From: Corallococcus macrosporus
GTDB taxonomy: Bacteria > Myxococcota > Myxococcia > Myxococcales > Myxococcaceae
Length of the DNA: 64,000 nucleotides
Direction: 5' to 3'
NCBI RefSeq assembly: GCF_017302985.1
Contig: NZ_JAFIMU010000007.1
Span: 3,053,001-3,117,000, forward strand
In this document: positions 1 through 64,000 of the stretch, one piece after another
Layout of the letters: each line of letters begins with the position of its first letter
Numbering within the stretch: position 1 is the stretch's first letter
Translations under genes and position numbers: made by a program
Notes under the pieces: generated by a model
Databases searched by the model: none
The model's input: the letters and a program-made list of their open reading frames with translations, nothing else
Told to the model about the DNA's origin: nothing

Positions 1-462
1 GGCTACACCACCATCGGTGGCGACCTGATGGGCGCGCTCGCGGTTATCGCCAACGTGCCCAAGACGGTGGTCATGTACCTCCTGGACTACCTCCAGGAGA
101 CCACCGGCTACGAGGGCATCCGCAAGGTGCTGGCCAAGCCCGCGGGGCCGGAGCTGGCGCATGATCAGGTGGGCGAGGAGGAGCTGATGCCCTTCCCCAT
201 CCTGGACGCGTGCTTCTACCTGCACGCGGGTGAGAAGCTCACCCCGGCGGAGATGCGCACCGCGCTCACCGCCATGTTCCCGGAGGTGGACGCGGAGCGC
301 CTGGGCGGGTACGTGGACCGCTTCGTGCGCCTGTTCCAGCAGTCCATCTACAAGTGGGTGCAGGCGCCGCTGTCCCTGCACATCGGCAACCTGGACCTGG
401 ACCGCGAGCGCGCGTTGCAATTGCCTGTCGTCACCGGTTCGGCCTGGCTGCGCGACGCGTGA
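1..462 (+). CDS. nadE: NAD+ synthase, glutamine-dependent (C-terminal part)
   Basis: The gene is cut by the left edge; 153 codons and the stop are visible, read in frame from base 1. The visible part begins with a T-I-G-G-D-L-M-G-A-L-A segment followed by N-V-P-K-T-V-V, the conserved region near the C-terminus of the ATP-dependent synthetase domain of NadE, and ends with the short tail typical of the long (about 640-residue) glutamine-hydrolysing form. By family knowledge the enzyme amidates nicotinic acid adenine dinucleotide to NAD+ in the cytoplasm, taking ammonia from glutamine through an N-terminal nitrilase-like domain that lies outside the window. The substrate-binding half cannot be checked here. 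Confidence 0.8.
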   Translation, partial: GYTTIGGDLMGALAVIANVPKTVVMYLLDYLQETTGYEGIRKVLAKPAGPELAHDQVGEEELMPFPILDACFYLHAGEKLTPAEMRTALTAMFPEVDAERLGGYVDRFVRLFQQSIYKWVQAPLSLHIGNLDLDRERALQLPVVTGSAWLRDA

Positions 463-663
463 CGAATGTCTTTCAATGTCTATCTTTGACGCTGGACGGG
501 GGGGCGTCCGGGCCCTCCGTCCCCGTGAAGTGGCTCTGAAACCACGCCTTCCCCCCTGGAGGGCGGGCAGGCGGGTCAGCTGTCTTTGACCTTCCGCGCA
601 AGGCTTGCCGGATGTCCCTCGCAAGACAACCTTCATGTCAGTCAGTCGACGATGGAGGGTTGG

Positions 664-1815
664 ATGAAAGCGAAGATTCTGGCGGGCGCCGTCGCGGCGC
701 TCATGTACGGGACGGGTGCAGGTGCGGCGGAGAAGGATTGCCCTCCAGGGCAGGCCGCGGTCCACAAGGACAAGGGGCACAAGGACATGACGGCGCAGTC
801 CTCTGCGGGACAGGTCCAGGAGGAGGACCTTCTCATCGAGGAAGAGGCGCCGGTGGATGAATCGCTTCAGGGGACGGGTGGCAGTGGTTCCTCCGGGTCG
901 TCGATGGATGACTCCTCGAAGAGCAGCCAGAGCCTGGGCACCAGCGACCAGGGCCTGAGCAGCCCCAGCGCGAGTGGCACCGGTGGCAGCGGCGCGGTCT
1001 ACCTGAACATGCCGCTGCGCTGCGAGCCGGTGGGCCAGCCGGGAGTGGGTGGCAGTGGCTCCAGCGGCATCACGCCGCAGAGCCAGGAGCTGACGCCGCC
1101 TCCCGCGGCCGAGCCTCCCGCGCCTCCGCCTCCTCCGTCCGGCTCCAGCGGCGGCATGAGCCAGAGCAGCTCGCTGTCGGGCCAGGAGGCCACGGGCGGC
1201 AGCGGCATGACCACGCCTCCTCCGAGCTACGCGCCCACGGCGTCAGCCAATGAGGAGATCCAGCCGCTGGAGGTGGAGAAGAAGGACAAGAACGACAAGA
1301 AGGGCCTGACGCTCCTCATCGGTGGCGGTGTGGAAGGCTACACCGGCGCCCTGGCTCCGCAGATTGCCCCCGGTCCCTCCGCGGCCGTGACGGCGTCGCT
1401 CAAGCCGACGTCCGTGCTGGGTGTCGAGGTCGGTTACTCCGGCGCCTTGAACAACATCAAGGACGCGGGCATCGCGGGTGCGGACGGTCCGGACCTGGTG
1501 CGCAACGGTGGCCAGGCGGCCCTGACGCTCGCCGTCTCGCCGTCGGCGGTGCAGCCCTACCTCCTGGGCGGCATCGGCGTGAGCAACTACCACTTCCGCG
1601 GCGGTGAGTCGCTCGGCTACAGCGACGACACCGTGGGCAACATCCCGGCGGGCGTGGGCGTGCGCGGCCACTTCGGCCACTTCACCGCCGACCTGCGCGG
1701 CTACTACAACTTCCTGTTCGACAAGCAGTTCGCTCCGGACATCGATCCGGGCGGCAGCGACCCGTCGGGCGGCGGCAGCTACACCACCACGCTGAACGTG
1801 GGTGGCACGTTCTGA
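664..1815 (+). CDS. Secreted outer-membrane beta-barrel protein with Ser/Gly-rich stalk
   Basis: The product is 383 aa. I chose ATG 664 because GGAGGG lies 4 bases upstream and it opens a good signal peptide (MKAKILAGAVAALMYG..., cut near residue 21). Residues of roughly 60-190 are low complexity, with repeated G-T-G-G-S-G-S-S-G blocks and a Pro-rich stretch. After a charged KKDKNDKKG linker, the last 180 residues alternate polar and apolar residues in strand-sized blocks and end in a phenylalanine (NVGGTF), as in small OmpA/OmpW-like barrels of the outer membrane. No enzymatic motif is seen. The flexible stalk may reach into the periplasm or sit at the surface; which one cannot be decided from sequence. 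It stands alone, about 200 bases after nadE. Confidence 0.65.
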   Translation: MKAKILAGAVAALMYGTGAGAAEKDCPPGQAAVHKDKGHKDMTAQSSAGQVQEEDLLIEEEAPVDESLQGTGGSGSSGSSMDDSSKSSQSLGTSDQGLSSPSASGTGGSGAVYLNMPLRCEPVGQPGVGGSGSSGITPQSQELTPPPAAEPPAPPPPPSGSSGGMSQSSSLSGQEATGGSGMTTPPPSYAPTASANEEIQPLEVEKKDKNDKKGLTLLIGGGVEGYTGALAPQIAPGPSAAVTASLKPTSVLGVEVGYSGALNNIKDAGIAGADGPDLVRNGGQAALTLAVSPSAVQPYLLGGIGVSNYHFRGGESLGYSDDTVGNIPAGVGVRGHFGHFTADLRGYYNFLFDKQFAPDIDPGGSDPSGGGSYTTTLNVGGTF

Positions 1816-1996
1816 CCGGAGTTTCAGTCACGGCCTCCATGGCAGGAGCTGGCGGCGGGGTTTCCGGATCATCCGGAGCCTCGCCGTCACTTTTTTTATT
1901 CCCACGCCAGGGCCGGGCATTCAGGGAGGCGGGAGGCTGCGCCCGGCGTTAGAGTGCGCATTTTTCCAGGGCGGATTCCCGCCAAGGAGCCTTGGC

Positions 1997-2320
1997 ATGA
2001 GCTTGAAGACGGAAGACGTGAAGGTCGGAACCGGGACGGAAGCGGTCGCGGGCAAGCGGGTGACGGTGCACTACGTGGGCACGCTCACCGACGGCAAGAA
2101 GTTCGACAGCAGCCGTGACCGTGGGCAGGGCTTCACCTTCGCGCTGGGCGCGGGCCAGGTCATCCAGGGCTGGGACCAGGGCGTCGCGGGCATGAAGGTC
2201 GGCGGTATCCGCAAGCTCACCATCCCGCCGGAGCTGGGCTACGGCTCGCGCGGCGCGGCCGGTGTGATTCCCCCCAACGCCACCCTCCTTTTCGAGGTGG
2301 AGCTGTTGGACGTTCGTTAG
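1997..2320 (+). CDS. FKBP-type peptidyl-prolyl cis-trans isomerase
   Basis: This is a minimal single-domain FKBP of 107 aa that catalyses cis-trans isomerisation of Xaa-Pro bonds during folding. The active-site landmarks are all present: HYVGTL, KFDSS, the G-W-D-Q-G tryptophan, the LGYGSRG loop and the closing LLFEVELL strand. I chose ATG 1997, preceded by AAGGAG at 1983-1988, over an upstream in-frame start at 1802 because the FKBP fold begins directly after it and the extra 65 residues have no recognisable content. There is no signal peptide, so it should be cytoplasmic. The stop codon is 9 bases from the thioredoxin gene, and together they form a folding/redox pair likely transcribed as one unit. 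Confidence 0.93.
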   Translation: MSLKTEDVKVGTGTEAVAGKRVTVHYVGTLTDGKKFDSSRDRGQGFTFALGAGQVIQGWDQGVAGMKVGGIRKLTIPPELGYGSRGAAGVIPPNATLLFEVELLDVR

Positions 2321-2329
2321 GAGGTCATC

Positions 2330-2713
2330 ATGGCGACGCTCGAAATCACGAAGGACAACTTCAAGGAGACGGTGGGCAAGGGCGGCATCGTCGTCCTGGA
2401 CTGGTGGGCGACCTGGTGCGGGCCCTGCAAGGCGTTCGAGCCCGTGTACAAGGCCTCATCGGAGACCCATCAGGACATCGTCTTCGGGAAGATCGACGTC
2501 GACGCGCAGCCGGAGCTGGCGGGGGCCTTCGAGGTCCGCGCCATGCCCACGCTGATGGTGTTCCGTGACGGCATCCTGCTGTTCGACCAGCCGGGCGCGC
2601 TGCCCAAGGCGGCGCTGGAGGACCTCATCCGGCAGGTCCGCGCGCTGAACATGGACGACGTGCGGCGCGAGGTCGAAGCGCAGCGCGCCTCCAAGGAAGC
2701 GCCCAAGGCCTGA
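2330..2713 (+). CDS. Thioredoxin
   Basis: A thioredoxin-fold protein of 127 aa with the redox motif W29-C30-G31-P32-C33 and the cis-proline loop (R-A-M-P-T). It reduces protein disulphides with electrons from thioredoxin reductase, which is not in the window. There is no signal peptide, so it is cytoplasmic. The ribosome-binding site AGGAGG overlaps the stop codon of the FKBP gene, which points to an operon and possibly coupled translation. Compared with classical thioredoxin (about 105 aa) it has a Lys/Glu-rich C-terminal extension of about 20 residues (EVEAQRASKEAPKA) of unknown meaning. Confidence 0.92.
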   Translation: MATLEITKDNFKETVGKGGIVVLDWWATWCGPCKAFEPVYKASSETHQDIVFGKIDVDAQPELAGAFEVRAMPTLMVFRDGILLFDQPGALPKAALEDLIRQVRALNMDDVRREVEAQRASKEAPKA

Positions 2714-2726
2714 CGCCTCGGGCCGG

Positions 2727-2750
2727 GGCCTTCCTCCGCGGGGGAAGGCC
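2727..2750. terminator. Bidirectional hairpin between convergent genes
   Basis: A perfect 8-bp stem (GGCCTTCC at 2727-2734, GGAAGGCC at 2743-2750) encloses an 8-base loop between the thioredoxin stop and the stop of the convergent lipoprotein gene. It lacks a long U tract but is well placed to end both transcripts. Confidence 0.6.
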
Positions 2751-3637
2751 TACGGCGCGGCGACGGTGCAGACGCCGCCGCCGTTGAGGTGCGCCTGATC
2801 CACGATGCTCTGGGTGACGAACTCCTGGAGCGTGCGCAGGGCGTAGGCGCCGGGCTGGTAGACGACCGGGTGGCCCTGGGCGTCGCGCAGCTCGCCGCCG
2901 TCCAGGCCGCGCAGGTCGAGCAGCTGCTGGGTGGCCAGCCCCTCCGGCGTGATGGCGTGGCTTGCGTCCGCGGTGGCGGCGATGGCCTCGAAGCGCAGCT
3001 GCACGCCGCGGTGGGTGCCCAGCCGGTCGTAGAACATGTGCTCGGCGTGGATGGTGACCTCGGCCTCCGCCACGGAGTTCTCCGGCACGACGAGGCCCTG
3101 GGTTCCGTCCACGCCGTTGATGCAGTCCACCATCCGCGCGTTGACGGGGAAGCCCATGCGGAAGGTGTAGAGGCCCAGGGCGGGGTCCCGGTTCTGCGCG
3201 CGGCCCTCCACGAAGTAGCTGAAGCCGCGCTCGCGCATCATCGCCAGGTCGTCGGCGGACACGGACGCGCCGGCCACGGTGCGCGCCTCCGGCGGGCTCA
3301 CCCGGAAGGCCACCCCGTAGCGCCCCGCCTCCAGGCCCGTGAGGCCGGTGAGGGGCACGTCCCCCTTCTGCACGTCCACCAGCAGGTGCTCCGTCGTGGC
3401 GTGCACGTCGCCGGCCGCGGAGGTGAGGGTGAAGTCGCCCAGGGACACCAGGTACTTCGTGAACTGCACGGACCAGCCGTCCTGGAAGAGGTGATCCGCG
3501 TAGCCGCGCTGCGTCCCGTCCCCGCCGCTCAACGTCACCCGCACGTCGCCGCGCGCCGTGGCGTCGCCGCAGCCGGAGGCCCCCAGGCCCAGCGCGCCCA
3601 CGAGCAGGCCCCACGTCCACTTGCTTCGTCGGTTCAT
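2750..3637 (-). CDS. Lipoprotein paired with TonB-dependent receptor
   Basis: The product is 295 aa with a type II signal peptide and lipobox ending at C23 (GASGC), so it should be lipid-anchored. The family is not recognised with certainty. The segment G-W-S-V-Q-F-T-K-Y-L-V-S-L-G aligns with G-W-R-V-A-L-T-T-A-R-L-V-L-G in the lipoprotein at 6202-7014, so the two flank the receptor and are probably homologous. Parts (the LLVDV...AGRYGV pattern) remind me of MbnP-type copper-associated lipoproteins, but this is only a resemblance. An I-H-A-E-H segment could bind metal. It is divergent from the receptor gene, and the shared 111-base intergenic region holds a palindromic operator candidate at 3654-3668, only 17 bases from its start codon. 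Confidence 0.6.
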   Translation of the reverse strand: MNRRSKWTWGLLVGALGLGASGCGDATARGDVRVTLSGGDGTQRGYADHLFQDGWSVQFTKYLVSLGDFTLTSAAGDVHATTEHLLVDVQKGDVPLTGLTGLEAGRYGVAFRVSPPEARTVAGASVSADDLAMMRERGFSYFVEGRAQNRDPALGLYTFRMGFPVNARMVDCINGVDGTQGLVVPENSVAEAEVTIHAEHMFYDRLGTHRGVQLRFEAIAATADASHAITPEGLATQQLLDLRGLDGGELRDAQGHPVVYQPGAYALRTLQEFVTQSIVDQAHLNGGGVCTVAAP

Positions 3638-3653
3638 GCATCTGGTTGGTATT

Positions 3654-3668
3654 TGTAACTATGTTGCA
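3654..3668. promoter_or_regulatory. 15-bp palindromic operator candidate, copy A
   Basis: TGTAAC-TAT-GTTGCA is a 6-3-6 (or 7-1-7) inverted repeat between the divergent lipoprotein (2750-3637) and receptor (3749-6205) genes. The same pattern recurs at 9597, 10312 and 11809. A weaker related sequence, TGCATC-TGG-TTGGTA, starts 17 bases to the left at 3637. The 15-bp 7-1-7 geometry is that of Fur-family operators; the identity of the regulator is an inference. Confidence 0.6.
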
Positions 3669-3748
3669 AGTCAAGTCTGGGTTGCGATATCCACGGGTCG
3701 CCGCTGAGAGGTCCGCCTGCGTCAGGTGGACCCCGCCGGCCGAGGTCG

Positions 3749-6205
3749 TTGCCCGTGTTCATCCCGACGCTGGTGCTCTGGCTGTTGAGCGCGTCGCCCG
3801 AAGTGCCCGTGACGCCGCCCGTGCCCGTGGAGGCGCCGCCGCCCGTGATGCCGGCGGACGCGCCGCCGTTGACGGAGGCCGTGCGGGTGCTGCTGCGGCT
3901 GACCATCGATGCCCAGGGAGAGGTCTCCCAGGTGGAGGTGATGGTGCCCGGGGGCGAGGCCTTCAACCGGGCCGCGATGGCGGCGGCCCTGAGGTGGCGC
4001 TTCGAACCCGCGCGCCGGGGCGAGGAGCCGCTGGAGGTGCGCGTGGACGTGCCGGTGACGTTCGAGCCGGTGGCCGCTCCGCCTGCTCCGGAGCCGGTGC
4101 CACCTCCGAAGCCGGAGCCGCCGGTGTTCTCCACCACGGTGCGCGGGCAGTCCGTCGCGCCGCCTCCCGTGGCCGTGGGGGACTTCCACATCACGGTGGG
4201 GCAGCTCGCGGACGTGCCTCGCAACTCGGCGACGGACCTGATGCTGCTGGCTCCGGGCGTGATGCTCGCCAACCACGGCGGGGAAGGGCACGCGGAGACC
4301 GTCTACCTGCGCGGCTTCGACGCGGGAGAGGGCAAGGACGTGGAGATGCGCCTGGACGGGGTGCCCCTCAACGAGGTTTCCAATGCCCACGGCCACGGCT
4401 ACGCGGACACGTACTTCATCATCCCGGAGCTGGTGCGGTCCCTGCGCGTGACGGAGGGACCCTACGACCCATCCCAGGGCGACTTCGGCGTCGCGGGCAC
4501 CGTGGAGTACCAGTTGGGGCTGGAGCAGCGGGGCATCACCGCGTCCGCCAGCTACGGCAGCTTCGCGTCGCGCCGGCTGTCCCTGGTGTGGGGCCCGCCC
4601 GAGTCCACCGCCGCCACCTTCGTGGGCGTGCTGCTGCGCCAGGGGCACGGCTTCGGCCCCAACCGCTCCTATGCGAACGCGGGCCTCATGGCCCAGACGG
4701 AGCTGAACCTGGGGCCACAGACGAAGCTGCGCGTGTTCGGCGCCAGCTACGCCGCGCGCTACGGCTCCGCGGGCGTGGTGCGGGAGACGGACGTCGTGGA
4801 CGCGCGGCTGCCATGCGACGCGGACGCGGACTCGCAGTTCTTCTGTCTCTACGACCCGAACCAGGGCGGCGCGAGCCAGCGCCACATCGCCTCCGTGGAG
4901 CTGACGTCCCGCCTGGAGCGCGGAGGCCGCTTCGTGCAGCAGGCCTTCGCCATCGCCCGGCAGATGCGCAGCCGTGAGAACTTCACCGGCTTCCTCCAGG
5001 ACACGCCCCCCATCGGCGAATCCCAGCGCGGCGACAACACGGAGCAGTCCTACCAGGGCACCACGGTGGGCCTGCGAGGCCGCTACACGCCGGGCCTCAC
5101 CTGGGCGGGGCAGCCCCAGCCGCTGGAGCTGGGCTACGTGGCCCGCTACGACAACGTGCACACCCGCGCGCGGCGCCTGCGCGACAACGGCGGCGCGCCC
5201 TACGCCACCGTCTTCGACAACCAGGTGCGCGTGACGAACCTGGGCGCGTATCTGTCCCTGCGCGGCGCGCCGCTGGAATGGCTCACGCTGCGGGGCGGCG
5301 TGCGCGTGGACACGTTCCTCTTCGGCGTGGAGGACCTGAACCGGCCCGCCGAGGATCGGCAGGGGACCCGCATCCCAGAGGAGTCCGTGGAGGCCTATGG
5401 CTTCTTCGCCAGTCCCCGCGCCAGCGCGGAGGTGCGCCTGACGCCGCGCCTCACGTGGCTGACCAGCGCGGGCCTGGGAGCGCGCTCCAGCGACGCGGCG
5501 GGCCTGTCCAACGCGGAGTTCGCGCCGTACGCGCGCGTGACGTCCGGAGAGACGGGCCTGGGCTGGCGGTGGGCGGACGGCCCGTCCTCGCTGGAGCTGC
5601 GCGGCGCCCTGTTCGCCACGCGCGTGTCGCAGGACCTGGTGTTCAGCGAGACGACGGGACGCAACCAGCCCATCGGCCCGTCGCAGCGGCTGGGCGCGTT
5701 CGGCAGCGCGCGCTTCCAGTGGGAGCAGCACCTGGACGTGCAGGCGAGCCTCGCGTGGGCCCGCGCGACGCAGCCGTTGCCCGGGGCCTCCGCGTGGCAA
5801 CTGTGGGACGGCACGGTGCTGCCGTACATCCCGCAGGTGCTGGGCCGCGTGGACGCGTCGTGGCGGGGCACCGCCACCGTGGCCCATCAGCCGGTGGGGT
5901 GGAGCGTGGCGCTGGGGCACAGCGCCATCGGGCCCAAGCCCCTGCCGTTGGATCGCTACAGCGAGTCCATCTTCCTCTTCGACGTGGCGGCCCGGGCGCG
6001 CTGGCGCGCCGTGGAGCTGGGCCTGTCGGTGGAGAACCTGCTGGACGCGCGCTGGCGCGAGTCCGAGTTCAACTACGTCTCCAACTTCCGCGGCCCCGAC
6101 GCGCCCGCGTCCCTGCTGGCCACGCGCCACTTCTCCGCCGGTGCGCCTCGCACCGTGCGCGGCACCCTCACCGTGTACCTGGACCTCCAGGAGGACCGGC
6201 CATGA
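3749..6205 (+). CDS. TonB-dependent outer-membrane receptor with N-terminal TonB-like domain
   Basis: The product is 818 aa. The start is TTG 3749 (GTG 3755 is the alternative), preceded by a weak GAGG and followed by a hydrophobic signal segment (FIPTLVLWLLS). Residues of about 40-107 match the TonB C-terminal fold (LLRLTIDAQGEVSQVEV ... AALRWRFEPARR), then comes a Pro-rich linker, a plug of about 125-260, and a beta-barrel to the end. The plug carries LDGVPLNEV and the conserved F-I-I-P-E. Residues around the plug apex (NHGGEGH, NAHGHGYAD) are His-rich. Such receptors import scarce ligands such as chelated metals using proton motive force. The stop overlaps the next start (ATGA at 6202-6205), so the following Tat lipoprotein is translationally coupled. 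The ligand is unknown; metal is inferred from His content and context. Confidence 0.85.
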   Translation: MPVFIPTLVLWLLSASPEVPVTPPVPVEAPPPVMPADAPPLTEAVRVLLRLTIDAQGEVSQVEVMVPGGEAFNRAAMAAALRWRFEPARRGEEPLEVRVDVPVTFEPVAAPPAPEPVPPPKPEPPVFSTTVRGQSVAPPPVAVGDFHITVGQLADVPRNSATDLMLLAPGVMLANHGGEGHAETVYLRGFDAGEGKDVEMRLDGVPLNEVSNAHGHGYADTYFIIPELVRSLRVTEGPYDPSQGDFGVAGTVEYQLGLEQRGITASASYGSFASRRLSLVWGPPESTAATFVGVLLRQGHGFGPNRSYANAGLMAQTELNLGPQTKLRVFGASYAARYGSAGVVRETDVVDARLPCDADADSQFFCLYDPNQGGASQRHIASVELTSRLERGGRFVQQAFAIARQMRSRENFTGFLQDTPPIGESQRGDNTEQSYQGTTVGLRGRYTPGLTWAGQPQPLELGYVARYDNVHTRARRLRDNGGAPYATVFDNQVRVTNLGAYLSLRGAPLEWLTLRGGVRVDTFLFGVEDLNRPAEDRQGTRIPEESVEAYGFFASPRASAEVRLTPRLTWLTSAGLGARSSDAAGLSNAEFAPYARVTSGETGLGWRWADGPSSLELRGALFATRVSQDLVFSETTGRNQPIGPSQRLGAFGSARFQWEQHLDVQASLAWARATQPLPGASAWQLWDGTVLPYIPQVLGRVDASWRGTATVAHQPVGWSVALGHSAIGPKPLPLDRYSESIFLFDVAARARWRAVELGLSVENLLDARWRESEFNYVSNFRGPDAPASLLATRHFSAGAPRTVRGTLTVYLDLQEDRP

Positions 6206-7014
6206 TGCGTCCCACCCGTCGAGCCTTCACGTGGATGCTGGGAGGCGCGCTCGCGGCGGGCTGCGGCCTGTCCGGCACCGGAGGCCGCAGCATCACCTTC
6301 CGCATGGGCCTGCGCACGGGGTTCGCGCCCGGTGAGTCCACCGCGGGCACCTTCACCACCGACACCGGCTGGCGCGTGGCGCTCACCACCGCGCGCCTGG
6401 TGCTGGGGCCCATCTACCTCTTCGAGAAGGCCTCGCCCCTCCAGCCCCAGGCCCTGCTGCGCCGCCTGGGGGACGCGCTGCTGCCCACCGCGCACGCGCA
6501 CGAAGGGGACTTCTTCTCCGGAGGCCGCGTGCTGGGCGAGTGGGACCGCGAGGTCGTCTTCGACTTGCTCGCGGACGCGGGACAGGCGCGCGTGCTGGGG
6601 CGCTCGCCGGGCATCGCGGGCGTGGCGCGGTCGCTGTCGCTGCTGCTCCAGCCCCCTTCGAGCGCGCTGGGCGCGGAGGCGGACGTGATGGAGGGGCGCT
6701 CGCTCTTCCTGGAGGGCGTCGCGGCCCAGGGAGAGGCGCGCGTGCCCTTCCGCGTCGCGATGGACTTCCCGCCTCCCGTGGAGCTTCAGCGCGTGGACTT
6801 CGTGCCCATCGACGTGGACCTGGACGACGAGGGGCTCTTCGTCCTGGAGCCACAGCCGCACCGCTGGTTCACCGGCGCGCGGTTCGACCGGCTGACCCTG
6901 ACTCCGAACGGCGCGCCCGTGGACGTGGGCGCGGACACGCAGGTCCACCGGGCGCTGAGCGTCAACGTGCGCCGCTTCGACGCGTTCACGGGCGCGTGGG
7001 AGCCCGCGGCGTGA
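6202..7014 (+). CDS. Tat-type lipoprotein coupled to the TonB receptor
   Basis: The product is 270 aa. Start ATG 6202 overlaps the receptor stop (ATGA), so the pair is translated together; a second ATG follows at 6205. The leader has a twin-arginine pattern (T-R-R-A-F-T-W-M-L) and a lipobox ending at C21 (LAAGC), suggesting export of a folded protein and lipid anchoring. The segment G-W-R-V-A-L-T-T-A-R-L-V-L-G resembles one in the lipoprotein at 2750-3637. A H-A-H-E-G-D motif near residue 95 is a plausible metal ligand set. No known enzyme domain was recognised. Tat export would fit a protein that acquires a cofactor or metal before crossing the membrane, but that is inference. Confidence 0.6.
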   Translation: MMRPTRRAFTWMLGGALAAGCGLSGTGGRSITFRMGLRTGFAPGESTAGTFTTDTGWRVALTTARLVLGPIYLFEKASPLQPQALLRRLGDALLPTAHAHEGDFFSGGRVLGEWDREVVFDLLADAGQARVLGRSPGIAGVARSLSLLLQPPSSALGAEADVMEGRSLFLEGVAAQGEARVPFRVAMDFPPPVELQRVDFVPIDVDLDDEGLFVLEPQPHRWFTGARFDRLTLTPNGAPVDVGADTQVHRALSVNVRRFDAFTGAWEPAA

Positions 7015-7023
7015 CGGGGGGCT

Positions 7024-7560
7024 TCACTCCTGCGTCCAGAACGGCGACAACTGGAGGTCCACGCGCTCGAAGGGCTCGACGCGCACCTGCTCCTCGCCGA
7101 CGAGGGTGTTCACCAGCATCCAGCGCTCGTGGTCCTGGCGGAACACCTCCACCACGCGGTGCACGGGGTTGATGACCCAGGCGTTGCGGATGCCCGCGCG
7201 GGCGTAGCGCGGCAGCTTCGCGGCCAGGTCCAGCCTCGCGCTAGCGGGGCTCAGCACCTCGCAGATCCAATCCGGCACGCGGTCGATGAACGCGCCGTCG
7301 GGCAGCGTGGGCGGCCGTCCCCCCAGCCAGCCCGCGAGGTCCGGCACGAGCACGTCCTGGCCCAGCAGCAGCCGGGGCTCGGAGGTCCACCACCAGCCCT
7401 CGGGCGCGCGGCCCAGCAGCGGCGTCAGGCCCTGCTTGCGCGCGATGGGAGGCGAGGAGACGTAGAGGACGCCATCGAGCGCCTCGCCCACCAGGTAGTG
7501 GGGCAATGTCTGCACTTCCTCGTAGGGGGCGAGCATCTTGCGGGCGGCGGCGTGGCGCAT
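7024..7560 (-). CDS. Uma2-family putative nuclease (DUF820)
   Basis: The product is 178 aa. It matches the Uma2/DUF820 fold, a PD-(D/E)XK-like family: an N-terminal E-A-L-D-G-V-L segment, Q-D-V-L-V-P-D-L in the middle, P-D-W-I-C-E-V-L-S-P, then K-x-x-x-Y-A-R-A-G-I and a W-V-I-N-P strand. The D and E-V-x-x-P-x positions correspond to the presumed catalytic acid residues. I chose ATG 7560, since GGAGG lies 8 bases upstream; the longer frame back to 7644 has no ribosome-binding site. Uma2 genes are abundant in cyanobacteria and myxobacteria and their role is unclear. It is convergent with the receptor operon and probably not functionally tied to it. Confidence 0.75.
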   Translation of the reverse strand: MRHAAARKMLAPYEEVQTLPHYLVGEALDGVLYVSSPPIARKQGLTPLLGRAPEGWWWTSEPRLLLGQDVLVPDLAGWLGGRPPTLPDGAFIDRVPDWICEVLSPASARLDLAAKLPRYARAGIRNAWVINPVHRVVEVFRQDHERWMLVNTLVGEEQVRVEPFERVDLQLSPFWTQE

Positions 7561-7691
7561 GCGGTGGGCCTCCAGGTCCGAGCGAGAGACCGTCACCGTA
7601 GCGGGCAGCCTCCCGCGCGGCATTGGACCGCCAGGGCGGCCCACCTTGTCCTGGTGGACGCACGCCCTTCCCGCGAGTCGTGTGGGGCTTG

Positions 7692-8654
7692 CTATTCGCG
7701 CTCCAGCACGAACTGGATGTGCTCCGAGGCCACGGGACCGAACTGGAACAGGTGGATCTGATCCCCCGGCTCCGACGTGAACTTCAGCGTGTGCGTGATG
7801 CCGGCGCAGATGAAGCGCGCGGGCGCGAGCACCGACGCGACGTCCGTCCCCGCCGTGTCGTTGGTGACCTTCGTGGGCACGTTCTGGTTCAGGTAGAGCG
7901 TGACGTGCTCGGCGCTCTCCGGGTCGGAGATGAAGCCCGTGTAGCCGCCGAAGCCCGCCTCACCGGAGCGCAGCGTGACGTCGTAGCGCGCGTGGCCGGT
8001 GTGCGTGTCGGGCGGGAAGTCGAAGGGCGTGCGGCCCGCGGTGACGGCCTCCGGCGTGTTGACGAGCGTGTGCGTGCACGCGTGCTCCAGCGCCGGGTCG
8101 CGCTCGCCGGTGGTGAAGTCCAGCGAGGTGTCCGCCAGCGCGAGTCCGGCCGCGTCCCTCAGGGACTCCAGCGACAGGGCGTAGTGCGTGGAGACCTCCA
8201 GCGGACGGGTGCTCTCCTCCGTGCGCGGCACGGTGACGGTGAGCGTGCGCGCGTCCCCGGACCAGGCGCCGGTGAGGACGCGAGCAGGGACGGTGGTGTC
8301 CGTGCGGTCGTGCAGCGTGACCTGGGCCGCGGTGGGGTCCATGGGCTCGCTGAACGTGAGCGTCAGCACCTTGCGGAAGGCGATGACCGGCGTCTGGCCG
8401 GAAGCGTCCAGGTACATCTCCAGCGGGTAGACGTCTGCCTCGTCCTCGGCGGGCTGGGAGGCGGTGACGGTGGCGGTAGACGTGGACGTGCCCGCGTCCG
8501 TACCCGCATCGCTGCCAGCATCCGTACCTGCGTCGGTGCCCGCGTCCGTCGAGGTGCCGGCGTCCGGCGTGACGATGGGGTCGTCGTCATCGCAGCCGGT
8601 CAGCGCGAGGGCGGCACAGGTGGCGAACAGGAAGGTGGCGGAGGAGAGACGCAT
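7692..8654 (-). CDS. Lipoprotein with H-x-C-x-H domain and Ig-like domain
   Basis: The product is 320 aa, starting at ATG 8654; a lipobox ends at C21 (ALTGC). Then follow an acidic D-D-D-D stretch, a D-A-G-T repeat stalk (residues 31-55), a bacterial Ig-like domain (LTFSEPMDPTAAQVTL, Big_5-like), and a C-terminal domain of about 130 aa that begins with H191-A-C-T-H195 and continues with V-T-A and G-H-A-R-Y-D-V-T-L. The last domain is shared with the three lipoproteins at 8768, 9636 and 10394. The Cys/His cluster suggests metal or haem binding at the cell surface or in the periplasm; no direct evidence of the ligand is visible. A strong hairpin pair (8693-8752) separates it from the gene upstream. 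Confidence 0.6.
   Translation of the reverse strand: MRLSSATFLFATCAALALTGCDDDDPIVTPDAGTSTDAGTDAGTDAGSDAGTDAGTSTSTATVTASQPAEDEADVYPLEMYLDASGQTPVIAFRKVLTLTFSEPMDPTAAQVTLHDRTDTTVPARVLTGAWSGDARTLTVTVPRTEESTRPLEVSTHYALSLESLRDAAGLALADTSLDFTTGERDPALEHACTHTLVNTPEAVTAGRTPFDFPPDTHTGHARYDVTLRSGEAGFGGYTGFISDPESAEHVTLYLNQNVPTKVTNDTAGTDVASVLAPARFICAGITHTLKFTSEPGDQIHLFQFGPVASEHIQFVLERE
8490..8564 (-). repeat. D-A-G-T coding repeat (stalk)
   Basis: Short near-identical units coding for D-A-G-[T/S] (residues 31-55 of the lipoprotein) form a low-complexity spacer after the lipobox, a common feature of myxobacterial surface lipoproteins. It is protein-coding and not a CRISPR. Confidence 0.8.
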
Positions 8655-8692
8655 CGGGGGGAGTCCTTCGTGCAAGCAGGGAGAAAGGCCCA

Positions 8693-8728
8693 CGCCGGAG
8701 CACCGTTCCGAGATGAGGTGCTCCGGCG
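8693..8728. terminator. Strong intergenic hairpin
   Basis: A perfect 12-bp stem (CGCCGGAGCACC at 8693-8704 with its complement at 8717-8728) and a 12-base loop lie between two minus-strand lipoprotein genes. It could end the upstream transcript, or limit or stabilise readthrough into the gene at 8654. There is no U tract. Confidence 0.55.
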
Positions 8729-8733
8729 CGGGA

Positions 8734-8752
8734 GCGGACCGCTCAGGTCCGC
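8734..8752. terminator. Second hairpin in tandem
   Basis: A 7-bp stem, GCGGACC (8734-8740) with GGTCCGC (8746-8752), and a 5-base loop lies just 5 bases from the larger hairpin and 15 bases from the stop codon of the gene at 8768. It is the first hairpin met by transcription from that gene. Confidence 0.5.
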
Positions 8753-8767
8753 GTCAGGGGACCGCGA

Positions 8768-9508
8768 TCAGCACTGCGAACCGTCGCAGTTGTCATCGAT
8801 GCCGTTGCCACAGATCTCCGTGGCGCCCGGGTTGATGCTCACCGCAGCGTCGTTGCAGTCGAAGCGCTGCGTGATGTAGCCGGCGGGCGGCGTGCACGCG
8901 GTGTAGACGGACACGGAGCTGTTGCCGTAACCGTCGCTGTCCGCGTCCTGGTAGTAGCGCGTGCGCGTGTCGTTGAGGAACTCCGGCACCACGGTGACGG
9001 TGTTGCCGGACGCGGGGCCCGCCGCGACGATGTACGTCGTGCCCGCCGTCAGGTCGTACACGGACACGTACACGAGCGTGCAGCCGGAAGCCGACACGGT
9101 GTGAGACAGCGCGGCCGGCACCGTCGCGCTGGTGCTGCCATTCACGACGGTGAAGGCCACGTTCTTCGTCCGGTAGAACGCGTAGGAGCCGGTCGTGGCC
9201 GGCACGTACGTCACGGAACCCTCGGCGCTGGACGGCAGCGTCAGGTCGTAGGCCTTGTGCTTCGTGCTGATGGAGGGCGCGCTGGTGACGCGCGTGGCGC
9301 TCGCCGTGATGGCCACGTGGTCCGTGGGGCTGCCCGCGTGCGTGCACGCGTGCGAGGTGATGCCCGAGCCCAGCGACGTGCAGCCGGCCTCCAGTTCCTG
9401 CGAGTCCTGCGCCTCGAAGGAGGCCTCCGGCGCCTCCTCCATCGGTCCGCAGGCCGTCAGGCCGAGCGACAACAACGCGCCCAGCGCGATGCGCTTCATC
9501 TTCAACAT
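8768..9508 (-). CDS. Lipoprotein with H-x-C-x-H domain and MopE-like metal-binding tail
   Basis: The product is 246 aa. ATG 9508 has AAAGGAAA upstream; the lipobox ends at C20 (GLTAC). Residues 53-57 read H-A-C-T-H, followed by V-A-I-T-A and K-H-K-A-Y-D-L-T-L, which defines the domain shared with the neighbours. The C-terminal 65 residues are a calcium/copper-type repeat: D-A-D-S-D-G-Y-G, then D-C-N-D ... N-P-G-A-T-E-I-C-G-N-G-I-D-D-N-C-D-G. That pattern is the MopE-like metal-binding motif, named for the copper protein MopE of Methylococcus but also widespread in myxobacterial surface proteins with no copper link. A palindromic operator candidate lies 89 bases upstream (9597-9611). Confidence 0.7.
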   Translation of the reverse strand: MLKMKRIALGALLSLGLTACGPMEEAPEASFEAQDSQELEAGCTSLGSGITSHACTHAGSPTDHVAITASATRVTSAPSISTKHKAYDLTLPSSAEGSVTYVPATTGSYAFYRTKNVAFTVVNGSTSATVPAALSHTVSASGCTLVYVSVYDLTAGTTYIVAAGPASGNTVTVVPEFLNDTRTRYYQDADSDGYGNSSVSVYTACTPPAGYITQRFDCNDAAVSINPGATEICGNGIDDNCDGSQC

Positions 9509-9596
9509 GGGTGTTTCCTTTCGGGATGCCGGACGCGGCGGGGTGCCAGGCGGCCAGAAGCCACCGGTGCGTCCGGTGACTCACTCATGCCGTAAA

Positions 9597-9611
9597 CGCA
9601 ACTTGGTTGCA
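9597..9611. promoter_or_regulatory. 15-bp palindromic operator candidate, copy B
   Basis: CGCAAC-TTG-GTTGCA lies upstream of the minus-strand lipoprotein gene 8768-9508. The inner arms GCAAC/GTTGC are a perfect inverted repeat. It matches the copies at 3654, 10312 and 11809. Confidence 0.6.
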
Positions 9612-9635
9612 ATAATGGTCAGGCGATTCAGGCCG

Positions 9636-10277
9636 TCACTGGAGGTGCTCGATGACGAGCCCCAGCTCCGTGCGCGCGGTGGGGCCGAAGGTGACGGTGT
9701 ACTGGACCTTGTCCGTCAGCTCGTAGCCGACCATGTGCTTCAGGCCTTCACAGAAGGCGCCGGTGGCCTGGGTGGCCACGGGCGCCACGACGCGCTCGCC
9801 CTCCTTCACGGTGACGGCGACGTCGGGCGTGCTCAGGTAGAGGACGAAGTCCCCGGAGGCCCAGGCCTTGAAGCTGAACGTCCCCACGGACTGGCCGTTC
9901 TCCGGGCGCAGCTTGACGGTGTAGTGCGTGTGGAAGTCGTCCACGCGCGGCTGCCGCTCCGGAGAGGCGGTGACGGTGGCGAAGGGGCCGTTGGTGACGT
10001 GGAAGCAGGCGTGCTCGCCGTTGTCGCCGAAGTCGAAGCCCTCGCGCGGCACGTAGTCCGGGTCGGTCACGCACGACAGGCTCTGCTCGCTGGCCAGGTA
10101 GCCCCGGTCGCAGTGGCACCAGTCGCCGTCAGGCTCGCGGTGGATGTGGCCATGGGGGGCGCATGGGTCGCCCTGCTCCTGGGGCGTGCCGTCCGGGGCG
10201 GGCGGATCGTCGCCACCACAAGCGGTCAGGGCCGCGAGGCCTCCGGCCAGGAGAAGTGCTGGAAACGGGATGCGCAT
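9636..10277 (-). CDS. Lipoprotein with Cys-rich EGF-like segment and H-x-C-x-H domain
   Basis: The product is 213 aa with a lipobox ending at C20 (ALTAC). Residues of about 36-70 contain C-A-P-H-G-H-I-H and W-C-H-C-D-R-G-Y, an EGF-like disulphide-rich module with extra histidines. H89-A-C-F-H93 follows, then V-T-A-S and F-H-T-H-Y-T-V-K-L, the same domain order as in the three neighbouring lipoproteins. This is the most His/Cys-rich member and the strongest candidate for a metal-binding protein of the group. The palindrome at 10312-10326 lies 35 bases before the start codon, a position that would allow repression of a promoter there. No enzymatic function can be assigned. Confidence 0.62.
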   Translation of the reverse strand: MRIPFPALLLAGGLAALTACGGDDPPAPDGTPQEQGDPCAPHGHIHREPDGDWCHCDRGYLASEQSLSCVTDPDYVPREGFDFGDNGEHACFHVTNGPFATVTASPERQPRVDDFHTHYTVKLRPENGQSVGTFSFKAWASGDFVLYLSTPDVAVTVKEGERVVAPVATQATGAFCEGLKHMVGYELTDKVQYTVTFGPTARTELGLVIEHLQ

Positions 10278-10311
10278 GGGAGGGCTGCCTCATCGGAATC
10301 CGTGATGTAGA

Positions 10312-10326
10312 TGCAACTGAGATACA
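10312..10326. promoter_or_regulatory. 15-bp palindromic operator candidate, copy C
   Basis: TGCAAC-TGA-GATACA lies 35 bases upstream of the minus-strand gene 9636-10277. Read on the other strand it closely resembles copy A (TGTA-C-T---GTTGCA). Confidence 0.55.
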
Positions 10327-10349
10327 GAAGTTTTCGGATGTTGGGAAGG

Positions 10350-10376
10350 CCCGTGGACCTTGGAGGTGTCCACGGG
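10350..10376. terminator. Hairpin downstream of the lipoprotein gene at 10394
   Basis: CCCGTGGAC (10350-10358) pairs with GTCCACGGG (10368-10376): a 9-bp perfect stem and 9-base loop, just after the stop of the minus-strand gene 10394-10990 and before the operator and promoter region of the next gene. Confidence 0.6.
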
Positions 10377-10393
10377 TCTTCACTCACGCGGGG

Positions 10394-10990
10394 TTACTCC
10401 TCGGCGTGGTCGTGCCCCGTCTCCTCGACGATGAGGAGGAAGGTGGAGGGCTGGGGGACGATGGCCGCGAAGTCCACGCGGTAGTCGACGCCACCCTCCA
10501 GGTCGGCGGTGACGGCGGTGCGCAGGCTGCCGCAGACCTCCTGCGGGATGTTGTAGCGGCACTCCAGGCCGACCTCCTCGTTCGTGGCCGCGTTGACGAC
10601 GCGGACCGCGCGGTAGCCGGAGGTGAGGAAGGCGTACTCGGTGGACTCTTCCGGGGTGAAGATGACGGAGCCCGCGTAGCCGAGCGTCCACTGCTGGTAG
10701 GTGATGGCCGGCAGGGTGACGTTGTACGCGGTGTGCCCCACGCTCACGTCCACGAAGGACGGGCCGCCGAAGGGCGCGGCGGTGACGGACTCGAAGGGTC
10801 CGTATTCGGCGTGGGTGCAGGAGTGCTCGGCGACCTCCGCCAGCTCCTCCGTGTCCTGGCAGGCGGCGAGCAGCTCCGACTGCTGGGTGACGGGGGCCGG
10901 TGACTCCTGGGCGGGGGCCTCTTCGGTGCCGCAGCCGGCGAGCAGGAAGACGGCGCCAGCGGCGATCAGGGCATGGGGATGCTTCGACAT
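10394..10990 (-). CDS. Lipoprotein with H-x-C-x-H domain and His-rich tail
   Basis: The product is 198 aa with a lipobox ending at C20 (LLAGC). H56-S-C-T-H60 is followed by F-E-S-V-T-A-A and G-H-T-A-Y-N-V-T-L, as in the other three family members. The protein ends in G-H-D-H-A-E-E, a further possible metal ligand. Two extra cysteines (ECRYN, EVCGS) may form a disulphide. It is 43 bases downstream of the gene 11034-11720 with no terminator between, so the two are probably co-transcribed from the promoter region holding copy D of the palindrome. Function unknown beyond likely envelope location. Confidence 0.6.
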   Translation of the reverse strand: MSKHPHALIAAGAVFLLAGCGTEEAPAQESPAPVTQQSELLAACQDTEELAEVAEHSCTHAEYGPFESVTAAPFGGPSFVDVSVGHTAYNVTLPAITYQQWTLGYAGSVIFTPEESTEYAFLTSGYRAVRVVNAATNEEVGLECRYNIPQEVCGSLRTAVTADLEGGVDYRVDFAAIVPQPSTFLLIVEETGHDHAEE

Positions 10991-11033
10991 GGTGGGGACT
11001 CCTTGGGTGGGTGCTGCGGGTGAGAAGGGGGGG

Positions 11034-11720
11034 CTAGGAGCGGTCCGGGCGCAGGACGAGCCACGGGACGCGCACCTCGCCCGAGGGGAGGTGCTCGGGC
11101 GGGAGCTGGAGGTGGGCGCTGTGTGCGCTCGGAGTCAGGAGGGAGGCGCGCTCCCAGGCGTCGCGGAAGGACGGCTCGTCCGGGAAGGTGACGCGCGTCA
11201 CGCAGCCGGCGGCGTAGCAGTGGGGCGGCTCCGCCTGGACGGGCCGCACGTCCTGGTCGATGCGCGCGTGCCATGCATCCAGCGCGGCGCGTGCGTCGTG
11301 CGTCCACGGCTCCGAGCTGTCACCGGACGCGGTGAGCTCCGCGAGCACCGCGTCGCGGCGGGCCAGCGGGGTGGGGTGGTCCGCGCGCAAGGCCCGCACC
11401 AGCCGCACGCGCGTGTCGGGCAGCTCACGCCGCGCGCGGTTCCGGAGCTCCGGCTGCACGGGCCCCTTCACCTTCAGCGCCGCGTCGAGGAACGCCTCTG
11501 GTGAGGGGGTCGCCAGCGGTTCGGGGATGGCGGGCGCGGGCGCGGGCGTGTGGATGGGCGCGGCTTCGACCGTCGGTGACGGGGCCGGTGCCACCTGGGA
11601 CACGGTGGGCGGGGGCGCTGGCGGCTCGGCGGGGAGGTCCAGGGGCCGGTGGAGCCAGGCCACCGCGAGACACGACAACACGACCCCCGTGCCTCCGACA
11701 CTCCAGACGATGCGGTTCAT
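11034..11720 (-). CDS. Membrane-anchored hypothetical protein
   Basis: The product is 228 aa. An N-terminal hydrophobic segment (residues about 8-24) is followed by a Pro/Ala-rich spacer (PAPAPAIPEP) and a helical domain of about 150 residues facing the periplasm. One Cys pair occurs in H-C-Y-A-A-G-C-V-T-R-V-T-F, so a disulphide or a metal site is possible. I do not recognise a family. It is the first gene of a probable two-gene unit with the H-x-C-x-H lipoprotein at 10394, and the operator candidate at 11809-11823 lies 88 bases before its start. The context suggests it belongs to the same regulon. Confidence 0.5.
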   Translation of the reverse strand: MNRIVWSVGGTGVVLSCLAVAWLHRPLDLPAEPPAPPPTVSQVAPAPSPTVEAAPIHTPAPAPAIPEPLATPSPEAFLDAALKVKGPVQPELRNRARRELPDTRVRLVRALRADHPTPLARRDAVLAELTASGDSSEPWTHDARAALDAWHARIDQDVRPVQAEPPHCYAAGCVTRVTFPDEPSFRDAWERASLLTPSAHSAHLQLPPEHLPSGEVRVPWLVLRPDRS

Positions 11721-11808
11721 GGGTTCCCCTCAGGACGCACCTGTGGCGGTGCGCGCGCCAGCCCGGCTTCCCGCGAGCGGCCCGCAATAGATGCCACTGA
11801 GAGTCACA

Positions 11809-11823
11809 TGCAATCAAGTTGCA
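11809..11823. promoter_or_regulatory. 15-bp palindromic operator candidate, copy D
   Basis: TGCAAT-CAA-GTTGCA lies inside the longer perfect repeat ATGCAA-N5-TTGCAT (11808-11824). It is between the divergent genes 11034-11720 and 11956-13671. A weaker copy, TGCCAC-TGA-GAGTCA, starts 17 bases to the left at 11792, the same pitch as the weak/strong pair at 3637/3654. Confidence 0.62.
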
Positions 11824-11955
11824 TTTAGCGGGTGATGTCCGGGGAGGGCGTGCGGGAGGGGTGTTGCCTCGATTCCACGAAGGAGGGCTGTTCCTGGCGG
11901 CCCGACCTGTCCAAGATGGGGCGCTTTTGTCCCGCGGACCCTGAGGTGCCGTGAG

Positions 11956-13671
11956 ATGCACGTGAAGCGGGCCCTCGGTGGATTGCTGGTGGCGGTGCTG
12001 CTCGGAGTGAGCACGTGGATGCTGCTGCGTCCGGAACCCCTGCCACCGGCGCCGCCTTCACCCGTGGTCCCGCGGGTCGAGGAGGCCGTTGTGCGTGACG
12101 CCGCTCTGTTGGTGGAGGCGGTGGAGGCCCCGGACGCGGGCCTGTGGCTGACGGCGACGCTGGAGGACTCGCGGCCGTTCGAGGGTGAGGCGCACGTGGG
12201 CGCGGCGTTCGTCTCCGACGCGGATCGCGCATGGTGGGAGAATGACCGCGAATTCTCCCTGCGCGCGGAGCCCTCACGGCTGGAGGACCTGGCCAACGTG
12301 CGCGAGTGGAAGAAGGCCCCCGTCACCGCCACCGCGCAAGGCGGAGTGGTGGGGCCGGTGGAGGTGCCGTCAGCGCCGCGCTACGAGGTCATGGCCTTTG
12401 CGCCGGACGGGACGGTCTGGTGGGCGGATCAGGTCCCCCCGAGCCAGCCCGTGACAGGCGTCGTGGACCTGGGCGTGGTGAAGGCTCGCCGCCCCACGGG
12501 AATACGCGTGCGGTTGGAGGGCGCGCGAGGCATCCCTGGGACGTTCTCCGTGCGGATGCACCGGGGCCTCCATGGGCTGTCGACCGAGGAGATCATTCGA
12601 ATCAGCTACCTGCTGCCAGCGCTGACGCTGGCGGCGCCGGAGCTCATCCATGCGCTCCAGCACGACGTCTTCCTGCCGCTTCTGACGGACGGGGAGACGC
12701 GGTTCGCACCCCTGCCGCCGGACCCTGTTGTCTGGCTGGTGTTGCGCACGCCGGCAGGAAGGCGGAGCAGGGACGTGGAGGTGCCCCTGCGGGAGGGCTC
12801 GGTGGAGCTGGTGACGCTGGATGTGGCGAAGTTGTTCCCCGAAGGCGTGGGCGGCGCGGTCACCCTGCGGGGCCGGGTGTCTTTGGGGGAGCTGGGGCGT
12901 CCCCTGGGGCCCGCGACCGTGAAGCCCGACGACGGCGAGCCCGTACCGGTAGGGGAGGACGGACGCTTCACGGTGGAGGGCGTGCCGGCCTGGAGGCCGA
13001 GCGTCTTCACTGTTTCGCGCGAGGTGTCCGAGCCGGGACGGCCGGTGGCACCCCGGGAATGGCCCTTCACCTTCACGCCGACCGCGGGGATGCAGGGCGC
13101 GGTGGAGGTGGACTGGCGCGTGCCGCCGTACCGGTGGCTGGTGCTGCGGATGGATGGCTTCACTCGGTCGCAGTTGATGGAGCGTTCCCGGGAGCCCTAT
13201 CCGGTGTACCTGCTGGAGCGCCGCGATGCACAGGGCGTCTGGAGGGACGTCCCCACCCAGGAGTTCCTTCCCGAAGAAGCTGGCGTGGCGGTGTCCCTGA
13301 CGGAGCCGGGGACCTACCGGGTCCAGGTCGCGTCGTCGCCGTACGCGTCGCGGCCGAGCAGCGCGGCGCGGGCGGGCGAGGAGGCGCACGACGTGGAGGT
13401 GCGGTTGTCTCCGGAGACAGCACCTCCGCCTTCGTGCGAGGTGCATGTCTCCCGGGATGGGCAGCCCGTGGCTGGCGTCAGCGTGGATGCGGGAGGGTCC
13501 CGCTCGATGCCGCTCGCGCACGGGAAGACGGACAGCGCCGGCCGTTGGCGGATGGGGGCCGTGAACTCCGACGTGCTCTCGATCACGGTGACCGCGGGTG
13601 AGCTGATCTTGTGGGACGGCGACGGCGCGGAGGCCTGCCGCCGCTCGGGCGTCGTCGAGGTGCGGCTCTAG
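11956..13671 (+). CDS. Membrane-anchored hypothetical protein with carboxypeptidase-regulatory-like segments
   Basis: The product is 571 aa. A single N-terminal hydrophobic segment (LGGLLVAVLLGVSTWML) acts as signal or anchor, followed by an extracytoplasmic region. Two segments have the short beta-sandwich look of carboxypeptidase regulatory or Ig-like folds: GAVTLRGRVSLG...DGRFTVEGVPAW and C-terminal CEVHVSRDGQPVAGVSVDAGG...GKTDSAGRWRMGAV. These usually serve as binding or structural domains. No catalytic motif is visible. The gene begins 133 bases from operator candidate D and is divergent from the 11034 operon, so shared regulation is possible but unproven. It ends 4 bases before the stop of the convergent MarR gene. 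Confidence 0.55.
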   Translation: MHVKRALGGLLVAVLLGVSTWMLLRPEPLPPAPPSPVVPRVEEAVVRDAALLVEAVEAPDAGLWLTATLEDSRPFEGEAHVGAAFVSDADRAWWENDREFSLRAEPSRLEDLANVREWKKAPVTATAQGGVVGPVEVPSAPRYEVMAFAPDGTVWWADQVPPSQPVTGVVDLGVVKARRPTGIRVRLEGARGIPGTFSVRMHRGLHGLSTEEIIRISYLLPALTLAAPELIHALQHDVFLPLLTDGETRFAPLPPDPVVWLVLRTPAGRRSRDVEVPLREGSVELVTLDVAKLFPEGVGGAVTLRGRVSLGELGRPLGPATVKPDDGEPVPVGEDGRFTVEGVPAWRPSVFTVSREVSEPGRPVAPREWPFTFTPTAGMQGAVEVDWRVPPYRWLVLRMDGFTRSQLMERSREPYPVYLLERRDAQGVWRDVPTQEFLPEEAGVAVSLTEPGTYRVQVASSPYASRPSSAARAGEEAHDVEVRLSPETAPPPSCEVHVSRDGQPVAGVSVDAGGSRSMPLAHGKTDSAGRWRMGAVNSDVLSITVTAGELILWDGDGAEACRRSGVVEVRL

Positions 13672-13675
13672 TCCG

Positions 13676-14215
13676 TCAGGCGGCCGAAGCCCTTAGAAGC
13701 TCGTCGGGGACGCTGGCCAGCTCGGCGTTCTCCTCGGCCACTTCCTCGGCGTTGCGCGCCTGGACGGTCAGGGCCTGCACCCACAGCTCCAGGATGTCCA
13801 TGAGCGCGCTGCGCGTCTCGCCCTGGAGCGGGGACAGCAGCTTCGCCATGCGCTCCTGCACCTGCGCGTTGAGTTCATCCGTCAACGCATGGCCCTTGTC
13901 GGTGAGGCGCACGCGCACGCGCCGCCGGTCATGCCGCACGGAGCGCTCGCGGCGCACGAGTCCGCCCGCTTCCAGCCGATCCACCAGCCGGCTCAGGCGC
14001 GGCATGGCCAGGCCTCCCAGGCGCATGGCGAGCACGCCCACGGGCAGCAGGCTCTCCGCGCGCAGCCACCAGAGCGCCTGCAACTCCATGGGCTCCCAGT
14101 GGGGATGGGACAGGGCGGCCAGGGGGCTCGCCAGCGAACCGCAGCGAGCCGCGTCCACGAGGAGGTTCCGCCACCGCGCCACCTGCACGCGCACATCCAC
14201 CGAGAGCTCCGTCAT
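13676..14215 (-). CDS. MarR-family transcriptional regulator
   Basis: The product is 179 aa. ATG 14215 was chosen because GGAGGGG lies directly upstream and the added 30 residues of the longer frame are not family-like. The central region (ELQALWWLRA...VLAMRLGGLAMPRLSRLVDRLEAGGLVRRERSVRHDRRRVRVRLTDKG as separate blocks) is a winged helix-turn-helix with the D-R-R wing signature of MarR proteins. Flanking helices form the dimer interface. Such dimers bind inverted repeats and are usually relieved by small phenolic or oxidising ligands. Target and ligand are unknown. No obvious partner gene is adjacent; the EcsC-like gene upstream is on the same strand 151 bases away. Confidence 0.85.
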   Translation of the reverse strand: MTELSVDVRVQVARWRNLLVDAARCGSLASPLAALSHPHWEPMELQALWWLRAESLLPVGVLAMRLGGLAMPRLSRLVDRLEAGGLVRRERSVRHDRRRVRVRLTDKGHALTDELNAQVQERMAKLLSPLQGETRSALMDILELWVQALTVQARNAEEVAEENAELASVPDELLRASAA

Positions 14216-14366
14216 GCACCCCTCCGTGCCGGGGATCCGCGCCCGCGTCCGGCTCCGCGGGCAACGCTCCCGGCCTGCCGCGGGCTCCAAGGTCCCGCGC
14301 AGCACTCAACGGGAATACGTGACGGACATATCGCGCCGGTTTCTGACCGGATTTTCGCGGGGTCCG

Positions 14367-15002
14367 CTACTCCCCGCTCGCCGCCTTGCGCTTCGCGGTC
14401 CTGGCCTTGGCGTGGGCCTTGTCGAAGCCTTCGTAGAAGCGCACGGCCTGCTCACCCACCATCTGGATGTGCTGGTTGTTGAGGTACGCGGTGATGGGCG
14501 CCGCGACCAGCGGCATCGCGCGGCCCAGCGTCGACATGCCGCCCTTCGTGAGCAGCAGCGCCGCCAGCTTCCCCAGCACCTTGGGCCCGGAGCGGTGCAG
14601 CGGCCCCAGCCCGTTGGCGTAGCCGAACAGGTCCAGCAGCTCCCCGCGCGCGCGGTCCGTCTTGAGGTTCGCCTTGTAGAGCGTGGCCACGTCCGTGAGC
14701 AGGATGAGCTGCAGGTATGCCATGAACGTCAGGTCCGCCGGCAGCGACACGAGCCCGAACACGCCGCTCACGCCGCCCACCATGCTGGCCAGGCTCTTCT
14801 TCTCATCCACCAGCCGCTGCGCCAGCTCCTTGGTCGTCGCGGACGGGTAGCGCTTCTCCAGCGCCGCCACGCGCACGCGCGCCCGGCCAATCTCCCCCTG
14901 GATGAGGTCCGACAGGCGCAGCGCCCCCAGCTTCTTCAGCTCCGCGGGGGTCAGCTTCTTCATGAAGCCCAGCCGCTCCGTCACGCTGTCGTAGAAGGCC
15001 AT
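14367..15002 (-). CDS. EcsC-like protein
   Basis: The product is 211 aa. The start at 15002 has GGAGGAGG immediately upstream. Residues of about 70-125 contain two hydrophobic helices (SMVGGVSGVFGLVSLPADLTF and MAYLQLILLTDVATLY) with the P-A-D-L signature that resembles EcsC-family proteins, which are associated with membranes in many bacteria. The C-terminus is Lys/Arg/Ala-rich (KARTAKRKAASGE), perhaps interacting with nucleic acid or acidic lipid. The biochemical role of the family is not settled. It is followed 41 bases downstream by nothing on its strand except the MarR gene, so co-transcription is possible. Confidence 0.6.
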   Translation of the reverse strand: MAFYDSVTERLGFMKKLTPAELKKLGALRLSDLIQGEIGRARVRVAALEKRYPSATTKELAQRLVDEKKSLASMVGGVSGVFGLVSLPADLTFMAYLQLILLTDVATLYKANLKTDRARGELLDLFGYANGLGPLHRSGPKVLGKLAALLLTKGGMSTLGRAMPLVAAPITAYLNNQHIQMVGEQAVRFYEGFDKAHAKARTAKRKAASGE

Positions 15003-15042
15003 GTCCTCCTCCTTTGGGCCGCGATGCGCGCGGCCGTCGTCT

Positions 15043-15483
15043 CTAGTAACCCCGTTCCGCCAGGTACAGGTCCACGAGCGCGCCTTCTTCGTACCAGGCG
15101 TGTCGCATCTCTGACTTGAACCACCGCGAGTCCGGACGCGCCGAGCGCACCTCCAGCTTCACCCGGTTGGGCCCCGTGTCGATGACCGCCGCGCGCGCCT
15201 TGCACGCCGGGCCGGGGTCCTCGCCGAAGCCGCCCTCCAGGCACACCTCGTCCCCCACCGCCAGGCGCCGGGCGTACTCACTGGCCAGGTAGAGGGCGTC
15301 GTCACAGCCGCCGCGCACGGAGGACTTTCCCAGCGCCGCGCAGCGGTCCTGCGTGGGCGCGCGGATGACGGGCACGTTGGAGCTGATCGCATCCTCGTCG
15401 TTGGGGTCGCGCTGATACGGGCCCACCTGCTTGCAGCCCGCCACCGCCACCAGGGCCGTCAGGCCCACCCACGTCCACCTCAT
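15043..15483 (-). CDS. Small lipoprotein, hypothetical
   Basis: The product is 146 aa, starting at ATG 15483 with GGAGG 10 bases upstream. A type II signal peptide ends in VAVAGC (Cys17). The mature part has two likely disulphides (C-A-A-L...G-G-C and C-L-E...A-C) and a C-terminal strand-rich segment ending in DLYLAERGY. I do not recognise the family. It lies between panD and the EcsC-like gene, all on the minus strand, and may share a transcript with the latter (40-base gap). Confidence 0.55.
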   Translation of the reverse strand: MRWTWVGLTALVAVAGCKQVGPYQRDPNDEDAISSNVPVIRAPTQDRCAALGKSSVRGGCDDALYLASEYARRLAVGDEVCLEGGFGEDPGPACKARAAVIDTGPNRVKLEVRSARPDSRWFKSEMRHAWYEEGALVDLYLAERGY

Positions 15484-15602
15484 CGCGTCATCGCCTCCGG
15501 GACGCGCGCCGCCGCGCACCCGCGCCTGCAAGGAAAGGGCGGGAAGCATGGCAGACAGGGCAGGGGGCGGCAAAAGGTGCCGCCGGGGGTCTACAGCGTC
15601 CC

Positions 15603-15995
15603 TTACGCGATACGGCGCGCGGGCCCGGGGATTTCCTCGGTGACGCCAGGGACAGCCCGGTTCTTGCCGTCCACGAAGACGACGGTGGGCTTCCAGTGGG
15701 CGACCTCCGCCTCCTCGACCTCCGCGAAGGTGGCGAGGATGACCAGGTCGCCCGGCTGGTTGAGGTGCGCCGCCGCGCCGTTGATGCAGATGACACCGCT
15801 GCCGGACTCGCCCTCCAGGGCGTAGGTCTCCAGGCGGGTGCCGCGCGTGACGTTCCACACCGCGACCTTCTCGAAGGGCAGGATGTCCGCCGCCTTGAGC
15901 AGGTCCTTGTCGATGGTCACCGAACCCTCGTAGTCGAGGTCGGCCTGGGTCACCGTCGCGCGGTGGATCTTGGACTTGAAGAGGATGCGGCGCAT
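15603..15995 (-). CDS. panD: Aspartate 1-decarboxylase
   Basis: The product is 130 aa, the normal length for PanD. The zymogen cleavage site G24-S25 is intact in Y-E-G-S-V; Ser25 becomes the pyruvoyl cofactor. K9 and H11 in F-K-S-K-I-H-R-A and the N-G-A-A-A-H loop are the expected active-site elements. The enzyme makes beta-alanine from aspartate for pantothenate and coenzyme A. The gene stands apart from panB and panC, which are not in this window. Confidence 0.95.
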
Positions 15996-16092
15996 GGGGG
16001 GCCCTCGGGAAGCGGCGCAACCGTAACGGCTCCCCTGCCCGGGGACAACATCCCCGGTGTCCCACGCACCGCCCGCCTCCCTGCACGCCCTC

Positions 16093-16941
16093 CTACTTCG
16101 TGAAATTCACGAACTGGCTCAGGTTCAGGGGCACGGACTGCGCGTCCGACGTCAGGTTGCCCGTCAGGCTCACCTGCGCGTTGCCGCCCGAGCGGAGCGC
16201 CATGGCCGCGGACGCGGCGCTCGCGAAGTTGATGGTGAGCGGCAGCGTCACCTGCTTGGTCCCGCTGCCGTCCAGCATGCCCAGGTTGCCCGTGGACAGG
16301 TTGCCCACGTTGGCGCCCGCCACCTTGAGCGCTCCGGTGATGCCCGCCACCGGCAGGGGGAAGGCGTTGCGGTTGGTGATGGCCAGGGGGAACTCCACCG
16401 TGGCTCCGCTGATGGTGATGTTGGTGATGCGCGGCGACTGGAACTGCACCTGGGGAATCTTGGGGACGGGGAACGTGCCCTCCTTCTCCAGGGGGAACTT
16501 CAGCACGCCCAGCGGCGTCTGGATGCCCAGCGAGCCCTGCGCCTTGAAGGCCGCCGCGTCCTTGTTGAGGAACGTGGTCACCACCGGCGCGATGTCCGCG
16601 AACTTCACGTTGGCGGGGAAGACAATCTGGCTCTTGCCGTTGGACTTGAGGTTCAGGCCCTCGCGGGGCTTGCCGGCCACCAGCTGCTTGCCCTCCACGA
16701 AGAAGGCGTAGTCCACCGACGCCAGCTTCAGGCCCAGGCTGTTGGGGTTGTCCAGTTCATACACCAGGTCGACCGTGGCGTCGGACAGGGAGGCGTTCGC
16801 CAGCCGGGCCGTCTTGAACTTCAACGTAGGCTTCTTGAAGGCCCCGTTGAGCAGGCTCTGCAGCGCTGCGCAGCCGGAGAGCGTGGTGAGCGAAAGGGCG
16901 AAGAGGACCAGGAACGCGCGTTTCTGTTTCTTCATGGGCAT
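16093..16941 (-). CDS. LEA14/WHy-domain lipoprotein
   Basis: The product is 282 aa from ATG 16941 (ATG 16935 is two codons in). The leader is hydrophobic and ends in a lipobox (LSGC). The mature protein appears to contain two tandem LEA14/WHy domains: [11 protein letters not shown] near residue 60 and [17 protein letters not shown] near 175; the N-P-N and N-R-N-x-F motifs are the hallmark. In plants this fold is linked to desiccation tolerance; in bacteria it occurs in envelope lipoproteins of unclear role. No obvious operon partner is seen. Confidence 0.75.
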
Positions 16942-17072
16942 GGGCGTAGCAGAGGACGCCCCGCGTTCGCGCGGATTCAATCGCCGCGCGTGTCGGGGCT
17001 GTGGCGGGTGCACCTTCGGCACGCCAATGGTATGCGCCAGGAGGACTCCCCCGTGCTGGAGGTTGGCCCCTC

Positions 17073-18563
17073 GTGACAGGTGGTATCTTGTCTCACCCCC
17101 TCGCGCTGGCGGTGCTGGCGGCGCTGTCACTCACGGGCTGCTCCCAGGCCGGGTCCGGCGCTTCGGGGACGGCGCCCTCGCGGCAGATGGCCCTGAAGCC
17201 GTGCCGGCTGGACGGCGTGGCGGCGCAGACGCTGTGCGGCACGCTGGAGGTCTTCGAGGACCGGGCCGCGGCGAAGGGGCGGAAGATTCCCCTGCGCGTG
17301 GTGGTGGTGCCCGCGCTCGCGTCGCAGCCGAAGGAGGATCCGCTGTTCTTCCTCGCGGGCGGCCCCGGGCAGGCGGCGTCCCGCACGCGCATCCTGCCGG
17401 CGCTGGAGCGCATCCGGCGCCAGCGCGACATCGTGTTCGTGGACCAGCGCGGCACGGGGGACTCGCACCCGCTGGACTGCGAGGCGCTGAACCCGTCGCG
17501 CACGTCGCTGGCGGAGCGCTTCGAGGACCGCGAGGACGCGGACGTGATTCCCCAGTGCAGGAAGGGCTGGGACGCGGACGAGCGGCTCTACACGACGTCC
17601 ATCGCGATGGACGACCTGGACGACGTGAGAGCGGCGCTGGGCTACCGGCAGGTGAACCTGTGGGGCATCTCGTACGGGACGCGCGCTGCGCTGGTGTACA
17701 TGCGCCAGCACCCGGACCGCGTGCGCACCGCCATCCTGGATGGCGTGGCCCCCATGGGGCAGTACCTGCCGCTGTACGCCGCGCGCGACGGCCAGCGCGC
17801 CCTGGACCTGCTGCTGGACGCGTGCGCGAAGGACCCCGTCTGCGCGAAGGCGTACCCGGACCTGCGGGCGCGCACGGAAGCGCTGCTCACGAAGCTGGAG
17901 GCCGCGCCCGCGAAGGTGCGCCTGGCGCACCCGCGCACGGGCGTGATGGAGGACTTCACGCTCACCCGGCGCGTCTTCCTGTCGGAGCTGTTCTCGTTGC
18001 TCTACAGCCCGGACGTCGCGTCGCTGGTGCCGCTGATGCTGGACCGCGCCACCAGGGATGACTGGACGTCCTTCGTCGCGCTGTCGCTGGGGCTCACGGA
18101 CGAGGTGGCCCGCACCACCAGCCGGGGCATGTTCCTGGCGGTGGTGTGCGCGGAGGACGCGCCCTTCTTCACGGAAGAAGATGCCGAGCGCGAGGCGAAG
18201 GGCACCTGGTTCGGCCCGCGCATGGCGCTGGACGTGAAGCGCGCGTGCGCGAAGTGGCCCCAGGCGAACGTGCCCAGGAGCTTCCGCGAGCCGGTGAAGT
18301 CGGACATCCCCACGCTGCTGCTGTCCGGCGAGCTGGACCCGGTGACGCCGCCGCCCTGGGGCGAGCAGGCGAAGGCGACGCTCACGCACAGCCTGCACGT
18401 GGTGGTGCCGGGGCTGGGGCACAACACGGTGGGCGCGGACTGTGCGCGCTCGCTGATGGCGGAGGTGCTCACGCGCGGCAGCGTGGAGGGCCTGACGCCG
18501 GACTGTGGCGCGGGCCTCAAGCGGCCGCCCTTCTTCACCTCCTTCGCTGGCCCCGTGCCGTAG
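17073..18563 (+). CDS. Secreted S33-type alpha/beta-hydrolase (proline iminopeptidase/TAP-like)
   Basis: The product is 496 aa from GTG 17073, 10 bases after a GGAGG. The leader ends in a lipobox (SLTGC), so it is probably lipid-anchored outside the cytoplasm. The alpha/beta-hydrolase fold is clear: the F-L-A-G-G-P-G-Q oxyanion region, D-Q-R-G-T-G-D-S, nucleophile elbow G-I-S200-Y-G-T, D422 in G-E-L-D-P-V-T-P-P and H450 in G-L-G-H-N-T. The last part matches the TAP-like C-terminal domain of tripeptidyl aminopeptidases. It likely removes N-terminal residues from peptides. Only 14 bases separate it from the ABC-transporter pair, so the three may form an operon. Confidence 0.85.
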
Positions 18564-18577
18564 GACTCCACGCGCCC

Positions 18578-19312
18578 ATGATTGAAGCCAGGAACCTGCA
18601 CAAGCGCTTCGGCTCCGTGACGGCCGTGCACGACGTGACCTTCACCGCGGAGGACGGCGTCATCACGGGCCTGCTCGGGCCCAACGGCGCGGGCAAGACG
18701 ACGACGCTGCGCATGCTCTACACGCTGGTGCGCCCGGACGGCGGCACCGCCACCGTGGACGGCGTGGACGTGGCCCAGAAGCCGGAGGTGGCCCGTCGCG
18801 CGCTGGGCGTGCTGCCCGACGCGCGCGGCCTCTACCCGCGCCTCACCGCGCGCGAGCACGCGCGGTACTTCGGCGAGCTGCACGGGCTGTCCGGCGCCGC
18901 GCTGGACGCGCGCGTGGAGGAGCTGGTGGAGCTGCTGGACATGAAGGACATCGCGGACCGGCGCACGGAGGGCTTCAGCCAGGGCGAGCGCGTGAAGGTG
19001 GCGCTGGCGCGCGCGCTGGTGCACGGGCCTCGCAACGTGCTCCTGGACGAGCCCACCAACGGCCTGGACGTGATGGCCACGCGCTCCGTGCGCACGCTCC
19101 TGCGCAAGCTGAAGGCGCAGGGCTGCTGCGTGGTGTTCTCCAGCCACGTGATGCAGGAGGTGGCCGCGCTGTGTGACCGCATCGTGGTGGTGGCGCGCGG
19201 CCGGGTGGTGGCGGACGGGACGGCGGACGCGCTGCGCGCCTCCACCGGCAAGGACAGCCTGGAGGAAGCCTTCGTGAGCGTGATTGGCAGCGAGCAGGGG
19301 TTGCGCGAATGA
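18578..19312 (+). CDS. natA: ABC transporter ATP-binding protein, NatA type
   Basis: The product is 244 aa. Walker [10 protein letters not shown] starts at residue 34, the signature reads F-S-Q-G-E instead of L-S-G-G-Q, Walker B is [12 protein letters not shown] and the switch His lies in F-S-S-H-V-M. Length and order match the ATPase of two-gene ABC-2 exporters such as NatAB. It powers the permease encoded next; the stop overlaps the permease start by 4 bases (ATGA at 19309). The substrate could be sodium, as in NatAB of Bacillus, or another small compound. The gene symbol is by similarity only. Confidence 0.85.
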
Positions 19313-20481
19313 GGGGCCAGGTCGGGACGGTGCTTCGCAAGGAGGTGCGTGACCACCTGCGCGACAGGCGCACGCTGGGCTCCGCCATCCTGTGGCCGCT
19401 GTTGGGCCCGCTGGTGTTCCTGGTGATGTTCAACGTGATGGCGTCCTGGTACCGGCAGGACCGGCCGCTGGAGATGCCCGTGGTGGGCCGCGAGCACGCG
19501 CCCAGCCTGATGGCCTTCCTGGAGCGCTACGGCGCGAAGTTGTCGGAGGCCCCCCAGGACTACGAGGCGCTGGTGCAGGCCGGGAAGCTGGACGTGGTGC
19601 TGGTGGTGCCGGAGGACTACGCGAAGTCCTTCGCGGACGGACACACCGCGGCGGTGCGGCTGGTGGTGGACAGCTCGCGCAACAAGGCCCGCCAGTCCGT
19701 GCAGCGCGCGCAGCGGATGCTGGGGGCGTACTCGCAGCAGACCGGCAGCCAGCGCCTGTTCGCGCGCGGCGTGTCCCCGGAGCTGGCGGTGCCCGTGCGC
19801 GTGGATGAGCTGGATTTGTCCACGCCCGAGCGCACCGCGGCCACGGTGCTCACCACCATCCCGCTGTTCCTGGTGATGGCGGCGTTCGCGGGCGGCATGC
19901 AGCTGGCCAGCGACACCATGGCGGGCGAGCGCGAGCGCGGCTCGCTGGAGCCCCTGCTGCTCAACCCCGCCCCACGCGGCGCGGTGGTGACGGGCAAGTG
20001 GCTGGCCACCTGCGCCATGGCGGCCACGGGCGTGCTGTTGTGTCTGGTGGGTTACTTCCTGGTGGTGAAGCGCGTGCCGCTGGAGGACCTGGGCGTGCGC
20101 GCCCGCTTCGACGCGCCGGCCGCGCTGGGCATGCTGGCCGCGGTGCTGCCGCTGGTGCTGGCCGCGTCCGCCGTGCAGATGTGGGTGTCCACCTATGCAC
20201 GGTCGTTCAAGGAGGCGCAGACGTACCTGTCCCTCCTGATGGTGCTGCCCACACTGCCCGGGATGCTGCTGGCCCTGTCCCCCATCCAGACGCAGACGTG
20301 GATGTTCGCGGTGCCGGTGCTGGGGCAGGAGCTGCTCGCGGGCGAGGTGATGCGCGGCGAGTCGCTGGGGCCCGTGCCCTTCCTGCTCGCGCTCCTGTCC
20401 TGCGTGGCGGTGTCCGCGGTGGCGCTGCACTTCACCACGCGTCTGTTGACCCAGGAGCGCATCATCTTCGGCAGGAGCTAG
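19309..20481 (+). CDS. natB: ABC-2 type permease, NatB-like
   Basis: The product is 390 aa. It has one N-terminal membrane helix (about 25-45), a large external loop of about 130 residues, then five helices in the C-terminal half (VLTTIPLFLVMAAFAGG onwards). The A-G-E-R-E-R-G-S-L-E-P-L-L motif just after the second helix is the coupling-helix signature of ABC-2 permeases and of NatB. It forms the exporter with the ATPase upstream, from which it is translated by an ATGA overlap. The substrate is not predictable. Confidence 0.85.
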   Translation: MRGQVGTVLRKEVRDHLRDRRTLGSAILWPLLGPLVFLVMFNVMASWYRQDRPLEMPVVGREHAPSLMAFLERYGAKLSEAPQDYEALVQAGKLDVVLVVPEDYAKSFADGHTAAVRLVVDSSRNKARQSVQRAQRMLGAYSQQTGSQRLFARGVSPELAVPVRVDELDLSTPERTAATVLTTIPLFLVMAAFAGGMQLASDTMAGERERGSLEPLLLNPAPRGAVVTGKWLATCAMAATGVLLCLVGYFLVVKRVPLEDLGVRARFDAPAALGMLAAVLPLVLAASAVQMWVSTYARSFKEAQTYLSLLMVLPTLPGMLLALSPIQTQTWMFAVPVLGQELLAGEVMRGESLGPVPFLLALLSCVAVSAVALHFTTRLLTQERIIFGRS

Positions 20482-20510
20482 CGGGCAGGCACGCGCGGCT
20501 CCCGGGCCGG

Positions 20511-20530
20511 GCCCCGAGTGTCTTCGGGGC
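20511..20530. terminator. Hairpin after the ABC transporter genes
   Basis: GCCCCGA (20511-20517) pairs with TCGGGGC (20524-20530) around a 6-base loop, 29 bases after the permease stop. There is no U tract, so it may be Rho-assisted. Confidence 0.5.
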
Positions 20531-20589
20531 GCCGCTTGGGCGCCGTGTTCGCGTGACAGCGCTGGCGAAGTGCCGTCCAATGTTTCGCG

Positions 20590-21663
20590 ATGACGCTCGA
20601 GCGTGAACGAGAAGCCCTGCTGCCCTTCGCCCCGGCCTCGGTGGCCTCCACGGCAGGGGAACCGCGGTTCGGCACGTACCAGGGAGAGCTGCCGGAGGTG
20701 GACCTGCCCCGGCTGTTGGGGAAGTGGGCCCCGGGGCGCACCACGCGCCTGCTCAAGCGCAAGCGCTGGCACTACACCTTCGTCGCCACGCAGGAGGTGG
20801 CGGCCCTCTTCGCGGTGGTGGACCTGGGCTACACCGCCAACGCCTTCGCGGTGGCGGTGGACCTCCAGGAGAAGAAGCCGCTCTGCGACGTGAGCTTCCT
20901 GGGCGTGCCCGGGCCGCTCGCGGAGGTGAGCGACAAGCCGGGCGCGGGGCTCGTGGCGGCCTTCCGCACGCTGGGCGGGCGCATGTCCGTGAAGCGCGGC
21001 GAGTCCGACGAGCGCTATCAAGTCGAGGTGGACGTCAGCCGCATGCGCACGCAGTCGCTCCAGTCGTTCCAGTGGAACGGCGAGCTGCTGGTGGCGGGCG
21101 GCCCGCCGGCCCTCACCGTCATCGCGCCGGTGGAGGGCGACGGCCTGGTCAACGTCACCCAGAAGCGCAGCGGCCTGCTGGCCTTCGGCAGCCTGGAGGC
21201 GGGCGGCCGGCGCTTCCGGCTGGACGGCGGCGTGGGCGGCATGGACTACACGCAGGGCTACCTGGCGCGGCACACCGCCTGGCGCTGGGCCTTCGCGGCG
21301 GGACGGCTGGCGGACGGCACGCCCGTGGGACTCAACCTGGTGGAGGGCTTCAACGAGGGCACCTCCGAGGCCAACGAGAACGCCGTCTGGCTGGGGGACC
21401 GGCTCTACCCCGTGGGCCGCGCGCGCTTCGAATACGACGCGAAGGAGCTGCTGGACCCGTGGCGCCTGACGACCGCGGACGGCGCGGTGGACCTGCGCTT
21501 CAAGCCCATCTACGTGCACCGCGAGGAGCGCAACCTGCGCCTCGTGGTGAGCCACTTCGCCCAGCCCGTGGGCTTCTTCGAGGGCACCCTGCGCGTGGGC
21601 GGCCAGGAGCTGAAGCTGTCCAACGTCCCCGGCGTCACCGAGGACCAGGACATGCTCTGGTAG
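20590..21663 (+). CDS. DUF2804 family protein
   Basis: The product is 357 aa without signal peptide. It matches the DUF2804 family over its length: an early G-K-W-A-P-G region, W-H-Y-T-F-V-A-T, a central M-D-Y-T-Q-G-Y with a W-R-W-A-F-A-A-G strand, G-L-N-L-V-E-G, N-E-N-A-V-W and a terminal P-V-G-F-F-E-G-T-L with V-P-G-V-T-E-D. The beta-rich fold is related to hydroxyneurosporene-hydratase-like proteins, so a lipid or carotenoid-related role has been proposed by resemblance only. It stands alone between the ABC genes and the tail-fibre-like lipoprotein. Confidence 0.8.
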   Translation: MTLEREREALLPFAPASVASTAGEPRFGTYQGELPEVDLPRLLGKWAPGRTTRLLKRKRWHYTFVATQEVAALFAVVDLGYTANAFAVAVDLQEKKPLCDVSFLGVPGPLAEVSDKPGAGLVAAFRTLGGRMSVKRGESDERYQVEVDVSRMRTQSLQSFQWNGELLVAGGPPALTVIAPVEGDGLVNVTQKRSGLLAFGSLEAGGRRFRLDGGVGGMDYTQGYLARHTAWRWAFAAGRLADGTPVGLNLVEGFNEGTSEANENAVWLGDRLYPVGRARFEYDAKELLDPWRLTTADGAVDLRFKPIYVHREERNLRLVVSHFAQPVGFFEGTLRVGGQELKLSNVPGVTEDQDMLW

Positions 21664-21762
21664 CGGCTGTTCTCCTGGAGCGCAGGGCTCTCCGGGAGGT
21701 CCTGGGTTGTCTTGGACCCGGTGCTTTGCCAGTGTGAGCGCACTTCACCTGGAGAGCACCGC

Positions 21763-23172
21763 ATGTCGTCCGTCCGAGGAGCTGGGGTCGCGCTGAGCTG
21801 TGTCGTGGGGCTGCTGGTGGTCAGCGGCTGTGGCGGTGATGGCGCGCAGGGGCCGGTGGGACCGGCGGGGCCGCCGGGGCCGGTGGAGGTGGGCACCGGG
21901 CTGAAGCTCGACGGCGAGTCGGTGAGCGTCGTCTACGGCGACGGGCCCGGCACGGCGGTGGAGGGGAATGATCCGCGCCTCGCCGCCGCGGCCCAGGCCA
22001 TCCGCAACGGGACGGAGCCGCAGGACGCGTCGTTCGCGGTGGCGGGCACGGGGCAGGTGCGCGGCCGGCTGACGGCGAACGCGGACGTGCTCCTGGACGC
22101 GGCTGTGTCCGCCAGCGAGGCGCCGCCGCTCCTGCGCGTGAGGAACACCGTGTCGGGAGCGGGCGAGCCCACCTGGGACAGGTACCGGGTCTTCACGGTG
22201 GACGCCGCGGGCGGGGTGCTCGCGCGGGGAGAGCTGGGCTACGGCCTCATCCCCATGACGGGCGCGGGGAGCCGGATGATGTGGCACCCGTTCAAGACGG
22301 CCTTCCGCGTGGGATTCGCCGACACCGAGTGGGACGAGGCCAACGTCGGCTTCATGTCCTTCGCGGGCGGCAACAAGACCCGGGCCAGCAACTTCGGCGC
22401 CTTCGCGTACGGCGACCAGTGCGAGGCCTCCGGCACGGTCGCGGTGTGCCTGGGCTCCAACAGCAAGGCCCTTGGAAACGGGTCCCTGGCCGTGGGCCTC
22501 AGCTCCACCGCGAGCGGCGCCTCGTCCGTCGCCGTGGGCTTCACGACCGTGGCCTCGGGGCAGGGGGCGGTGGCGCTGGGCTACCGCACCACCGCGGACG
22601 GGGACTACGCGGCGGCGCTGGGGCAGCGCGCGAGCACGGACGGACGCACGGGGGCCTTCATCTGGGGAGACGCCTCCACCACCGCCATTGTCACGAGCAC
22701 CGCGAACAACCAGTTCACGGCGCGCGCCGCGGGCGGGTTCCGCTTCCGCACGAACGCCACGCTCACCACCGGCTGTGACCTGCCGGCGGGCTCGGGCGTG
22801 TTCAGCTGCACGTCGGACCGGGCCACGAAGGAGGACTTCCGCCGCGTGGACGCGGAGGCCGTGCTGGCGAAGGTGGCCGCGATGCCGGTGGAGAGCTGGC
22901 GCTACAGCGCGGAGGCCGAGGGCGTGCGCCACGTGGGCCCGGTGGCGCAGGACTTCCGCGCGGCGTTCGGCCTGGGCACGGATGACAAGAGCATCGGCCT
23001 GCTGGACATCGACGGCGTGAACATGGTGGCCATCCAGGCGCTGGCGCGGCGCACGGAGGAGCTGAACGCGAAGAGCGCGGAGGTGGACGCGCTCCGGGCG
23101 GAGATGGCGGAGCTGAAGCGCAGCCTGTCGCGCCTGGAGGCCGCCGTGCACGCGAAGGGTGTGAAGCGCTGA
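21763..23172 (+). CDS. Lipoprotein with collagen-like, YadA-head and S74 chaperone domains
   Basis: The product is 469 aa, starting at ATG 21763 (GGAG 8 bases upstream). A lipobox ends in VSGC. Then follow a short collagen-like G-x-P run (residues about 25-45), a beta-rich middle, trimeric YadA-head-like repeats of the form A-V-G-x-x-x-x-A-S-G (residues about 220-300), and a C-terminal intramolecular chaperone domain of the endosialidase/peptidase S74 family starting at C-T-S-D-R-A-T-K-E-D-F. In phage tail spikes that domain trims itself off at the Ser after assembly of the trimer; the T-S-D sequence is compatible with that. A C-terminal coiled coil follows. It is probably a trimeric surface fibre anchored by lipid. 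Confidence 0.8.
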   Translation: MSSVRGAGVALSCVVGLLVVSGCGGDGAQGPVGPAGPPGPVEVGTGLKLDGESVSVVYGDGPGTAVEGNDPRLAAAAQAIRNGTEPQDASFAVAGTGQVRGRLTANADVLLDAAVSASEAPPLLRVRNTVSGAGEPTWDRYRVFTVDAAGGVLARGELGYGLIPMTGAGSRMMWHPFKTAFRVGFADTEWDEANVGFMSFAGGNKTRASNFGAFAYGDQCEASGTVAVCLGSNSKALGNGSLAVGLSSTASGASSVAVGFTTVASGQGAVALGYRTTADGDYAAALGQRASTDGRTGAFIWGDASTTAIVTSTANNQFTARAAGGFRFRTNATLTTGCDLPAGSGVFSCTSDRATKEDFRRVDAEAVLAKVAAMPVESWRYSAEAEGVRHVGPVAQDFRAAFGLGTDDKSIGLLDIDGVNMVAIQALARRTEELNAKSAEVDALRAEMAELKRSLSRLEAAVHAKGVKR

Positions 23173-23258
23173 GGGCTTGCCGAGCCTTCATGACGGATGC
23201 CGTGGGGGCGCGAGGTAGGCTCATCGCGCCCTTTTTTTGTTTCAGGAGGACTCGCCCC

Positions 23259-24326
23259 ATGTCCTGCCCGCACTGTGGTCAGCCGCTTCCTGATGGCCTG
23301 TCGTCGCGGACGTGTCCCCACTGCGGCGGGGACGTGAACGCGCCGGGGTCGCCGGTGATGGACGACGTGGCGGACAAGGCCCAGAAGGCGGCGGACTCGG
23401 CGGGCCGCGCGGTGCAGGACGTGCTGGACGACCCCAGGCTGCGCGAGCGGCTGCCCGGAGGTTCGCTGCCGCTGCTCGGCTCCGGGCTGGTGGCGGCGGC
23501 GGTGGTGGTGCCCGTGCTGCCCTTCTTCGACGGTGGGCTGGGGCTGCCGTGGGCAGTGCTGATGCTGGTGGGCAGCGGCATGCTGGGAGGGCGCGAGTGG
23601 GTGGCCGCGGGCCGCACGCTCCCTCCCGCGCTGATGCCCCTGGTGAAGCGGGCCGCGCATCCGGCCTTCCTGCCCATGTTCACGGCGCTCACGGTGACGC
23701 AGGCGTTCCTGTCGCTGGAGCTGGGCGTGGCGTCGCTGTTGTGGGTGCTGGCGGCGGTGGTGCTGGGCTTCGTGCAGTGGCGCGCGTTCAAGGCGTCGCC
23801 GCTGGCGGAGCCGTCGCTCGACCGGCGGCCGTCGGACGTGCGGCTGAAGCGGTGGGTGTTCGCGGGCGTGGCGGCGTGCGCGGTGGGGCTGCTGTTGCCG
23901 TGGAGCACGGCATGGACGGGCTCGCGGGTGCCCACGATGCGGCTGCACCGAGAGCGCGACATCGTCATCGACGACAACTTCGGCTGGGACATCCAGGACC
24001 ACGACTCGTGGCGGTTCAACACGCTGGTGTTCCCGGCCTCCGCGCAGGGGGCGGGCACGGGGCGCGGCCGGCTGGGCGCGACGGGCGTGGTGCTGGGGCT
24101 GCTGGCGCTGGGCGTGCTGGGGTCGGTGCGGCGCGCGCGGGAGGCGCTGCCCCCGGCGGCGCCGGTGGTGCTCGCGGGCCTCATCACCGTGTGGGCGCTG
24201 ACGGGCCTGTCGTCGCGGCCCGGGCCGTGGCTGTTCCTGCTGGGCATCCTCGCGGTGGACGTGGCGGTGGCGCGCGAGTGGCAGGGGCCCCGGGGCGCGG
24301 TGCCTCCGGGGCCGCCGTCAGCGTGA
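23259..24326 (+). CDS. Zinc-ribbon multi-pass membrane protein
   Basis: The product is 355 aa. ATG 23259 follows AGGAGGA and opens with a double zinc ribbon, M-S-C-P-H-C-G ... C-P-H-C-G-G-D, at residues 1-24. After an acidic linker, about eight hydrophobic helices follow (for example PLLGSGLVAAAVVVPVLPFF and GVAACAVGLLLPWSTAWTG). One external loop carries W-D-I-Q-D-H-D-S-W-R-F. The family is unknown; zinc-ribbon plus membrane architecture is common for proteins of unassigned function in myxobacteria. It converges on the aldolase gene with overlapping ends (24318-24326). Confidence 0.65.
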   Translation: MSCPHCGQPLPDGLSSRTCPHCGGDVNAPGSPVMDDVADKAQKAADSAGRAVQDVLDDPRLRERLPGGSLPLLGSGLVAAAVVVPVLPFFDGGLGLPWAVLMLVGSGMLGGREWVAAGRTLPPALMPLVKRAAHPAFLPMFTALTVTQAFLSLELGVASLLWVLAAVVLGFVQWRAFKASPLAEPSLDRRPSDVRLKRWVFAGVAACAVGLLLPWSTAWTGSRVPTMRLHRERDIVIDDNFGWDIQDHDSWRFNTLVFPASAQGAGTGRGRLGATGVVLGLLALGVLGSVRRAREALPPAAPVVLAGLITVWALTGLSSRPGPWLFLLGILAVDVAVAREWQGPRGAVPPGPPSA

Positions 24327-25676
24327 CGCGGCCGCGCGGCCCTGGACGATGCCTCGGAAGGAGCGGCTTCGCAGTTCCTCCAGCGTGAGGCCGGTGGCGC
24401 GGGTCTCCTCTTCGGTGAGGGCGCCGCAGGCGAGCCCGCGCAGGAAGAAGTTGAGCAGCCCCTGGCCGGTGGCGGCGTCGTCGAACACGTCGCCCAGCAG
24501 GGTGGCCTGGGCGGCCTTGTCCACGAAGGCCTTGAGGCGCTGGGACGCCGGCTCCAGGCCCTCCAGGAAGAAGGCGTAGACGGCGGCGTAGCGCACGGGG
24601 AGCTGGGCGGGGTGCAGGTCCCAGCCCTGGTAGTAGCCGCGCTCCAGCGAGTGGCGCGTGTGCCGGTACGCCACCTGCCACGCGCGGTGCACGGCGTCGG
24701 TGTTCTCGCGCAGTTGCGTGGGGAGCAGCGCGGTGTCGCCCTGCTTGCGGTGGGGGCCCACGGGCATGACGTTGGTGGCGCCGTCGGACAGGCGCACGCC
24801 GCTGCCCGCGAGGAGCACCTGCACGGTGTCGCGCAGGTAATCGCAGGCGGGATGGAGCATGTGCTGCATGTGCGCACTGACGTCCAGGGCGGCGGTGTAG
24901 TCGTAGACGCCCAGGTGCACGTGGGAGCAGCGGCCCTCGCCGGCCTCCACGAGCGAGCGCAGGTGCGGCCGGCCGCGCGCGTCGAAGAGGGCCTGGGGCG
25001 TCTCCACCATCAGCTCCAGCGAGAGCGCGCCGGGGGGCAGGTGGTGGGCGGACTCCAGCTCCGACAGGAGCTTGGCCAGGGCGGTCACCTGTTCAGGCAC
25101 GGTGACCTTGGGCAGGGTGACGACGAAGGATGGGGGCAACCTGCCACCGGATTGCTCCAGCAGCGTGGTGACGAAGAGGTCCAGGGTGCGCGAGGCGCGG
25201 GCGTAGAGTTCTTCCGTGAAGGACTTCACGCGGATGCCGATGAACGGCGGCAGCGAGCCCTGCTCCAGGCCCCTGGCCACTTCCGTGGCGGCGGCGACGG
25301 CGTGGGCGTCCTCTTCCGGGTCGGGGCGGTGGCCGTAGCCGTCCTCGAAGTCGATGCGGAAGTCCTCGACGGGCTCGCGCTGGAGCTTGTCGACGACGCG
25401 GTCATGGACGCGCTGGGCGAAGCCGCCGCGCTGGGGCAGCCCCAGCCCGTGGGCGAGCTGGGAGCCGTCCGTGGCGTGGTCGCGCAGCGCCGCGAGCGCC
25501 AGGTCCCCCATCTTCCGCGCGGTGCCCGCGCGGAAGAGGTGGGCGCCGCCGTACACGGTGTGCACGGGCTGGCGCCGGCCGGAGTCGCCCGGATACGCAT
25601 GGGCGAACGCCACGTTGGCGCGGCGCAGGGCCTCACGAGAGGCGGCGGAGGCTTCAGGCGTGAGCGTGGTCTTCAT
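24318..25676 (-). CDS. HpcH/HpaI/CitE-like aldolase family protein (DUF6986)
   Basis: The product is 452 aa. Residues D-F-R-I-D-F-E-D-G-Y-G form the acidic metal-binding motif, and V-V-T-L-P-K-V, L-E-L-M-V-E-T-P-Q-A-L and H-V-H-L-G-V-Y-D-Y lie on successive strands of a TIM barrel, as in the citrate lyase beta/HpcH group. Myxobacterial relatives are often labelled phosphoenolpyruvate kinase or DUF6986; neither label has been proven as far as I know. It likely acts on a keto-acid or CoA-thioester substrate with Mg2+. The start ATG overlaps the stop of the TOPRIM gene upstream (ATGA, 25673-25676), so a lower-GC module now sits directly in front of it. Confidence 0.75.
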   Translation of the reverse strand: MKTTLTPEASAASREALRRANVAFAHAYPGDSGRRQPVHTVYGGAHLFRAGTARKMGDLALAALRDHATDGSQLAHGLGLPQRGGFAQRVHDRVVDKLQREPVEDFRIDFEDGYGHRPDPEEDAHAVAAATEVARGLEQGSLPPFIGIRVKSFTEELYARASRTLDLFVTTLLEQSGGRLPPSFVVTLPKVTVPEQVTALAKLLSELESAHHLPPGALSLELMVETPQALFDARGRPHLRSLVEAGEGRCSHVHLGVYDYTAALDVSAHMQHMLHPACDYLRDTVQVLLAGSGVRLSDGATNVMPVGPHRKQGDTALLPTQLRENTDAVHRAWQVAYRHTRHSLERGYYQGWDLHPAQLPVRYAAVYAFFLEGLEPASQRLKAFVDKAAQATLLGDVFDDAATGQGLLNFFLRGLACGALTEEETRATGLTLEELRSRSFRGIVQGRAAASR

Positions 25677-26320
25677 GGGGTGGGGGCTTCAGGGGCAGGG
25701 ATGAACAGGCGCCGCATCCAGGCCACGAAGCGTTGGGCGAGCTCATGGTCCGCCTGGAGGTAGTGTTTGGACACGGCTATTCCCAGTGGTGTTCCAGGCT
25801 CCTTCTGCCATGCGAGCCAGGTGTGTATGGTCGCTTTGGTTTGATAGGTGGGTTTGAAGCGCCGAATCGGTAGACCATTCACCGCGTCGATGGCTGCTGG
25901 GAGGAGGACGTCGCCTTGCTGGATGATTCGTTGGAGGAAATCTTCAAGAACTCCCCCAATCTGGTTGTCAGGCATTAGCCAAATGCCGATTCGAGGCAGA
26001 TCATTTTGTGCAGGGATGATGGTGCCATCGGCGTCTGGGAGTTCAGGCAAACGGGTGTAGCCGGAGTACGCTAGGGCATCTCGGAGCGACTGCCACCGAG
26101 GACCCAGATCCTCGTCGGCATCGACAACTGCTCCTATGGCCTTCATGCCGAGAACACGAGGCTTGACCTGCAAGGCTTCTCGTACGTTCTCGTACCCGTC
26201 TTTGTCCTCAACGGCAAAAAGCCTCTTGTTGTCGAGGCTGTGGTGGTTGCAGATGCGATAAATGACTTCGCGATCGTCCGCGCCTTCAACAAAAAGGACT
26301 TGCTCCCGGGCGGAAGTCAT
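25673..26320 (-). CDS. TOPRIM-type putative nuclease (DUF3226/DUF4435-like)
   Basis: The product is 215 aa. It starts with V-L-F-V-E-G-A-D-D, the TOPRIM acidic loop, and has a second metal site in V-V-D-A-D-E-D at about residue 65. These are the Mg2+-binding residues of OLD-type nucleases and related TOPRIM proteins. Its start is fused by 1 base to the stop of the AAA ATPase (TAATG), so the two are translated together, and its stop overlaps the aldolase start (ATGA). GC content is clearly lower here (about 52 and 58 per cent in the two 60-base rows I counted, 26101-26220). Context and composition suggest a phage-defence effector, similar in organisation to PARIS or OLD-like pairs. Confidence 0.72.
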   Translation of the reverse strand: MTSAREQVLFVEGADDREVIYRICNHHSLDNKRLFAVEDKDGYENVREALQVKPRVLGMKAIGAVVDADEDLGPRWQSLRDALAYSGYTRLPELPDADGTIIPAQNDLPRIGIWLMPDNQIGGVLEDFLQRIIQQGDVLLPAAIDAVNGLPIRRFKPTYQTKATIHTWLAWQKEPGTPLGIAVSKHYLQADHELAQRFVAWMRRLFIPAPEAPTP

Positions 26321-27462
26321 TAGCGAACCTCAATTGATTGCCGAGTGATGATCTCCAGGTCTTTCTCATCGAAGATGGCGGTTTTGATGTCGCCATTTAC
26401 TTGAGCGAGACTGATGAGCATGCCGTTCTCGGCATGGGATGACGCTGCCTTCTGAAAAGCAGAGATGCAGTCCCAGCTATGCGTGGTGGCGAAGACCTGT
26501 ACGTTGAGTTGACTGGCGGCTTCGAAGATGAACCGCCAGAGTTGTTCTCGAATGGAGTAGTGAATCCCGTTTTCGATTTCGTCGACCAGGAATAGCCCAT
26601 TCCCAGAGCTCACGAGCCCCAAGGCAAGCTCGAAGATGCGAGTCATTCCATCTCCCATGCTCAGAAGAGGCTCTGGGCTGGACTGCCCCGTCCTGGCGAC
26701 AAGCGCATAGCGCATGCCGGGCTGCCTGGGGTCTTCAATAAGCGAGACGCGTTCGATGTCCGGGAGGATAAGCCTCAAGGCTTCGACAGTGGACTGCTCG
26801 TTGGCTGTCAGAACGATGTTGTCCCAGAGCGTTCCGATGCTTGAGCTGTTGAGGCCACGGACTGGGACGTAGTTACAGACCAGGGAATCCCTAAGCTCAG
26901 GATGGGACTTGCGGCGCGCTTCCACGGTCGATGCAGCGATGGCGTCATTTAGCGCGCGAAGTCGGGATCGTCTGGGGGGAGACGAGCCATACCGAATCTC
27001 CAAAGCCTCTTCGCTCTGAAGCTCCTCGTAAAATCGCGCATCACCTTCCATGACGAAATGCGAACGGACGTCAGGGTCCTGGGATTGGACTGGGATGACA
27101 AGCCGGCCTGATTGGATCCGAAGTTCTTTGTCGCCCTGGAGTGGACCAAGCCTGATCGATTTCGGGCGGTCTTTGGGGGGGCCGCGGAAGAACAACCGGT
27201 CGATATCAATCGAAAGGTAAATTTTGTCGCGAAGGGTGCTTCGCTGAATCTCCTGCCTGCGCTCGAGAACTTCCCGAAGTTCCCATGCGGCCTCCAGCCC
27301 TGCCGCATAAACCTTGATCGCCTCCAACAGCGTGGTCTTCCCCACGTTGTTCTTGCCGACGATGAGGTTCACGCGGCCCAGGCGCGGAATCTCCAGGTCC
27401 CTGAACGCTCGGAACCCCTGGATGCGGAAGGAGGGGAGGATGGGCGCGGAAGGGGGCGGCAT
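26320..27462 (-). CDS. AAA ATPase of OLD/AAA_15 type
   Basis: The product is 380 aa from ATG 27462 (a GTG at 27483 is an alternative). Walker A reads I-V-G-K-N-N-V-G-K-T-T, Walker B L-F-L-V-D-E-I-E-N-G-I-H, and the sensor region F-A-T-T-H-S-W-D. This is the SMC-like ATPase of OLD nucleases, but with the TOPRIM domain on a separate downstream gene. Ring or head-to-head dimers of such ATPases sense invading DNA or phage proteins and activate the partner. The gene starts after the stop of aminopeptidase N and the whole pair has lower GC than its surroundings, which indicates acquisition by transfer. Confidence 0.78.
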   Translation of the reverse strand: MPPPSAPILPSFRIQGFRAFRDLEIPRLGRVNLIVGKNNVGKTTLLEAIKVYAAGLEAAWELREVLERRQEIQRSTLRDKIYLSIDIDRLFFRGPPKDRPKSIRLGPLQGDKELRIQSGRLVIPVQSQDPDVRSHFVMEGDARFYEELQSEEALEIRYGSSPPRRSRLRALNDAIAASTVEARRKSHPELRDSLVCNYVPVRGLNSSSIGTLWDNIVLTANEQSTVEALRLILPDIERVSLIEDPRQPGMRYALVARTGQSSPEPLLSMGDGMTRIFELALGLVSSGNGLFLVDEIENGIHYSIREQLWRFIFEAASQLNVQVFATTHSWDCISAFQKAASSHAENGMLISLAQVNGDIKTAIFDEKDLEIITRQSIEVR

Positions 27463-27596
27463 GGCGGCGGTGTCCTGGCGCACGCATCGGCGCCGTGCAG
27501 TGAACCTCGGGCGCGTCCCGAGGCATCTCGAACCATCCCCAGAACCCCCCGGCCGCGCAACTTCCAGGTGCGCGGCCGGAGGCGTCCTTCAGGGCC

Positions 27597-30149
27597 TCAC
27601 GGCCGGCGCTTGATCCACGCGGACACCTCCGGGGCCACGCGCTCGCGCAGGGCCACGTCCTGGGTCAGCCGCTCCAGGGTCTGTGCCGTGGCCTGCTGCG
27701 CCTCCGGGATGGGGTTCGCCTGGAGCAGCGCCTTCACCTGCTCCAGGTGCTCGCGCGTGCGCAGGAGGCCCAGGCCTTCCACCACCCGGCGCAGCAGCAT
27801 GGGCGCCGCTCCCGTGCGCGCCACCAGCTCCTTCCAGCGCTTGCGCAGTTGCTCCCACCAGGCGTCGCGCCCGGCGCGGTTGCCCAGCAGGCCCGTCGCG
27901 AAGCTCGCCACGTCCTGCGTCTTCACCGTCTCCGAGAAGAGCAGCGCCTGCGCCCGCTCCGTCAGCTTCGCGTCCTCGAAGGACGTGAGCGCCATCAGGT
28001 AGCGCCGCTGCGTCGCCGGATCCGGCTCCTTCGGCATCCGCTGCAACAGGTCCTCGAAGAGCGCCGTGTCGCCCGCGCGCGCCACCATGCCCACCGCCGT
28101 GTCCAAGAGGTTCGCGTCCAGCGCCGTCTTGTCCCCCTGGAGCATCCGCTGCACCAGCGGCCGCGCCTGCGCCAGCACCTCCGGACTGCGCGCCAGGCCT
28201 CCCACCGCGCGCACCAGCGCCGCGCGGCGCAGCTTCACGCGGTCCGGCTCGCCCGGCGCCGCCTGCCAGCCCAGCTTCTTCAGGCCGCCGCCCAGCAGCC
28301 CCTCCACCCACCGGCGGAAGCGCTCCTGGTCCTCGCCGTCCGTCAGCCGGTTCTCGATGTAGCCCAGCCGCCCGACGAGCTCGTCCAGCACCGCCTCGTC
28401 CTCCTCGTCCCCGAAGCGCGCCGCCAGGTCCAGGAGGTCCGCCACCGGCGCCTGCCCCGCGCGCACCAGCGCCCACGTGTCCGCCAGCAGCGAGATGCGC
28501 TCCGACGGCGCCAGCGTCCCCAGGTTCGCCGCCAGCGCGTCCAGCGCCGGCTTCTCGTACGCCACCCGGTAGAAGCCCGTGGAGCCGCCGTTGGCGCACA
28601 GCCACTTCACGTCCCCCGCGCCCTCCAGCGTCACCGTCGCCTCCGCGTCGCGGAAGAGCACGCGCTGCTCCTTCACGCCGCTCGCATCCTCGAAGCGCAG
28701 CACCATGGGCACCGGCCACGTCTCCGGGCTCTTCACCCCCGGCTCCGAGTAGAAGCGCCGCTGCGACAGCGTCACCTTGCGCCCCTCCCGCTTCACCGAC
28801 ACCAGCGGGAAGCCGCTCTGGCCAATCCACTTCGTGGCCAGCTCGTTCACCGGCTGCTTCGCCGCCTCACCCAGCGCGTTCCACAGGTCTTCCTTCACCG
28901 CGTTCGCGCGCGCGTGCTTGCGCATGTACAGACGGATGCCCTCGCGGAAGGGGCCCTCGCCGAGGAACCCCTCAATCATCCGCAGCACCGCGCCGCCCTT
29001 CTCGTACGTAATCGCGTCGAAGCTCTCACCGGCCTCGCCCGCGTTGCGCACCTCCCCGTGGATGGGGTGCGTGGACTTGAGCGCGTCCAGCGCCAGCGCG
29101 CTCGCGCGGTGCGCGTCGAAGTCCAGCCACATGCGCCAGTCCGGCCGCCACTGGTCGACAATCTTGAAGGCCATCCACGTGGCGAACGCCTCGTTGAGCC
29201 AGAGGTCGTCCCACCACACCATCGTCACCCAGTTGCCGAACCACTGGTGCGCCAGCTCGTGCGTCACCACCTCCGCCACGCGCTTCTGCACGGACAGGGG
29301 CGCGGTGGCCGGGTCCAGCAGCAGCGCCACCTCCCGGTAGGTGATGAGGCCGGCGTTCTCCATGGCGCCCGCCTCGAAGTCCGGGATGCCCACCTGGTCC
29401 ACCTTGCCAAAGGCATACGGCAGCCCGAAGTAGTCCCGCAGCCGGGGCAGCACTTGCAGCGCCGCGTCCTGCCCGAACTTCGCCAGGTGCGCCTTCTCCG
29501 GCAGCGCCCACGTGCGCACCGGGACGCCCTCCACCTGCTCCTCGGGCGTGCCCACCAGCGGCCCCACCACCAGCGCGATGAGGTACGAGCTGAGCAGCTC
29601 CGTCTCCTCGAACGTCACCTTGCGCAGCGCCCCGTCCTTCTCGTCCTTCACCACGCGGCCGTTGCCCAGCACCGTGTGCCCTTCGGGCACGCGCACCGAG
29701 AGCGCCCAGCGGGCCTTGAAGGCCGGCTCGTCGAAGCAGGGGAACAGCCGCCGCGCGTCCGCGGCCTCGAACTGCGTGGCGGCCACCTTGCCCGCCGCGT
29801 ACAGGCCGCGCAGGCCGTCGCTGAAGTGCCCCGTCCACTGCACGTCCAGCGTGCCGCTGCCCGCGGGCAGGGGCGCATCGAACGTGAGCACCACCGTCTC
29901 GCTCACCGGAGAGACGCGCTTGGACGTGGGCTTGCGCACGTCGTTGCCGGCGCGGAAGGTGACGTCGCCCAGCTCCAGCGCGTTGGCGTGGAGGATGATC
30001 TCCGTCGTGGGCTGGGACAGCTCCAGCTCCACGCGCTGTTCGCCCGTGAAGGTGTGCCCGTCCAGGTCCAGCGTCACCGTCGCCTGGTAGCGGCGCGGCC
30101 GGAGGGTGGTGGGCAGGCGGAAGTTCTTGTCGTCGGTGGGATGCGCCAT
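27597..30149 (-). CDS. pepN: M1 family aminopeptidase N
   Basis: The product is 850 aa, similar in size to puromycin-sensitive-type aminopeptidases. Residues G-A-M-E-N bind the substrate N-terminus; the zinc site is H-E-L-A-H-Q-W with the distal glutamate in L-N-E-A-F-A-T-W 18 residues later. The C-terminal half is the helical ERAP1-like domain. It removes N-terminal amino acids from peptides in the cytoplasm; no signal peptide is present. It is a single-gene unit, with the defence-like module directly downstream. Confidence 0.95.
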   Translation of the reverse strand: MAHPTDDKNFRLPTTLRPRRYQATVTLDLDGHTFTGEQRVELELSQPTTEIILHANALELGDVTFRAGNDVRKPTSKRVSPVSETVVLTFDAPLPAGSGTLDVQWTGHFSDGLRGLYAAGKVAATQFEAADARRLFPCFDEPAFKARWALSVRVPEGHTVLGNGRVVKDEKDGALRKVTFEETELLSSYLIALVVGPLVGTPEEQVEGVPVRTWALPEKAHLAKFGQDAALQVLPRLRDYFGLPYAFGKVDQVGIPDFEAGAMENAGLITYREVALLLDPATAPLSVQKRVAEVVTHELAHQWFGNWVTMVWWDDLWLNEAFATWMAFKIVDQWRPDWRMWLDFDAHRASALALDALKSTHPIHGEVRNAGEAGESFDAITYEKGGAVLRMIEGFLGEGPFREGIRLYMRKHARANAVKEDLWNALGEAAKQPVNELATKWIGQSGFPLVSVKREGRKVTLSQRRFYSEPGVKSPETWPVPMVLRFEDASGVKEQRVLFRDAEATVTLEGAGDVKWLCANGGSTGFYRVAYEKPALDALAANLGTLAPSERISLLADTWALVRAGQAPVADLLDLAARFGDEEDEAVLDELVGRLGYIENRLTDGEDQERFRRWVEGLLGGGLKKLGWQAAPGEPDRVKLRRAALVRAVGGLARSPEVLAQARPLVQRMLQGDKTALDANLLDTAVGMVARAGDTALFEDLLQRMPKEPDPATQRRYLMALTSFEDAKLTERAQALLFSETVKTQDVASFATGLLGNRAGRDAWWEQLRKRWKELVARTGAAPMLLRRVVEGLGLLRTREHLEQVKALLQANPIPEAQQATAQTLERLTQDVALRERVAPEVSAWIKRRP

Positions 30150-30367
30150 AGGGGCGGCAATCTAGCGCTGGCCACGCCTTGTGCTCGTGCTCCATTTCCC
30201 AGTGTCCGCCGCTTCACGGCGCTCCATGTGGAGGCGGGCGGACGGCTCCGGGAGGTCCAATCGCGCCGTACATCCACCTCCACCGGGCGACACCTCCGTT
30301 GGCCACGGAGCAGGGATGTGCCCGCGTGGATGGCATTGGACCGTGGGACTCGCGCAGACTGCCGGGC

Positions 30368-31471
30368 ATGTTCTCGCGTCCCTTCCGAGTGCTTCTGTTG
30401 GCGGTGGTCACCGTGCTGGGGCTGTCCGCCGCGCAGGAGGTGGCCGAGCACTGCGTCCAGGGCCTGGAGGAGGGCCTGCGCGTGGCGGCCTTCTGGCGGC
30501 TGTCCCCGGTGGAGCAGGGCGTGGTGCACCGGCTGGCGCAGCTGGCCCTCTACACGGGCGTGGGCGCGTTCCTGGGCTTCGTGCAGTCGCGCGTGCTGCG
30601 CGGGGCGGGGTTCCAGGTGCCCGGCTGGGTGGGGATGACGGCGGTGGGCGTCGCGGTGGGCCTGGTGGGCTCGGAGGCGCTGGCCGGGGCCCTGGGCGTG
30701 TCCCCCCGGATGGCACCCGTGGGCATGGGCCTGGTGCTGGGCCTGGCGCAGGCCTGGGTCCTGCGGCGCGAGGTGTACGGCGCCGTCGTCTGGGGCGTGG
30801 CGTGCGTGGTGGGCTACGGCATGGCCGGGCCAGTGGCGGACTGGAAGCTCCAGGCCTGGAAGACGGCGATGCTCGAGAACGCCACCGGGCGCCTGTCCTC
30901 CATCGTCATCACGGCGCAGACGATGACGTGGGTGGCGCTGGCGCTGAGCATGGTGATTGGCGGCCTGTTCATCTTCACCAGCCTGCGCGCGCAGGTGCTG
31001 CCCGCGGCCGGCTCGCGGCTGCCCGGCGCCATGGGGCAGCTCACCTTCCTGGGGCTGGCGCTGCCGCTGATGGTCGCGCTGGAGGCCCGGCAGAGCGCAC
31101 TGGCGCCGAAGGCAGGCCCGGGCTGCGTCCTCAGGAGCATCCCCGTCCACGACCCCGAGCCTGCCCCGGCGCCCGTCCGGACCCGACGCGCCCCGAGCGA
31201 GGAGGGTTTCAGCCCCGGCTGCGCGGGCAGGGGCTGCGGGCCGGCGCGGACCTACGAGGCGCCTTCGCAGCCGCCGGCCGTGCTCCCGGACCACCGCCAG
31301 GCGCGGACCGTCCACGACGAACACCTGTTCGTGCTGACCGCCACGGAAAAGCTCCAGGTGCCGGCTTCGGGCCGGCGGTGGAACAACCGCGCGAGCACCG
31401 AGGCCGAGCCCATCAACGCGGCCTCCGGGGCCGGAGCCGACCAGGGCTCCCCGGCCCACGTCGAGTTCTGA
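30368..31471 (+). CDS. Multi-pass membrane protein, hypothetical
   Basis: The product is 367 aa, starting at ATG 30368. About six hydrophobic helices occur in the first 245 residues (FRVLLLAVVTVLGLSAA, ALYTGVGAFLGFVQS, GMTAVGVAVGLVGS, MGLVLGLAQAWVL, VVWGVACVVGYG, WVALALSMVIGGLFIF), followed by a long polar, Pro/Arg-rich tail of 120 residues with four cysteines. The family is not recognised. A long polar tail after a helical core could be a cytoplasmic interaction domain. The gene is divergent from pepN with 218 bases between, and stands alone. Confidence 0.5.
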   Translation: MFSRPFRVLLLAVVTVLGLSAAQEVAEHCVQGLEEGLRVAAFWRLSPVEQGVVHRLAQLALYTGVGAFLGFVQSRVLRGAGFQVPGWVGMTAVGVAVGLVGSEALAGALGVSPRMAPVGMGLVLGLAQAWVLRREVYGAVVWGVACVVGYGMAGPVADWKLQAWKTAMLENATGRLSSIVITAQTMTWVALALSMVIGGLFIFTSLRAQVLPAAGSRLPGAMGQLTFLGLALPLMVALEARQSALAPKAGPGCVLRSIPVHDPEPAPAPVRTRRAPSEEGFSPGCAGRGCGPARTYEAPSQPPAVLPDHRQARTVHDEHLFVLTATEKLQVPASGRRWNNRASTEAEPINAASGAGADQGSPAHVEF

Positions 31472-31608
31472 AGCCTTCAGGGCGCGCGGTTGCCATGGGT
31501 GGGAACTTCCTTGCCCACCTGGTGCCGAGGGGTGTGCGCCATCCGTCGTGAGGTGGACACGCGCCACGCCGCGAGGGCCGGGCACGGCGGTTGCTCTGTC
31601 GCGTCCGC

Positions 31609-32313
31609 ATGGGACGAGGCGTGTGGGTGGGCGCGTTGGTGAGCGCGCTGGTGTGGGGCGGGGCGGCCGAGGCCGCGAGCAAGGTCACGGCGACGAAGAA
31701 GGCCCGGCCGGTGGTGCAGCTGTCGGAGCGGGCGCTGTGGCGTGCGAAGTCCTGGGTGGGGATGACGACGCTGGCGAAGATGAGCTCGGCGGTGACGGAT
31801 GACTGCTCGGGCATGACGCGGCTGGCGTTCCAGCAGCGGCGGCTGGACCTGCTGCCGGATGACGTGCTGCCGGAGGAGAACGGCGTCACGGCCATCCACC
31901 GCAAGGCGCGCGCGCTGGGCATGCTGTCGGACACGCCGACGCCGGGTGCGCTGGTGTTCTTCAAGAACACGTTCGACCGCAACCGCGACGGCCTCATCAA
32001 CGACGGCCTCACGCACATCGGCATCGTGGAGCGCGTGGGCGCGGACGGCACGGTGACGTTCGTGCACAAGTCCGGCGGGCTGGTGAAGCGCTCGCGCTTC
32101 AACCTGCTGCAGCCGGAGGCGCGCAAGGACGCGAAGGGGCACGTCCTCAACGACTGGCTGCGCCGCAAGGGCAAGAAGACGCGCGGCTACCTGGCGGGAG
32201 AGCTGGTGGCGGGCTTCGCGTCGGTGGACGAGCGCTGGCGCTCGCCCGAGCCGCCGCGCGTGGCGTCCGCGAAGTTCACCGTGAAGGGTGACGCCCGGAC
32301 GGCGCGGCGCTAG
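31609..32313 (+). CDS. Secreted CHAP/NlpC-P60-like peptidase
   Basis: The product is 234 aa. ATG 31609 opens a signal peptide (GVWVGALVSALVWGGAAEA). The catalytic cysteine is likely in D-D-C-S-G-M-T-R, the usual N-P60/CHAP motif, and the histidine in T-H-I-G-I-V-E. These enzymes cut peptide cross-links in peptidoglycan. An acidic loop F-D-R-N-R-D-G-L-I-N-D-G resembles a calcium-binding loop. It is 13 bases upstream of the glycosyltransferase gene, so a joint role in wall remodelling is likely. Confidence 0.7.
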   Translation: MGRGVWVGALVSALVWGGAAEAASKVTATKKARPVVQLSERALWRAKSWVGMTTLAKMSSAVTDDCSGMTRLAFQQRRLDLLPDDVLPEENGVTAIHRKARALGMLSDTPTPGALVFFKNTFDRNRDGLINDGLTHIGIVERVGADGTVTFVHKSGGLVKRSRFNLLQPEARKDAKGHVLNDWLRRKGKKTRGYLAGELVAGFASVDERWRSPEPPRVASAKFTVKGDARTARR

Positions 32314-32326
32314 ACACGCCCGGCAG

Positions 32327-33226
32327 ATGTCCACCGTCGAAGGTCCGCCCGAGGCCCCGAGTCCCGAACCCGCCGAGCCCGTCCGGCCGACGCCGCCGAC
32401 GCCAGAGGTCCGGCCGGCGCCGAAGCCCCGGCGGCGCTGGACGCGCTGGGCGCTGGGGGGCGTCCTGCTGCTGCTGTTGGGGACAGTGGCGGCCACGTAC
32501 GCCGGGCTGCCGGACGCGGGCCCGCTGGTGAAGGAGAACCCGAAGACGACGGCGCTCATCGAGCAGCGCGCGAGCGAGGCGCGCGAGGCCGGGCGCAAGC
32601 CGCGCCGCAAGCAGCAGTGGGTGCCGCTGTCCGCGGTGTCCAAGCCCGCGGTGGACGCGGTGCTCCTCTCCGAGGACGCGAGCTTCTACCTGCACGACGG
32701 CGTGGACACGGTGGAGCTGGCGCGCGCGGTGGGGCAGGCGATGGAGGAGGGGAAGCTGGGGCGGGGGGCGTCCACGCTCACGCAGCAACTGGCGAAGAAC
32801 CTCTGGCTGTCCACGGACCGCAGCCTGCTGCGCAAGGCGAAGGAGCTGGTGCTGGCGCACCGGCTGGAGGAGGCGCTGACGAAGCAGCGCATCCTCACGC
32901 TGTACCTCAACGTGGTGGAGTGGGGGAACGGCGTGTATGGGATTGAGGCGGCGGCGCGCGAGCACTTCGGCGTGTCCGCGTCCCAGCTCTCCACGGCGCA
33001 GGGCGCGGTGCTCGCCGCGATGCTGCCGTCCCCGCGCAAGCGCTCGCCGTCCAGTGGTTCGCGCGCGCTGTGGAAGCACGCGCACCGCGTGGTGGACGCG
33101 CTCAAGACCTACAAGCGCATCAGCGCCGCGCAGGCGGAAGGCGCGCACGCGGAGGTGGACCGGCTGCTCGGCCGCGCCCCCGCGGACGACGGCGGCGCGG
33201 ACGAGGCGGAGGACGACGGCCCCTGA
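32327..33226 (+). CDS. mtgA: Monofunctional peptidoglycan transglycosylase (GT51)
   Basis: The product is 299 aa. A Pro-rich cytoplasmic tail and one membrane helix (about residues 43-61) precede a GT51 domain: E-D-A-S-F-Y-L-H-D-G-V-D with the catalytic glutamate, G-A-S-T-L-T-Q-Q-L-A-K-N-L-W, R-K-A-K-E-L-V-L-A, and N-V-V-E-W-G-N-G-V-Y-G-I-E-A-A-A. The enzyme polymerises lipid II into glycan strands at the outer face of the inner membrane. There is no transpeptidase domain, so it is monofunctional. Spaced 13 bases from the CHAP-like gene, probably co-transcribed. Confidence 0.9.
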   Translation: MSTVEGPPEAPSPEPAEPVRPTPPTPEVRPAPKPRRRWTRWALGGVLLLLLGTVAATYAGLPDAGPLVKENPKTTALIEQRASEAREAGRKPRRKQQWVPLSAVSKPAVDAVLLSEDASFYLHDGVDTVELARAVGQAMEEGKLGRGASTLTQQLAKNLWLSTDRSLLRKAKELVLAHRLEEALTKQRILTLYLNVVEWGNGVYGIEAAAREHFGVSASQLSTAQGAVLAAMLPSPRKRSPSSGSRALWKHAHRVVDALKTYKRISAAQAEGAHAEVDRLLGRAPADDGGADEAEDDGP

Positions 33227-33239
33227 ACGGCCGCGGGCC

Positions 33240-33830
33240 CTAGAGTCCGCCCACCTCCAAGGCCCCACCCAGTCCGGGGAAGGTCTTGGTGACGTTGGCG
33301 CTGAACACGATGTTCTCCAGCACGATGTTCACCGGCAGCCCGAGCCCGTCCGTGGGCAGGCCGTTGGTCCGCTTGACGGTGTTCTCCACGATGAGCCACA
33401 CGCGCCGCCGGCCCAGGGCCTCCTTCAGCGCCGGGCTGTTCACGACGAGCGGCGTGCGGCTCTCGGGCGCGAACGCGCGCGGCGCCAGCAGCAGCGTCGA
33501 GGCCGCGTAGTACGGCGGCAGGTTGGCCTCCGTGTAGGTTTTGGGTGTGCCCGGCTCCGCCTGCCCCGTGAAGGACAGCCGCGCGCTCAATTCCAGCGTG
33601 AGGACCCGGGAGGGATTGGTCACGACGAGCATGGCCTGCACCGTGTTGACGGTGACGACGGACAGGTCCTGCGTCTCCTCCGGCAGGTCCAGCGCCACCT
33701 CCGCGTACACCGGCGCCAGCACCGACGTCACCGGCACCGTCTGGGTGAACGGCGCCGTCTCCACGTTGATCTCCGCCGAGCACGACGCCAGCAACAGGCC
33801 GCACAGGCCCACGATGAATCGACGCATCAT
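33240..33830 (-). CDS. Lipoprotein, hypothetical
   Basis: The product is 196 aa from ATG 33830 (ATGATG). The lipobox is L-A-S-C. The mature domain is beta-rich with a motif L-V-V-T-N-P-S-R-V-L-T-L-E, which vaguely recalls WHy-like lipoproteins. The family is not recognised. Its start overlaps the stop of the upstream gene (ATGA at 33827-33830), so it is translationally coupled to the outer-membrane-type protein there. It converges on the transglycosylase gene with a 13-base gap. Confidence 0.55.
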   Translation of the reverse strand: MMRRFIVGLCGLLLASCSAEINVETAPFTQTVPVTSVLAPVYAEVALDLPEETQDLSVVTVNTVQAMLVVTNPSRVLTLELSARLSFTGQAEPGTPKTYTEANLPPYYAASTLLLAPRAFAPESRTPLVVNSPALKEALGRRRVWLIVENTVKRTNGLPTDGLGLPVNIVLENIVFSANVTKTFPGLGGALEVGGL

Positions 33831-34546
33831 CGGAAGCTCCAGGACAAATCGATGGTGGGCAGCACCGGCAGGTCCTGCCCCGGGAGCGCCGGGTCGCTCA
33901 GGTCCACGTAGGCCGCGCCCAGCGCCATGCCGAAGTGCTCGCCGCCGTAGCGCACGCCCGCGGCGGCCTTGAGCTTCGCGCCGCCCTTCACGCGCATGCC
34001 CCCTTCCGCGATGAGCGACCACGCCTCGGTGAAGTTCCACGCCAGCGCGCCGGTGAAGGCCAGGTAGTCGGAGTCATACCGCGCGTATCTCGCCTCGCCC
34101 TGCACCAGCACCGGCCCCAGCGACAGGCCATACACGGCATAGAAGGCCGGGCCGGACAGCTCCGGCGTGAAGCTTTGAATCGCCGGCTCGCGCGACTCCA
34201 CGCGGCTGGAGTACGCGGACGCGCCCACGAAGTGCGTGTAGCGCGCGCCCAGCGCCACCCGGTGCGGCCCTCCGGCCACCGCCCACCGCAGCCCCAGGTT
34301 GGGCGCGAGCAGCGCGTCCGCGTACAGGGACGTGTCCACCGACAGCCCGGCGAACAGCGGCAGCGCCGTGCGCTGGAGTCCCACCACCGGCGCGTCGATG
34401 ACCTCCGCCGCGTCCGAGGTGAGCAGCCGCGCGACGTTGGTGCGCACCTGCGCGAAGGCCGCGGCTGGCAGCAGGAGCAGGGCGACAAGCAATCCGAGGG
34501 GTGGACTGGGGCGGGGTGGGGGCACGGCTGTCGACTCCAGGAGCAT
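33827..34546 (-). CDS. Outer-membrane beta-barrel-like protein
   Basis: The product is 239 aa. A signal peptide ends near A-A-A-F-A-Q, and the mature protein alternates polar and apolar residues in barrel-like strands (HRVALGARYTHFVG, FYAVYGLSLGPVLV, WNFTEAWSLIAEGGMRV, FGMALGAAYVDL), ending in W-S-F-R. That suggests a porin-like or OmpA-like barrel. It is the first gene of a two-gene unit with the lipoprotein whose start overlaps its stop by 4 bases. The pair likely acts together in the outer membrane; the ligand is unknown. Confidence 0.6.
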   Translation of the reverse strand: MLLESTAVPPPRPSPPLGLLVALLLLPAAAFAQVRTNVARLLTSDAAEVIDAPVVGLQRTALPLFAGLSVDTSLYADALLAPNLGLRWAVAGGPHRVALGARYTHFVGASAYSSRVESREPAIQSFTPELSGPAFYAVYGLSLGPVLVQGEARYARYDSDYLAFTGALAWNFTEAWSLIAEGGMRVKGGAKLKAAAGVRYGGEHFGMALGAAYVDLSDPALPGQDLPVLPTIDLSWSFR

Positions 34547-34678
34547 GCGGGGACGGCCTCCTTGTAGTGCGTTCAGGCGGCCGGAGTGGATCCCTCCGTC
34601 CAGGAGGGGCCCTGCCCCCCAGGCGGCTTGGGCTGGCGGGCCGCTCCGGCGGGAGGTATTGGTTTGAATGCAAACACC

Positions 34679-36064
34679 ATGAGCGACCCCCACCCGGACA
34701 CCGCGCGCGACGCGGACGACGTGCGCGAGCGCGTGCTGGCGCTGCTGAAGCGGCATGGCTGGAACGCGACGTCCTTCCAGGTGCTCCAGCCGGGCTTCCA
34801 GTACTGGTTCTCCGCGGAAGGGGACGGGTGCATCGCGTACGTGGACACGGGCGGCGCGTGGGTGGCGGGCGGAGGTCCCATCGCCGCGCCGGAGCGCGTG
34901 CGGGACGTGGTGGAGGCCTTCCACCGGGCGGCCCGGAGCGCGGGCCGGCGCGTGAACTTCTTCGCCACGGAGGCGCGCTTCTCACAGCTCGTCCCGTTCG
35001 AGGAGCTGCCCATCGGCGAGCAGCCGGTGTGGGACCCGGCGAACTGGGACGCGGTGGTGAAGGGCAGCCGCAGCCTGCGCGAGCAGCTCCGCCGGGCGCG
35101 CTCCCACGGCGTGCGCGTGCGCGAGGTCCCCGCCGAGGTGATGGAGACCGAAGGCCATCCGCTGCGCGCGGCGGTGGAGGTGCTGGCCGAGCACTGGCTC
35201 GCGTCGCGCCGCATGGCGACCATGGGCTTCCTGGTGGGGCTGGCCCCGGGCGCCTTCGCCCGCGAGCGCCGCGCCTTCGTGGCGGAGGTGGAGGGCCGCG
35301 TGGTGGGCTTCCTGTCGGTGACGCCCGTGTACGCGCGCGACGGCTGGTTCCTCCAGGACCTGCTGCGCGAGCCCACCGCGCCCAACGGCACGGCGGAGAC
35401 GCTGGTGGACGCCGCGATGCGCGCCGCCGCGGTGAACGGGCGCAAGTACGTGACGCTGGGGCTGGCGCCGCTGGCGGGCCCGGTGCGGCCGTGGCTCAAG
35501 TTCGCGCGCCGCGCCGGCAGGCCCCTGTTCGACTTCGAGGGCCTGCGCTCCTTCAAAGCCAAGTTCCGGCCCCACGCGTGGACGACGCTCTATCTGTCCC
35601 ACCCGAAGGACGAACCGGCGCCGTGGGCCATCTACGACGCGCTCCGGGCCTTCGCGCGCGGAAGCCTGGTGCGCTTCGGGCTCGTCACCCTGCTGCGCCG
35701 TCCGCGCTTCTTCGTGCGCACGCTGACCGCGCTGCTGGTGCCGTGGACGGTGCTGCTCGCGCTGCCCATGAGCGCGCACTGGTTCCCCTCGCCGTGGGTG
35801 CAGCACGGCTGGGTGGCGTTCGACGTGGCGCTCATCGCGGGCCTGCTCCTGCTGCTGCGCCGCTGGCGCGACGGGCTGGCCACGCTGCTGGGAAGGCTCA
35901 CCACCGCGGATGCCTGTCTGACATTGATTCAGGCGGTCAGCTTCAACGCCGCCCGCGCGCGCGGTGCATGGGATTGGAGCATCATCATCGCGTCGGTGCT
36001 CGCTCCCGCGACGGCGTCCGCGATGCTGCTGCGCTCACGTGAACTGCGCGTCCCGGAGCCCTGA
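34679..36064 (+). CDS. DUF2156/MprF-like protein with C-terminal membrane helices
   Basis: The product is 461 aa from ATG 34679 (weak GGGAGG 14 bases upstream). The first 320 residues form the tandem GNAT fold of DUF2156 proteins, the catalytic part of lysyl-phosphatidylglycerol synthase MprF: I-A-Y-V-D-T-G-G-A-W-V-A-G-G-G-P-I-A, W-D-P-A-N-W, F-D-F-E-G-L-R-S-F-K-A-K-F-R-P. The last 130 residues hold about four membrane helices. Classical MprF has its helices first and its domain last, so this order is reversed. It probably transfers an aminoacyl group to a lipid, but the acceptor is unknown. Confidence 0.7.
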   Translation: MSDPHPDTARDADDVRERVLALLKRHGWNATSFQVLQPGFQYWFSAEGDGCIAYVDTGGAWVAGGGPIAAPERVRDVVEAFHRAARSAGRRVNFFATEARFSQLVPFEELPIGEQPVWDPANWDAVVKGSRSLREQLRRARSHGVRVREVPAEVMETEGHPLRAAVEVLAEHWLASRRMATMGFLVGLAPGAFARERRAFVAEVEGRVVGFLSVTPVYARDGWFLQDLLREPTAPNGTAETLVDAAMRAAAVNGRKYVTLGLAPLAGPVRPWLKFARRAGRPLFDFEGLRSFKAKFRPHAWTTLYLSHPKDEPAPWAIYDALRAFARGSLVRFGLVTLLRRPRFFVRTLTALLVPWTVLLALPMSAHWFPSPWVQHGWVAFDVALIAGLLLLLRRWRDGLATLLGRLTTADACLTLIQAVSFNAARARGAWDWSIIIASVLAPATASAMLLRSRELRVPEP

Positions 36065-36219
36065 GACGCTCGGGCGATGAATGCTGTCAGCGCTGGACTC
36101 TTCCCCCAGGAAAGAATGGATCCATCGCGCGGGGATTCCTTCACCTATTCATGGGTTGACTGTTGGTACCCATAGGCCTACGGCTGTCCTGAAGCTTTTC
36201 CCCCTCACTGGAGCGACCC

Positions 36220-37014
36220 ATGAACGTCCTCGCCCGGAACAACGTCAAGGTGAAGGGGGAGGGCGCGCAGCCCCTGGTGTTCTCCCATGGCTTCGGCTGC
36301 GACCAGAACATGTGGCGCTTCGTCGCGCCCGCGTTCGAGCAGGACTACCGCACCGTGCTCTTCGACCACGTGGGGGCGGGCGGCTCGGACCTCGCGGCCT
36401 ATGACCGCAACCGGTACGCGACGTTGGAGGGCTACGCCGACGACGTCCTGCGCATCTGCCACGAGCTGGCGCTCGAAGAGGCGGTCTTCGTCGGTCACTC
36501 GGTGAGCGCGATGGTGGGGGTGCTGGCGGCCATCAAGGAGCCGGAGCGCTTCGACAAGCTCGTGCTCATCGGCCCCTCGCCCTGCTACATCAACGACGGC
36601 GAGTACGTCGGGGGCTTCTCGCGCGAGGACATCCTGCAGTTGCTGGAGTCGCTCGACGACAACTACCTGGGCTGGTCCAGCACCATGGCGCCCGTCATCA
36701 TGGGCAACCCGGACCGGCCGGAGCTGGGCACGGAGCTCACCAACAGCTTCTGCCGCATGGACCCGGAGATCGCGAAGCAGTTCGCGCGCGTGACCTTCCT
36801 CTCCGACCACAGGGCGGACCTGCCGAAGGTGAAGACGCCCTCCCTCGTGCTCCAGTGCTCGAACGACGTCATCGCGGGGGAGGCGGTGGGCGAGTACGTG
36901 TGCCGGAAGCTGCCCGCGGGCCAGATGGTCCTGCTCAAGGCGACCGGCCACTGCCCGAACCTGAGTGCTCCCGAGGAAACCGTCGCGGCGATGAAGCCCT
37001 TCCTGGGCTCCTGA
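36220..37014 (+). CDS. rsbQ: RsbQ-like alpha/beta-hydrolase
   Basis: The product is 264 aa. It matches RsbQ of Bacillus in length and signature (G-F-G-C-D-Q-N-M-W, G-H-S-V-S), with a complete triad S94, D216 and H244. In Bacillus, RsbQ activates the PAS-containing phosphatase RsbP in the energy-stress branch of the sigma-B pathway, probably by making a small hydrophobic ligand. The plant receptors KAI2 and D14 belong to the same family. A sigma-70-like TTGACT occurs at 36156-36161 upstream. The next gene, 2 bases downstream, encodes a PAS hybrid kinase, so the pair looks like a signal-generating enzyme and its sensor. Confidence 0.85.
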   Translation: MNVLARNNVKVKGEGAQPLVFSHGFGCDQNMWRFVAPAFEQDYRTVLFDHVGAGGSDLAAYDRNRYATLEGYADDVLRICHELALEEAVFVGHSVSAMVGVLAAIKEPERFDKLVLIGPSPCYINDGEYVGGFSREDILQLLESLDDNYLGWSSTMAPVIMGNPDRPELGTELTNSFCRMDPEIAKQFARVTFLSDHRADLPKVKTPSLVLQCSNDVIAGEAVGEYVCRKLPAGQMVLLKATGHCPNLSAPEETVAAMKPFLGS

Positions 37015-37016
37015 AG

Positions 37017-39020
37017 ATGGAAGGCCGCGCCGACACGGAGCCGGGGAAGGCGCCTTCCGAGGACTCGGCGGAGGAGCTGTATGAGAATGCTCCGTGCGGC
37101 TATCTCTCCACGAGCCCGGAGGGGCGCATCCTCAGGGTCAATCAGACCTTCCTGACCTGGACGGGCTACTCGCGGGAGGACCTGCTCGGGGGCAAGCGCT
37201 TCTGGGAGCTGCTCACGGTCGCGGGCCGCATCTTCCACGAGACCCACTACGCGCCCCTGCTCCAGATGCAGGGCTTCGTCCACGAGCTCTCGCTGGACCT
37301 CATCTGTGCCGACGGCCGTCCGCTGCCCGCGCTGATCAACTCCATGCTGAAGCGGGACGCGCTCGGAAGACCGCGCTCCATCCGGACGACGCTCTTCAAC
37401 ATGACGGAGCGCAAGCGCTACGAGCGCGAGCTGCTGATGTCCCGCCGCAAGGCCGAGCAGTTGGCCCAGTCCAAGGCGGCGCTGCTCGCGACCCTCAGCC
37501 ATGAGATCCGCAACCCGCTCAACGCCATCACCGCCGCCACGCGGCTGTTGGGGATGACGCCGCTCTCCGACAAGCAGTCGAAGTACCTGCGCATCCTCGG
37601 CTCCGCGTCCGGCAACCTGCTCGCGCTGGTCAACGACATCCTGGACTGGAGCAAGATTGAAGCGGGCAAGCTCACGCTGGAGCAGCGCGAGTTCTCCCTC
37701 CGGGAGCTGCTGGGCGACATCCTGAACGGCCAGGCCGCCCGGGCCGAGGAGAAGCGGCTGCGGCTCCACATGGACATCGACGAGCGGGTCCCGGCCGGGC
37801 TCCTGGGAGACCCGGTCAAGCTCGGGCAGATCCTCACGAACCTCGTGAGCAACGCTCTCAAGTTCACGGAGAAGGGTGGGGTCACGGTCCGCGTGGCCCT
37901 CCACTCCCAGGACGGCGACGCGTGTGACCTGTCCTTCCAGGTGCGCGACACGGGGATCGGGATCGCACCGGACCGCCTGGCCGCCATCTTCGAGGAGTAC
38001 ACCCAGGCGAACTACGACATCGGGATGAAGTACGGCGGGACGGGGCTGGGCCTCTCCATCAGCCGGAAGCTGGTGGCGCTGCACGGCAGCAAGATGGTCG
38101 TGGAGAGCGAGGTGGGAAAGGGGACCTGCTTCTCCTTCGACCTGCGCTTGAAGTCCGTGGCCGGAGCGGCCACCGAGGGCGCGGCACCCAGCAGCGCGTC
38201 GTCCCAGCAGGCCCTGCGGGGCCTGAAGGTGCTCGTGGTGGAGGACAACGAGGTCAACACCTACGTGCTGGCCCGTTGGTTCGAGCACTGGGGTGTTTCG
38301 TTCGACGCCGCCAGGAACGGGCGCGAGGCGGTGGAGCGCCTTCGCCAGGGAGGCTACGCGCTCGTCCTCATGGACCTGCACATGCCGGTGCTGGATGGCT
38401 ACGACGCGCTGAAGGTCATCCGGCAGCTCCCGGACGAACGGCTCCGCCAGATTCCCGTCATCGCCATCTCGGCCTCCACGCGAATCTGGCAGGAGAGCCA
38501 GGTGCTGGCCGCGGGGTTCACGGACTTCATCGGCAAGCCCTTCGACGAAAGCGTCCTCTTCCGGAAGATGGCCCGCTGCACGTCCCGCGAGGCCCCAGAG
38601 GTGCCCGCGCAGCCACCGGAAGCGGCCCCCCGGGCTCCCGAAGCCGCCGCGAGCGCGCTGGTCCTTCCGCCGGACTTCAGCTTCACGAAGCTGCGGCAGT
38701 GGGCTGCGGGTGACTCGCAGGCGGGCGCGGCGCTGGCCCGCTCCTCCGTCCAGTCATTGGAGCAGGCCCGGCCCGCGCTCACGGCGGCGCTCAAGAAGGG
38801 CGCCGCCGACGCGTTCGAGCGCGCGTGCGAGTCCATCACGGGGACCCTGCACCTGCTCGAAGCGCAAGGCCTGGGGGCGGCCCTCCGCCGTGCGCGGTCA
38901 CTGCTCGCCGGCAACGCCCCGGATGCCGCGCGGGTCCAGGCCGCGGTGTTCGCCATCGACTGGGAGATGGACACCCTCGTCGGCGCGCTGGTCGCCGTCG
39001 CGAGCGAAGCGGACGCCTGA
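37017..39020 (+). CDS. PAS hybrid histidine kinase with receiver and degenerate C-terminal domain
   Basis: The product is 667 aa, starting 2 bases after rsbQ. Domains: an RsbP-like PAS (residues about 20-130), HisKA with the phospho-acceptor H162 in S-H-E-I-R-N-P-L, an HATPase (N box L-V-S-N-A-L-K-F, G1 D-T-G-I-G-I, G2 G-G-T-G-L-G-L), a receiver domain with acidic pocket E-D-N and phospho-acceptor D453 in L-M-D-L-H-M-P, and a C-terminal helical part (about 545-660) resembling an HPt domain but without its histidine. It is cytoplasmic with no membrane helix. The PAS domain is the probable target of RsbQ. The output regulator is not in the window. Confidence 0.88.
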   Translation: MEGRADTEPGKAPSEDSAEELYENAPCGYLSTSPEGRILRVNQTFLTWTGYSREDLLGGKRFWELLTVAGRIFHETHYAPLLQMQGFVHELSLDLICADGRPLPALINSMLKRDALGRPRSIRTTLFNMTERKRYERELLMSRRKAEQLAQSKAALLATLSHEIRNPLNAITAATRLLGMTPLSDKQSKYLRILGSASGNLLALVNDILDWSKIEAGKLTLEQREFSLRELLGDILNGQAARAEEKRLRLHMDIDERVPAGLLGDPVKLGQILTNLVSNALKFTEKGGVTVRVALHSQDGDACDLSFQVRDTGIGIAPDRLAAIFEEYTQANYDIGMKYGGTGLGLSISRKLVALHGSKMVVESEVGKGTCFSFDLRLKSVAGAATEGAAPSSASSQQALRGLKVLVVEDNEVNTYVLARWFEHWGVSFDAARNGREAVERLRQGGYALVLMDLHMPVLDGYDALKVIRQLPDERLRQIPVIAISASTRIWQESQVLAAGFTDFIGKPFDESVLFRKMARCTSREAPEVPAQPPEAAPRAPEAAASALVLPPDFSFTKLRQWAAGDSQAGAALARSSVQSLEQARPALTAALKKGAADAFERACESITGTLHLLEAQGLGAALRRARSLLAGNAPDAARVQAAVFAIDWEMDTLVGALVAVASEADA

Positions 39021-39108
39021 CCCGCCGGGCTCCGTCTCCCGGCCAACCCTCGCCTGGGAGCCGGCGTCGCACGCCAGGGCCGAGCGGCTACGGTGCGCGG
39101 CCGCATCC

Positions 39109-41004
39109 ATGGCCTCTGCTTCCTTCGACAATCCCTCGCTGACGCTCGGCCTGTCCCTGGTGGCCGGCATCCTGGCGCAGCTGTTGGCCCGGCACCTGAG
39201 CGTGCCCGGCATCGTCGTGCTCCTGTCCTCGGGCGTGCTGCTGGGGCCGGAGGTCCTGGGCTGGGTGCGGCCCGCGTCCCTGGGGCCCGCGCTCCAGACC
39301 GTGGTGGGCTTCTCCGTGTCCGTCATCCTCTTCGAGGGCGCCATGAGCCTGGACGTGCGCAAGCTGCGCCGCGAGGCCCGCTCCATCCAGCGGCTCGTCA
39401 CGCTGGGCGCGGCCGTCACCGCCGTGGGCGGCACCCTGGCCGCGCGCGCCCTGATGGGCTGGGACTGGAAGGTGTCCGCCCTGTTCGGCACCCTGGTCAT
39501 GGTGACCGGCCCCACCGTCATCACGCCACTCTTGCGCCGGGTGCGCGTCACCCACCGCGTCGCCACCGTGCTGGAGGCCGAGGGCATCTTCGTGGACGCC
39601 GTGGGCGCCATCATCGCCGTGGTCGCGCTGGACATGGCGCTGCACGCGGAAGAGGGACCGTGGCTGCTGGTGAGCGCGCTGGGCTCGCGCTGGGGCGTGG
39701 GGCTCGCGGTGGGCGGCGTCACGGGGCTCCTCATCACCGTGGGCCTGCGCAAGTCCTCCTGGGTGCCCGAGGACATGACCAACGTCTTCGCCCTGGCCCT
39801 GGTGCTGGGCGCCTTCCAGGTGAGCAACGCGCTGGCGCCGGAGAGCGGCGTGCTGGCCGCCATCGCCGCGGGCCTCGTGGTGGGCAACGGGAAGGTGCCC
39901 GCGCGCCGCGAGGTGCTCGCCTTCAAGGAGCAGCTCACGCTGATGCTGCTGGGCATGCTCTTCATCCTGCTGGCCGCGGACATGCGCCTGTCCCAGGTGA
40001 CGGCGCTGGGCTGGCGCGGGCTCGCCACGGTGCTGGTGCTGATGCTGGTGGTGCGGCCGGTGGCCGTCGCCGTGTCCACCACCGGCTCCGGCCTGTCGCG
40101 CAACGAGAAGGCCTTCATCGCGTGGCTGGGCCCGCGAGGCATCGTCGCCGCCGCCGTGGCATCGCTGTTCGCCACGCGCCTGGGCGCCCAGGGCGTCGAG
40201 GAGGGCCAGGCCCTGCGCGCCCTGGTGTTCCTGGTCATCGGCGTCACCGTGGTGGTGCAGGGGCTGTCCGGAGGACTCGTCGCGGGGCTCCTGGGCGTGC
40301 GCCGCGTGGTGCCGAAGGGCTACGTCCTGCTGGGCGCCAACGCGCTCGCGAGGCAGGTGGCGCAGGCGCTCCAGGCACGCGACGAGGCCGTGCTCCTCGT
40401 GGACTCCAGCGACGCCACGCTGAAGCGGGCGCAGCAGGAGGGCTTCCGGGTCCTCTTCGGCAACGGGCTGGAGGAGCGCACGCTCCTGCGCGCGGAGCCG
40501 GAAGGGCGCCAGGGCTTCGTGGGCCTCACCCACAACGAGGGCGTCAACCTCCTCTTCGCCGAGCGCGTGCGCGCCCTCCTGCGCACTGCCCGCAGCTACA
40601 CCGCCCTGCACCGGGGCCACGTCGGCGTGACGACCGACACCGTGAGCTCCACCGGCGGTCACATCCTCTTCGGCGCGGAGCGCGACCTGGACGCCTGGGT
40701 GGCGCGCTGTGAACAGGGCGCCGTCACGCGCGAGTCCTGGCGCCTGGAGGCCCCGCAGGTCGCGGCCATCCTGCCTCCCGCCACCGGCACCCTGGAGGAG
40801 GCGCTGGTGCCGCTCGTGCTGGAGCGAGACGCGGGCACCGTCCTCTTCGACGAGTCCGCCATCCCCGTCGCGGGCGACCGCGTGGACTTCCTTGTCGCGC
40901 ACGGACGGAAAGATGAAGCCCACGCGTGGCTTTCTTCCCACGGTTGGCAACCCGTGATGTCTGACGTTCCAATCCCAGACACTTCCCCCTCCCCGACGAC
41001 CTAG
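39109..41004 (+). CDS. Cation:proton antiporter with TrkA-like nucleotide-binding domain
   Basis: The product is 631 aa. The first 400 residues contain about 12-13 helices with the C-P-A motifs of Na+/H+ exchangers, including F-E-G-A-M-S-L-D and T-G-P-T-V-I-T-P and the buried E-A-E-G-I-F-V-D-A-V-G. A TrkA-N-like Rossmann domain follows (GYVLLGANALARQVAQAL, residues about 403-500), then a C-terminal regulatory domain. Such antiporters move Na+ or K+ against protons and are controlled by nucleotide binding. It starts 88 bases after the kinase gene and may be part of the same stress region, but a shared transcript is not certain. Confidence 0.85.
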   Translation: MASASFDNPSLTLGLSLVAGILAQLLARHLSVPGIVVLLSSGVLLGPEVLGWVRPASLGPALQTVVGFSVSVILFEGAMSLDVRKLRREARSIQRLVTLGAAVTAVGGTLAARALMGWDWKVSALFGTLVMVTGPTVITPLLRRVRVTHRVATVLEAEGIFVDAVGAIIAVVALDMALHAEEGPWLLVSALGSRWGVGLAVGGVTGLLITVGLRKSSWVPEDMTNVFALALVLGAFQVSNALAPESGVLAAIAAGLVVGNGKVPARREVLAFKEQLTLMLLGMLFILLAADMRLSQVTALGWRGLATVLVLMLVVRPVAVAVSTTGSGLSRNEKAFIAWLGPRGIVAAAVASLFATRLGAQGVEEGQALRALVFLVIGVTVVVQGLSGGLVAGLLGVRRVVPKGYVLLGANALARQVAQALQARDEAVLLVDSSDATLKRAQQEGFRVLFGNGLEERTLLRAEPEGRQGFVGLTHNEGVNLLFAERVRALLRTARSYTALHRGHVGVTTDTVSSTGGHILFGAERDLDAWVARCEQGAVTRESWRLEAPQVAAILPPATGTLEEALVPLVLERDAGTVLFDESAIPVAGDRVDFLVAHGRKDEAHAWLSSHGWQPVMSDVPIPDTSPSPTT

Positions 41005-41106
41005 AGACTATTGAGTGGTTGGCGGGAGTTGCGTGAAATGCGCCGACCGGCCTCGGACCCGCGCGGATGTCCCGCGGCGGCTCTTGAGAACGGGTGGGAG
41101 GGGTTC

Positions 41107-42426
<1,320 letters not shown>

Positions 42427-42438
42427 CGGAGGCGCGCC

Positions 42439-43557
42439 ATGGCCAACAAGTTCCAGAGCATCGAGACGAAGCACTACGCCGAGCGCGAGGCCTTCTTCGA
42501 GGGCCTGAAGAAGCTGGACCGCCGCGCCTTCATGCGCGTCGCCGGCATCTCCGCGGGCATCGTGGCGGGCATGGGCAAGCTCACGCCCAACAGCTTCCAA
42601 TTGGTCAACGTGGCGGAGGCGCAGGGGGAGAAGCCGAAGTTCTCCTTCGCGTACATCTCCGACACGCACCTGTACGAGAACAAGCTCAACGACCGCTTCG
42701 TGCGCGCCATCCTCAAGGCCGTGGACGACGTGAACGCGCTGGATCCCCAGCCGGACTTCGTCCTCTTCGGCGGTGACCTGGCGCAGCTGGGCCAGGCCGG
42801 TGAGCTCAAGCTGGGCGCGCAAATCCTCAAGTCGGTGAAGGCCCCCATCAAGATGATGGTGGGCGAGCACGACTGGTTCCTGGACATGGGCGAGCTGTGG
42901 AAGGACCTCTTCGGCGCGCCCAACTACTCCTTCGACCACAAGGGCGTGCACTTCGTGGTGCTCAACTCCATCCACGAGAAGGACTTCTGGACGGAGCGGA
43001 AGCTCTCCCCCATGGAGCGCATGAAGATCGTCGCCGGCCTGGACAATGGCATCCAGTCCCGCTTCGAGGTGGGCGCCGAGCAGCGCCAGTGGCTCCAGAA
43101 CGACCTGGCCAAGGTGGCCAAGAACACGCCGCTCATCGTCTTCAGCCACTCGCCGCTCTACAAGTACTACAAGCCCTGGAACTTCTGGACGGACGACGCG
43201 GACGAGGTGCAGGCCATTCTCAAGCCGTATGAGAAGGTCACCGTCATCCACGGCCACACGCACCAGCTCCTGAGCAACCGCATCGGCAACATCTCCTTCC
43301 ACGGGATGCTGTCCACCGCGTGGCCGTGGCCGTACGCGCCGGAGGGTCTGCCCACGCTCACGGTGCCCATGAACCGCGCGGATCCGTTCAGCCAGTTCGA
43401 CGGCTGCGGGGACGGCCGCATGGACGTGCTGGAGTCAGGGCTCGTGGACAAGCTCTACAACCTCTGGCAGCGCGACCCCATCACCGTGCGGGCCAGCTAC
43501 CTGGGCTCCAGCGGCAAGCAGGCCGCGCCCCCCAAGCCCAAGCTGCCCACCTACTAG
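42439..43557 (+). CDS. Tat-exported metallophosphoesterase
   Basis: The product is 372 aa. An RR motif (L-D-R-R-A-F-M-R-V-A-G) at residues 27-37 and a hydrophobic stretch indicate Tat export. The calcineurin-like dinuclear metal site is complete: D75-T-H77, G-G-D-L, G-E-H-D-W, S-H-S-P-L-Y and G-H-T-H-Q. Tat export implies that it is folded around its metals before leaving the cytoplasm. It sits between a peroxidase and a cytochrome c gene with gaps of 12 and 23 bases, so co-expression is very likely. Substrate (nucleotide, phospholipid, phosphoprotein) unknown. Confidence 0.88.
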   Translation: MANKFQSIETKHYAEREAFFEGLKKLDRRAFMRVAGISAGIVAGMGKLTPNSFQLVNVAEAQGEKPKFSFAYISDTHLYENKLNDRFVRAILKAVDDVNALDPQPDFVLFGGDLAQLGQAGELKLGAQILKSVKAPIKMMVGEHDWFLDMGELWKDLFGAPNYSFDHKGVHFVVLNSIHEKDFWTERKLSPMERMKIVAGLDNGIQSRFEVGAEQRQWLQNDLAKVAKNTPLIVFSHSPLYKYYKPWNFWTDDADEVQAILKPYEKVTVIHGHTHQLLSNRIGNISFHGMLSTAWPWPYAPEGLPTLTVPMNRADPFSQFDGCGDGRMDVLESGLVDKLYNLWQRDPITVRASYLGSSGKQAAPPKPKLPTY

Positions 43558-43580
43558 GACCGGAAGAGGAACCGCCTCCC

Positions 43581-44399
43581 ATGAACCTGCGAATGAAGCT
43601 GCTCGTGGTCCCGTGCGCGGCCCTGTCCTTCGCCGGCGGCGTGGCGCTCGCCACGTCCCCGGAGTCGAAGCCGGAGCCACTGCCCAAGCACGTCCTGCCC
43701 GCGTCCAAGGACGGCAACCTGGTGCTGGGCCTGTGCGACGGTGAGACGTCCATGGAAGTGCCGGGCGTGAAGGATGGCCAGAAGCTCACGCGAGCCCAGG
43801 CCATCTCCGCGACGGCGCAGTTGATGGATGACTGGCGCAAGAAGAACCCGAACGCGAACTGGGACGACGTGCCCGGCCCGGTGCTGGCGCAGGCCGCGCC
43901 GCCGTCCGCGAAGAAGAACCCGCCGCCCGCGCCGCAGCCGAACCCGGGCGCGAAGCCCTCGGGCAACGACGTGCGCCAGGGCGGCGTGGGCGCGCGGACG
44001 GGCGCGAGCGCGGTGCCCCAGCAGCAGAAGGCGAACGTGCAGACGGGCCACACCTACGGCGCGTTCTCCGAGCGCGACGAGCAGGTGTGGGCGGACTCCG
44101 TGCAGGCGACCGTGAAGGAGGGCCACCGCGTGTTCCACGACGCGGAGGCGCTGGGCGGCACGGTGGGCGTGTCATGCGACATGTGCCATCCGGACGGCGC
44201 CAACACGCACCCGGAGACCTATCCGAAGTACCAGGTGCAGCTGGGCCGCACGGCGCTGCTGCGCGACATGATCAACTGGTGCATCGAGAACCCGGTGCGC
44301 GGCAAGCCGCTGGCGGACGGCGACCCGAAGATGCGCGCGATGGAGGCGTACATCTACGCGCAGCGCAAGGGCGTGAAGCTGGAGTACGGCAAGCACTGA
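43581..44399 (+). CDS. Cytochrome c-type protein with Pro-rich linker
   Basis: The product is 272 aa with a signal peptide (about 1-25). A Pro/Ala/Asn-rich linker (residues about 110-150) precedes a haem site C-D-M-C-H in the C-terminal domain, which has M-R-A-M-E-A-Y-I-Y as possible sixth-ligand region. It is probably the electron donor of the peroxidase encoded two genes upstream, though that is inferred from operon position only. There is just one CxxCH, so mono-haem. Confidence 0.78.
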   Translation: MNLRMKLLVVPCAALSFAGGVALATSPESKPEPLPKHVLPASKDGNLVLGLCDGETSMEVPGVKDGQKLTRAQAISATAQLMDDWRKKNPNANWDDVPGPVLAQAAPPSAKKNPPPAPQPNPGAKPSGNDVRQGGVGARTGASAVPQQQKANVQTGHTYGAFSERDEQVWADSVQATVKEGHRVFHDAEALGGTVGVSCDMCHPDGANTHPETYPKYQVQLGRTALLRDMINWCIENPVRGKPLADGDPKMRAMEAYIYAQRKGVKLEYGKH

Positions 44400-44434
44400 G
44401 GCCTGTGGCCCCGGGCCCTGGGCGCTTCGTGCGC

Positions 44435-44641
44435 TCAGGAGCCCAGGTGCAGGTCCAGGGCGACGTAGGCCGCGCAGAACGGATACGCCAGCAGCACGCT
44501 GTAGGTGATCTGGAGGGGCGTGAGGCGCCGCCGGTCGATGACGCCCCCGGTGGGGCCGTGTTCATCCCAGCGGCGCAGGTACACCCCCAGCACGAGGGAC
44601 ACCAGCCCCGATACGAGCCATGGGTTCATGGGGGAAGACAT
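44435..44641 (-). CDS. Small membrane protein, hypothetical
   Basis: The product is 68 aa from ATG 44641 (TTG at 44644 is an alternative). Two hydrophobic helices (LVSGLVSLVLGVYLRRW and ITYSVLLAYPFCAAYVALDL) are joined by a short polar loop. No homology was recognised. It is followed on the same strand by nothing and preceded by another small membrane protein 36 bases upstream. Confidence 0.4.
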   Translation of the reverse strand: MSSPMNPWLVSGLVSLVLGVYLRRWDEHGPTGGVIDRRRLTPLQITYSVLLAYPFCAAYVALDLHLGS

Positions 44642-44677
44642 CAAACGTGCTCACGGCGGGACGCAAACCGGTTTCGG

Positions 44678-44890
44678 TCACATCCGGCTGATGAGGAAGC
44701 GGACCATCAGGAACAGCGCCATCGCGTAGGCGTACCCCAGCAAGACGCGCCCGGCGATGCGCTGCGTCGTCGGCTTGCGAGGGGCCGAGTCCTCCGGAGG
44801 GGGCGCGCGGCGCTGGTCGCGCATCACGAGGAAGCGCCCGACCCCGAGCGCGACGATGACGGAGACAATCACGATGTCGAAGGCATCCAT
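44678..44890 (-). CDS. Small membrane protein, hypothetical
   Basis: The product is 70 aa with two likely helices (IVIVSVIVALGVGRFLVM and VLLGYAYAMALFLMVRFL) and a polar, Pro-rich loop. It precedes the similar-sized gene at 44435-44641 on the same strand and the two may be co-transcribed. Function unknown. Confidence 0.4.
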   Translation of the reverse strand: MDAFDIVIVSVIVALGVGRFLVMRDQRRAPPPEDSAPRKPTTQRIAGRVLLGYAYAMALFLMVRFLISRM

Positions 44891-44968
44891 GGCGCGGGAG
44901 CTTCGAGCCGGGGGGATCGGGATTCAAGGCAAGGGGCATGCCTCGCCCCGCCGAAGGTGCACCGCACG

Positions 44969-44993
44969 AACCTGTCCGACAGTCGGACAGGTT
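44969..44993. repeat. Perfect 25-bp palindrome (12-1-12)
   Basis: The left arm AACCTGTCCGAC (44969-44980) is exactly complementary to 44982-44993 around a single central A. It lies 98 bases upstream of the TPR-like gene at 45091 and 79 bases from the divergent small gene at 44890. It may be an operator, a terminator-like hairpin or a dispersed repeat. Confidence 0.6.
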
Positions 44994-45090
44994 TGAAGGA
45001 GCGCGGCGGGTGGCGCGGGCCTGGGTTTGACGGGATTCAGGGCTTGGGGACTTGCCTCTACCCCGCTGGGTCCCGGTTGAATGCGGGCCC

Positions 45091-47457
45091 ATGGCCCTCA
45101 CCCCTGTCTCGGACCCCAGTGGTCTGCTGGAGCGTGCGCCGCGTCTCGCGGAGCTGCTGCCGGATGCCGCGCTGTCGGATGCCCTGGCTCGGGGGGATGC
45201 CTGGGCCGTGCACTCGGCGCTCTGCCGCCGGCTGGAGCTTGAGCCTCCCGGGCCCACCCGGACGCTGCTAACGGCGCTCGTGGAGGACCGACGCGCCTTC
45301 GTCATCGCGAGCCGTCCACCTCCCACGTCCTCCGTGCTGGGGACCGGCGTCCAGTGGAAGGGGGCTCCTCCTCGCGGCGCCGCCCCGGATGCACCCTTCG
45401 TCGCCGAGCGCACGGTGACGGTGCTGGGCGTTCCGGTGTGGCCGCTGGACGGCTACCTCGTGCGCACGGACGGCAAGGCTTCCGTGCAGGTCATCGGGCA
45501 GGTGCCTCCCTCTCGCGGACGGTCTCGCCACCGCGCGGGCGCCCTGGCCGCGATGGTGCTGGGACTCTGTGCCGTGGCCGGGGCGGGCGTGGTGTGGATG
45601 GATGCGCGAAGCATGCGCGCCGTGACCGTCGTCAACGGCCTGTCCCGCCCCGTGGACGTGCGCATCGGCGGCGAGCACTGGGTCGTGGCACCCGGTGCTC
45701 AGGAGCAGGGACGGGTGAAGCTGGGAGATGACCTGCTCCGCGCGGTGACGACCTGGCCCGGCCAGGAATCAGTCATCGAGGAACTCACGCTGCCCACCGA
45801 TGGCGAGCGCATCCTCTACAACGTGAAGGGCGTGGCGACGCTGGAGGCGGTCCCGGATCCGGAGGACTCCTACGCGAGCTCCCGCTCCAGGTCCCTGCCG
45901 GAGAACGCCTCGGTGCTCCAGTCGGGCGAGCAGCTCTCCGTCAGGACCTCGAACTGGGAGTCCTCCGCGCGCGCCTTCGCGGAAGCAGGACGCTGGCAGC
46001 ACGCGAGCCGCGTGGCGTCCGCCGTGGCGGAGGTGGAGGCGGGCAACACCCTCGCGCGTGAGATGGCGGCGCGGGCCTTCCTCCTCCTCGACTCCCAGGC
46101 GCCCGCGAACCTACCGGACGCCCTGCGCTGGCGCGCCACGCGAGACTACGCGCAGATGCTGATGCACACCTGGCAGGAGGACCCCGCCGCGCAGGCACTG
46201 GCGCTGTCGCTGATGCGCTTCATCGGCCAGGGGGACACGGCCCGCGCGCGCTACTTGGAGCACGCGCAGCAGCATCCGGACTCACCCCTGGCGGCCCTCT
46301 ACCTCCAGCGCGCGAGCTTGCCGCCCCCGGGCACCGCGGAGGCCGTCGCCGCGTACCAGGAGCTGGCTCGGCGCTTCCCCGACTCGCCCGACGTGAACCG
46401 CGCGTGGCTGGATGCGCGGTGGCGCTTCGAACTCGGGGGCTCACAGGCCTGGAGTGACAGCGAGCGCCAGGACTACGTCGTCCAGACGGCGAGGCTGTTG
46501 AACACCCTCGGAGAGAAGCACCCTCCGGACACCGTGGAGGCGCTGGAGCTGGACGTGCGCATCCTCCTGCGCGCGCAGCTCCGCGACGCGGCCACCACCG
46601 CGGTGCGCCGCTACGGCGAGGACCCGCGCCGCCGGACCTGGGACTTCCTCGTGCTGGCCGGACGCACGGCCGCGGCCGCCGGGCCCGAGCACACGTCCTA
46701 TGTGATGCGTGACTGGATTCCCTCCACCCTGGCGCGCCAGCCGGAGCGGATGGCACTGCTGGACCTGCTCACCGGCCAGCGCTCGCCGAAGGACTCGGAG
46801 CTCGCGGCGGTGGCGTCCCCCGTGGACAGCGCCGTGCTTCGCCTCACCCGGGACACGCTGCGGGACCCGATGCGCGCGCTGAAGCAGGCCGTGGGCGAAC
46901 CCGAGTCCGTGCTGTCCCGCCTGGATCCAGAGGTCAGCGCGCTGCTCGCCCTGGAGCTCACTCGCACCGGCGATGCCAGGGCAAAGCAGCTCTTCAACGC
47001 CGCGCTGCCGCTGCTGCTCGCGCGAGAACCGCTGCGAAACGCGGTGGTGTCCACCTCGCGCGCCCCAGGACCGGAGCTCACCCGTCTGGCTCCGGGCCTG
47101 CGCGCCGCCGCCACCCTGGTGCACGCCCGGCGCGACGCGAAGGATGGCTATCCGGTGTTCACCGAGCGGCTGGACGGCCTTGCCCGCATGGACGCCCTGG
47201 GCGGCTTCGCGGTCCGCGCCGCCGGCCCCTGGATGCGCCGCGCCTTAGACGCCTGCATGGACACGAAGGTGGAGCAGTCCCTGCCCCCGGGCGTCATGCT
47301 GCGAGGGGACCTCGTGAAGGAGCAGGCCCGCAGGGCGGACGACCGAGAGGGCCGCCGCCCGAACTGCGAGGCCCGCATCGTCACGCCCACGGGCCTGCCG
47401 CTGCCCCGGGCCACTCCCGCCACGACCCCCGGAAACGCGAACGGCGCCGACCCCTGA
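45091..47457 (+). CDS. Large single-pass membrane protein with TPR-like helical repeats
   Basis: The product is 788 aa. The first 150 residues are cytoplasmic, then one membrane helix (AGALAAMVLGLCAVAGAGVVWM). The following 90-residue segment is beta-rich (VVNGLSRPVDVRIGGEHWVV), and the rest is rich in helical Ala/Arg pairs typical of TPR-like solenoids (for example AVAAYQELARRFPDSPDVNRAW). It probably scaffolds other proteins in the periplasm. The family is not recognised. The hairpin at 47441-47474 covers its stop codon. A 25-bp palindrome lies upstream. Confidence 0.55.
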   Translation: MALTPVSDPSGLLERAPRLAELLPDAALSDALARGDAWAVHSALCRRLELEPPGPTRTLLTALVEDRRAFVIASRPPPTSSVLGTGVQWKGAPPRGAAPDAPFVAERTVTVLGVPVWPLDGYLVRTDGKASVQVIGQVPPSRGRSRHRAGALAAMVLGLCAVAGAGVVWMDARSMRAVTVVNGLSRPVDVRIGGEHWVVAPGAQEQGRVKLGDDLLRAVTTWPGQESVIEELTLPTDGERILYNVKGVATLEAVPDPEDSYASSRSRSLPENASVLQSGEQLSVRTSNWESSARAFAEAGRWQHASRVASAVAEVEAGNTLAREMAARAFLLLDSQAPANLPDALRWRATRDYAQMLMHTWQEDPAAQALALSLMRFIGQGDTARARYLEHAQQHPDSPLAALYLQRASLPPPGTAEAVAAYQELARRFPDSPDVNRAWLDARWRFELGGSQAWSDSERQDYVVQTARLLNTLGEKHPPDTVEALELDVRILLRAQLRDAATTAVRRYGEDPRRRTWDFLVLAGRTAAAAGPEHTSYVMRDWIPSTLARQPERMALLDLLTGQRSPKDSELAAVASPVDSAVLRLTRDTLRDPMRALKQAVGEPESVLSRLDPEVSALLALELTRTGDARAKQLFNAALPLLLAREPLRNAVVSTSRAPGPELTRLAPGLRAAATLVHARRDAKDGYPVFTERLDGLARMDALGGFAVRAAGPWMRRALDACMDTKVEQSLPPGVMLRGDLVKEQARRADDREGRRPNCEARIVTPTGLPLPRATPATTPGNANGADP

Positions 47458-47474
47458 AAGAGGTCCGGCGCCGT
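47441..47474. terminator. Hairpin over stop codon, convergent with mreB
   Basis: ACGGCGCCG (47441-47449) pairs with CGGCGCCGT (47466-47474), extended by ACC/GGT with a one-base bulge. The stop codon of the large membrane protein lies in the loop. It separates that gene from convergent mreB. Confidence 0.5.
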
Positions 47475-47499
47475 CACGGTGCAGCGAAGGCCGAAGGGC

Positions 47500-48579
<1,080 letters not shown>

Positions 48580-48764
48580 TCAGACGGAGTGCGTTGTCGA
48601 AACTACTACGCGCCGCAATACGGAGGAAGAAAAGCCGGAACCCCTTCGGGGGCGCCGCTCGCTGGACAACCAACCGCGCCGGTCCCTCTGTTCCCTTCCC
48701 TGCATTCTGACCCCGCGCCCCCGGTGTCGGCCGCATCCTTCCCCGGACAGCGGCCGGGCGGCCG

Positions 48765-49484
48765 TCAGCGCTTCACGGAGTACTTCGCGATGGCGTAGAG
48801 GGCGCGCACGCCGTCCTTCCAGCCAATCTTCTTGCCCTCCTCGTAGGTGCGCCCGTGGTAGCTAATGGGCACCTCGAAGACGCGCCAGTTGCCGCGCGCC
48901 ACCTTGGCGGTGATTTCGGGCTCGAAGCCGAACCGGTCCTCCTCCACGTGCACGGAGCGCAGGACCTCGGCGCGGAAGGCCTTGTAGCAGGTCTCCATGT
49001 CCGTGAGGTTCAGCCCGCTCGTCATGTTGGAGAGCGTGGTGAGCATGTTGTTGAGGACGGTGTGCCAGTAATAGAGCACCCGGCGCGGCGACCCGATGAA
49101 GCGGCTGCCGAAGACGACGTCCGCCTCGCCATCGATGATGGGCTGGATGACGCGCGGGATGTCCTTGGGGTCGTATTCCAGGTCCGCGTCCTGCACGAGG
49201 ATGATGTCCCCGGTGGCCTCGGCGAAGCCCCGGCGCAGCGCGGCCCCCTTGCCCTGGTTCTTCTCCTGGAAGAGCACCCGGATTTCGTTCCGGTTCTTCG
49301 GCGTGCCGCCCAGGACGTCCAGGCCCTGTTCGGACAGCTGGCGGAGGAACTCGCGGCTGCCGTCCTTGGAGCAGTCGTCGATGAGGACGAGCTCCTTGGG
49401 GAAGTCCACGGCGGTGCAGCGGCGGAGGATTTCCGCCAGGGTGGGAATCTCGTTGTAGACGGGAATGACGAGCGAGACGAGCAT
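48765..49484 (-). CDS. Glycosyltransferase family 2 (dolichyl/polyprenyl-phosphate mannose synthase-like)
   Basis: The product is 239 aa, with the GT-A motifs I-P-V-Y-N-E, D-D-C-S-K-D-G-S and Q-D-A-D-L-E-Y-D-P and a terminal K-I-G-W-K-D-G. Length and motif spacing match polyprenyl-phosphate glycosyltransferases. It moves a sugar from a nucleotide to a lipid carrier at the inner membrane. It lies 230 bases downstream of mreB on the same strand; those bases show no gene or clear hairpin. Confidence 0.85.
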   Translation of the reverse strand: MLVSLVIPVYNEIPTLAEILRRCTAVDFPKELVLIDDCSKDGSREFLRQLSEQGLDVLGGTPKNRNEIRVLFQEKNQGKGAALRRGFAEATGDIILVQDADLEYDPKDIPRVIQPIIDGEADVVFGSRFIGSPRRVLYYWHTVLNNMLTTLSNMTSGLNLTDMETCYKAFRAEVLRSVHVEEDRFGFEPEITAKVARGNWRVFEVPISYHGRTYEEGKKIGWKDGVRALYAIAKYSVKR

Positions 49485-49540
49485 GGCGGCCCCGCCCTAT
49501 CGCATTTCCTCCGTCCGGGCGACTCCCTTGCACACAAAAT

Positions 49541-51007
49541 TCAGGGCCGGGCCGCCCCCCGGAGGGCGTCCAGGAGGGCCGCGAGGTCCGCATCCCCCGT
49601 CAGCGGGTGGATGAGGGTCGTCCGCAGGTACACCCCCCGGGGCAACCGCGTCTGCACCAGGTAGAAACTTCCACGGGAGACCAACGCCTCGCGCAGGCGG
49701 ACCTGGAGTGCGTCCCAGCCCTCCGGTGGCACGTGCGCGGGGGTGTGGCGGAAGCAGACGATGTTGCAGTCGGGCTCCAGGGCCAGCTCGAAGTCCGGGG
49801 CGGCGGTGAGCATGGCGGCGAAGCGCCGGGCCTGGTCGTAGGACGCGGTGACGGCCTCCTCGAAGACGCGGGTGCCCAGCACGGACAGGCACGCGTAGAC
49901 CTTGAGGGGCATCATCTCCTTGGTGCACTCCAGCGTGCGCAGGCCCACGTCGCTGTAGGGGCGCGCGTCGTCGCCGTCGCCGTGGAAGAGGTAGTGGGCC
50001 TCCTGGGAGAAGGCGTCGAAGGAGCGCGCCCCGTCCCGGAAGAGGACGGCCGTCACCAGCGCGGGCATGAGCAGCCCCTTGTGCGCGTCCCACACCACGG
50101 AGTCCGCGCGCTCGATGCCCTTCACCTGCGCGCGGTACTTCGGGCTCAGGGACGCGGCGGCCCCGTGCGCGCCGTCGACGTGGAACCACAGGCCGTGCGC
50201 TTGCGCGAAGTCCGCCACGGGCTCCAGCGGGTCGAAGGCGCCGGTGGCGGTGGAGCCCGCGCTGGCCACCACCGCGATGGCCTTGCGCCCCGCGCGGGTG
50301 GCCGCCGCGAGCGCGTCCTCCAGGGCATCCGGCCGGACCCGGAACCGGTCGTCCACGTCCACCGGGGTGAGGCCGCCCTCGCCCCAGCCCATGATGCGGA
50401 CCGCGCGGGCCAGGCAGTAGTGGGCGGAGCGCGGCACCAGCACCGTCAGGGGCGGCCCCGCGTGCGCGCCGCCGTTCCACGCGTCGTAGCCGGCCCTGGC
50501 CTGACGGGCGGCGAGCAGGGCGGTGAGGTTGCCCGCGCTGCCGCCGGAGGTGAGCACGCCCCGGGTGCTGGAGGGCAGCCCCAGCTTCGAGGCCATCCAC
50601 GCGAGCACGTGGTGCTCCATCGCGGTGGCGACGGGGCCCATCTCGTACACGGCCATGCCGTTGTTGAGCAGCGACGACACGGCGTCGCACAGCGCGGAGA
50701 GCGGCACGGGCGCCGTCACCTGGTGGCCCACGTAGCGCGGGTGGTGCAGGTGGTGCGAGCCCTCCAGCACGCGCGCCATCAGCGCGGCGAAGGCCCCCGA
50801 CAGCTCCTGGGGCGGCTCTTCCGGAAAGGCCGTGGCGAAGCGCTCCTGGTTCACCGCGGGCGGAGCCCAGGGGAGCACCGGCATCGCGCCTCCCACGAGC
50901 GCGGCCTTCAGGTAGTCCGCGAGCTGATCCATCAGGGCGTGGGCGGTGGTCCGGAAGGCTTCCGGGTCGTAGGCGGCACGCAGCGGCGGGAAGACGGAGG
51001 TCGTCAT
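49541..51007 (-). CDS. PLP-dependent group II amino-acid decarboxylase
   Basis: The product is 488 aa. The pyridoxal-phosphate lysine is K310 in W-D-A-H-K-G-L; the H-V-D-G-A-H motif stacks on the cofactor; G-G-S-A-G-N binds its phosphate. The family includes aromatic-L-amino-acid, glutamate and 2,4-diaminobutyrate decarboxylases. A glance at the substrate region does not settle which amino acid is used. No signal peptide, hence cytoplasmic. It stands alone between a glycosyltransferase and the small gene at 51169. Confidence 0.85.
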   Translation of the reverse strand: MTTSVFPPLRAAYDPEAFRTTAHALMDQLADYLKAALVGGAMPVLPWAPPAVNQERFATAFPEEPPQELSGAFAALMARVLEGSHHLHHPRYVGHQVTAPVPLSALCDAVSSLLNNGMAVYEMGPVATAMEHHVLAWMASKLGLPSSTRGVLTSGGSAGNLTALLAARQARAGYDAWNGGAHAGPPLTVLVPRSAHYCLARAVRIMGWGEGGLTPVDVDDRFRVRPDALEDALAAATRAGRKAIAVVASAGSTATGAFDPLEPVADFAQAHGLWFHVDGAHGAAASLSPKYRAQVKGIERADSVVWDAHKGLLMPALVTAVLFRDGARSFDAFSQEAHYLFHGDGDDARPYSDVGLRTLECTKEMMPLKVYACLSVLGTRVFEEAVTASYDQARRFAAMLTAAPDFELALEPDCNIVCFRHTPAHVPPEGWDALQVRLREALVSRGSFYLVQTRLPRGVYLRTTLIHPLTGDADLAALLDALRGAARP

Positions 51008-51168
51008 GGCGGGCGCAAGCTAACGGGAGCGCCCCCGTCCAGGTGCGGGGAAACACCGGGCTCGCTGGGGGGCCGGGCGGCCAGGGGGCAGGCTCATGGC
51101 CGGGCGGGTCGCTCCGCCCGACGGCCGTCCCCACCTTTCCCCCGCACGGGAATGGGAGGAAGCGACCG

Positions 51169-51474
51169 ATGGCCTTCGACGACACGCCCTTCGAGCGGCG
51201 CTCCATCATTGGCGGCATGCGGGTCCGCTCGGCGGACGGCAAGCACCTGGGCTACGTGGCCTTCATCGGCCAGGAGCACCTCTATGTCCGGCACTCGCCC
51301 TTCAACCACCACTGGAAGGAAGTGCCCCTGTCCGCCGTGGGCCGCGTGCTCGCCGGCGCGGTGGTGCTGCGCGAGGGCACCGGTCCGCTGGTTGACGCGG
51401 ACAAGCAGCATCACGGGGAAATCCTGTCGCTGACCCACCCGCTGGCGCTGGTGCCGGGCGCGACGCACGTCTGA
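51169..51474 (+). CDS. Small PRC-barrel-like protein
   Basis: The product is 101 aa, starting at ATG 51169 with GGGAGGAAG 7 bases before. It begins with G-M-R-V-R-S-A-D-G-K-H-L-G-Y-V, the first two strands of a PRC-barrel-type domain, followed by strands ending in K-E-V-P-L-S-A-V-G-R-V. PRC-barrel domains are found in ribosome maturation and photosynthetic proteins and as small stand-alone proteins of unknown role. It lies just upstream of dapD (74 bases). Confidence 0.55.
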   Translation: MAFDDTPFERRSIIGGMRVRSADGKHLGYVAFIGQEHLYVRHSPFNHHWKEVPLSAVGRVLAGAVVLREGTGPLVDADKQHHGEILSLTHPLALVPGATHV

Positions 51475-51548
51475 GGCCGGCGTCTGGCGTCGGACGGTGG
51501 ACACTCAGGAGCGGCGCGGGCCGCTGAAGTGTGATTCAACGTCGCGTC

Positions 51549-52376
51549 ATGGCGACATCCCTCGAAGAGCTCTCCCAGCGGGTGTCCGCGGCGTTCGCGG
51601 ACCGGGCGAAACTGAAGGACGCGGACACCGTGGCGGCGGTGCGCGAGACGCTGGCGCGGCTGGATGCCGGTGAGCTGCGCGTCGCGGAGAAGGGCCCGGA
51701 GGGCTGGCGGGTCAACGCCTGGGTGAAGGAGGCCATCCTCCTGTTCTTCGCCGTGTCGGAGATGCAGGTGATGGAGGTGGGCCCCTTCGAGTTCCACGAC
51801 AAGGTGCCCCTGAAGAAGGGCCTGGACGCGGCGGGGGTGCGCGTGGTGCCCCCGGGCACCGTGCGCTACGGCGCCTTCGTGGAGCGGGGCGCGGTGGTGA
51901 TGCCCGGGTACGTGAACATCGGCGCGCGGGTGGGCGCGGGCACCATGGTGGACACCTGGGCCACCGTGGGGTCGTGCGCGCAGGTGGGCCGCCATGTCCA
52001 CCTGTCGGGCGGCGTGGGCCTGGGCGGCGTCCTTGAGCCGCCTTCCGCGTCGCCGGTCATCATCGAGGACGGCGCCTTCCTGGGCAGCCGCTCCATCGTG
52101 GTGGAGGGCGTGGTGGTGGAGGAGGAGGCGGTGCTGGGCGCCAACGTGGTGCTGACCGCGTCCACGCAGATCATCGACGTCACCGGCCCCCAGGAGGTCG
52201 TCCACAAGGGGCGCGTGCCGGCCCGCAGCGTGGTGATTCCGGGCATGCGGGAGAAGCAGTTCCCCGCCGGGAAGTACATGGTCCCGTGCGCGCTCATCAT
52301 CGGGCAGCGCAAGGCGTCCACGGACCAGAAGACCAGCCTCAACGCGGCCCTGCGGGACTTCGCCGTCGCGGTGTGA
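51549..52376 (+). CDS. dapD: Tetrahydrodipicolinate N-succinyltransferase
   Basis: The product is 275 aa. The left-handed beta-helix of hexapeptide repeats is obvious (V-N-I-G-A-R-V-G-A-G-T-M-V-D-T-W-A-T-V-G-S-C-A as separate rungs), with D-G-A-F-L-G-S-R and the C-terminal P-C-A-L-I-I-G. It transfers a succinyl group from succinyl-CoA in lysine and diaminopimelate synthesis, which supplies peptidoglycan. dapE is two genes downstream (53138), so the set is a partial dap cluster with a ChrR-like gene in between. Confidence 0.95.
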   Translation: MATSLEELSQRVSAAFADRAKLKDADTVAAVRETLARLDAGELRVAEKGPEGWRVNAWVKEAILLFFAVSEMQVMEVGPFEFHDKVPLKKGLDAAGVRVVPPGTVRYGAFVERGAVVMPGYVNIGARVGAGTMVDTWATVGSCAQVGRHVHLSGGVGLGGVLEPPSASPVIIEDGAFLGSRSIVVEGVVVEEEAVLGANVVLTASTQIIDVTGPQEVVHKGRVPARSVVIPGMREKQFPAGKYMVPCALIIGQRKASTDQKTSLNAALRDFAVAV

Positions 52377-52423
52377 GACAGCGAAAATCCGCCACTGGCG
52401 CGGACGCGTATAGATGTTTACGC

Positions 52424-52436
52424 GACGTGATACGTC
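52424..52436. promoter_or_regulatory. Inverted repeat upstream of ChrR-like gene
   Basis: GACGT-GAT-ACGTC (5-3-5) lies 24 bases upstream of ATG 52460, within an unusually AT-containing promoter region (TATAGATGTTTACGC). It could be an operator or part of an ECF-type promoter; no regulator can be named. Confidence 0.35.
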
Positions 52437-52459
52437 CGTAACGTTCGTCTCAGGAGCGC

Positions 52460-53092
52460 ATGGAACACCTCGACGACATCCTCCCCGAGTACCTGCTCGG
52501 GACCCTGGAGCCGGCCCGGCGCGACGCCGTGGCCCGGCACCTGGACGGCTGTGCGCGCTGCCGGGCGGAGCTGGCCCGGCTGACGCCCGCCGTGGATGCG
52601 CTGGGGGCGCTCCTGCCGCCGGTGACGCCTCCGCCCGAGGGGCTCACGCGGCTGATGGGCCAGATGGAGGGCCCCGGCCGCTTCGCCCGCTGGGCCGGGA
52701 AGGTGGCCGCGTTCCTGGACGTGACGGAAGGCCGGGCCCGCGAGCTCTTGGAGTCCATGGCGGATTCCAACAACTGGATGCCCGGCCCGGTGGAGGGCGT
52801 GGAGCTGATGCCCGTGGAGACGGGGCCCGGGCGCGAGGGGATGATGGCCGCCGTCGTGCGCCTCATGCCCGGCGTCCGCTACCCGCGCCACGCGCACCTG
52901 GGCCGCGAGTGGAACCTGGTGCTGGAGGGCGGCTTCCGCGAGGACACCGGCCACGAGGTGTGGCCCGGCGACGAGCTGGAGAAGACGGACGGCTCGCTGC
53001 ACGACTTCACCGCGCTGCAGGGCCCCGCGTGCATCTGCTTCACCGTGCTGGACGGCGTCACGTCCTTCGAAGAGCTGGTGGACGGCGCCTGA
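52460..53092 (+). CDS. ChrR-like zinc anti-sigma factor with cupin domain
   Basis: The product is 210 aa. Residues H27-xxx-C31-xx-C34 form the ZAS motif that binds zinc and masks an ECF sigma factor. The C-terminal cupin keeps the ligands of ChrR: H144, H146, E150 and H181. ChrR of Rhodobacter releases sigma-E when singlet oxygen attacks this cupin. There is no sigma factor gene next to it here: dapD lies upstream and dapE downstream. It is therefore an orphan regulator or acts on a distant sigma factor. Both zinc sites look intact, so it is likely functional. Confidence 0.85.
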   Translation: MEHLDDILPEYLLGTLEPARRDAVARHLDGCARCRAELARLTPAVDALGALLPPVTPPPEGLTRLMGQMEGPGRFARWAGKVAAFLDVTEGRARELLESMADSNNWMPGPVEGVELMPVETGPGREGMMAAVVRLMPGVRYPRHAHLGREWNLVLEGGFREDTGHEVWPGDELEKTDGSLHDFTALQGPACICFTVLDGVTSFEELVDGA

Positions 53093-53137
53093 GGGGACGG
53101 TGTGCCGGGCGCGGGCGGGGAGTATGGTGCTCGGCGC

Positions 53138-54226
53138 ATGGCTTCCACCGACCTCGCCTCCCGACTCGCCCAGACCACGCTCGAGCTGTGTCGCATCGAA
53201 AGCCCCATTGGCCACGAGGGTCCCATCGCGGACCACGTGGAAGGCTGGGCGCTGAAGCACTTCCGCCGCGAGGAGGTCTTCCGCGTCGGGCACACGCTGC
53301 TCCTGGGCTCGCTGGAGGACCCGCGCCCCACGGTGGCGCTCATCGGCCACCTGGACACGGTGCCCATGCACCCCGGGGACGTGGGCCGCGCGCCGCGCAT
53401 CGAGGGTGAGCGCGTGCACGGCCTGGGCGCGTCCGACATGAAGGGCGGGCTGGCGGTGATGATGGCGCTGGCGGAGGACCTGAAGCGCGACGCGCTGCCC
53501 GTCAACGTGGCCTTCCTCTTCTATGAACGCGAGGAGGGCGCCTACGCGGAGAGCGGCCTCATCCCGCTGTACGAGAAGCGCCCGGACCTGTCGCGCGTGA
53601 AGTTCGGCATCGCCATGGAGCCCACGGACGGCGTGGTGCAGGTGGGCTGTGTCGGCAGCATGCAGGTGACGGTCCGCTTCACGGGCAAGAGCGCGCACTC
53701 GGCGCGGCCGTGGCAGGGGGAGAACGCCATCCACAAGGCGGGCCCGCTGCTCACGGAGCTGTTGGGGCGCGAGCGCGTGGAGGTGAACGTCGCGGGCTTC
53801 CCCTTCTATGAAGTCATCAGCGCCACGCTGGCCAAGGGCGGGCGCGCGCGCAACGTGGTGCCGGAGGCGTTCGAGCTGAACCTCAACTACCGCTTCGCGC
53901 CGGGCAAGAGCGTGGCGCAGGCGAAGGAGGACGTGCTGGCGCTGGTGGCGGGCCGCGCGGAGGTGGAGTTCACGGACGCGTCCCCCAGCGGGCCGGTGGC
54001 CGCGGGCAACCCGCTGTTCCAGCGGCTGATGGCGCTCACGGGGCTGCCCGCCGCGTCGAAGCAGGCGTGGACGGACGTGGCGCGCTTCGGTGAGTGGGGC
54101 GTGGACGCGGTGAACTTCGGGCCCGGTGAGACGGCGCAGGCGCACCAGCTCCATGAGAGCGCGCCCATCCCGCCGCTGGCCGTGGCGTACGAGAAGCTGG
54201 CCGCGTTCCTCAAGGGCGCGGCGTAG
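53138..54226 (+). CDS. dapE: Succinyl-diaminopimelate desuccinylase
   Basis: The product is 362 aa, an M20 metallopeptidase with zinc ligands in G-H-L-D-T-V-P, G-A-S-D-M-K-G-G and E-R-E-E-G and the dimerisation domain between. In dapD context it fits DapE, which removes succinate in lysine synthesis; ArgE-like activity is the alternative. The start ATG 53138 was taken over an upstream in-frame ATG at 53102 because the family begins here. Confidence 0.88.
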   Translation: MASTDLASRLAQTTLELCRIESPIGHEGPIADHVEGWALKHFRREEVFRVGHTLLLGSLEDPRPTVALIGHLDTVPMHPGDVGRAPRIEGERVHGLGASDMKGGLAVMMALAEDLKRDALPVNVAFLFYEREEGAYAESGLIPLYEKRPDLSRVKFGIAMEPTDGVVQVGCVGSMQVTVRFTGKSAHSARPWQGENAIHKAGPLLTELLGRERVEVNVAGFPFYEVISATLAKGGRARNVVPEAFELNLNYRFAPGKSVAQAKEDVLALVAGRAEVEFTDASPSGPVAAGNPLFQRLMALTGLPAASKQAWTDVARFGEWGVDAVNFGPGETAQAHQLHESAPIPPLAVAYEKLAAFLKGAA

Positions 54227-54284
54227 CGAGCGCGGAATGCCGCGCGCTCCGGGGCCGGATTTTCGGCCTCGCGCGCATGTAGCA

Positions 54285-54336
54285 GTGCACGCATTCGTCA
54301 GGTGGCGTGCATCTGCACGGTGGGGCATGCGTGCAC
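54285..54336. promoter_or_regulatory. Cluster of GTGCA repeats upstream of H1-like gene
   Basis: Four GTGCA(C) units occur within 52 bases: 54285-54290, 54306-54311, 54314-54319 (the latter two forming CGTGCA-TC-TGCACG, a perfect palindrome) and 54331-54336. It is 52 bases upstream of ATG 54388 and probably regulatory. Confidence 0.4.
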
Positions 54337-54387
54337 TTCTGGCGGATGCGCTTACCCTCCAGGTGTTGTCATCCCTGGAGGCTGTTG

Positions 54388-54783
54388 ATGCACGCCGAGT
54401 CGAACATGCAGGACCCGAACGAGACCCCGTCGTCCAACACGATGCAGCCGGTGGGTGAGGCGACGCCCGCCAGGACGTCGCGCCGCCGCTCCTCCGGTGC
54501 GCGCAAGGGCGCCCGCAAGGCGTCGTCCCGCCGCACGGGCGCCGCGAAGAAGGCGACCTCCAAGCGCACCACGGCGAAGAAGGCCGCCGGCAAGCGCACC
54601 GCGAAGAAGGCCGCGGGCAAGCGCGGCGCCGCGAAGAAGGCCACCGCCAAGCGTGGCGCCCGCAAGGCCCCGGCCCGCCGCGCCGCCGCCGGCCGCACCG
54701 CGCGCAAGACGTCCGCGCGCAAGACGCCCGCGCGCAAGACGTCCGCTCGCAAGAGCTCCGCGCGCCGCTCCACGCGCCGCTAA
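54388..54783 (+). CDS. Histone H1-like Lys/Arg/Ala-rich DNA-binding protein
   Basis: The product is 131 aa. Start ATG 54388 follows GGAGG. After an acidic-polar N-terminus of about 27 residues, nearly all residues are Ala, Lys, Arg, Ser, Thr or Gly in pentapeptide-like patterns (K-K-A-x-x-K-R, A-R-K-T-S), as in bacterial H1-like proteins of the Hc1/AlgP type. It should bind DNA nonspecifically and compact it. Terminator-like hairpin at 54801-54816 follows. Its neighbours have no DNA role, so it is likely an independent gene. Confidence 0.85.
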   Translation: MHAESNMQDPNETPSSNTMQPVGEATPARTSRRRSSGARKGARKASSRRTGAAKKATSKRTTAKKAAGKRTAKKAAGKRGAAKKATAKRGARKAPARRAAAGRTARKTSARKTPARKTSARKSSARRSTRR

Positions 54784-54800
54784 CCCGCTCGTGGGGGCGT

Positions 54801-54816
54801 GGCGGGAATGCCCGCC
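54801..54816 (+). terminator. Hairpin after H1-like gene
   Basis: GGCGGG (54801-54806) pairs with CCCGCC (54811-54816) around a 4-base AATG loop, 18 bases after the stop codon. It separates the H1-like gene from the geosmin operon. Confidence 0.5.
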
Positions 54817-54973
54817 TCCACCGGGTTCCCGCCAGGGCGGTGGGTGGGTCAAACCCCCATCCCCGCCAGCCCTTATCCGCCGGATTACTCAAGATCCTCC
54901 GGTTGGGCGGGTTTGTCGTGGTGTCGGCCATTGGACGTCGGTACAAGCCCTCGGGGTCCAACGAGGGGTCTGA

Positions 54974-57232
<2,259 letters not shown>

Positions 57233-57286
57233 GTCCCGCCGCAATCCGAAACCTTTTGAACCCTTAACCTGGAGAAGGTGACCCCC

Positions 57287-58684
57287 ATGTCCAACGACCT
57301 GAAGAAGTTCGACGACAACAACCAGAGCCTTGGAACGCAGGCGGCGCGCCAGCTGGCGACGACGACCAAGTCCGAGCCGCAGATGCAGGGCATCTCCTCG
57401 CGGTGGCTGCTCAAGCTGCTGCCGTGGGTGCAGGTGTCCGGCGGTACGTACCGCGTCAACCGCCGCATGACCTACGCCGTGGGCGACGGCCGCGTCACCT
57501 TCACCAGCACCGGCGCCAAGGTGCAGGTGATTCCCCAGGAGCTGGGCGAGCTGCCCCTCTTGCGCGGCTATGAAGACGTGGACGCGCTCACCGCGCTGGC
57601 CAACCGCTTCGTGCAGAAGGAGTACAAGGCCGGTGAGGTCATCACGGAGGCCGGCAAGGAAGCGGACTCCATCGTCCTCATCGCCCACGGCAAGGTGAAC
57701 CGCATCGGCACCGGCAAGTACGGCGAGCCGCTGGTGCTGGAGACGCTGGCGGACGGCGACCACTACAGCTACCAGGCGCTCTTGGAGTCGCAGGACTACT
57801 GGCAGTTCACGGCGAAGGCCGTGACGCCCGTCATCGCGCTCATCCTCCAGCAGTCCGCCTTCGAGGCGGTGGTGGCGCAGGTGCCGTCGCTGCAGAAGCA
57901 CATCGAGGACTTCAAGGCCCGCTCCAGGAAGAAGCAGGACACGTCCGGCCAGAAGGCCATCGAGCTGGCCGCCGGCCACCACGGTGAGCCCGTGCTGCCC
58001 GGCACCTACGTGGACTACGAGACGCACCCGCGCGAGTACGAGCTGGCCGTCGCGCAGACCGTGCTGCAGATCCACACGCGCGTCGCGGACCTCTTCAACG
58101 ACCCCATGAACCAGACGCAGCAGCAGCTGCGCCTGACCGTGGAGGCGCTGAAGGAGCGCAAGGAGCACGAGCTCGTGAACAACCGCGAGTTCGGCCTGCT
58201 GCACAACGCGGACCTGAAGCAGCGCATCCACACCCGCTCCGGCGCGCCGACGCCGGACGACATGGACGAGCTGCTGGCCACGGTGTGGAAGGAGCCGTCG
58301 TTCTTCCTGGCCCACCCGCGCGCCATCGCCGCGTTCGGGCAGGAGTGCAACAAGCGCGGCATCTACCCCACCAGCATCGAGATGAACGGGAACCACGTGC
58401 CCGCGTGGCGCGGCATCCCCATCGTGTCCTGCAACAAGATCCCCGTCTCCGACACCCGCACCACGTCCATCATGCTGATGCGCGTGGGTGAGAAGAACCA
58501 GGGCGTCGTCGGCCTGCACCAGGCGGGCATCCCGGATGAGATCGAGCCCAGCCTCAACGTGCGGTTCATGGGCATCAACGAGAAGGCCATCATGAACTAC
58601 CTGGTGACGGCGTACTTCTCCGCGGCGGTGCTGACGCCGGACGCGCTGGGCATCCTGGAGAGCGTGGAGCTGGGCCGCTCGTAG
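57287..58684 (+). CDS. Family 2B encapsulin shell protein, copy 1
   Basis: The product is 465 aa, with the HK97-type capsid fold of family 2 encapsulins interrupted near residues 90-205 by a cyclic-nucleotide-binding-like domain ([16 protein letters not shown]), as in family 2B. C-terminal landmarks are [20 protein letters not shown], and [10 protein letters not shown]. Many copies assemble into an icosahedral shell. The phosphate-binding loop lacks the usual F-G-E and arginine (Y-S-Y-Q ... F-T-A-K-A), so binding of cAMP is doubtful. Probable co-transcription with geosmin synthase (54-base gap). ATG 57287 has GGAGAAGG upstream; GTG 57278 is possible. Confidence 0.9.
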
Positions 58685-58711
58685 TCCCGCTAGCGACCCG
58701 GAGATCCTTCC

Positions 58712-60112
58712 ATGGCGAACTCACAGAAAGACGTGGCGGCGCACGAGGGCACCAGCCTGAGCACGGCGGGTGCACGCCAGCTCGCGACGACCACGAAGAC
58801 GCAGCCGGTGATGCAGGGCATCTCGCCCCGCTACCTGCTGAGCATCCTGCCCTGGGTGCAGGTGTCCGGCGGCACGTACCGCGTGAACCGGCGGCTGACG
58901 TACACCGTGGGCGACGACCGGCTGAACTTCAGCAACATCGGCGTCAAGGTGGAGGTCATTGCCCAGGAGCTGCTCAAGCTGCCGCTGATGCGGGGCTTCG
59001 AGGACGTGGACGACCTGCTCATCCGCACCCTGGCCGGCCGCTTCATCCAGCAGCACTACAAGGCGGGCGACGTCATCGTGGAGGCGGGCAAGGCCGCCGA
59101 GCACGTGATGCTCATCGCCCACGGCAAGGCGCAGAAGCTGACGGCCGGCAAGTACGGCGACCCCGTGGTGCTGGACACGCTGGCGGACGGCGACCACTTC
59201 GGTGACCAGGCGGTGGTGGAGTCGAACGACGTGTGGCCCTTCACCGTCAAGGCCGTCACGGCCTGCACGGTGATGGCGCTGCCGCAGGAGGTCTTCGAAT
59301 CCCTCATCACCCAGTCCCCGGCGCTCAAGGCGCACGTGGAGCGCTACCGGGCCAACCTCAAGAAGCCGCAGGACAAGGCGGGGCAGGCCGCCATCGCGCT
59401 GGCCGCCGGTCACCACGGCGAGCCCGTGCTGCCCGGCACCTTCGTGGACTACGAGCTGAAGCCGCGCGAGTACGAGCTGAGCGTGGCGCAGACCATCCTG
59501 CGCGTGCACACCCGCGTGTCCGACGTCTTCAACGACCCGATGAACCAGACCGCGGAGCAGCTGCGGCTGACCATCGAGGCGCTGAAGGAGCGCAAGGAGT
59601 GGGAGCTCATCAACAACCCGGAGTTCGGCCTGCTGCACAACGCCGACCTCAAGCAGCGCATCAACACGCGCTCGGGTCCGCCGACGCCGGACGACATGGA
59701 CGAGCTGGTGTCGCGCCGCCGCAAGACGCGCTACTTCCTGGCCCACCCGCGCGCCATCGCGGCGTTCGGCCGGGAGTGCAACAAGCGCGGCCTGTACCCG
59801 ACGGTGGTGGACGTGGGCGGGGCGAAGTTCCAGGCGTGGCGCGGGGTGCCCATCCTCCCGTGCGACAAGCTGCCCATCAGCCGGGAGAACACCACCTCCA
59901 TCATCGCCATGCGCACCGGTCAGGACGACCAGGGCGTGGTGGGCCTGCACAACGCCGGCATCCCCGACGAGGTGGAGCCGAGCCTCACCGTGAAGCGCAT
60001 GGCCGTGAACGACCAGGCCATCACCAACTACCTGGTCAGCACCTACTACTCCGCCGCCGTGCTCGTCCCGGACGCGCTGGGCGTGCTGGAGAACGTGGCG
60101 CTGGGCGGCTGA
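58712..60112 (+). CDS. Family 2B encapsulin shell protein, copy 2
   Basis: The product is 466 aa and is a paralogue of the preceding protein (roughly two-thirds identical by eye), with the same encapsulin fold and inserted cyclic-nucleotide-like domain ([11 protein letters not shown]). This copy retains F-G-D, closer to the canonical F-G-E, but also lacks the phosphate-binding arginine (W-P-F-T-V-K-A). Variant C-terminal stretch [14 protein letters not shown]. Two different shells next to one terpene synthase suggest a mixed two-component nanocompartment. Gap to copy 1 is 27 bases; the operon ends at the hairpin 60137-60168. Confidence 0.9.
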
Positions 60113-60136
60113 GCGTCTTCACGCCGTGAAGTCTGG

Positions 60137-60168
60137 ACGGGCCCGGTGCATGCGTGCGCCGGGCCCGT
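60137..60168. terminator. Bidirectional terminator after encapsulin operon
   Basis: ACGGGCCCGG (60137-60146) pairs with CCGGGCCCGT (60159-60168), loop of 12, followed by TCGTCTTTC. It lies between the second shell gene and the convergent outer-membrane protein gene at 60176. Confidence 0.75.
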
Positions 60169-60175
60169 TCGTCTT

Positions 60176-61159
60176 TCAGCGGCACTGCGCGAAGTACCAG
60201 CGCAGCTGGAGCTGGGCCCGGAGCACCTGGCCGGACGCGGTGGTGAGGGACGCGAGGGCGCTGGTGCAGCCGGGCAGCTTCACGTCGATGGCGGCGCCCG
60301 GGTGGAAGCGATTATCGGCGCCGTCGAAGGCCAGCTCCGCGCGCAGGTCCGCCACGGAGGTCTTGCGCTGCACGGCCAGCCCGGAGCGCAGCGCCCTGCT
60401 GCTGCGGAACAGGTCCAGCGCCTGCATCGTCGCGAGCGCGTCGAAGCGCCGGCCCAGCGCGGCCTGCCCGGTCAGCCAGAAGGTGTGCCGCGTGTCGTGG
60501 AGCCCGTCGCCGGTGAGGGCGGCGCCTTCCGCTCGGGCGGAGACGCCCCAGCCGGCGGAGACCTGGATGTCTCCGCTCCGGGAGCGCATCTGTCTTTCGG
60601 CCTGGTCGAAGACGGCGGACAGGTCCACGCCCCGCCGGGACACGTCCTCGTCCGAGTCCGCGGGCGGTGGGATGCCGTGGCGCTCCAGCTCCTGCGCGAC
60701 CCGTTCGGGCAGGTCGGAGTTGAGCACGGGGTCGTGCGGATCATGGAACGTCGTCCGCAGGCCCAGGCCCACGCGCCACGCGCCCGTGCCGTCCAGGTCC
60801 GGCAGCGCGGCCGCGGACACCGTCGTCTTCGTCAGCACCCGCATCAGCCGGCCGGCCAGCGAGTTGGAGCGGTAGCTGCCCAGGCTCCGGATGCCACCGC
60901 CCAGGAGGAAGTAGGGCGCGACGTCCAGGGCCAGCCCCGGACGGAAGTCACCCGGCGCCGCCGACGCCAGCACCGTGGCCATCACCGGCTTGGGCGCCGC
61001 GCCGAGCAGCACGCGCAGCGGTGCCTCGTCCAGCGCCACCAGGGCCGGGGACTCCGGCACGTCCACGTCGAGCACGTAGCGATAGAGATGGATGTTGTCG
61101 CTCGCGCCCGCGCTCGCGGTCGTCGAGGCGAGCAGCGCGCCGAGCAGGAGCCCCTTCAC
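60176..61159 (-). CDS. Outer-membrane beta-barrel-like protein
   Basis: The product is 327 aa from GTG 61159, with signal peptide ending near A-S-A-G-A-S. The rest has repeated amphipathic strands (for example AWRVGLGLRTTFHDP, DIQVSAGWGVSARAEG, LRAELAFDGADNRFHPG) and ends in Q-L-Q-L-R-W-Y-F-A-Q-C-R. No known ligand motif. Its start overlaps the stop of the FAD oxidase upstream (GTGA, 61156-61159), so the two are translationally coupled, an unusual partner for a cytoplasmic-looking oxidase. Confidence 0.6.
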   Translation of the reverse strand: MKGLLLGALLASTTASAGASDNIHLYRYVLDVDVPESPALVALDEAPLRVLLGAAPKPVMATVLASAAPGDFRPGLALDVAPYFLLGGGIRSLGSYRSNSLAGRLMRVLTKTTVSAAALPDLDGTGAWRVGLGLRTTFHDPHDPVLNSDLPERVAQELERHGIPPPADSDEDVSRRGVDLSAVFDQAERQMRSRSGDIQVSAGWGVSARAEGAALTGDGLHDTRHTFWLTGQAALGRRFDALATMQALDLFRSSRALRSGLAVQRKTSVADLRAELAFDGADNRFHPGAAIDVKLPGCTSALASLTTASGQVLRAQLQLRWYFAQCR

Positions 61160-62667
61160 GCGAGTCCCAGGCCGCGGAGGTAGTCATTGGCGAAGGCCGC
61201 GCGCAGCTCCGGCGTGGGGAGCAGCGTGCGGCGAGCTTCGAGCCAGGCGTTGACGTGTGCCTCGCCGTACCGGCCTCGCACCGCGGGGCCGTCCAGCTCG
61301 TGGAACTTGCCCCAGTGGTACGTGTGCGGGATGGAGGACTTCGCGAGCTGCTGCCAGACGCGGCGGTTGTAGGACTTCGTGCGGGTGGACGCTGTTCCGT
61401 CGATGTCGAGGATGCACGTCATGGGCGCGTGCTGGGTGAACGCCAGCGTGGCCCGGGAGGGCAGGGTGTAGCGCAGTCCGAACAGCCCGGGGAACGGCTG
61501 TGCGCGGTTGATGGCGAGGGCCAGCTCCACGGTCTCGCGCACCCGGCCGAGCGGAACGGCCACCGCGCTGCCCCAGGCCTTGCCTCGCGTGGTCGTGTCG
61601 GTGAACAGCTCGCCGTGCGTCCCGCAGACGTTTTCGTATTCCGTGTAGAAGCGGTCCATCAGCCGCGACAGCAGCGGGATGGTCAGCTCCGAGACCATGT
61701 CCGTCAGCACGCCGATGATCTCCAGCCCGTTGTCCCCCTGGGTCAGCTTGCTGCCGGGGCTGGGCGGGGTCGAGCCTTCCGGACACCGCGCGTGCTTGTA
61801 CATCACCGTGACGAAGACGCCCCGGTCCATGTCGTTGGGGTTGATGACCGCCGTGAAGTGATAGGGCTTGAGCCCCGGCGGGCCCGGCAGCGTGATGCCG
61901 GAGAAGTCCAGCTGGTCGAACGCGCGCCACAGCTCCTCGGTGAGCGGCATCCGCCGGCGGTAGGCCTGGAGGTAGTAGAGGTCCACCACCTCCATCAGGA
62001 CGCCGTGCACCAGGCCGAAGCCGCCCAGGCCCACCAGGGCCGCGTTGAAGAGGGCATCGTCCCGCACGAGCTCCGCGCCCAGCTTCTGGGGAATCTCGTC
62101 GTTGATGACCGGCGCGCTGGCCCGCTCCAGCCAGACGTGCCGGTCCGGTGAGACGACGAGGTGCAGGCCCACCACGAAGTCCTGCATGGCGCCGGTCTCC
62201 AGGTTGGAGCCATGCGTGCCCGTCCCGATGGCCCCCGCGATGGTCTGCCCGTTGCTGGCGCCCGAGGTGGTCAGGGACTTGCCGATGCGCTTCAGGAAGT
62301 GGTTCAGCTCCGCGACGGAGACGCCACACTGCGTGAAGAGGAGGTCCTCCCTCCGGCCGGGATGGGCGGGATGGGTGCGGGGCGCGGGGAAGAGGTAGTT
62401 GAGCGGCCGGGTGTTGACGAGGATGCCGCTGGTGGCGGGCGCCTTGGTGAAGGACCAGCCGCCGCCCAGGCCGCGGAGCTCCAGGCGCTGGGTGAGCGCG
62501 CGCTGGATGAGCCCCTGCAAGCCCCGCGTGGTGTCGATGTAGCCGGGCACCGTGGACTGGGAGGCATCCTCGTTCCAGACGTCCACCAGCAGCTCCAGCT
62601 TCTGGATGTAGCTCTGGTGCCAGTTCTGCCAGCGCTTCTGGCTGCTCTCATGGATGACGGGGGGCAT
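61156..62667 (-). CDS. FAD-linked oxidase of the vanillyl-alcohol oxidase/aldonolactone oxidase family
   Basis: The product is 503 aa. The FAD-binding P-C-M-H-type domain is visible: R-G-L-G-G-G-W-S-F-T-K, G-K-S-L-T-T-S-G-A-S-N-G-Q-T-I-A-G-A-I-G-T-G-T-H-G-S (in two parts), and G-L-G-G-F-G-L-V-H-G. The C-terminal part resembles D-arabinono-1,4-lactone oxidase/alditol oxidase, ending in H-W-G-K-F-H and a Y-G-E-A-H motif. The His of the usual G-G-H-S that binds FAD covalently is W here, so the flavin may be non-covalent. Substrate: a sugar lactone, alditol or sterol-like alcohol. No signal peptide seen. Confidence 0.8.
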   Translation of the reverse strand: MPPVIHESSQKRWQNWHQSYIQKLELLVDVWNEDASQSTVPGYIDTTRGLQGLIQRALTQRLELRGLGGGWSFTKAPATSGILVNTRPLNYLFPAPRTHPAHPGRREDLLFTQCGVSVAELNHFLKRIGKSLTTSGASNGQTIAGAIGTGTHGSNLETGAMQDFVVGLHLVVSPDRHVWLERASAPVINDEIPQKLGAELVRDDALFNAALVGLGGFGLVHGVLMEVVDLYYLQAYRRRMPLTEELWRAFDQLDFSGITLPGPPGLKPYHFTAVINPNDMDRGVFVTVMYKHARCPEGSTPPSPGSKLTQGDNGLEIIGVLTDMVSELTIPLLSRLMDRFYTEYENVCGTHGELFTDTTTRGKAWGSAVAVPLGRVRETVELALAINRAQPFPGLFGLRYTLPSRATLAFTQHAPMTCILDIDGTASTRTKSYNRRVWQQLAKSSIPHTYHWGKFHELDGPAVRGRYGEAHVNAWLEARRTLLPTPELRAAFANDYLRGLGLA

Positions 62668-62670
62668 GGC

Positions 62671-63024
62671 TCAGGGCCCCTCGGCCGTCGCGGGAGGCGC
62701 GACGGGGCGCACGCCCAGGTCGCCGGGCGTGGGCTGGGCCTTGGCGCAGCGCCACTCCACCCGCTGCGGCATGGCGAGGCCGAGCGTCAGGACGCTGATG
62801 AGCGCGAAGCCCACGTTCGTACTCTGCGTGACTTCCGCCAGCGCCTGGTCCTGGCAGTTGTCCACCCGGGGCCGCTCCTGGACCAGCCCCCAGCCCAGGG
62901 ACCAGAGGACCTCGCCCTGCGCTTCGGTGGCGCTGGCCCCCGCGGCGCCGGGCGCCTGGACGCGGTAGTGCGCACACGCCGAGCTCAACCCCAGACACAG
63001 CAACGCCGCCGCACGCTTGGACAT
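62671..63024 (-). CDS. Bor-like lipoprotein
   Basis: The product is 117 aa. Signal peptide and lipobox (S-S-A-C at residues 14-17) are followed by a domain matching Bor/Iss-type lipoproteins: L-W-S-L-G-W-G-L-V, a V-D-N-C, the S-T-N-V-G-F-A-L-I-S-V-L-T-L-G-L-A-M-P core and a final V-E-W-R-C. Bor was first known from phage lambda as a serum-resistance factor; in myxobacteria the role is unknown. Gap to the FAD oxidase is 3 bases on the same strand, so they are likely co-transcribed. Confidence 0.7.
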   Translation of the reverse strand: MSKRAAALLCLGLSSACAHYRVQAPGAAGASATEAQGEVLWSLGWGLVQERPRVDNCQDQALAEVTQSTNVGFALISVLTLGLAMPQRVEWRCAKAQPTPGDLGVRPVAPPATAEGP

Positions 63025-63140
63025 GCTCCCCCCGCCTGTCCCGAGCATGGGCCTTGGGGGAGGGAAGGGGCCACGGGGGCCGCGGTCGCGAACGCATGTT
63101 TGGTTCTCCACGCGCAAGCGGATGCGGGTAGGGTGAAGCC

Positions 63141-63659
63141 GTGCCCACCGCATCCCGCACCTTGCTGGCCGTGACGCTCGGGACCGCCATTGGAGTGGCG
63201 GTCGGCGTCGGGGGCTTCACGTTCGCGTACGCGAAGGGGTCGTCCTACCTGCGGGACGACCCGGCCGCTTGCGCCAACTGTCACATCATGAACGAGCAGT
63301 ACGACGGCTGGCGCAAGAGCAGCCATCACGCGGTGGCCACCTGCAACGACTGCCACACGCCCGCGGGCTTCGTTCCCAAGTACTACACGAAGGCGAGCAA
63401 CGGCTTCTGGCACTCGTTCTACTTCACCACCGGCACCTTCCCGGACCCCATCCGCCTGCGTCCGGGCAACCGCGTGGTGACGGAGAACGCGTGCCGCAAG
63501 TGCCACGCCTCCATCGTGGAGGCCATCGAGACGCCGCCCGCGGGCCACGAGCAGGTGGCCCCCGGCGAGCAGCTCCAGTGCCTCACCTGTCACAACTCCG
63601 TGGGTCACCCCGAAGGGTCGGGCAACCCCGAGCTCATCCGTAAGGAGATTGCACGATGA
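63141..63659 (+). CDS. nrfH: Cytochrome c nitrite reductase small subunit NrfH
   Basis: The product is 172 aa from GTG 63141. One N-terminal membrane helix (residues about 7-30) is followed by four haem c motifs: C-A-N-C-H, C-N-D-C-H, C-R-K-C-H and C-L-T-C-H. NrfH oxidises menaquinol and passes electrons to NrfA in the periplasm, where nitrite is reduced to ammonia. Its stop overlaps the nrfA start by 4 bases (ATGA, 63656-63659). Confidence 0.93.
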   Translation: MPTASRTLLAVTLGTAIGVAVGVGGFTFAYAKGSSYLRDDPAACANCHIMNEQYDGWRKSSHHAVATCNDCHTPAGFVPKYYTKASNGFWHSFYFTTGTFPDPIRLRPGNRVVTENACRKCHASIVEAIETPPAGHEQVAPGEQLQCLTCHNSVGHPEGSGNPELIRKEIAR

Positions 63660-64000
63660 CCGAGCCCGAGAAGGCTCCGGAGAAGCGCCGGCGGCTCAGC
63701 GGCACCAGGCTCGTGGTCGCGGTCGCCGTCGCGGCGGCGCTGGCCTCGGCGGCCGTCACCGCCCTGCTGGTCAACATCATGGAGCGCAAGCAGGAGGCGA
63801 AGAACCCCTTCTACCGGGTGGTGGAGCTGGACGACACCATCACGGACCCCGCCGTGTGGGGGAAGAACTTCCCGCTGCAATACGACGGCTACAAGCGCAC
63901 GGTGGACCAGAAGCGCACGCGCTACGGCGGCAGCGAGGCGGTGGCGCGCACGCCCACCCAGGCGGACCCCCGCTCGGTGGTGGCGCAGAGCCGGCTGGAG
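63656..64000 (+). CDS. nrfA: Ammonia-forming cytochrome c nitrite reductase NrfA (5' part)
   Basis: The gene runs off the right edge; 115 codons are visible. Start ATG 63656 overlaps the nrfH stop. The N-terminus carries a membrane or signal helix (LVVAVAVAAALASAAVTALLV), followed by F-Y-R-V-V-E-L-D-D-T-I-T-D-P-A-V-W-G-K-N-F-P (in pieces) and Y-D-G-Y-K-R-T, typical of the N-terminal region of NrfA (P-x-x-W-x-x-x-F-P). The haem-binding part lies outside the window, so the call rests on this region and on nrfH. Confidence 0.85.
   Translation, partial: MTEPEKAPEKRRRLSGTRLVVAVAVAAALASAAVTALLVNIMERKQEAKNPFYRVVELDDTITDPAVWGKNFPLQYDGYKRTVDQKRTRYGGSEAVARTPTQADPRSVVAQSRLE

Follow-up and report, generated by a model that had tools for sequence, protein, structure and literature searches.

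A predicted Zur regulon of TonB-dependent receptor and lipoprotein genes in Corallococcus macrosporus

The palindromic boxes that precede a TonB-dependent receptor gene and a set of lipoprotein genes in Corallococcus macrosporus are very probably operators of Zur, a zinc-sensing repressor of the Fur family that would be encoded by the gene at C7:2914313-2914762. When zinc is sufficient, zinc-loaded Zur dimers would bind TGCAAY-N3-RTTGCA and block the promoters; we infer the binding, the repression and the role of zinc as corepressor. When zinc is short, Zur would leave, and the receptor would be made together with two associated lipoproteins, as would a family of lipoproteins sharing an H-x-C-x-H...H motif, leading to the capture of what is presumably zinc at the outer membrane. 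In two of the promoters, a weaker box 17 bp away may take a second dimer at higher zinc. The sites, their conservation, the occurrence of the box at hallmark Zur targets in relatives and the regulator gene with its boxes can all be read directly from the DNA.

The palindromic boxes and the genes that they precede

The stretch of DNA analysed (hereafter the window) is 64,000 nucleotides long. The preliminary description had placed four palindromes in it, at 3654, 9597, 10312 and 11809, and all four are present at these positions (Table 1). The TGYAAY-type pattern assigned to them holds for 3654, 10312 and 11809 but not for 9597, whose first base is C. The sites at 3654, 9597 and 10312 each precede a lipoprotein or receptor gene as described, whereas the site at 11809 precedes a gene for a membrane-anchored Pro-rich protein, with a lipoprotein gene following in the same direction.

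Table 1. Predicted operators and genes of the receptor and lipoprotein cluster (window positions; distances run from the box to the start codon)
Feature	Positions	Strand	Remarks
Lipoprotein A, 295 aa	2750..3637	-	Matches no family in Pfam or NCBIfam; present in 36 of 38 related loci
Weaker second box, TGCATCTGGTTGGTA	3637..3651		17 bp from the main 3654 box; overlaps the lipoprotein A start codon
Zur operator (predicted), TGTAACTATGTTGCA, TGTAAC-TAT-GTTGCA	3654..3668		Common to the divergent lipoprotein A and TonB-receptor genes; ~17 bp from the minus-strand start codon
TonB-dependent receptor	3749..6205	+	TonB C-terminal domain at the N end, plug, barrel; start may be GTG 3755
Lipoprotein B, 270 aa	6202..7014	+	
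Lipoprotein C, 333 aa	7692..8693	-	H204-x-C206-x-H208 and H234; without a box of its own
Lipoprotein D, 246 aa	8768..9508	-	H53-x-C55-x-H57 and H84; C-terminal MopE-type motif
Zur operator (predicted), CGCAACTTGGTTGCA, CGCAAC-TTG-GTTGCA	9597..9611		~89 bp upstream of lipoprotein D
Lipoprotein E, 213 aa	9636..10277	-	H89-x-C91-x-H93 and H116; beta-sandwich predicted, resembling the PPC/CBD domains of collagenases
Weaker Zur operator (predicted), TGCAACTGAGATACA, TGCAAC-TGA-GATACA	10312..10326		~35 bp upstream of lipoprotein E
Lipoprotein F, 198 aa	10394..10990	-	H56-x-C58-x-H60 and H86; predicted fold as lipoprotein E
Membrane-anchored Pro-rich protein, 228 aa	11034..11720	-	N-terminal half weakly similar to TonB (22 bits, well under the cut-off)
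Weaker second box, TGCCACTGAGAGTCA	11792..11806		17 bp from the main 11809 box
Zur operator (predicted), TGCAATCAAGTTGCA, TGCAAT-CAA-GTTGCA	11809..11823		~89 bp upstream of the membrane-protein/lipoprotein F pair

Three sites in the window (3654, 9597 and 11809) match TGCAACNNNGTTGCA with at most one mismatch, against 0.14 expected, and none of 100 shuffles reached this number. With up to two mismatches, five sites were found versus 2.22 expected (12 of the 100 shuffles reached five), and at this level neither the 10312 box, which has two mismatches, nor a match within coding sequence at 8843 is significant alone in the window shuffles. The 10312 box is nevertheless supported, because similar sites precede the same gene in relatives. 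At three mismatches, the 13 sites in the window fall below the 23 expected. Genome-wide, TGCAAYNNNRTTGCA occurs with at most one mismatch at 14 places in 9.81 Mb (17 contigs) versus 4 for the reversed control, and three of the 14 lie inside 8.2 kb of the window (Poisson P ~2.6e-7).

Sixty 19-mers, picked by hand from the 94 distinct ones of relatives, were combined into a sequence-only profile; the four window sites and the site of the genome's own regulator gene were left out, and the orthologues of the window sites were kept in. In a whole-genome matrix scan, of the kind that the preliminary description had proposed, this profile was run against the 9.8-Mb genome with 150 of 329 candidates scored, and with the window sites held out it still returned only window places at E<=10, namely 9597, 11809 and 3654. 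Their E-values were 0.57-2.75, so the single matches are not significant, and the weight of the scan rests on all three places falling together. The weak box of the regulator gene described below was absent from these matches. A family-wide run, for which stricter filters were applied than in the own-genome run, gave a match at E<=1 in only 26 of 59 genomes, and several matches in other genomes lay beside genes without an evident zinc role (L189, L200, L203, L204, L205 and L213) and were not counted. Many of the motif matches in the C. macrosporus genome are inside genes; the perfect one at C2:655183, for example, falls within what we read as a large peptide synthetase gene. Other sites lie upstream of genes for secreted proteins, namely a trypsin-like protease (C12:236179), a PAD_porph deiminase (C4:72831) and a subtilase (C12:78677). 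These three sites (L087 3180, L089 3032 and L090 3078) were left out of the regulon, and the genes behind them are possible further Zur targets.

The receptor carries its TonB C-terminal domain at residues 35-106, ahead of the plug. The receptor and lipoprotein B genes, which overlap by 4 bp, probably form one operon, and lipoprotein C is probably cotranscribed with lipoprotein D. A gene for a Uma2-type putative endonuclease (7024-7644), which has no box, lies between the receptor operon and the lipoprotein genes. On the minus strand, the 3654 box is flanked by a conserved TTGACT (3674-3669), which adjoins it, and by TACCAA, 17 bp from TTGACT; judging from the conserved columns, these may be the -35/-10 pair for lipoprotein A. 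With only ~9 bp between this pair and the start codon of lipoprotein A, the transcript is possibly leaderless.

BLASTP comparison (E 6e-10 to 0.05) shows that lipoproteins C, D, E and F are paralogous to one another, each with a further His 23-27 residues after H-x-C-x-H. The presence of four paralogous lipoproteins sharing H-x-C-x-H...H is a new finding. In C, D and F, conservation of these four residues is >=95%; in lipoprotein E they are invariant in 21 close sequences, and H89 and H116 do not reach 95% in a broader set of 34. The predicted models of F (mean pLDDT 81) and E (mean pLDDT 84) resemble the collagen-binding/PPC beta-sandwich of collagenases (Z 10.6, rmsd 2.6 over 109 residues for F; Z 10.0, rmsd 2.9 over 105 residues for E), and a Foldseek search with lipoprotein F gave no match at E<=0.001. 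In these models H-x-C-x-H sits in a helix before the sandwich, and the H-x-C-x-H...H site probably holds zinc.

Conservation of the boxes and the weaker copy 17 bp away

We compared 23 named loci with a related receptor, from Corallococcus, Myxococcus, Pyxidicoccus, Hyalangium, metagenome-assembled genomes (MAGs) and one contig filed as Comamonas. Of these, 22 have a match at 11-12 of 12 positions within the 200 bp that precede the receptor match. In the 23rd (L037), where the receptor is 50% identical, a box of 10 of 12 is found ~40 bp ahead of an orthologue of lipoprotein E, whose gene comes before that of the receptor. Boxes of 11 and 10 of 12, respectively, also head the run of genes leading to the receptor in the distant clusters L142 and L137, and in L131 and L139 the boxes before D and E stand 88-89 bp and 33 bp upstream; these findings, and that for L128 below, come from 8 of 16 stretches of relatives. 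Genus g21 has a receptor that is 38-42% identical. One of its members, G020, has a perfect box immediately upstream of the receptor gene, and two lipoprotein-type genes come after the receptor.

Of the 12 arm positions, 9 reach ~2.0 bits over the 23 promoters, compared with 0.2-0.7 bits for the three central bases (L025 and L026 being represented by their second site, which is nearer the receptor). Conserved arms around a variable spacer are as expected for the operator of a dimer, and the 15-bp inverted repeat agrees with the 7-1-7 geometry typical of the Fur family that had been proposed for these boxes.

Some of these loci have additional features. In L024, L025, L026 and L031, a second site of the form TGCARC-N3-GATGCR stands ~50 bp away from the main box, at about -63 relative to the receptor match, and a further match is found ~3.95 kb upstream of the receptor in L028, L029 and L035. 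L031 (BNCN01000005.1) is titled Comamonas sp. KCTC 72670; it contains a myxobacterial receptor (78% identical) and lipoprotein genes, and the organism name looks wrong.

The weaker copies described 17 bp to the left of the 3654 and 11809 boxes are real, since -17 is the top offset in both promoters when offsets of -60 to -12 and 15 to 60 are scored. In the receptor promoter, the mean at this offset is 7.22 of 12 (23 loci) compared with 3.01 (sd 0.94) at other offsets; in the 11809 promoter, for which 14 of the 23 loci passed the filter, it is 7.36 of 12 compared with 2.98 (sd 0.81). The 11809 promoter provides the cleaner evidence, because in the receptor promoter the -17 copy shares bases with both the start codon of lipoprotein A and the putative -10 element. 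The spacing test also peaked at ±11, which follows from the motif itself because TGCA is palindromic; this peak was discarded. The -17 box is likely a second dimer site of lower affinity, and its presence in two promoters is new here. Two weak sites 17 bp apart also occur in some promoters of the regulator gene.

The candidate regulator gene and the metal

A search of the genome revealed two Fur-family genes, one on contig C7 and the other at C1:4617. The candidate regulator is the former (G000:C7:2914313-2914762, minus strand, 150 aa), which is on the same contig as the receptor gene, 142 kb from it, and matches PF01475 at C7:2914400-2914699 (47 bits, cut-off 23.1). A weak box, TGCACTCCGGTTGCA (10 of 12), lies ~45 bp before its likely start codon. 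Among the 30 regulator orthologues read, six have a box of 11-12 of 12, namely L115 (12 of 12) and L117, L118, L119, L121 and L122 (11 of 12 each); L115 and L117 belong to genus g8, the other four to genus g16. Many others have 8-10, and in L113 and L120 no box of 8 or more was found within 400 bp of the orthologue. Zur regulons commonly, though not always, have an operator at the gene of the regulator itself. Counting matches to the second Fur gene as well, 57 of the 59 family genomes searched have a match to the regulator at E<=0.001. In G029, G045 and G052, a regulator gene lies 6.8-8.5 kb from the receptor, and it is the orthologue of the C7 gene and not of the C1 gene. Autoregulation in G025 was rejected because the box there is behind the regulator gene, before a gene pair leading to a COG0523 GTPase. 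The assignment of the boxes to a metal regulon of the Fur family, as first proposed, is thus supported by the C7 gene with its weak box, by strong boxes in two genera and by proximity to the receptor in three genomes.

The regulator remains far below every curated Zur, Fur and PerR cut-off in NCBIfam, reaching no equivalog model, and scores higher on the Fur and PerR models than on Zur. Its score on the Zur model PRK11639 is 21 bits against a cut-off of 167; this model appears to be for another lineage, and a score below its cut-off therefore does not exclude Zur.

The metal is indicated by the genes that carry the box in relatives. In G052 (L128), genes for ribosomal proteins S14, L28 and S18 lie between the lipoprotein cluster and the regulator, with two boxes of 12 of 12. 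A second L28 gene was found in 10 of 59 genomes. When 30 of 67 L28 matches were taken as loci (L150, L159 and L171 not parsed), a box of 10 or more was present <=1.3 kb upstream of L28 in six of the nine parsed two-copy loci versus none of the 18 parsed single-copy loci. Longer stretches of four two-copy genomes revealed a 10/12 box 32 bp before L28 in G037, a 10/12 box before a COG0523 gene upstream of L28 in G042 and G023, and no box in G056. In all, nine of the 10 two-copy genomes have a box, the last three being without an equal control because single-copy loci were read to 1.3 kb only. The ribosomal paralogues in relatives appear to be zinc-independent, judging from the Cys pairs missing in the parts read; the parsed L28 proteins have one Cys in both the two-copy and the single-copy group. 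COG0523 proteins are hallmark Zur targets, and profile matches precede genes for COG0523/CobW GTPases, or a gene leading into them, in G038, G046, G052, G047 and G003; Pfam confirmed the COG0523/CobW family for three other members. Zinc-sparing ribosomal proteins are likewise listed among the hallmark targets of Zur in PMC3087516.

These ribosomal and COG0523 targets were found in relatives and not in the C. macrosporus genome, which has a single L28 gene and, by our reading, no clear COG0523 gene among its three CobW-family matches; its Zur regulon thus looks small. For the one ZnuA-like gene of this genome, the 3.8 kb read contain no box scoring 10/12 or higher. An operator at znuABC is common in Zur regulons but not universal. 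Since regulons lacking znuABC are possible and the ZnuA-like gene may be for a different metal, we limit the claim to a regulon that works as a Zur regulon.

Other readings of the boxes were weighed against this evidence. The best matches of the C7 regulator among solved structures and NCBIfam models are Fur proteins, a second Fur-family gene exists, and TonB receptors are often iron-regulated, as would fit a Fur-family regulon for another metal, either iron through the C1 gene or manganese or nickel. Such a regulon is highly improbable, because the same box is found at the S14/L28/S18 paralogues and at COG0523 GTPases and because the identical box of Desulfovibrio belongs to znuABC-zur, as stated in PMC545781; in the case of iron, the regulator close to the cluster in three genomes is, moreover, the orthologue of the C7 gene. 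The preliminary description had suggested perhaps zinc or copper, and only zinc is upheld by the targets in relatives and the Desulfovibrio consensus. A copper regulon, with the His/Cys-rich lipoproteins and a MopE-type 'Cu-binding' motif under a copper-sensing regulator, would account for the PF11617 match in lipoprotein D; this match is, however, one short stretch in one lipoprotein, and the recurrence of the box at zinc-sparing genes makes copper even less probable than the preceding alternative.

The geometry of the box taken alone would also be compatible with an unrelated palindrome-binding family, e.g. MarR-like proteins, and the survey of regulator genes, for this reading as for copper, covered the Fur family. 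In genera g8 and g16, however, the box precedes the Fur-family gene, as a weak copy does here; a Fur-family gene is near the cluster in three genomes, and the Desulfovibrio Zur box, as presented in PMC545781, provides a precedent. We give this reading the same very low probability as copper. Control by Zur is preferred because the box precedes the S14/L28/S18 and COG0523 genes in relatives and equals the Zur box of Desulfovibrio.

Relation to known systems

The predicted ZUR_D box of Desulfovibrio, as given in Genome Biol 2004 R90 (PMC545781), has the consensus ATGCAACNNNGTTGCAT, ATGCAAC-N3-GTTGCAT, and two sites, upstream of znuABC-zur. The Myxococcaceae system resembles the one presented there in its identical consensus, in a Fur-family regulator gene tied to the box and in predicted zinc uptake. 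Unlike that system, the myxobacterial box stands at a TonB receptor and lipoproteins. The comparison of the two regulators is by box. In a text search of openly licensed PMC papers, the consensus string was found in PMC545781 alone. The extension of the Desulfovibrio-type Zur box to the Myxococcaceae, which rests on sequence comparison, is new here.

The paralogues of S14, L28 and S18 under the box, here in relatives, are a feature shared with the Zur regulons of Bacillus, Mycobacterium and Streptomyces as they appear in PMC3087516; in contrast to the zinc-independent ribosomal regulons treated there, the genome from which the window is taken has one L28 gene only. In that paper, M. xanthus is listed with zinc-independent S4 and, beside S4, S14, L33 and L28; the profiles are those of Actinobacteria, Bacillus and Gammaproteobacteria, sites are reported in two Salinispora genomes, and none are reported near ribosomal paralogues in the remaining genomes, Myxococcus xanthus among them. 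The myxobacterial box differs from the profiles given there, which may explain why Zur sites at ribosomal paralogues were missed.

The receptor aligns at residues 27-280 to the start of the myxochelin receptor MxcH (NCBIfam NF038079, 80 bits), but remains far below the cut-off of 925 bits for that family. ZnuD-type zinc receptors are TonB-dependent receptors under Zur control. The receptor described here is similarly a TonB-dependent receptor under predicted Zur control, and differs from the ZnuD type by its N-terminal TonB_C domain and the accompanying lipoprotein family. A wider interpretation, to which we give slightly less than even weight, is that these genes form a myxobacterial zinc-scavenging apparatus of the outer membrane, which would consist of a Zur-controlled receptor with its own TonB domain and H-x-C-x-H...H lipoproteins on a sandwich like the collagenase CBD, under a graded tandem operator with a strong and a weak box at 17 bp.

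With the assignment to Zur, the Myxococcaceae would gain a zinc regulon with a usable operator matrix, and the little-used Desulfovibrio box would be tied to a second lineage. It would also provide a probable role, zinc capture, for a conserved set of receptor and lipoproteins, several members of which match no curated family.
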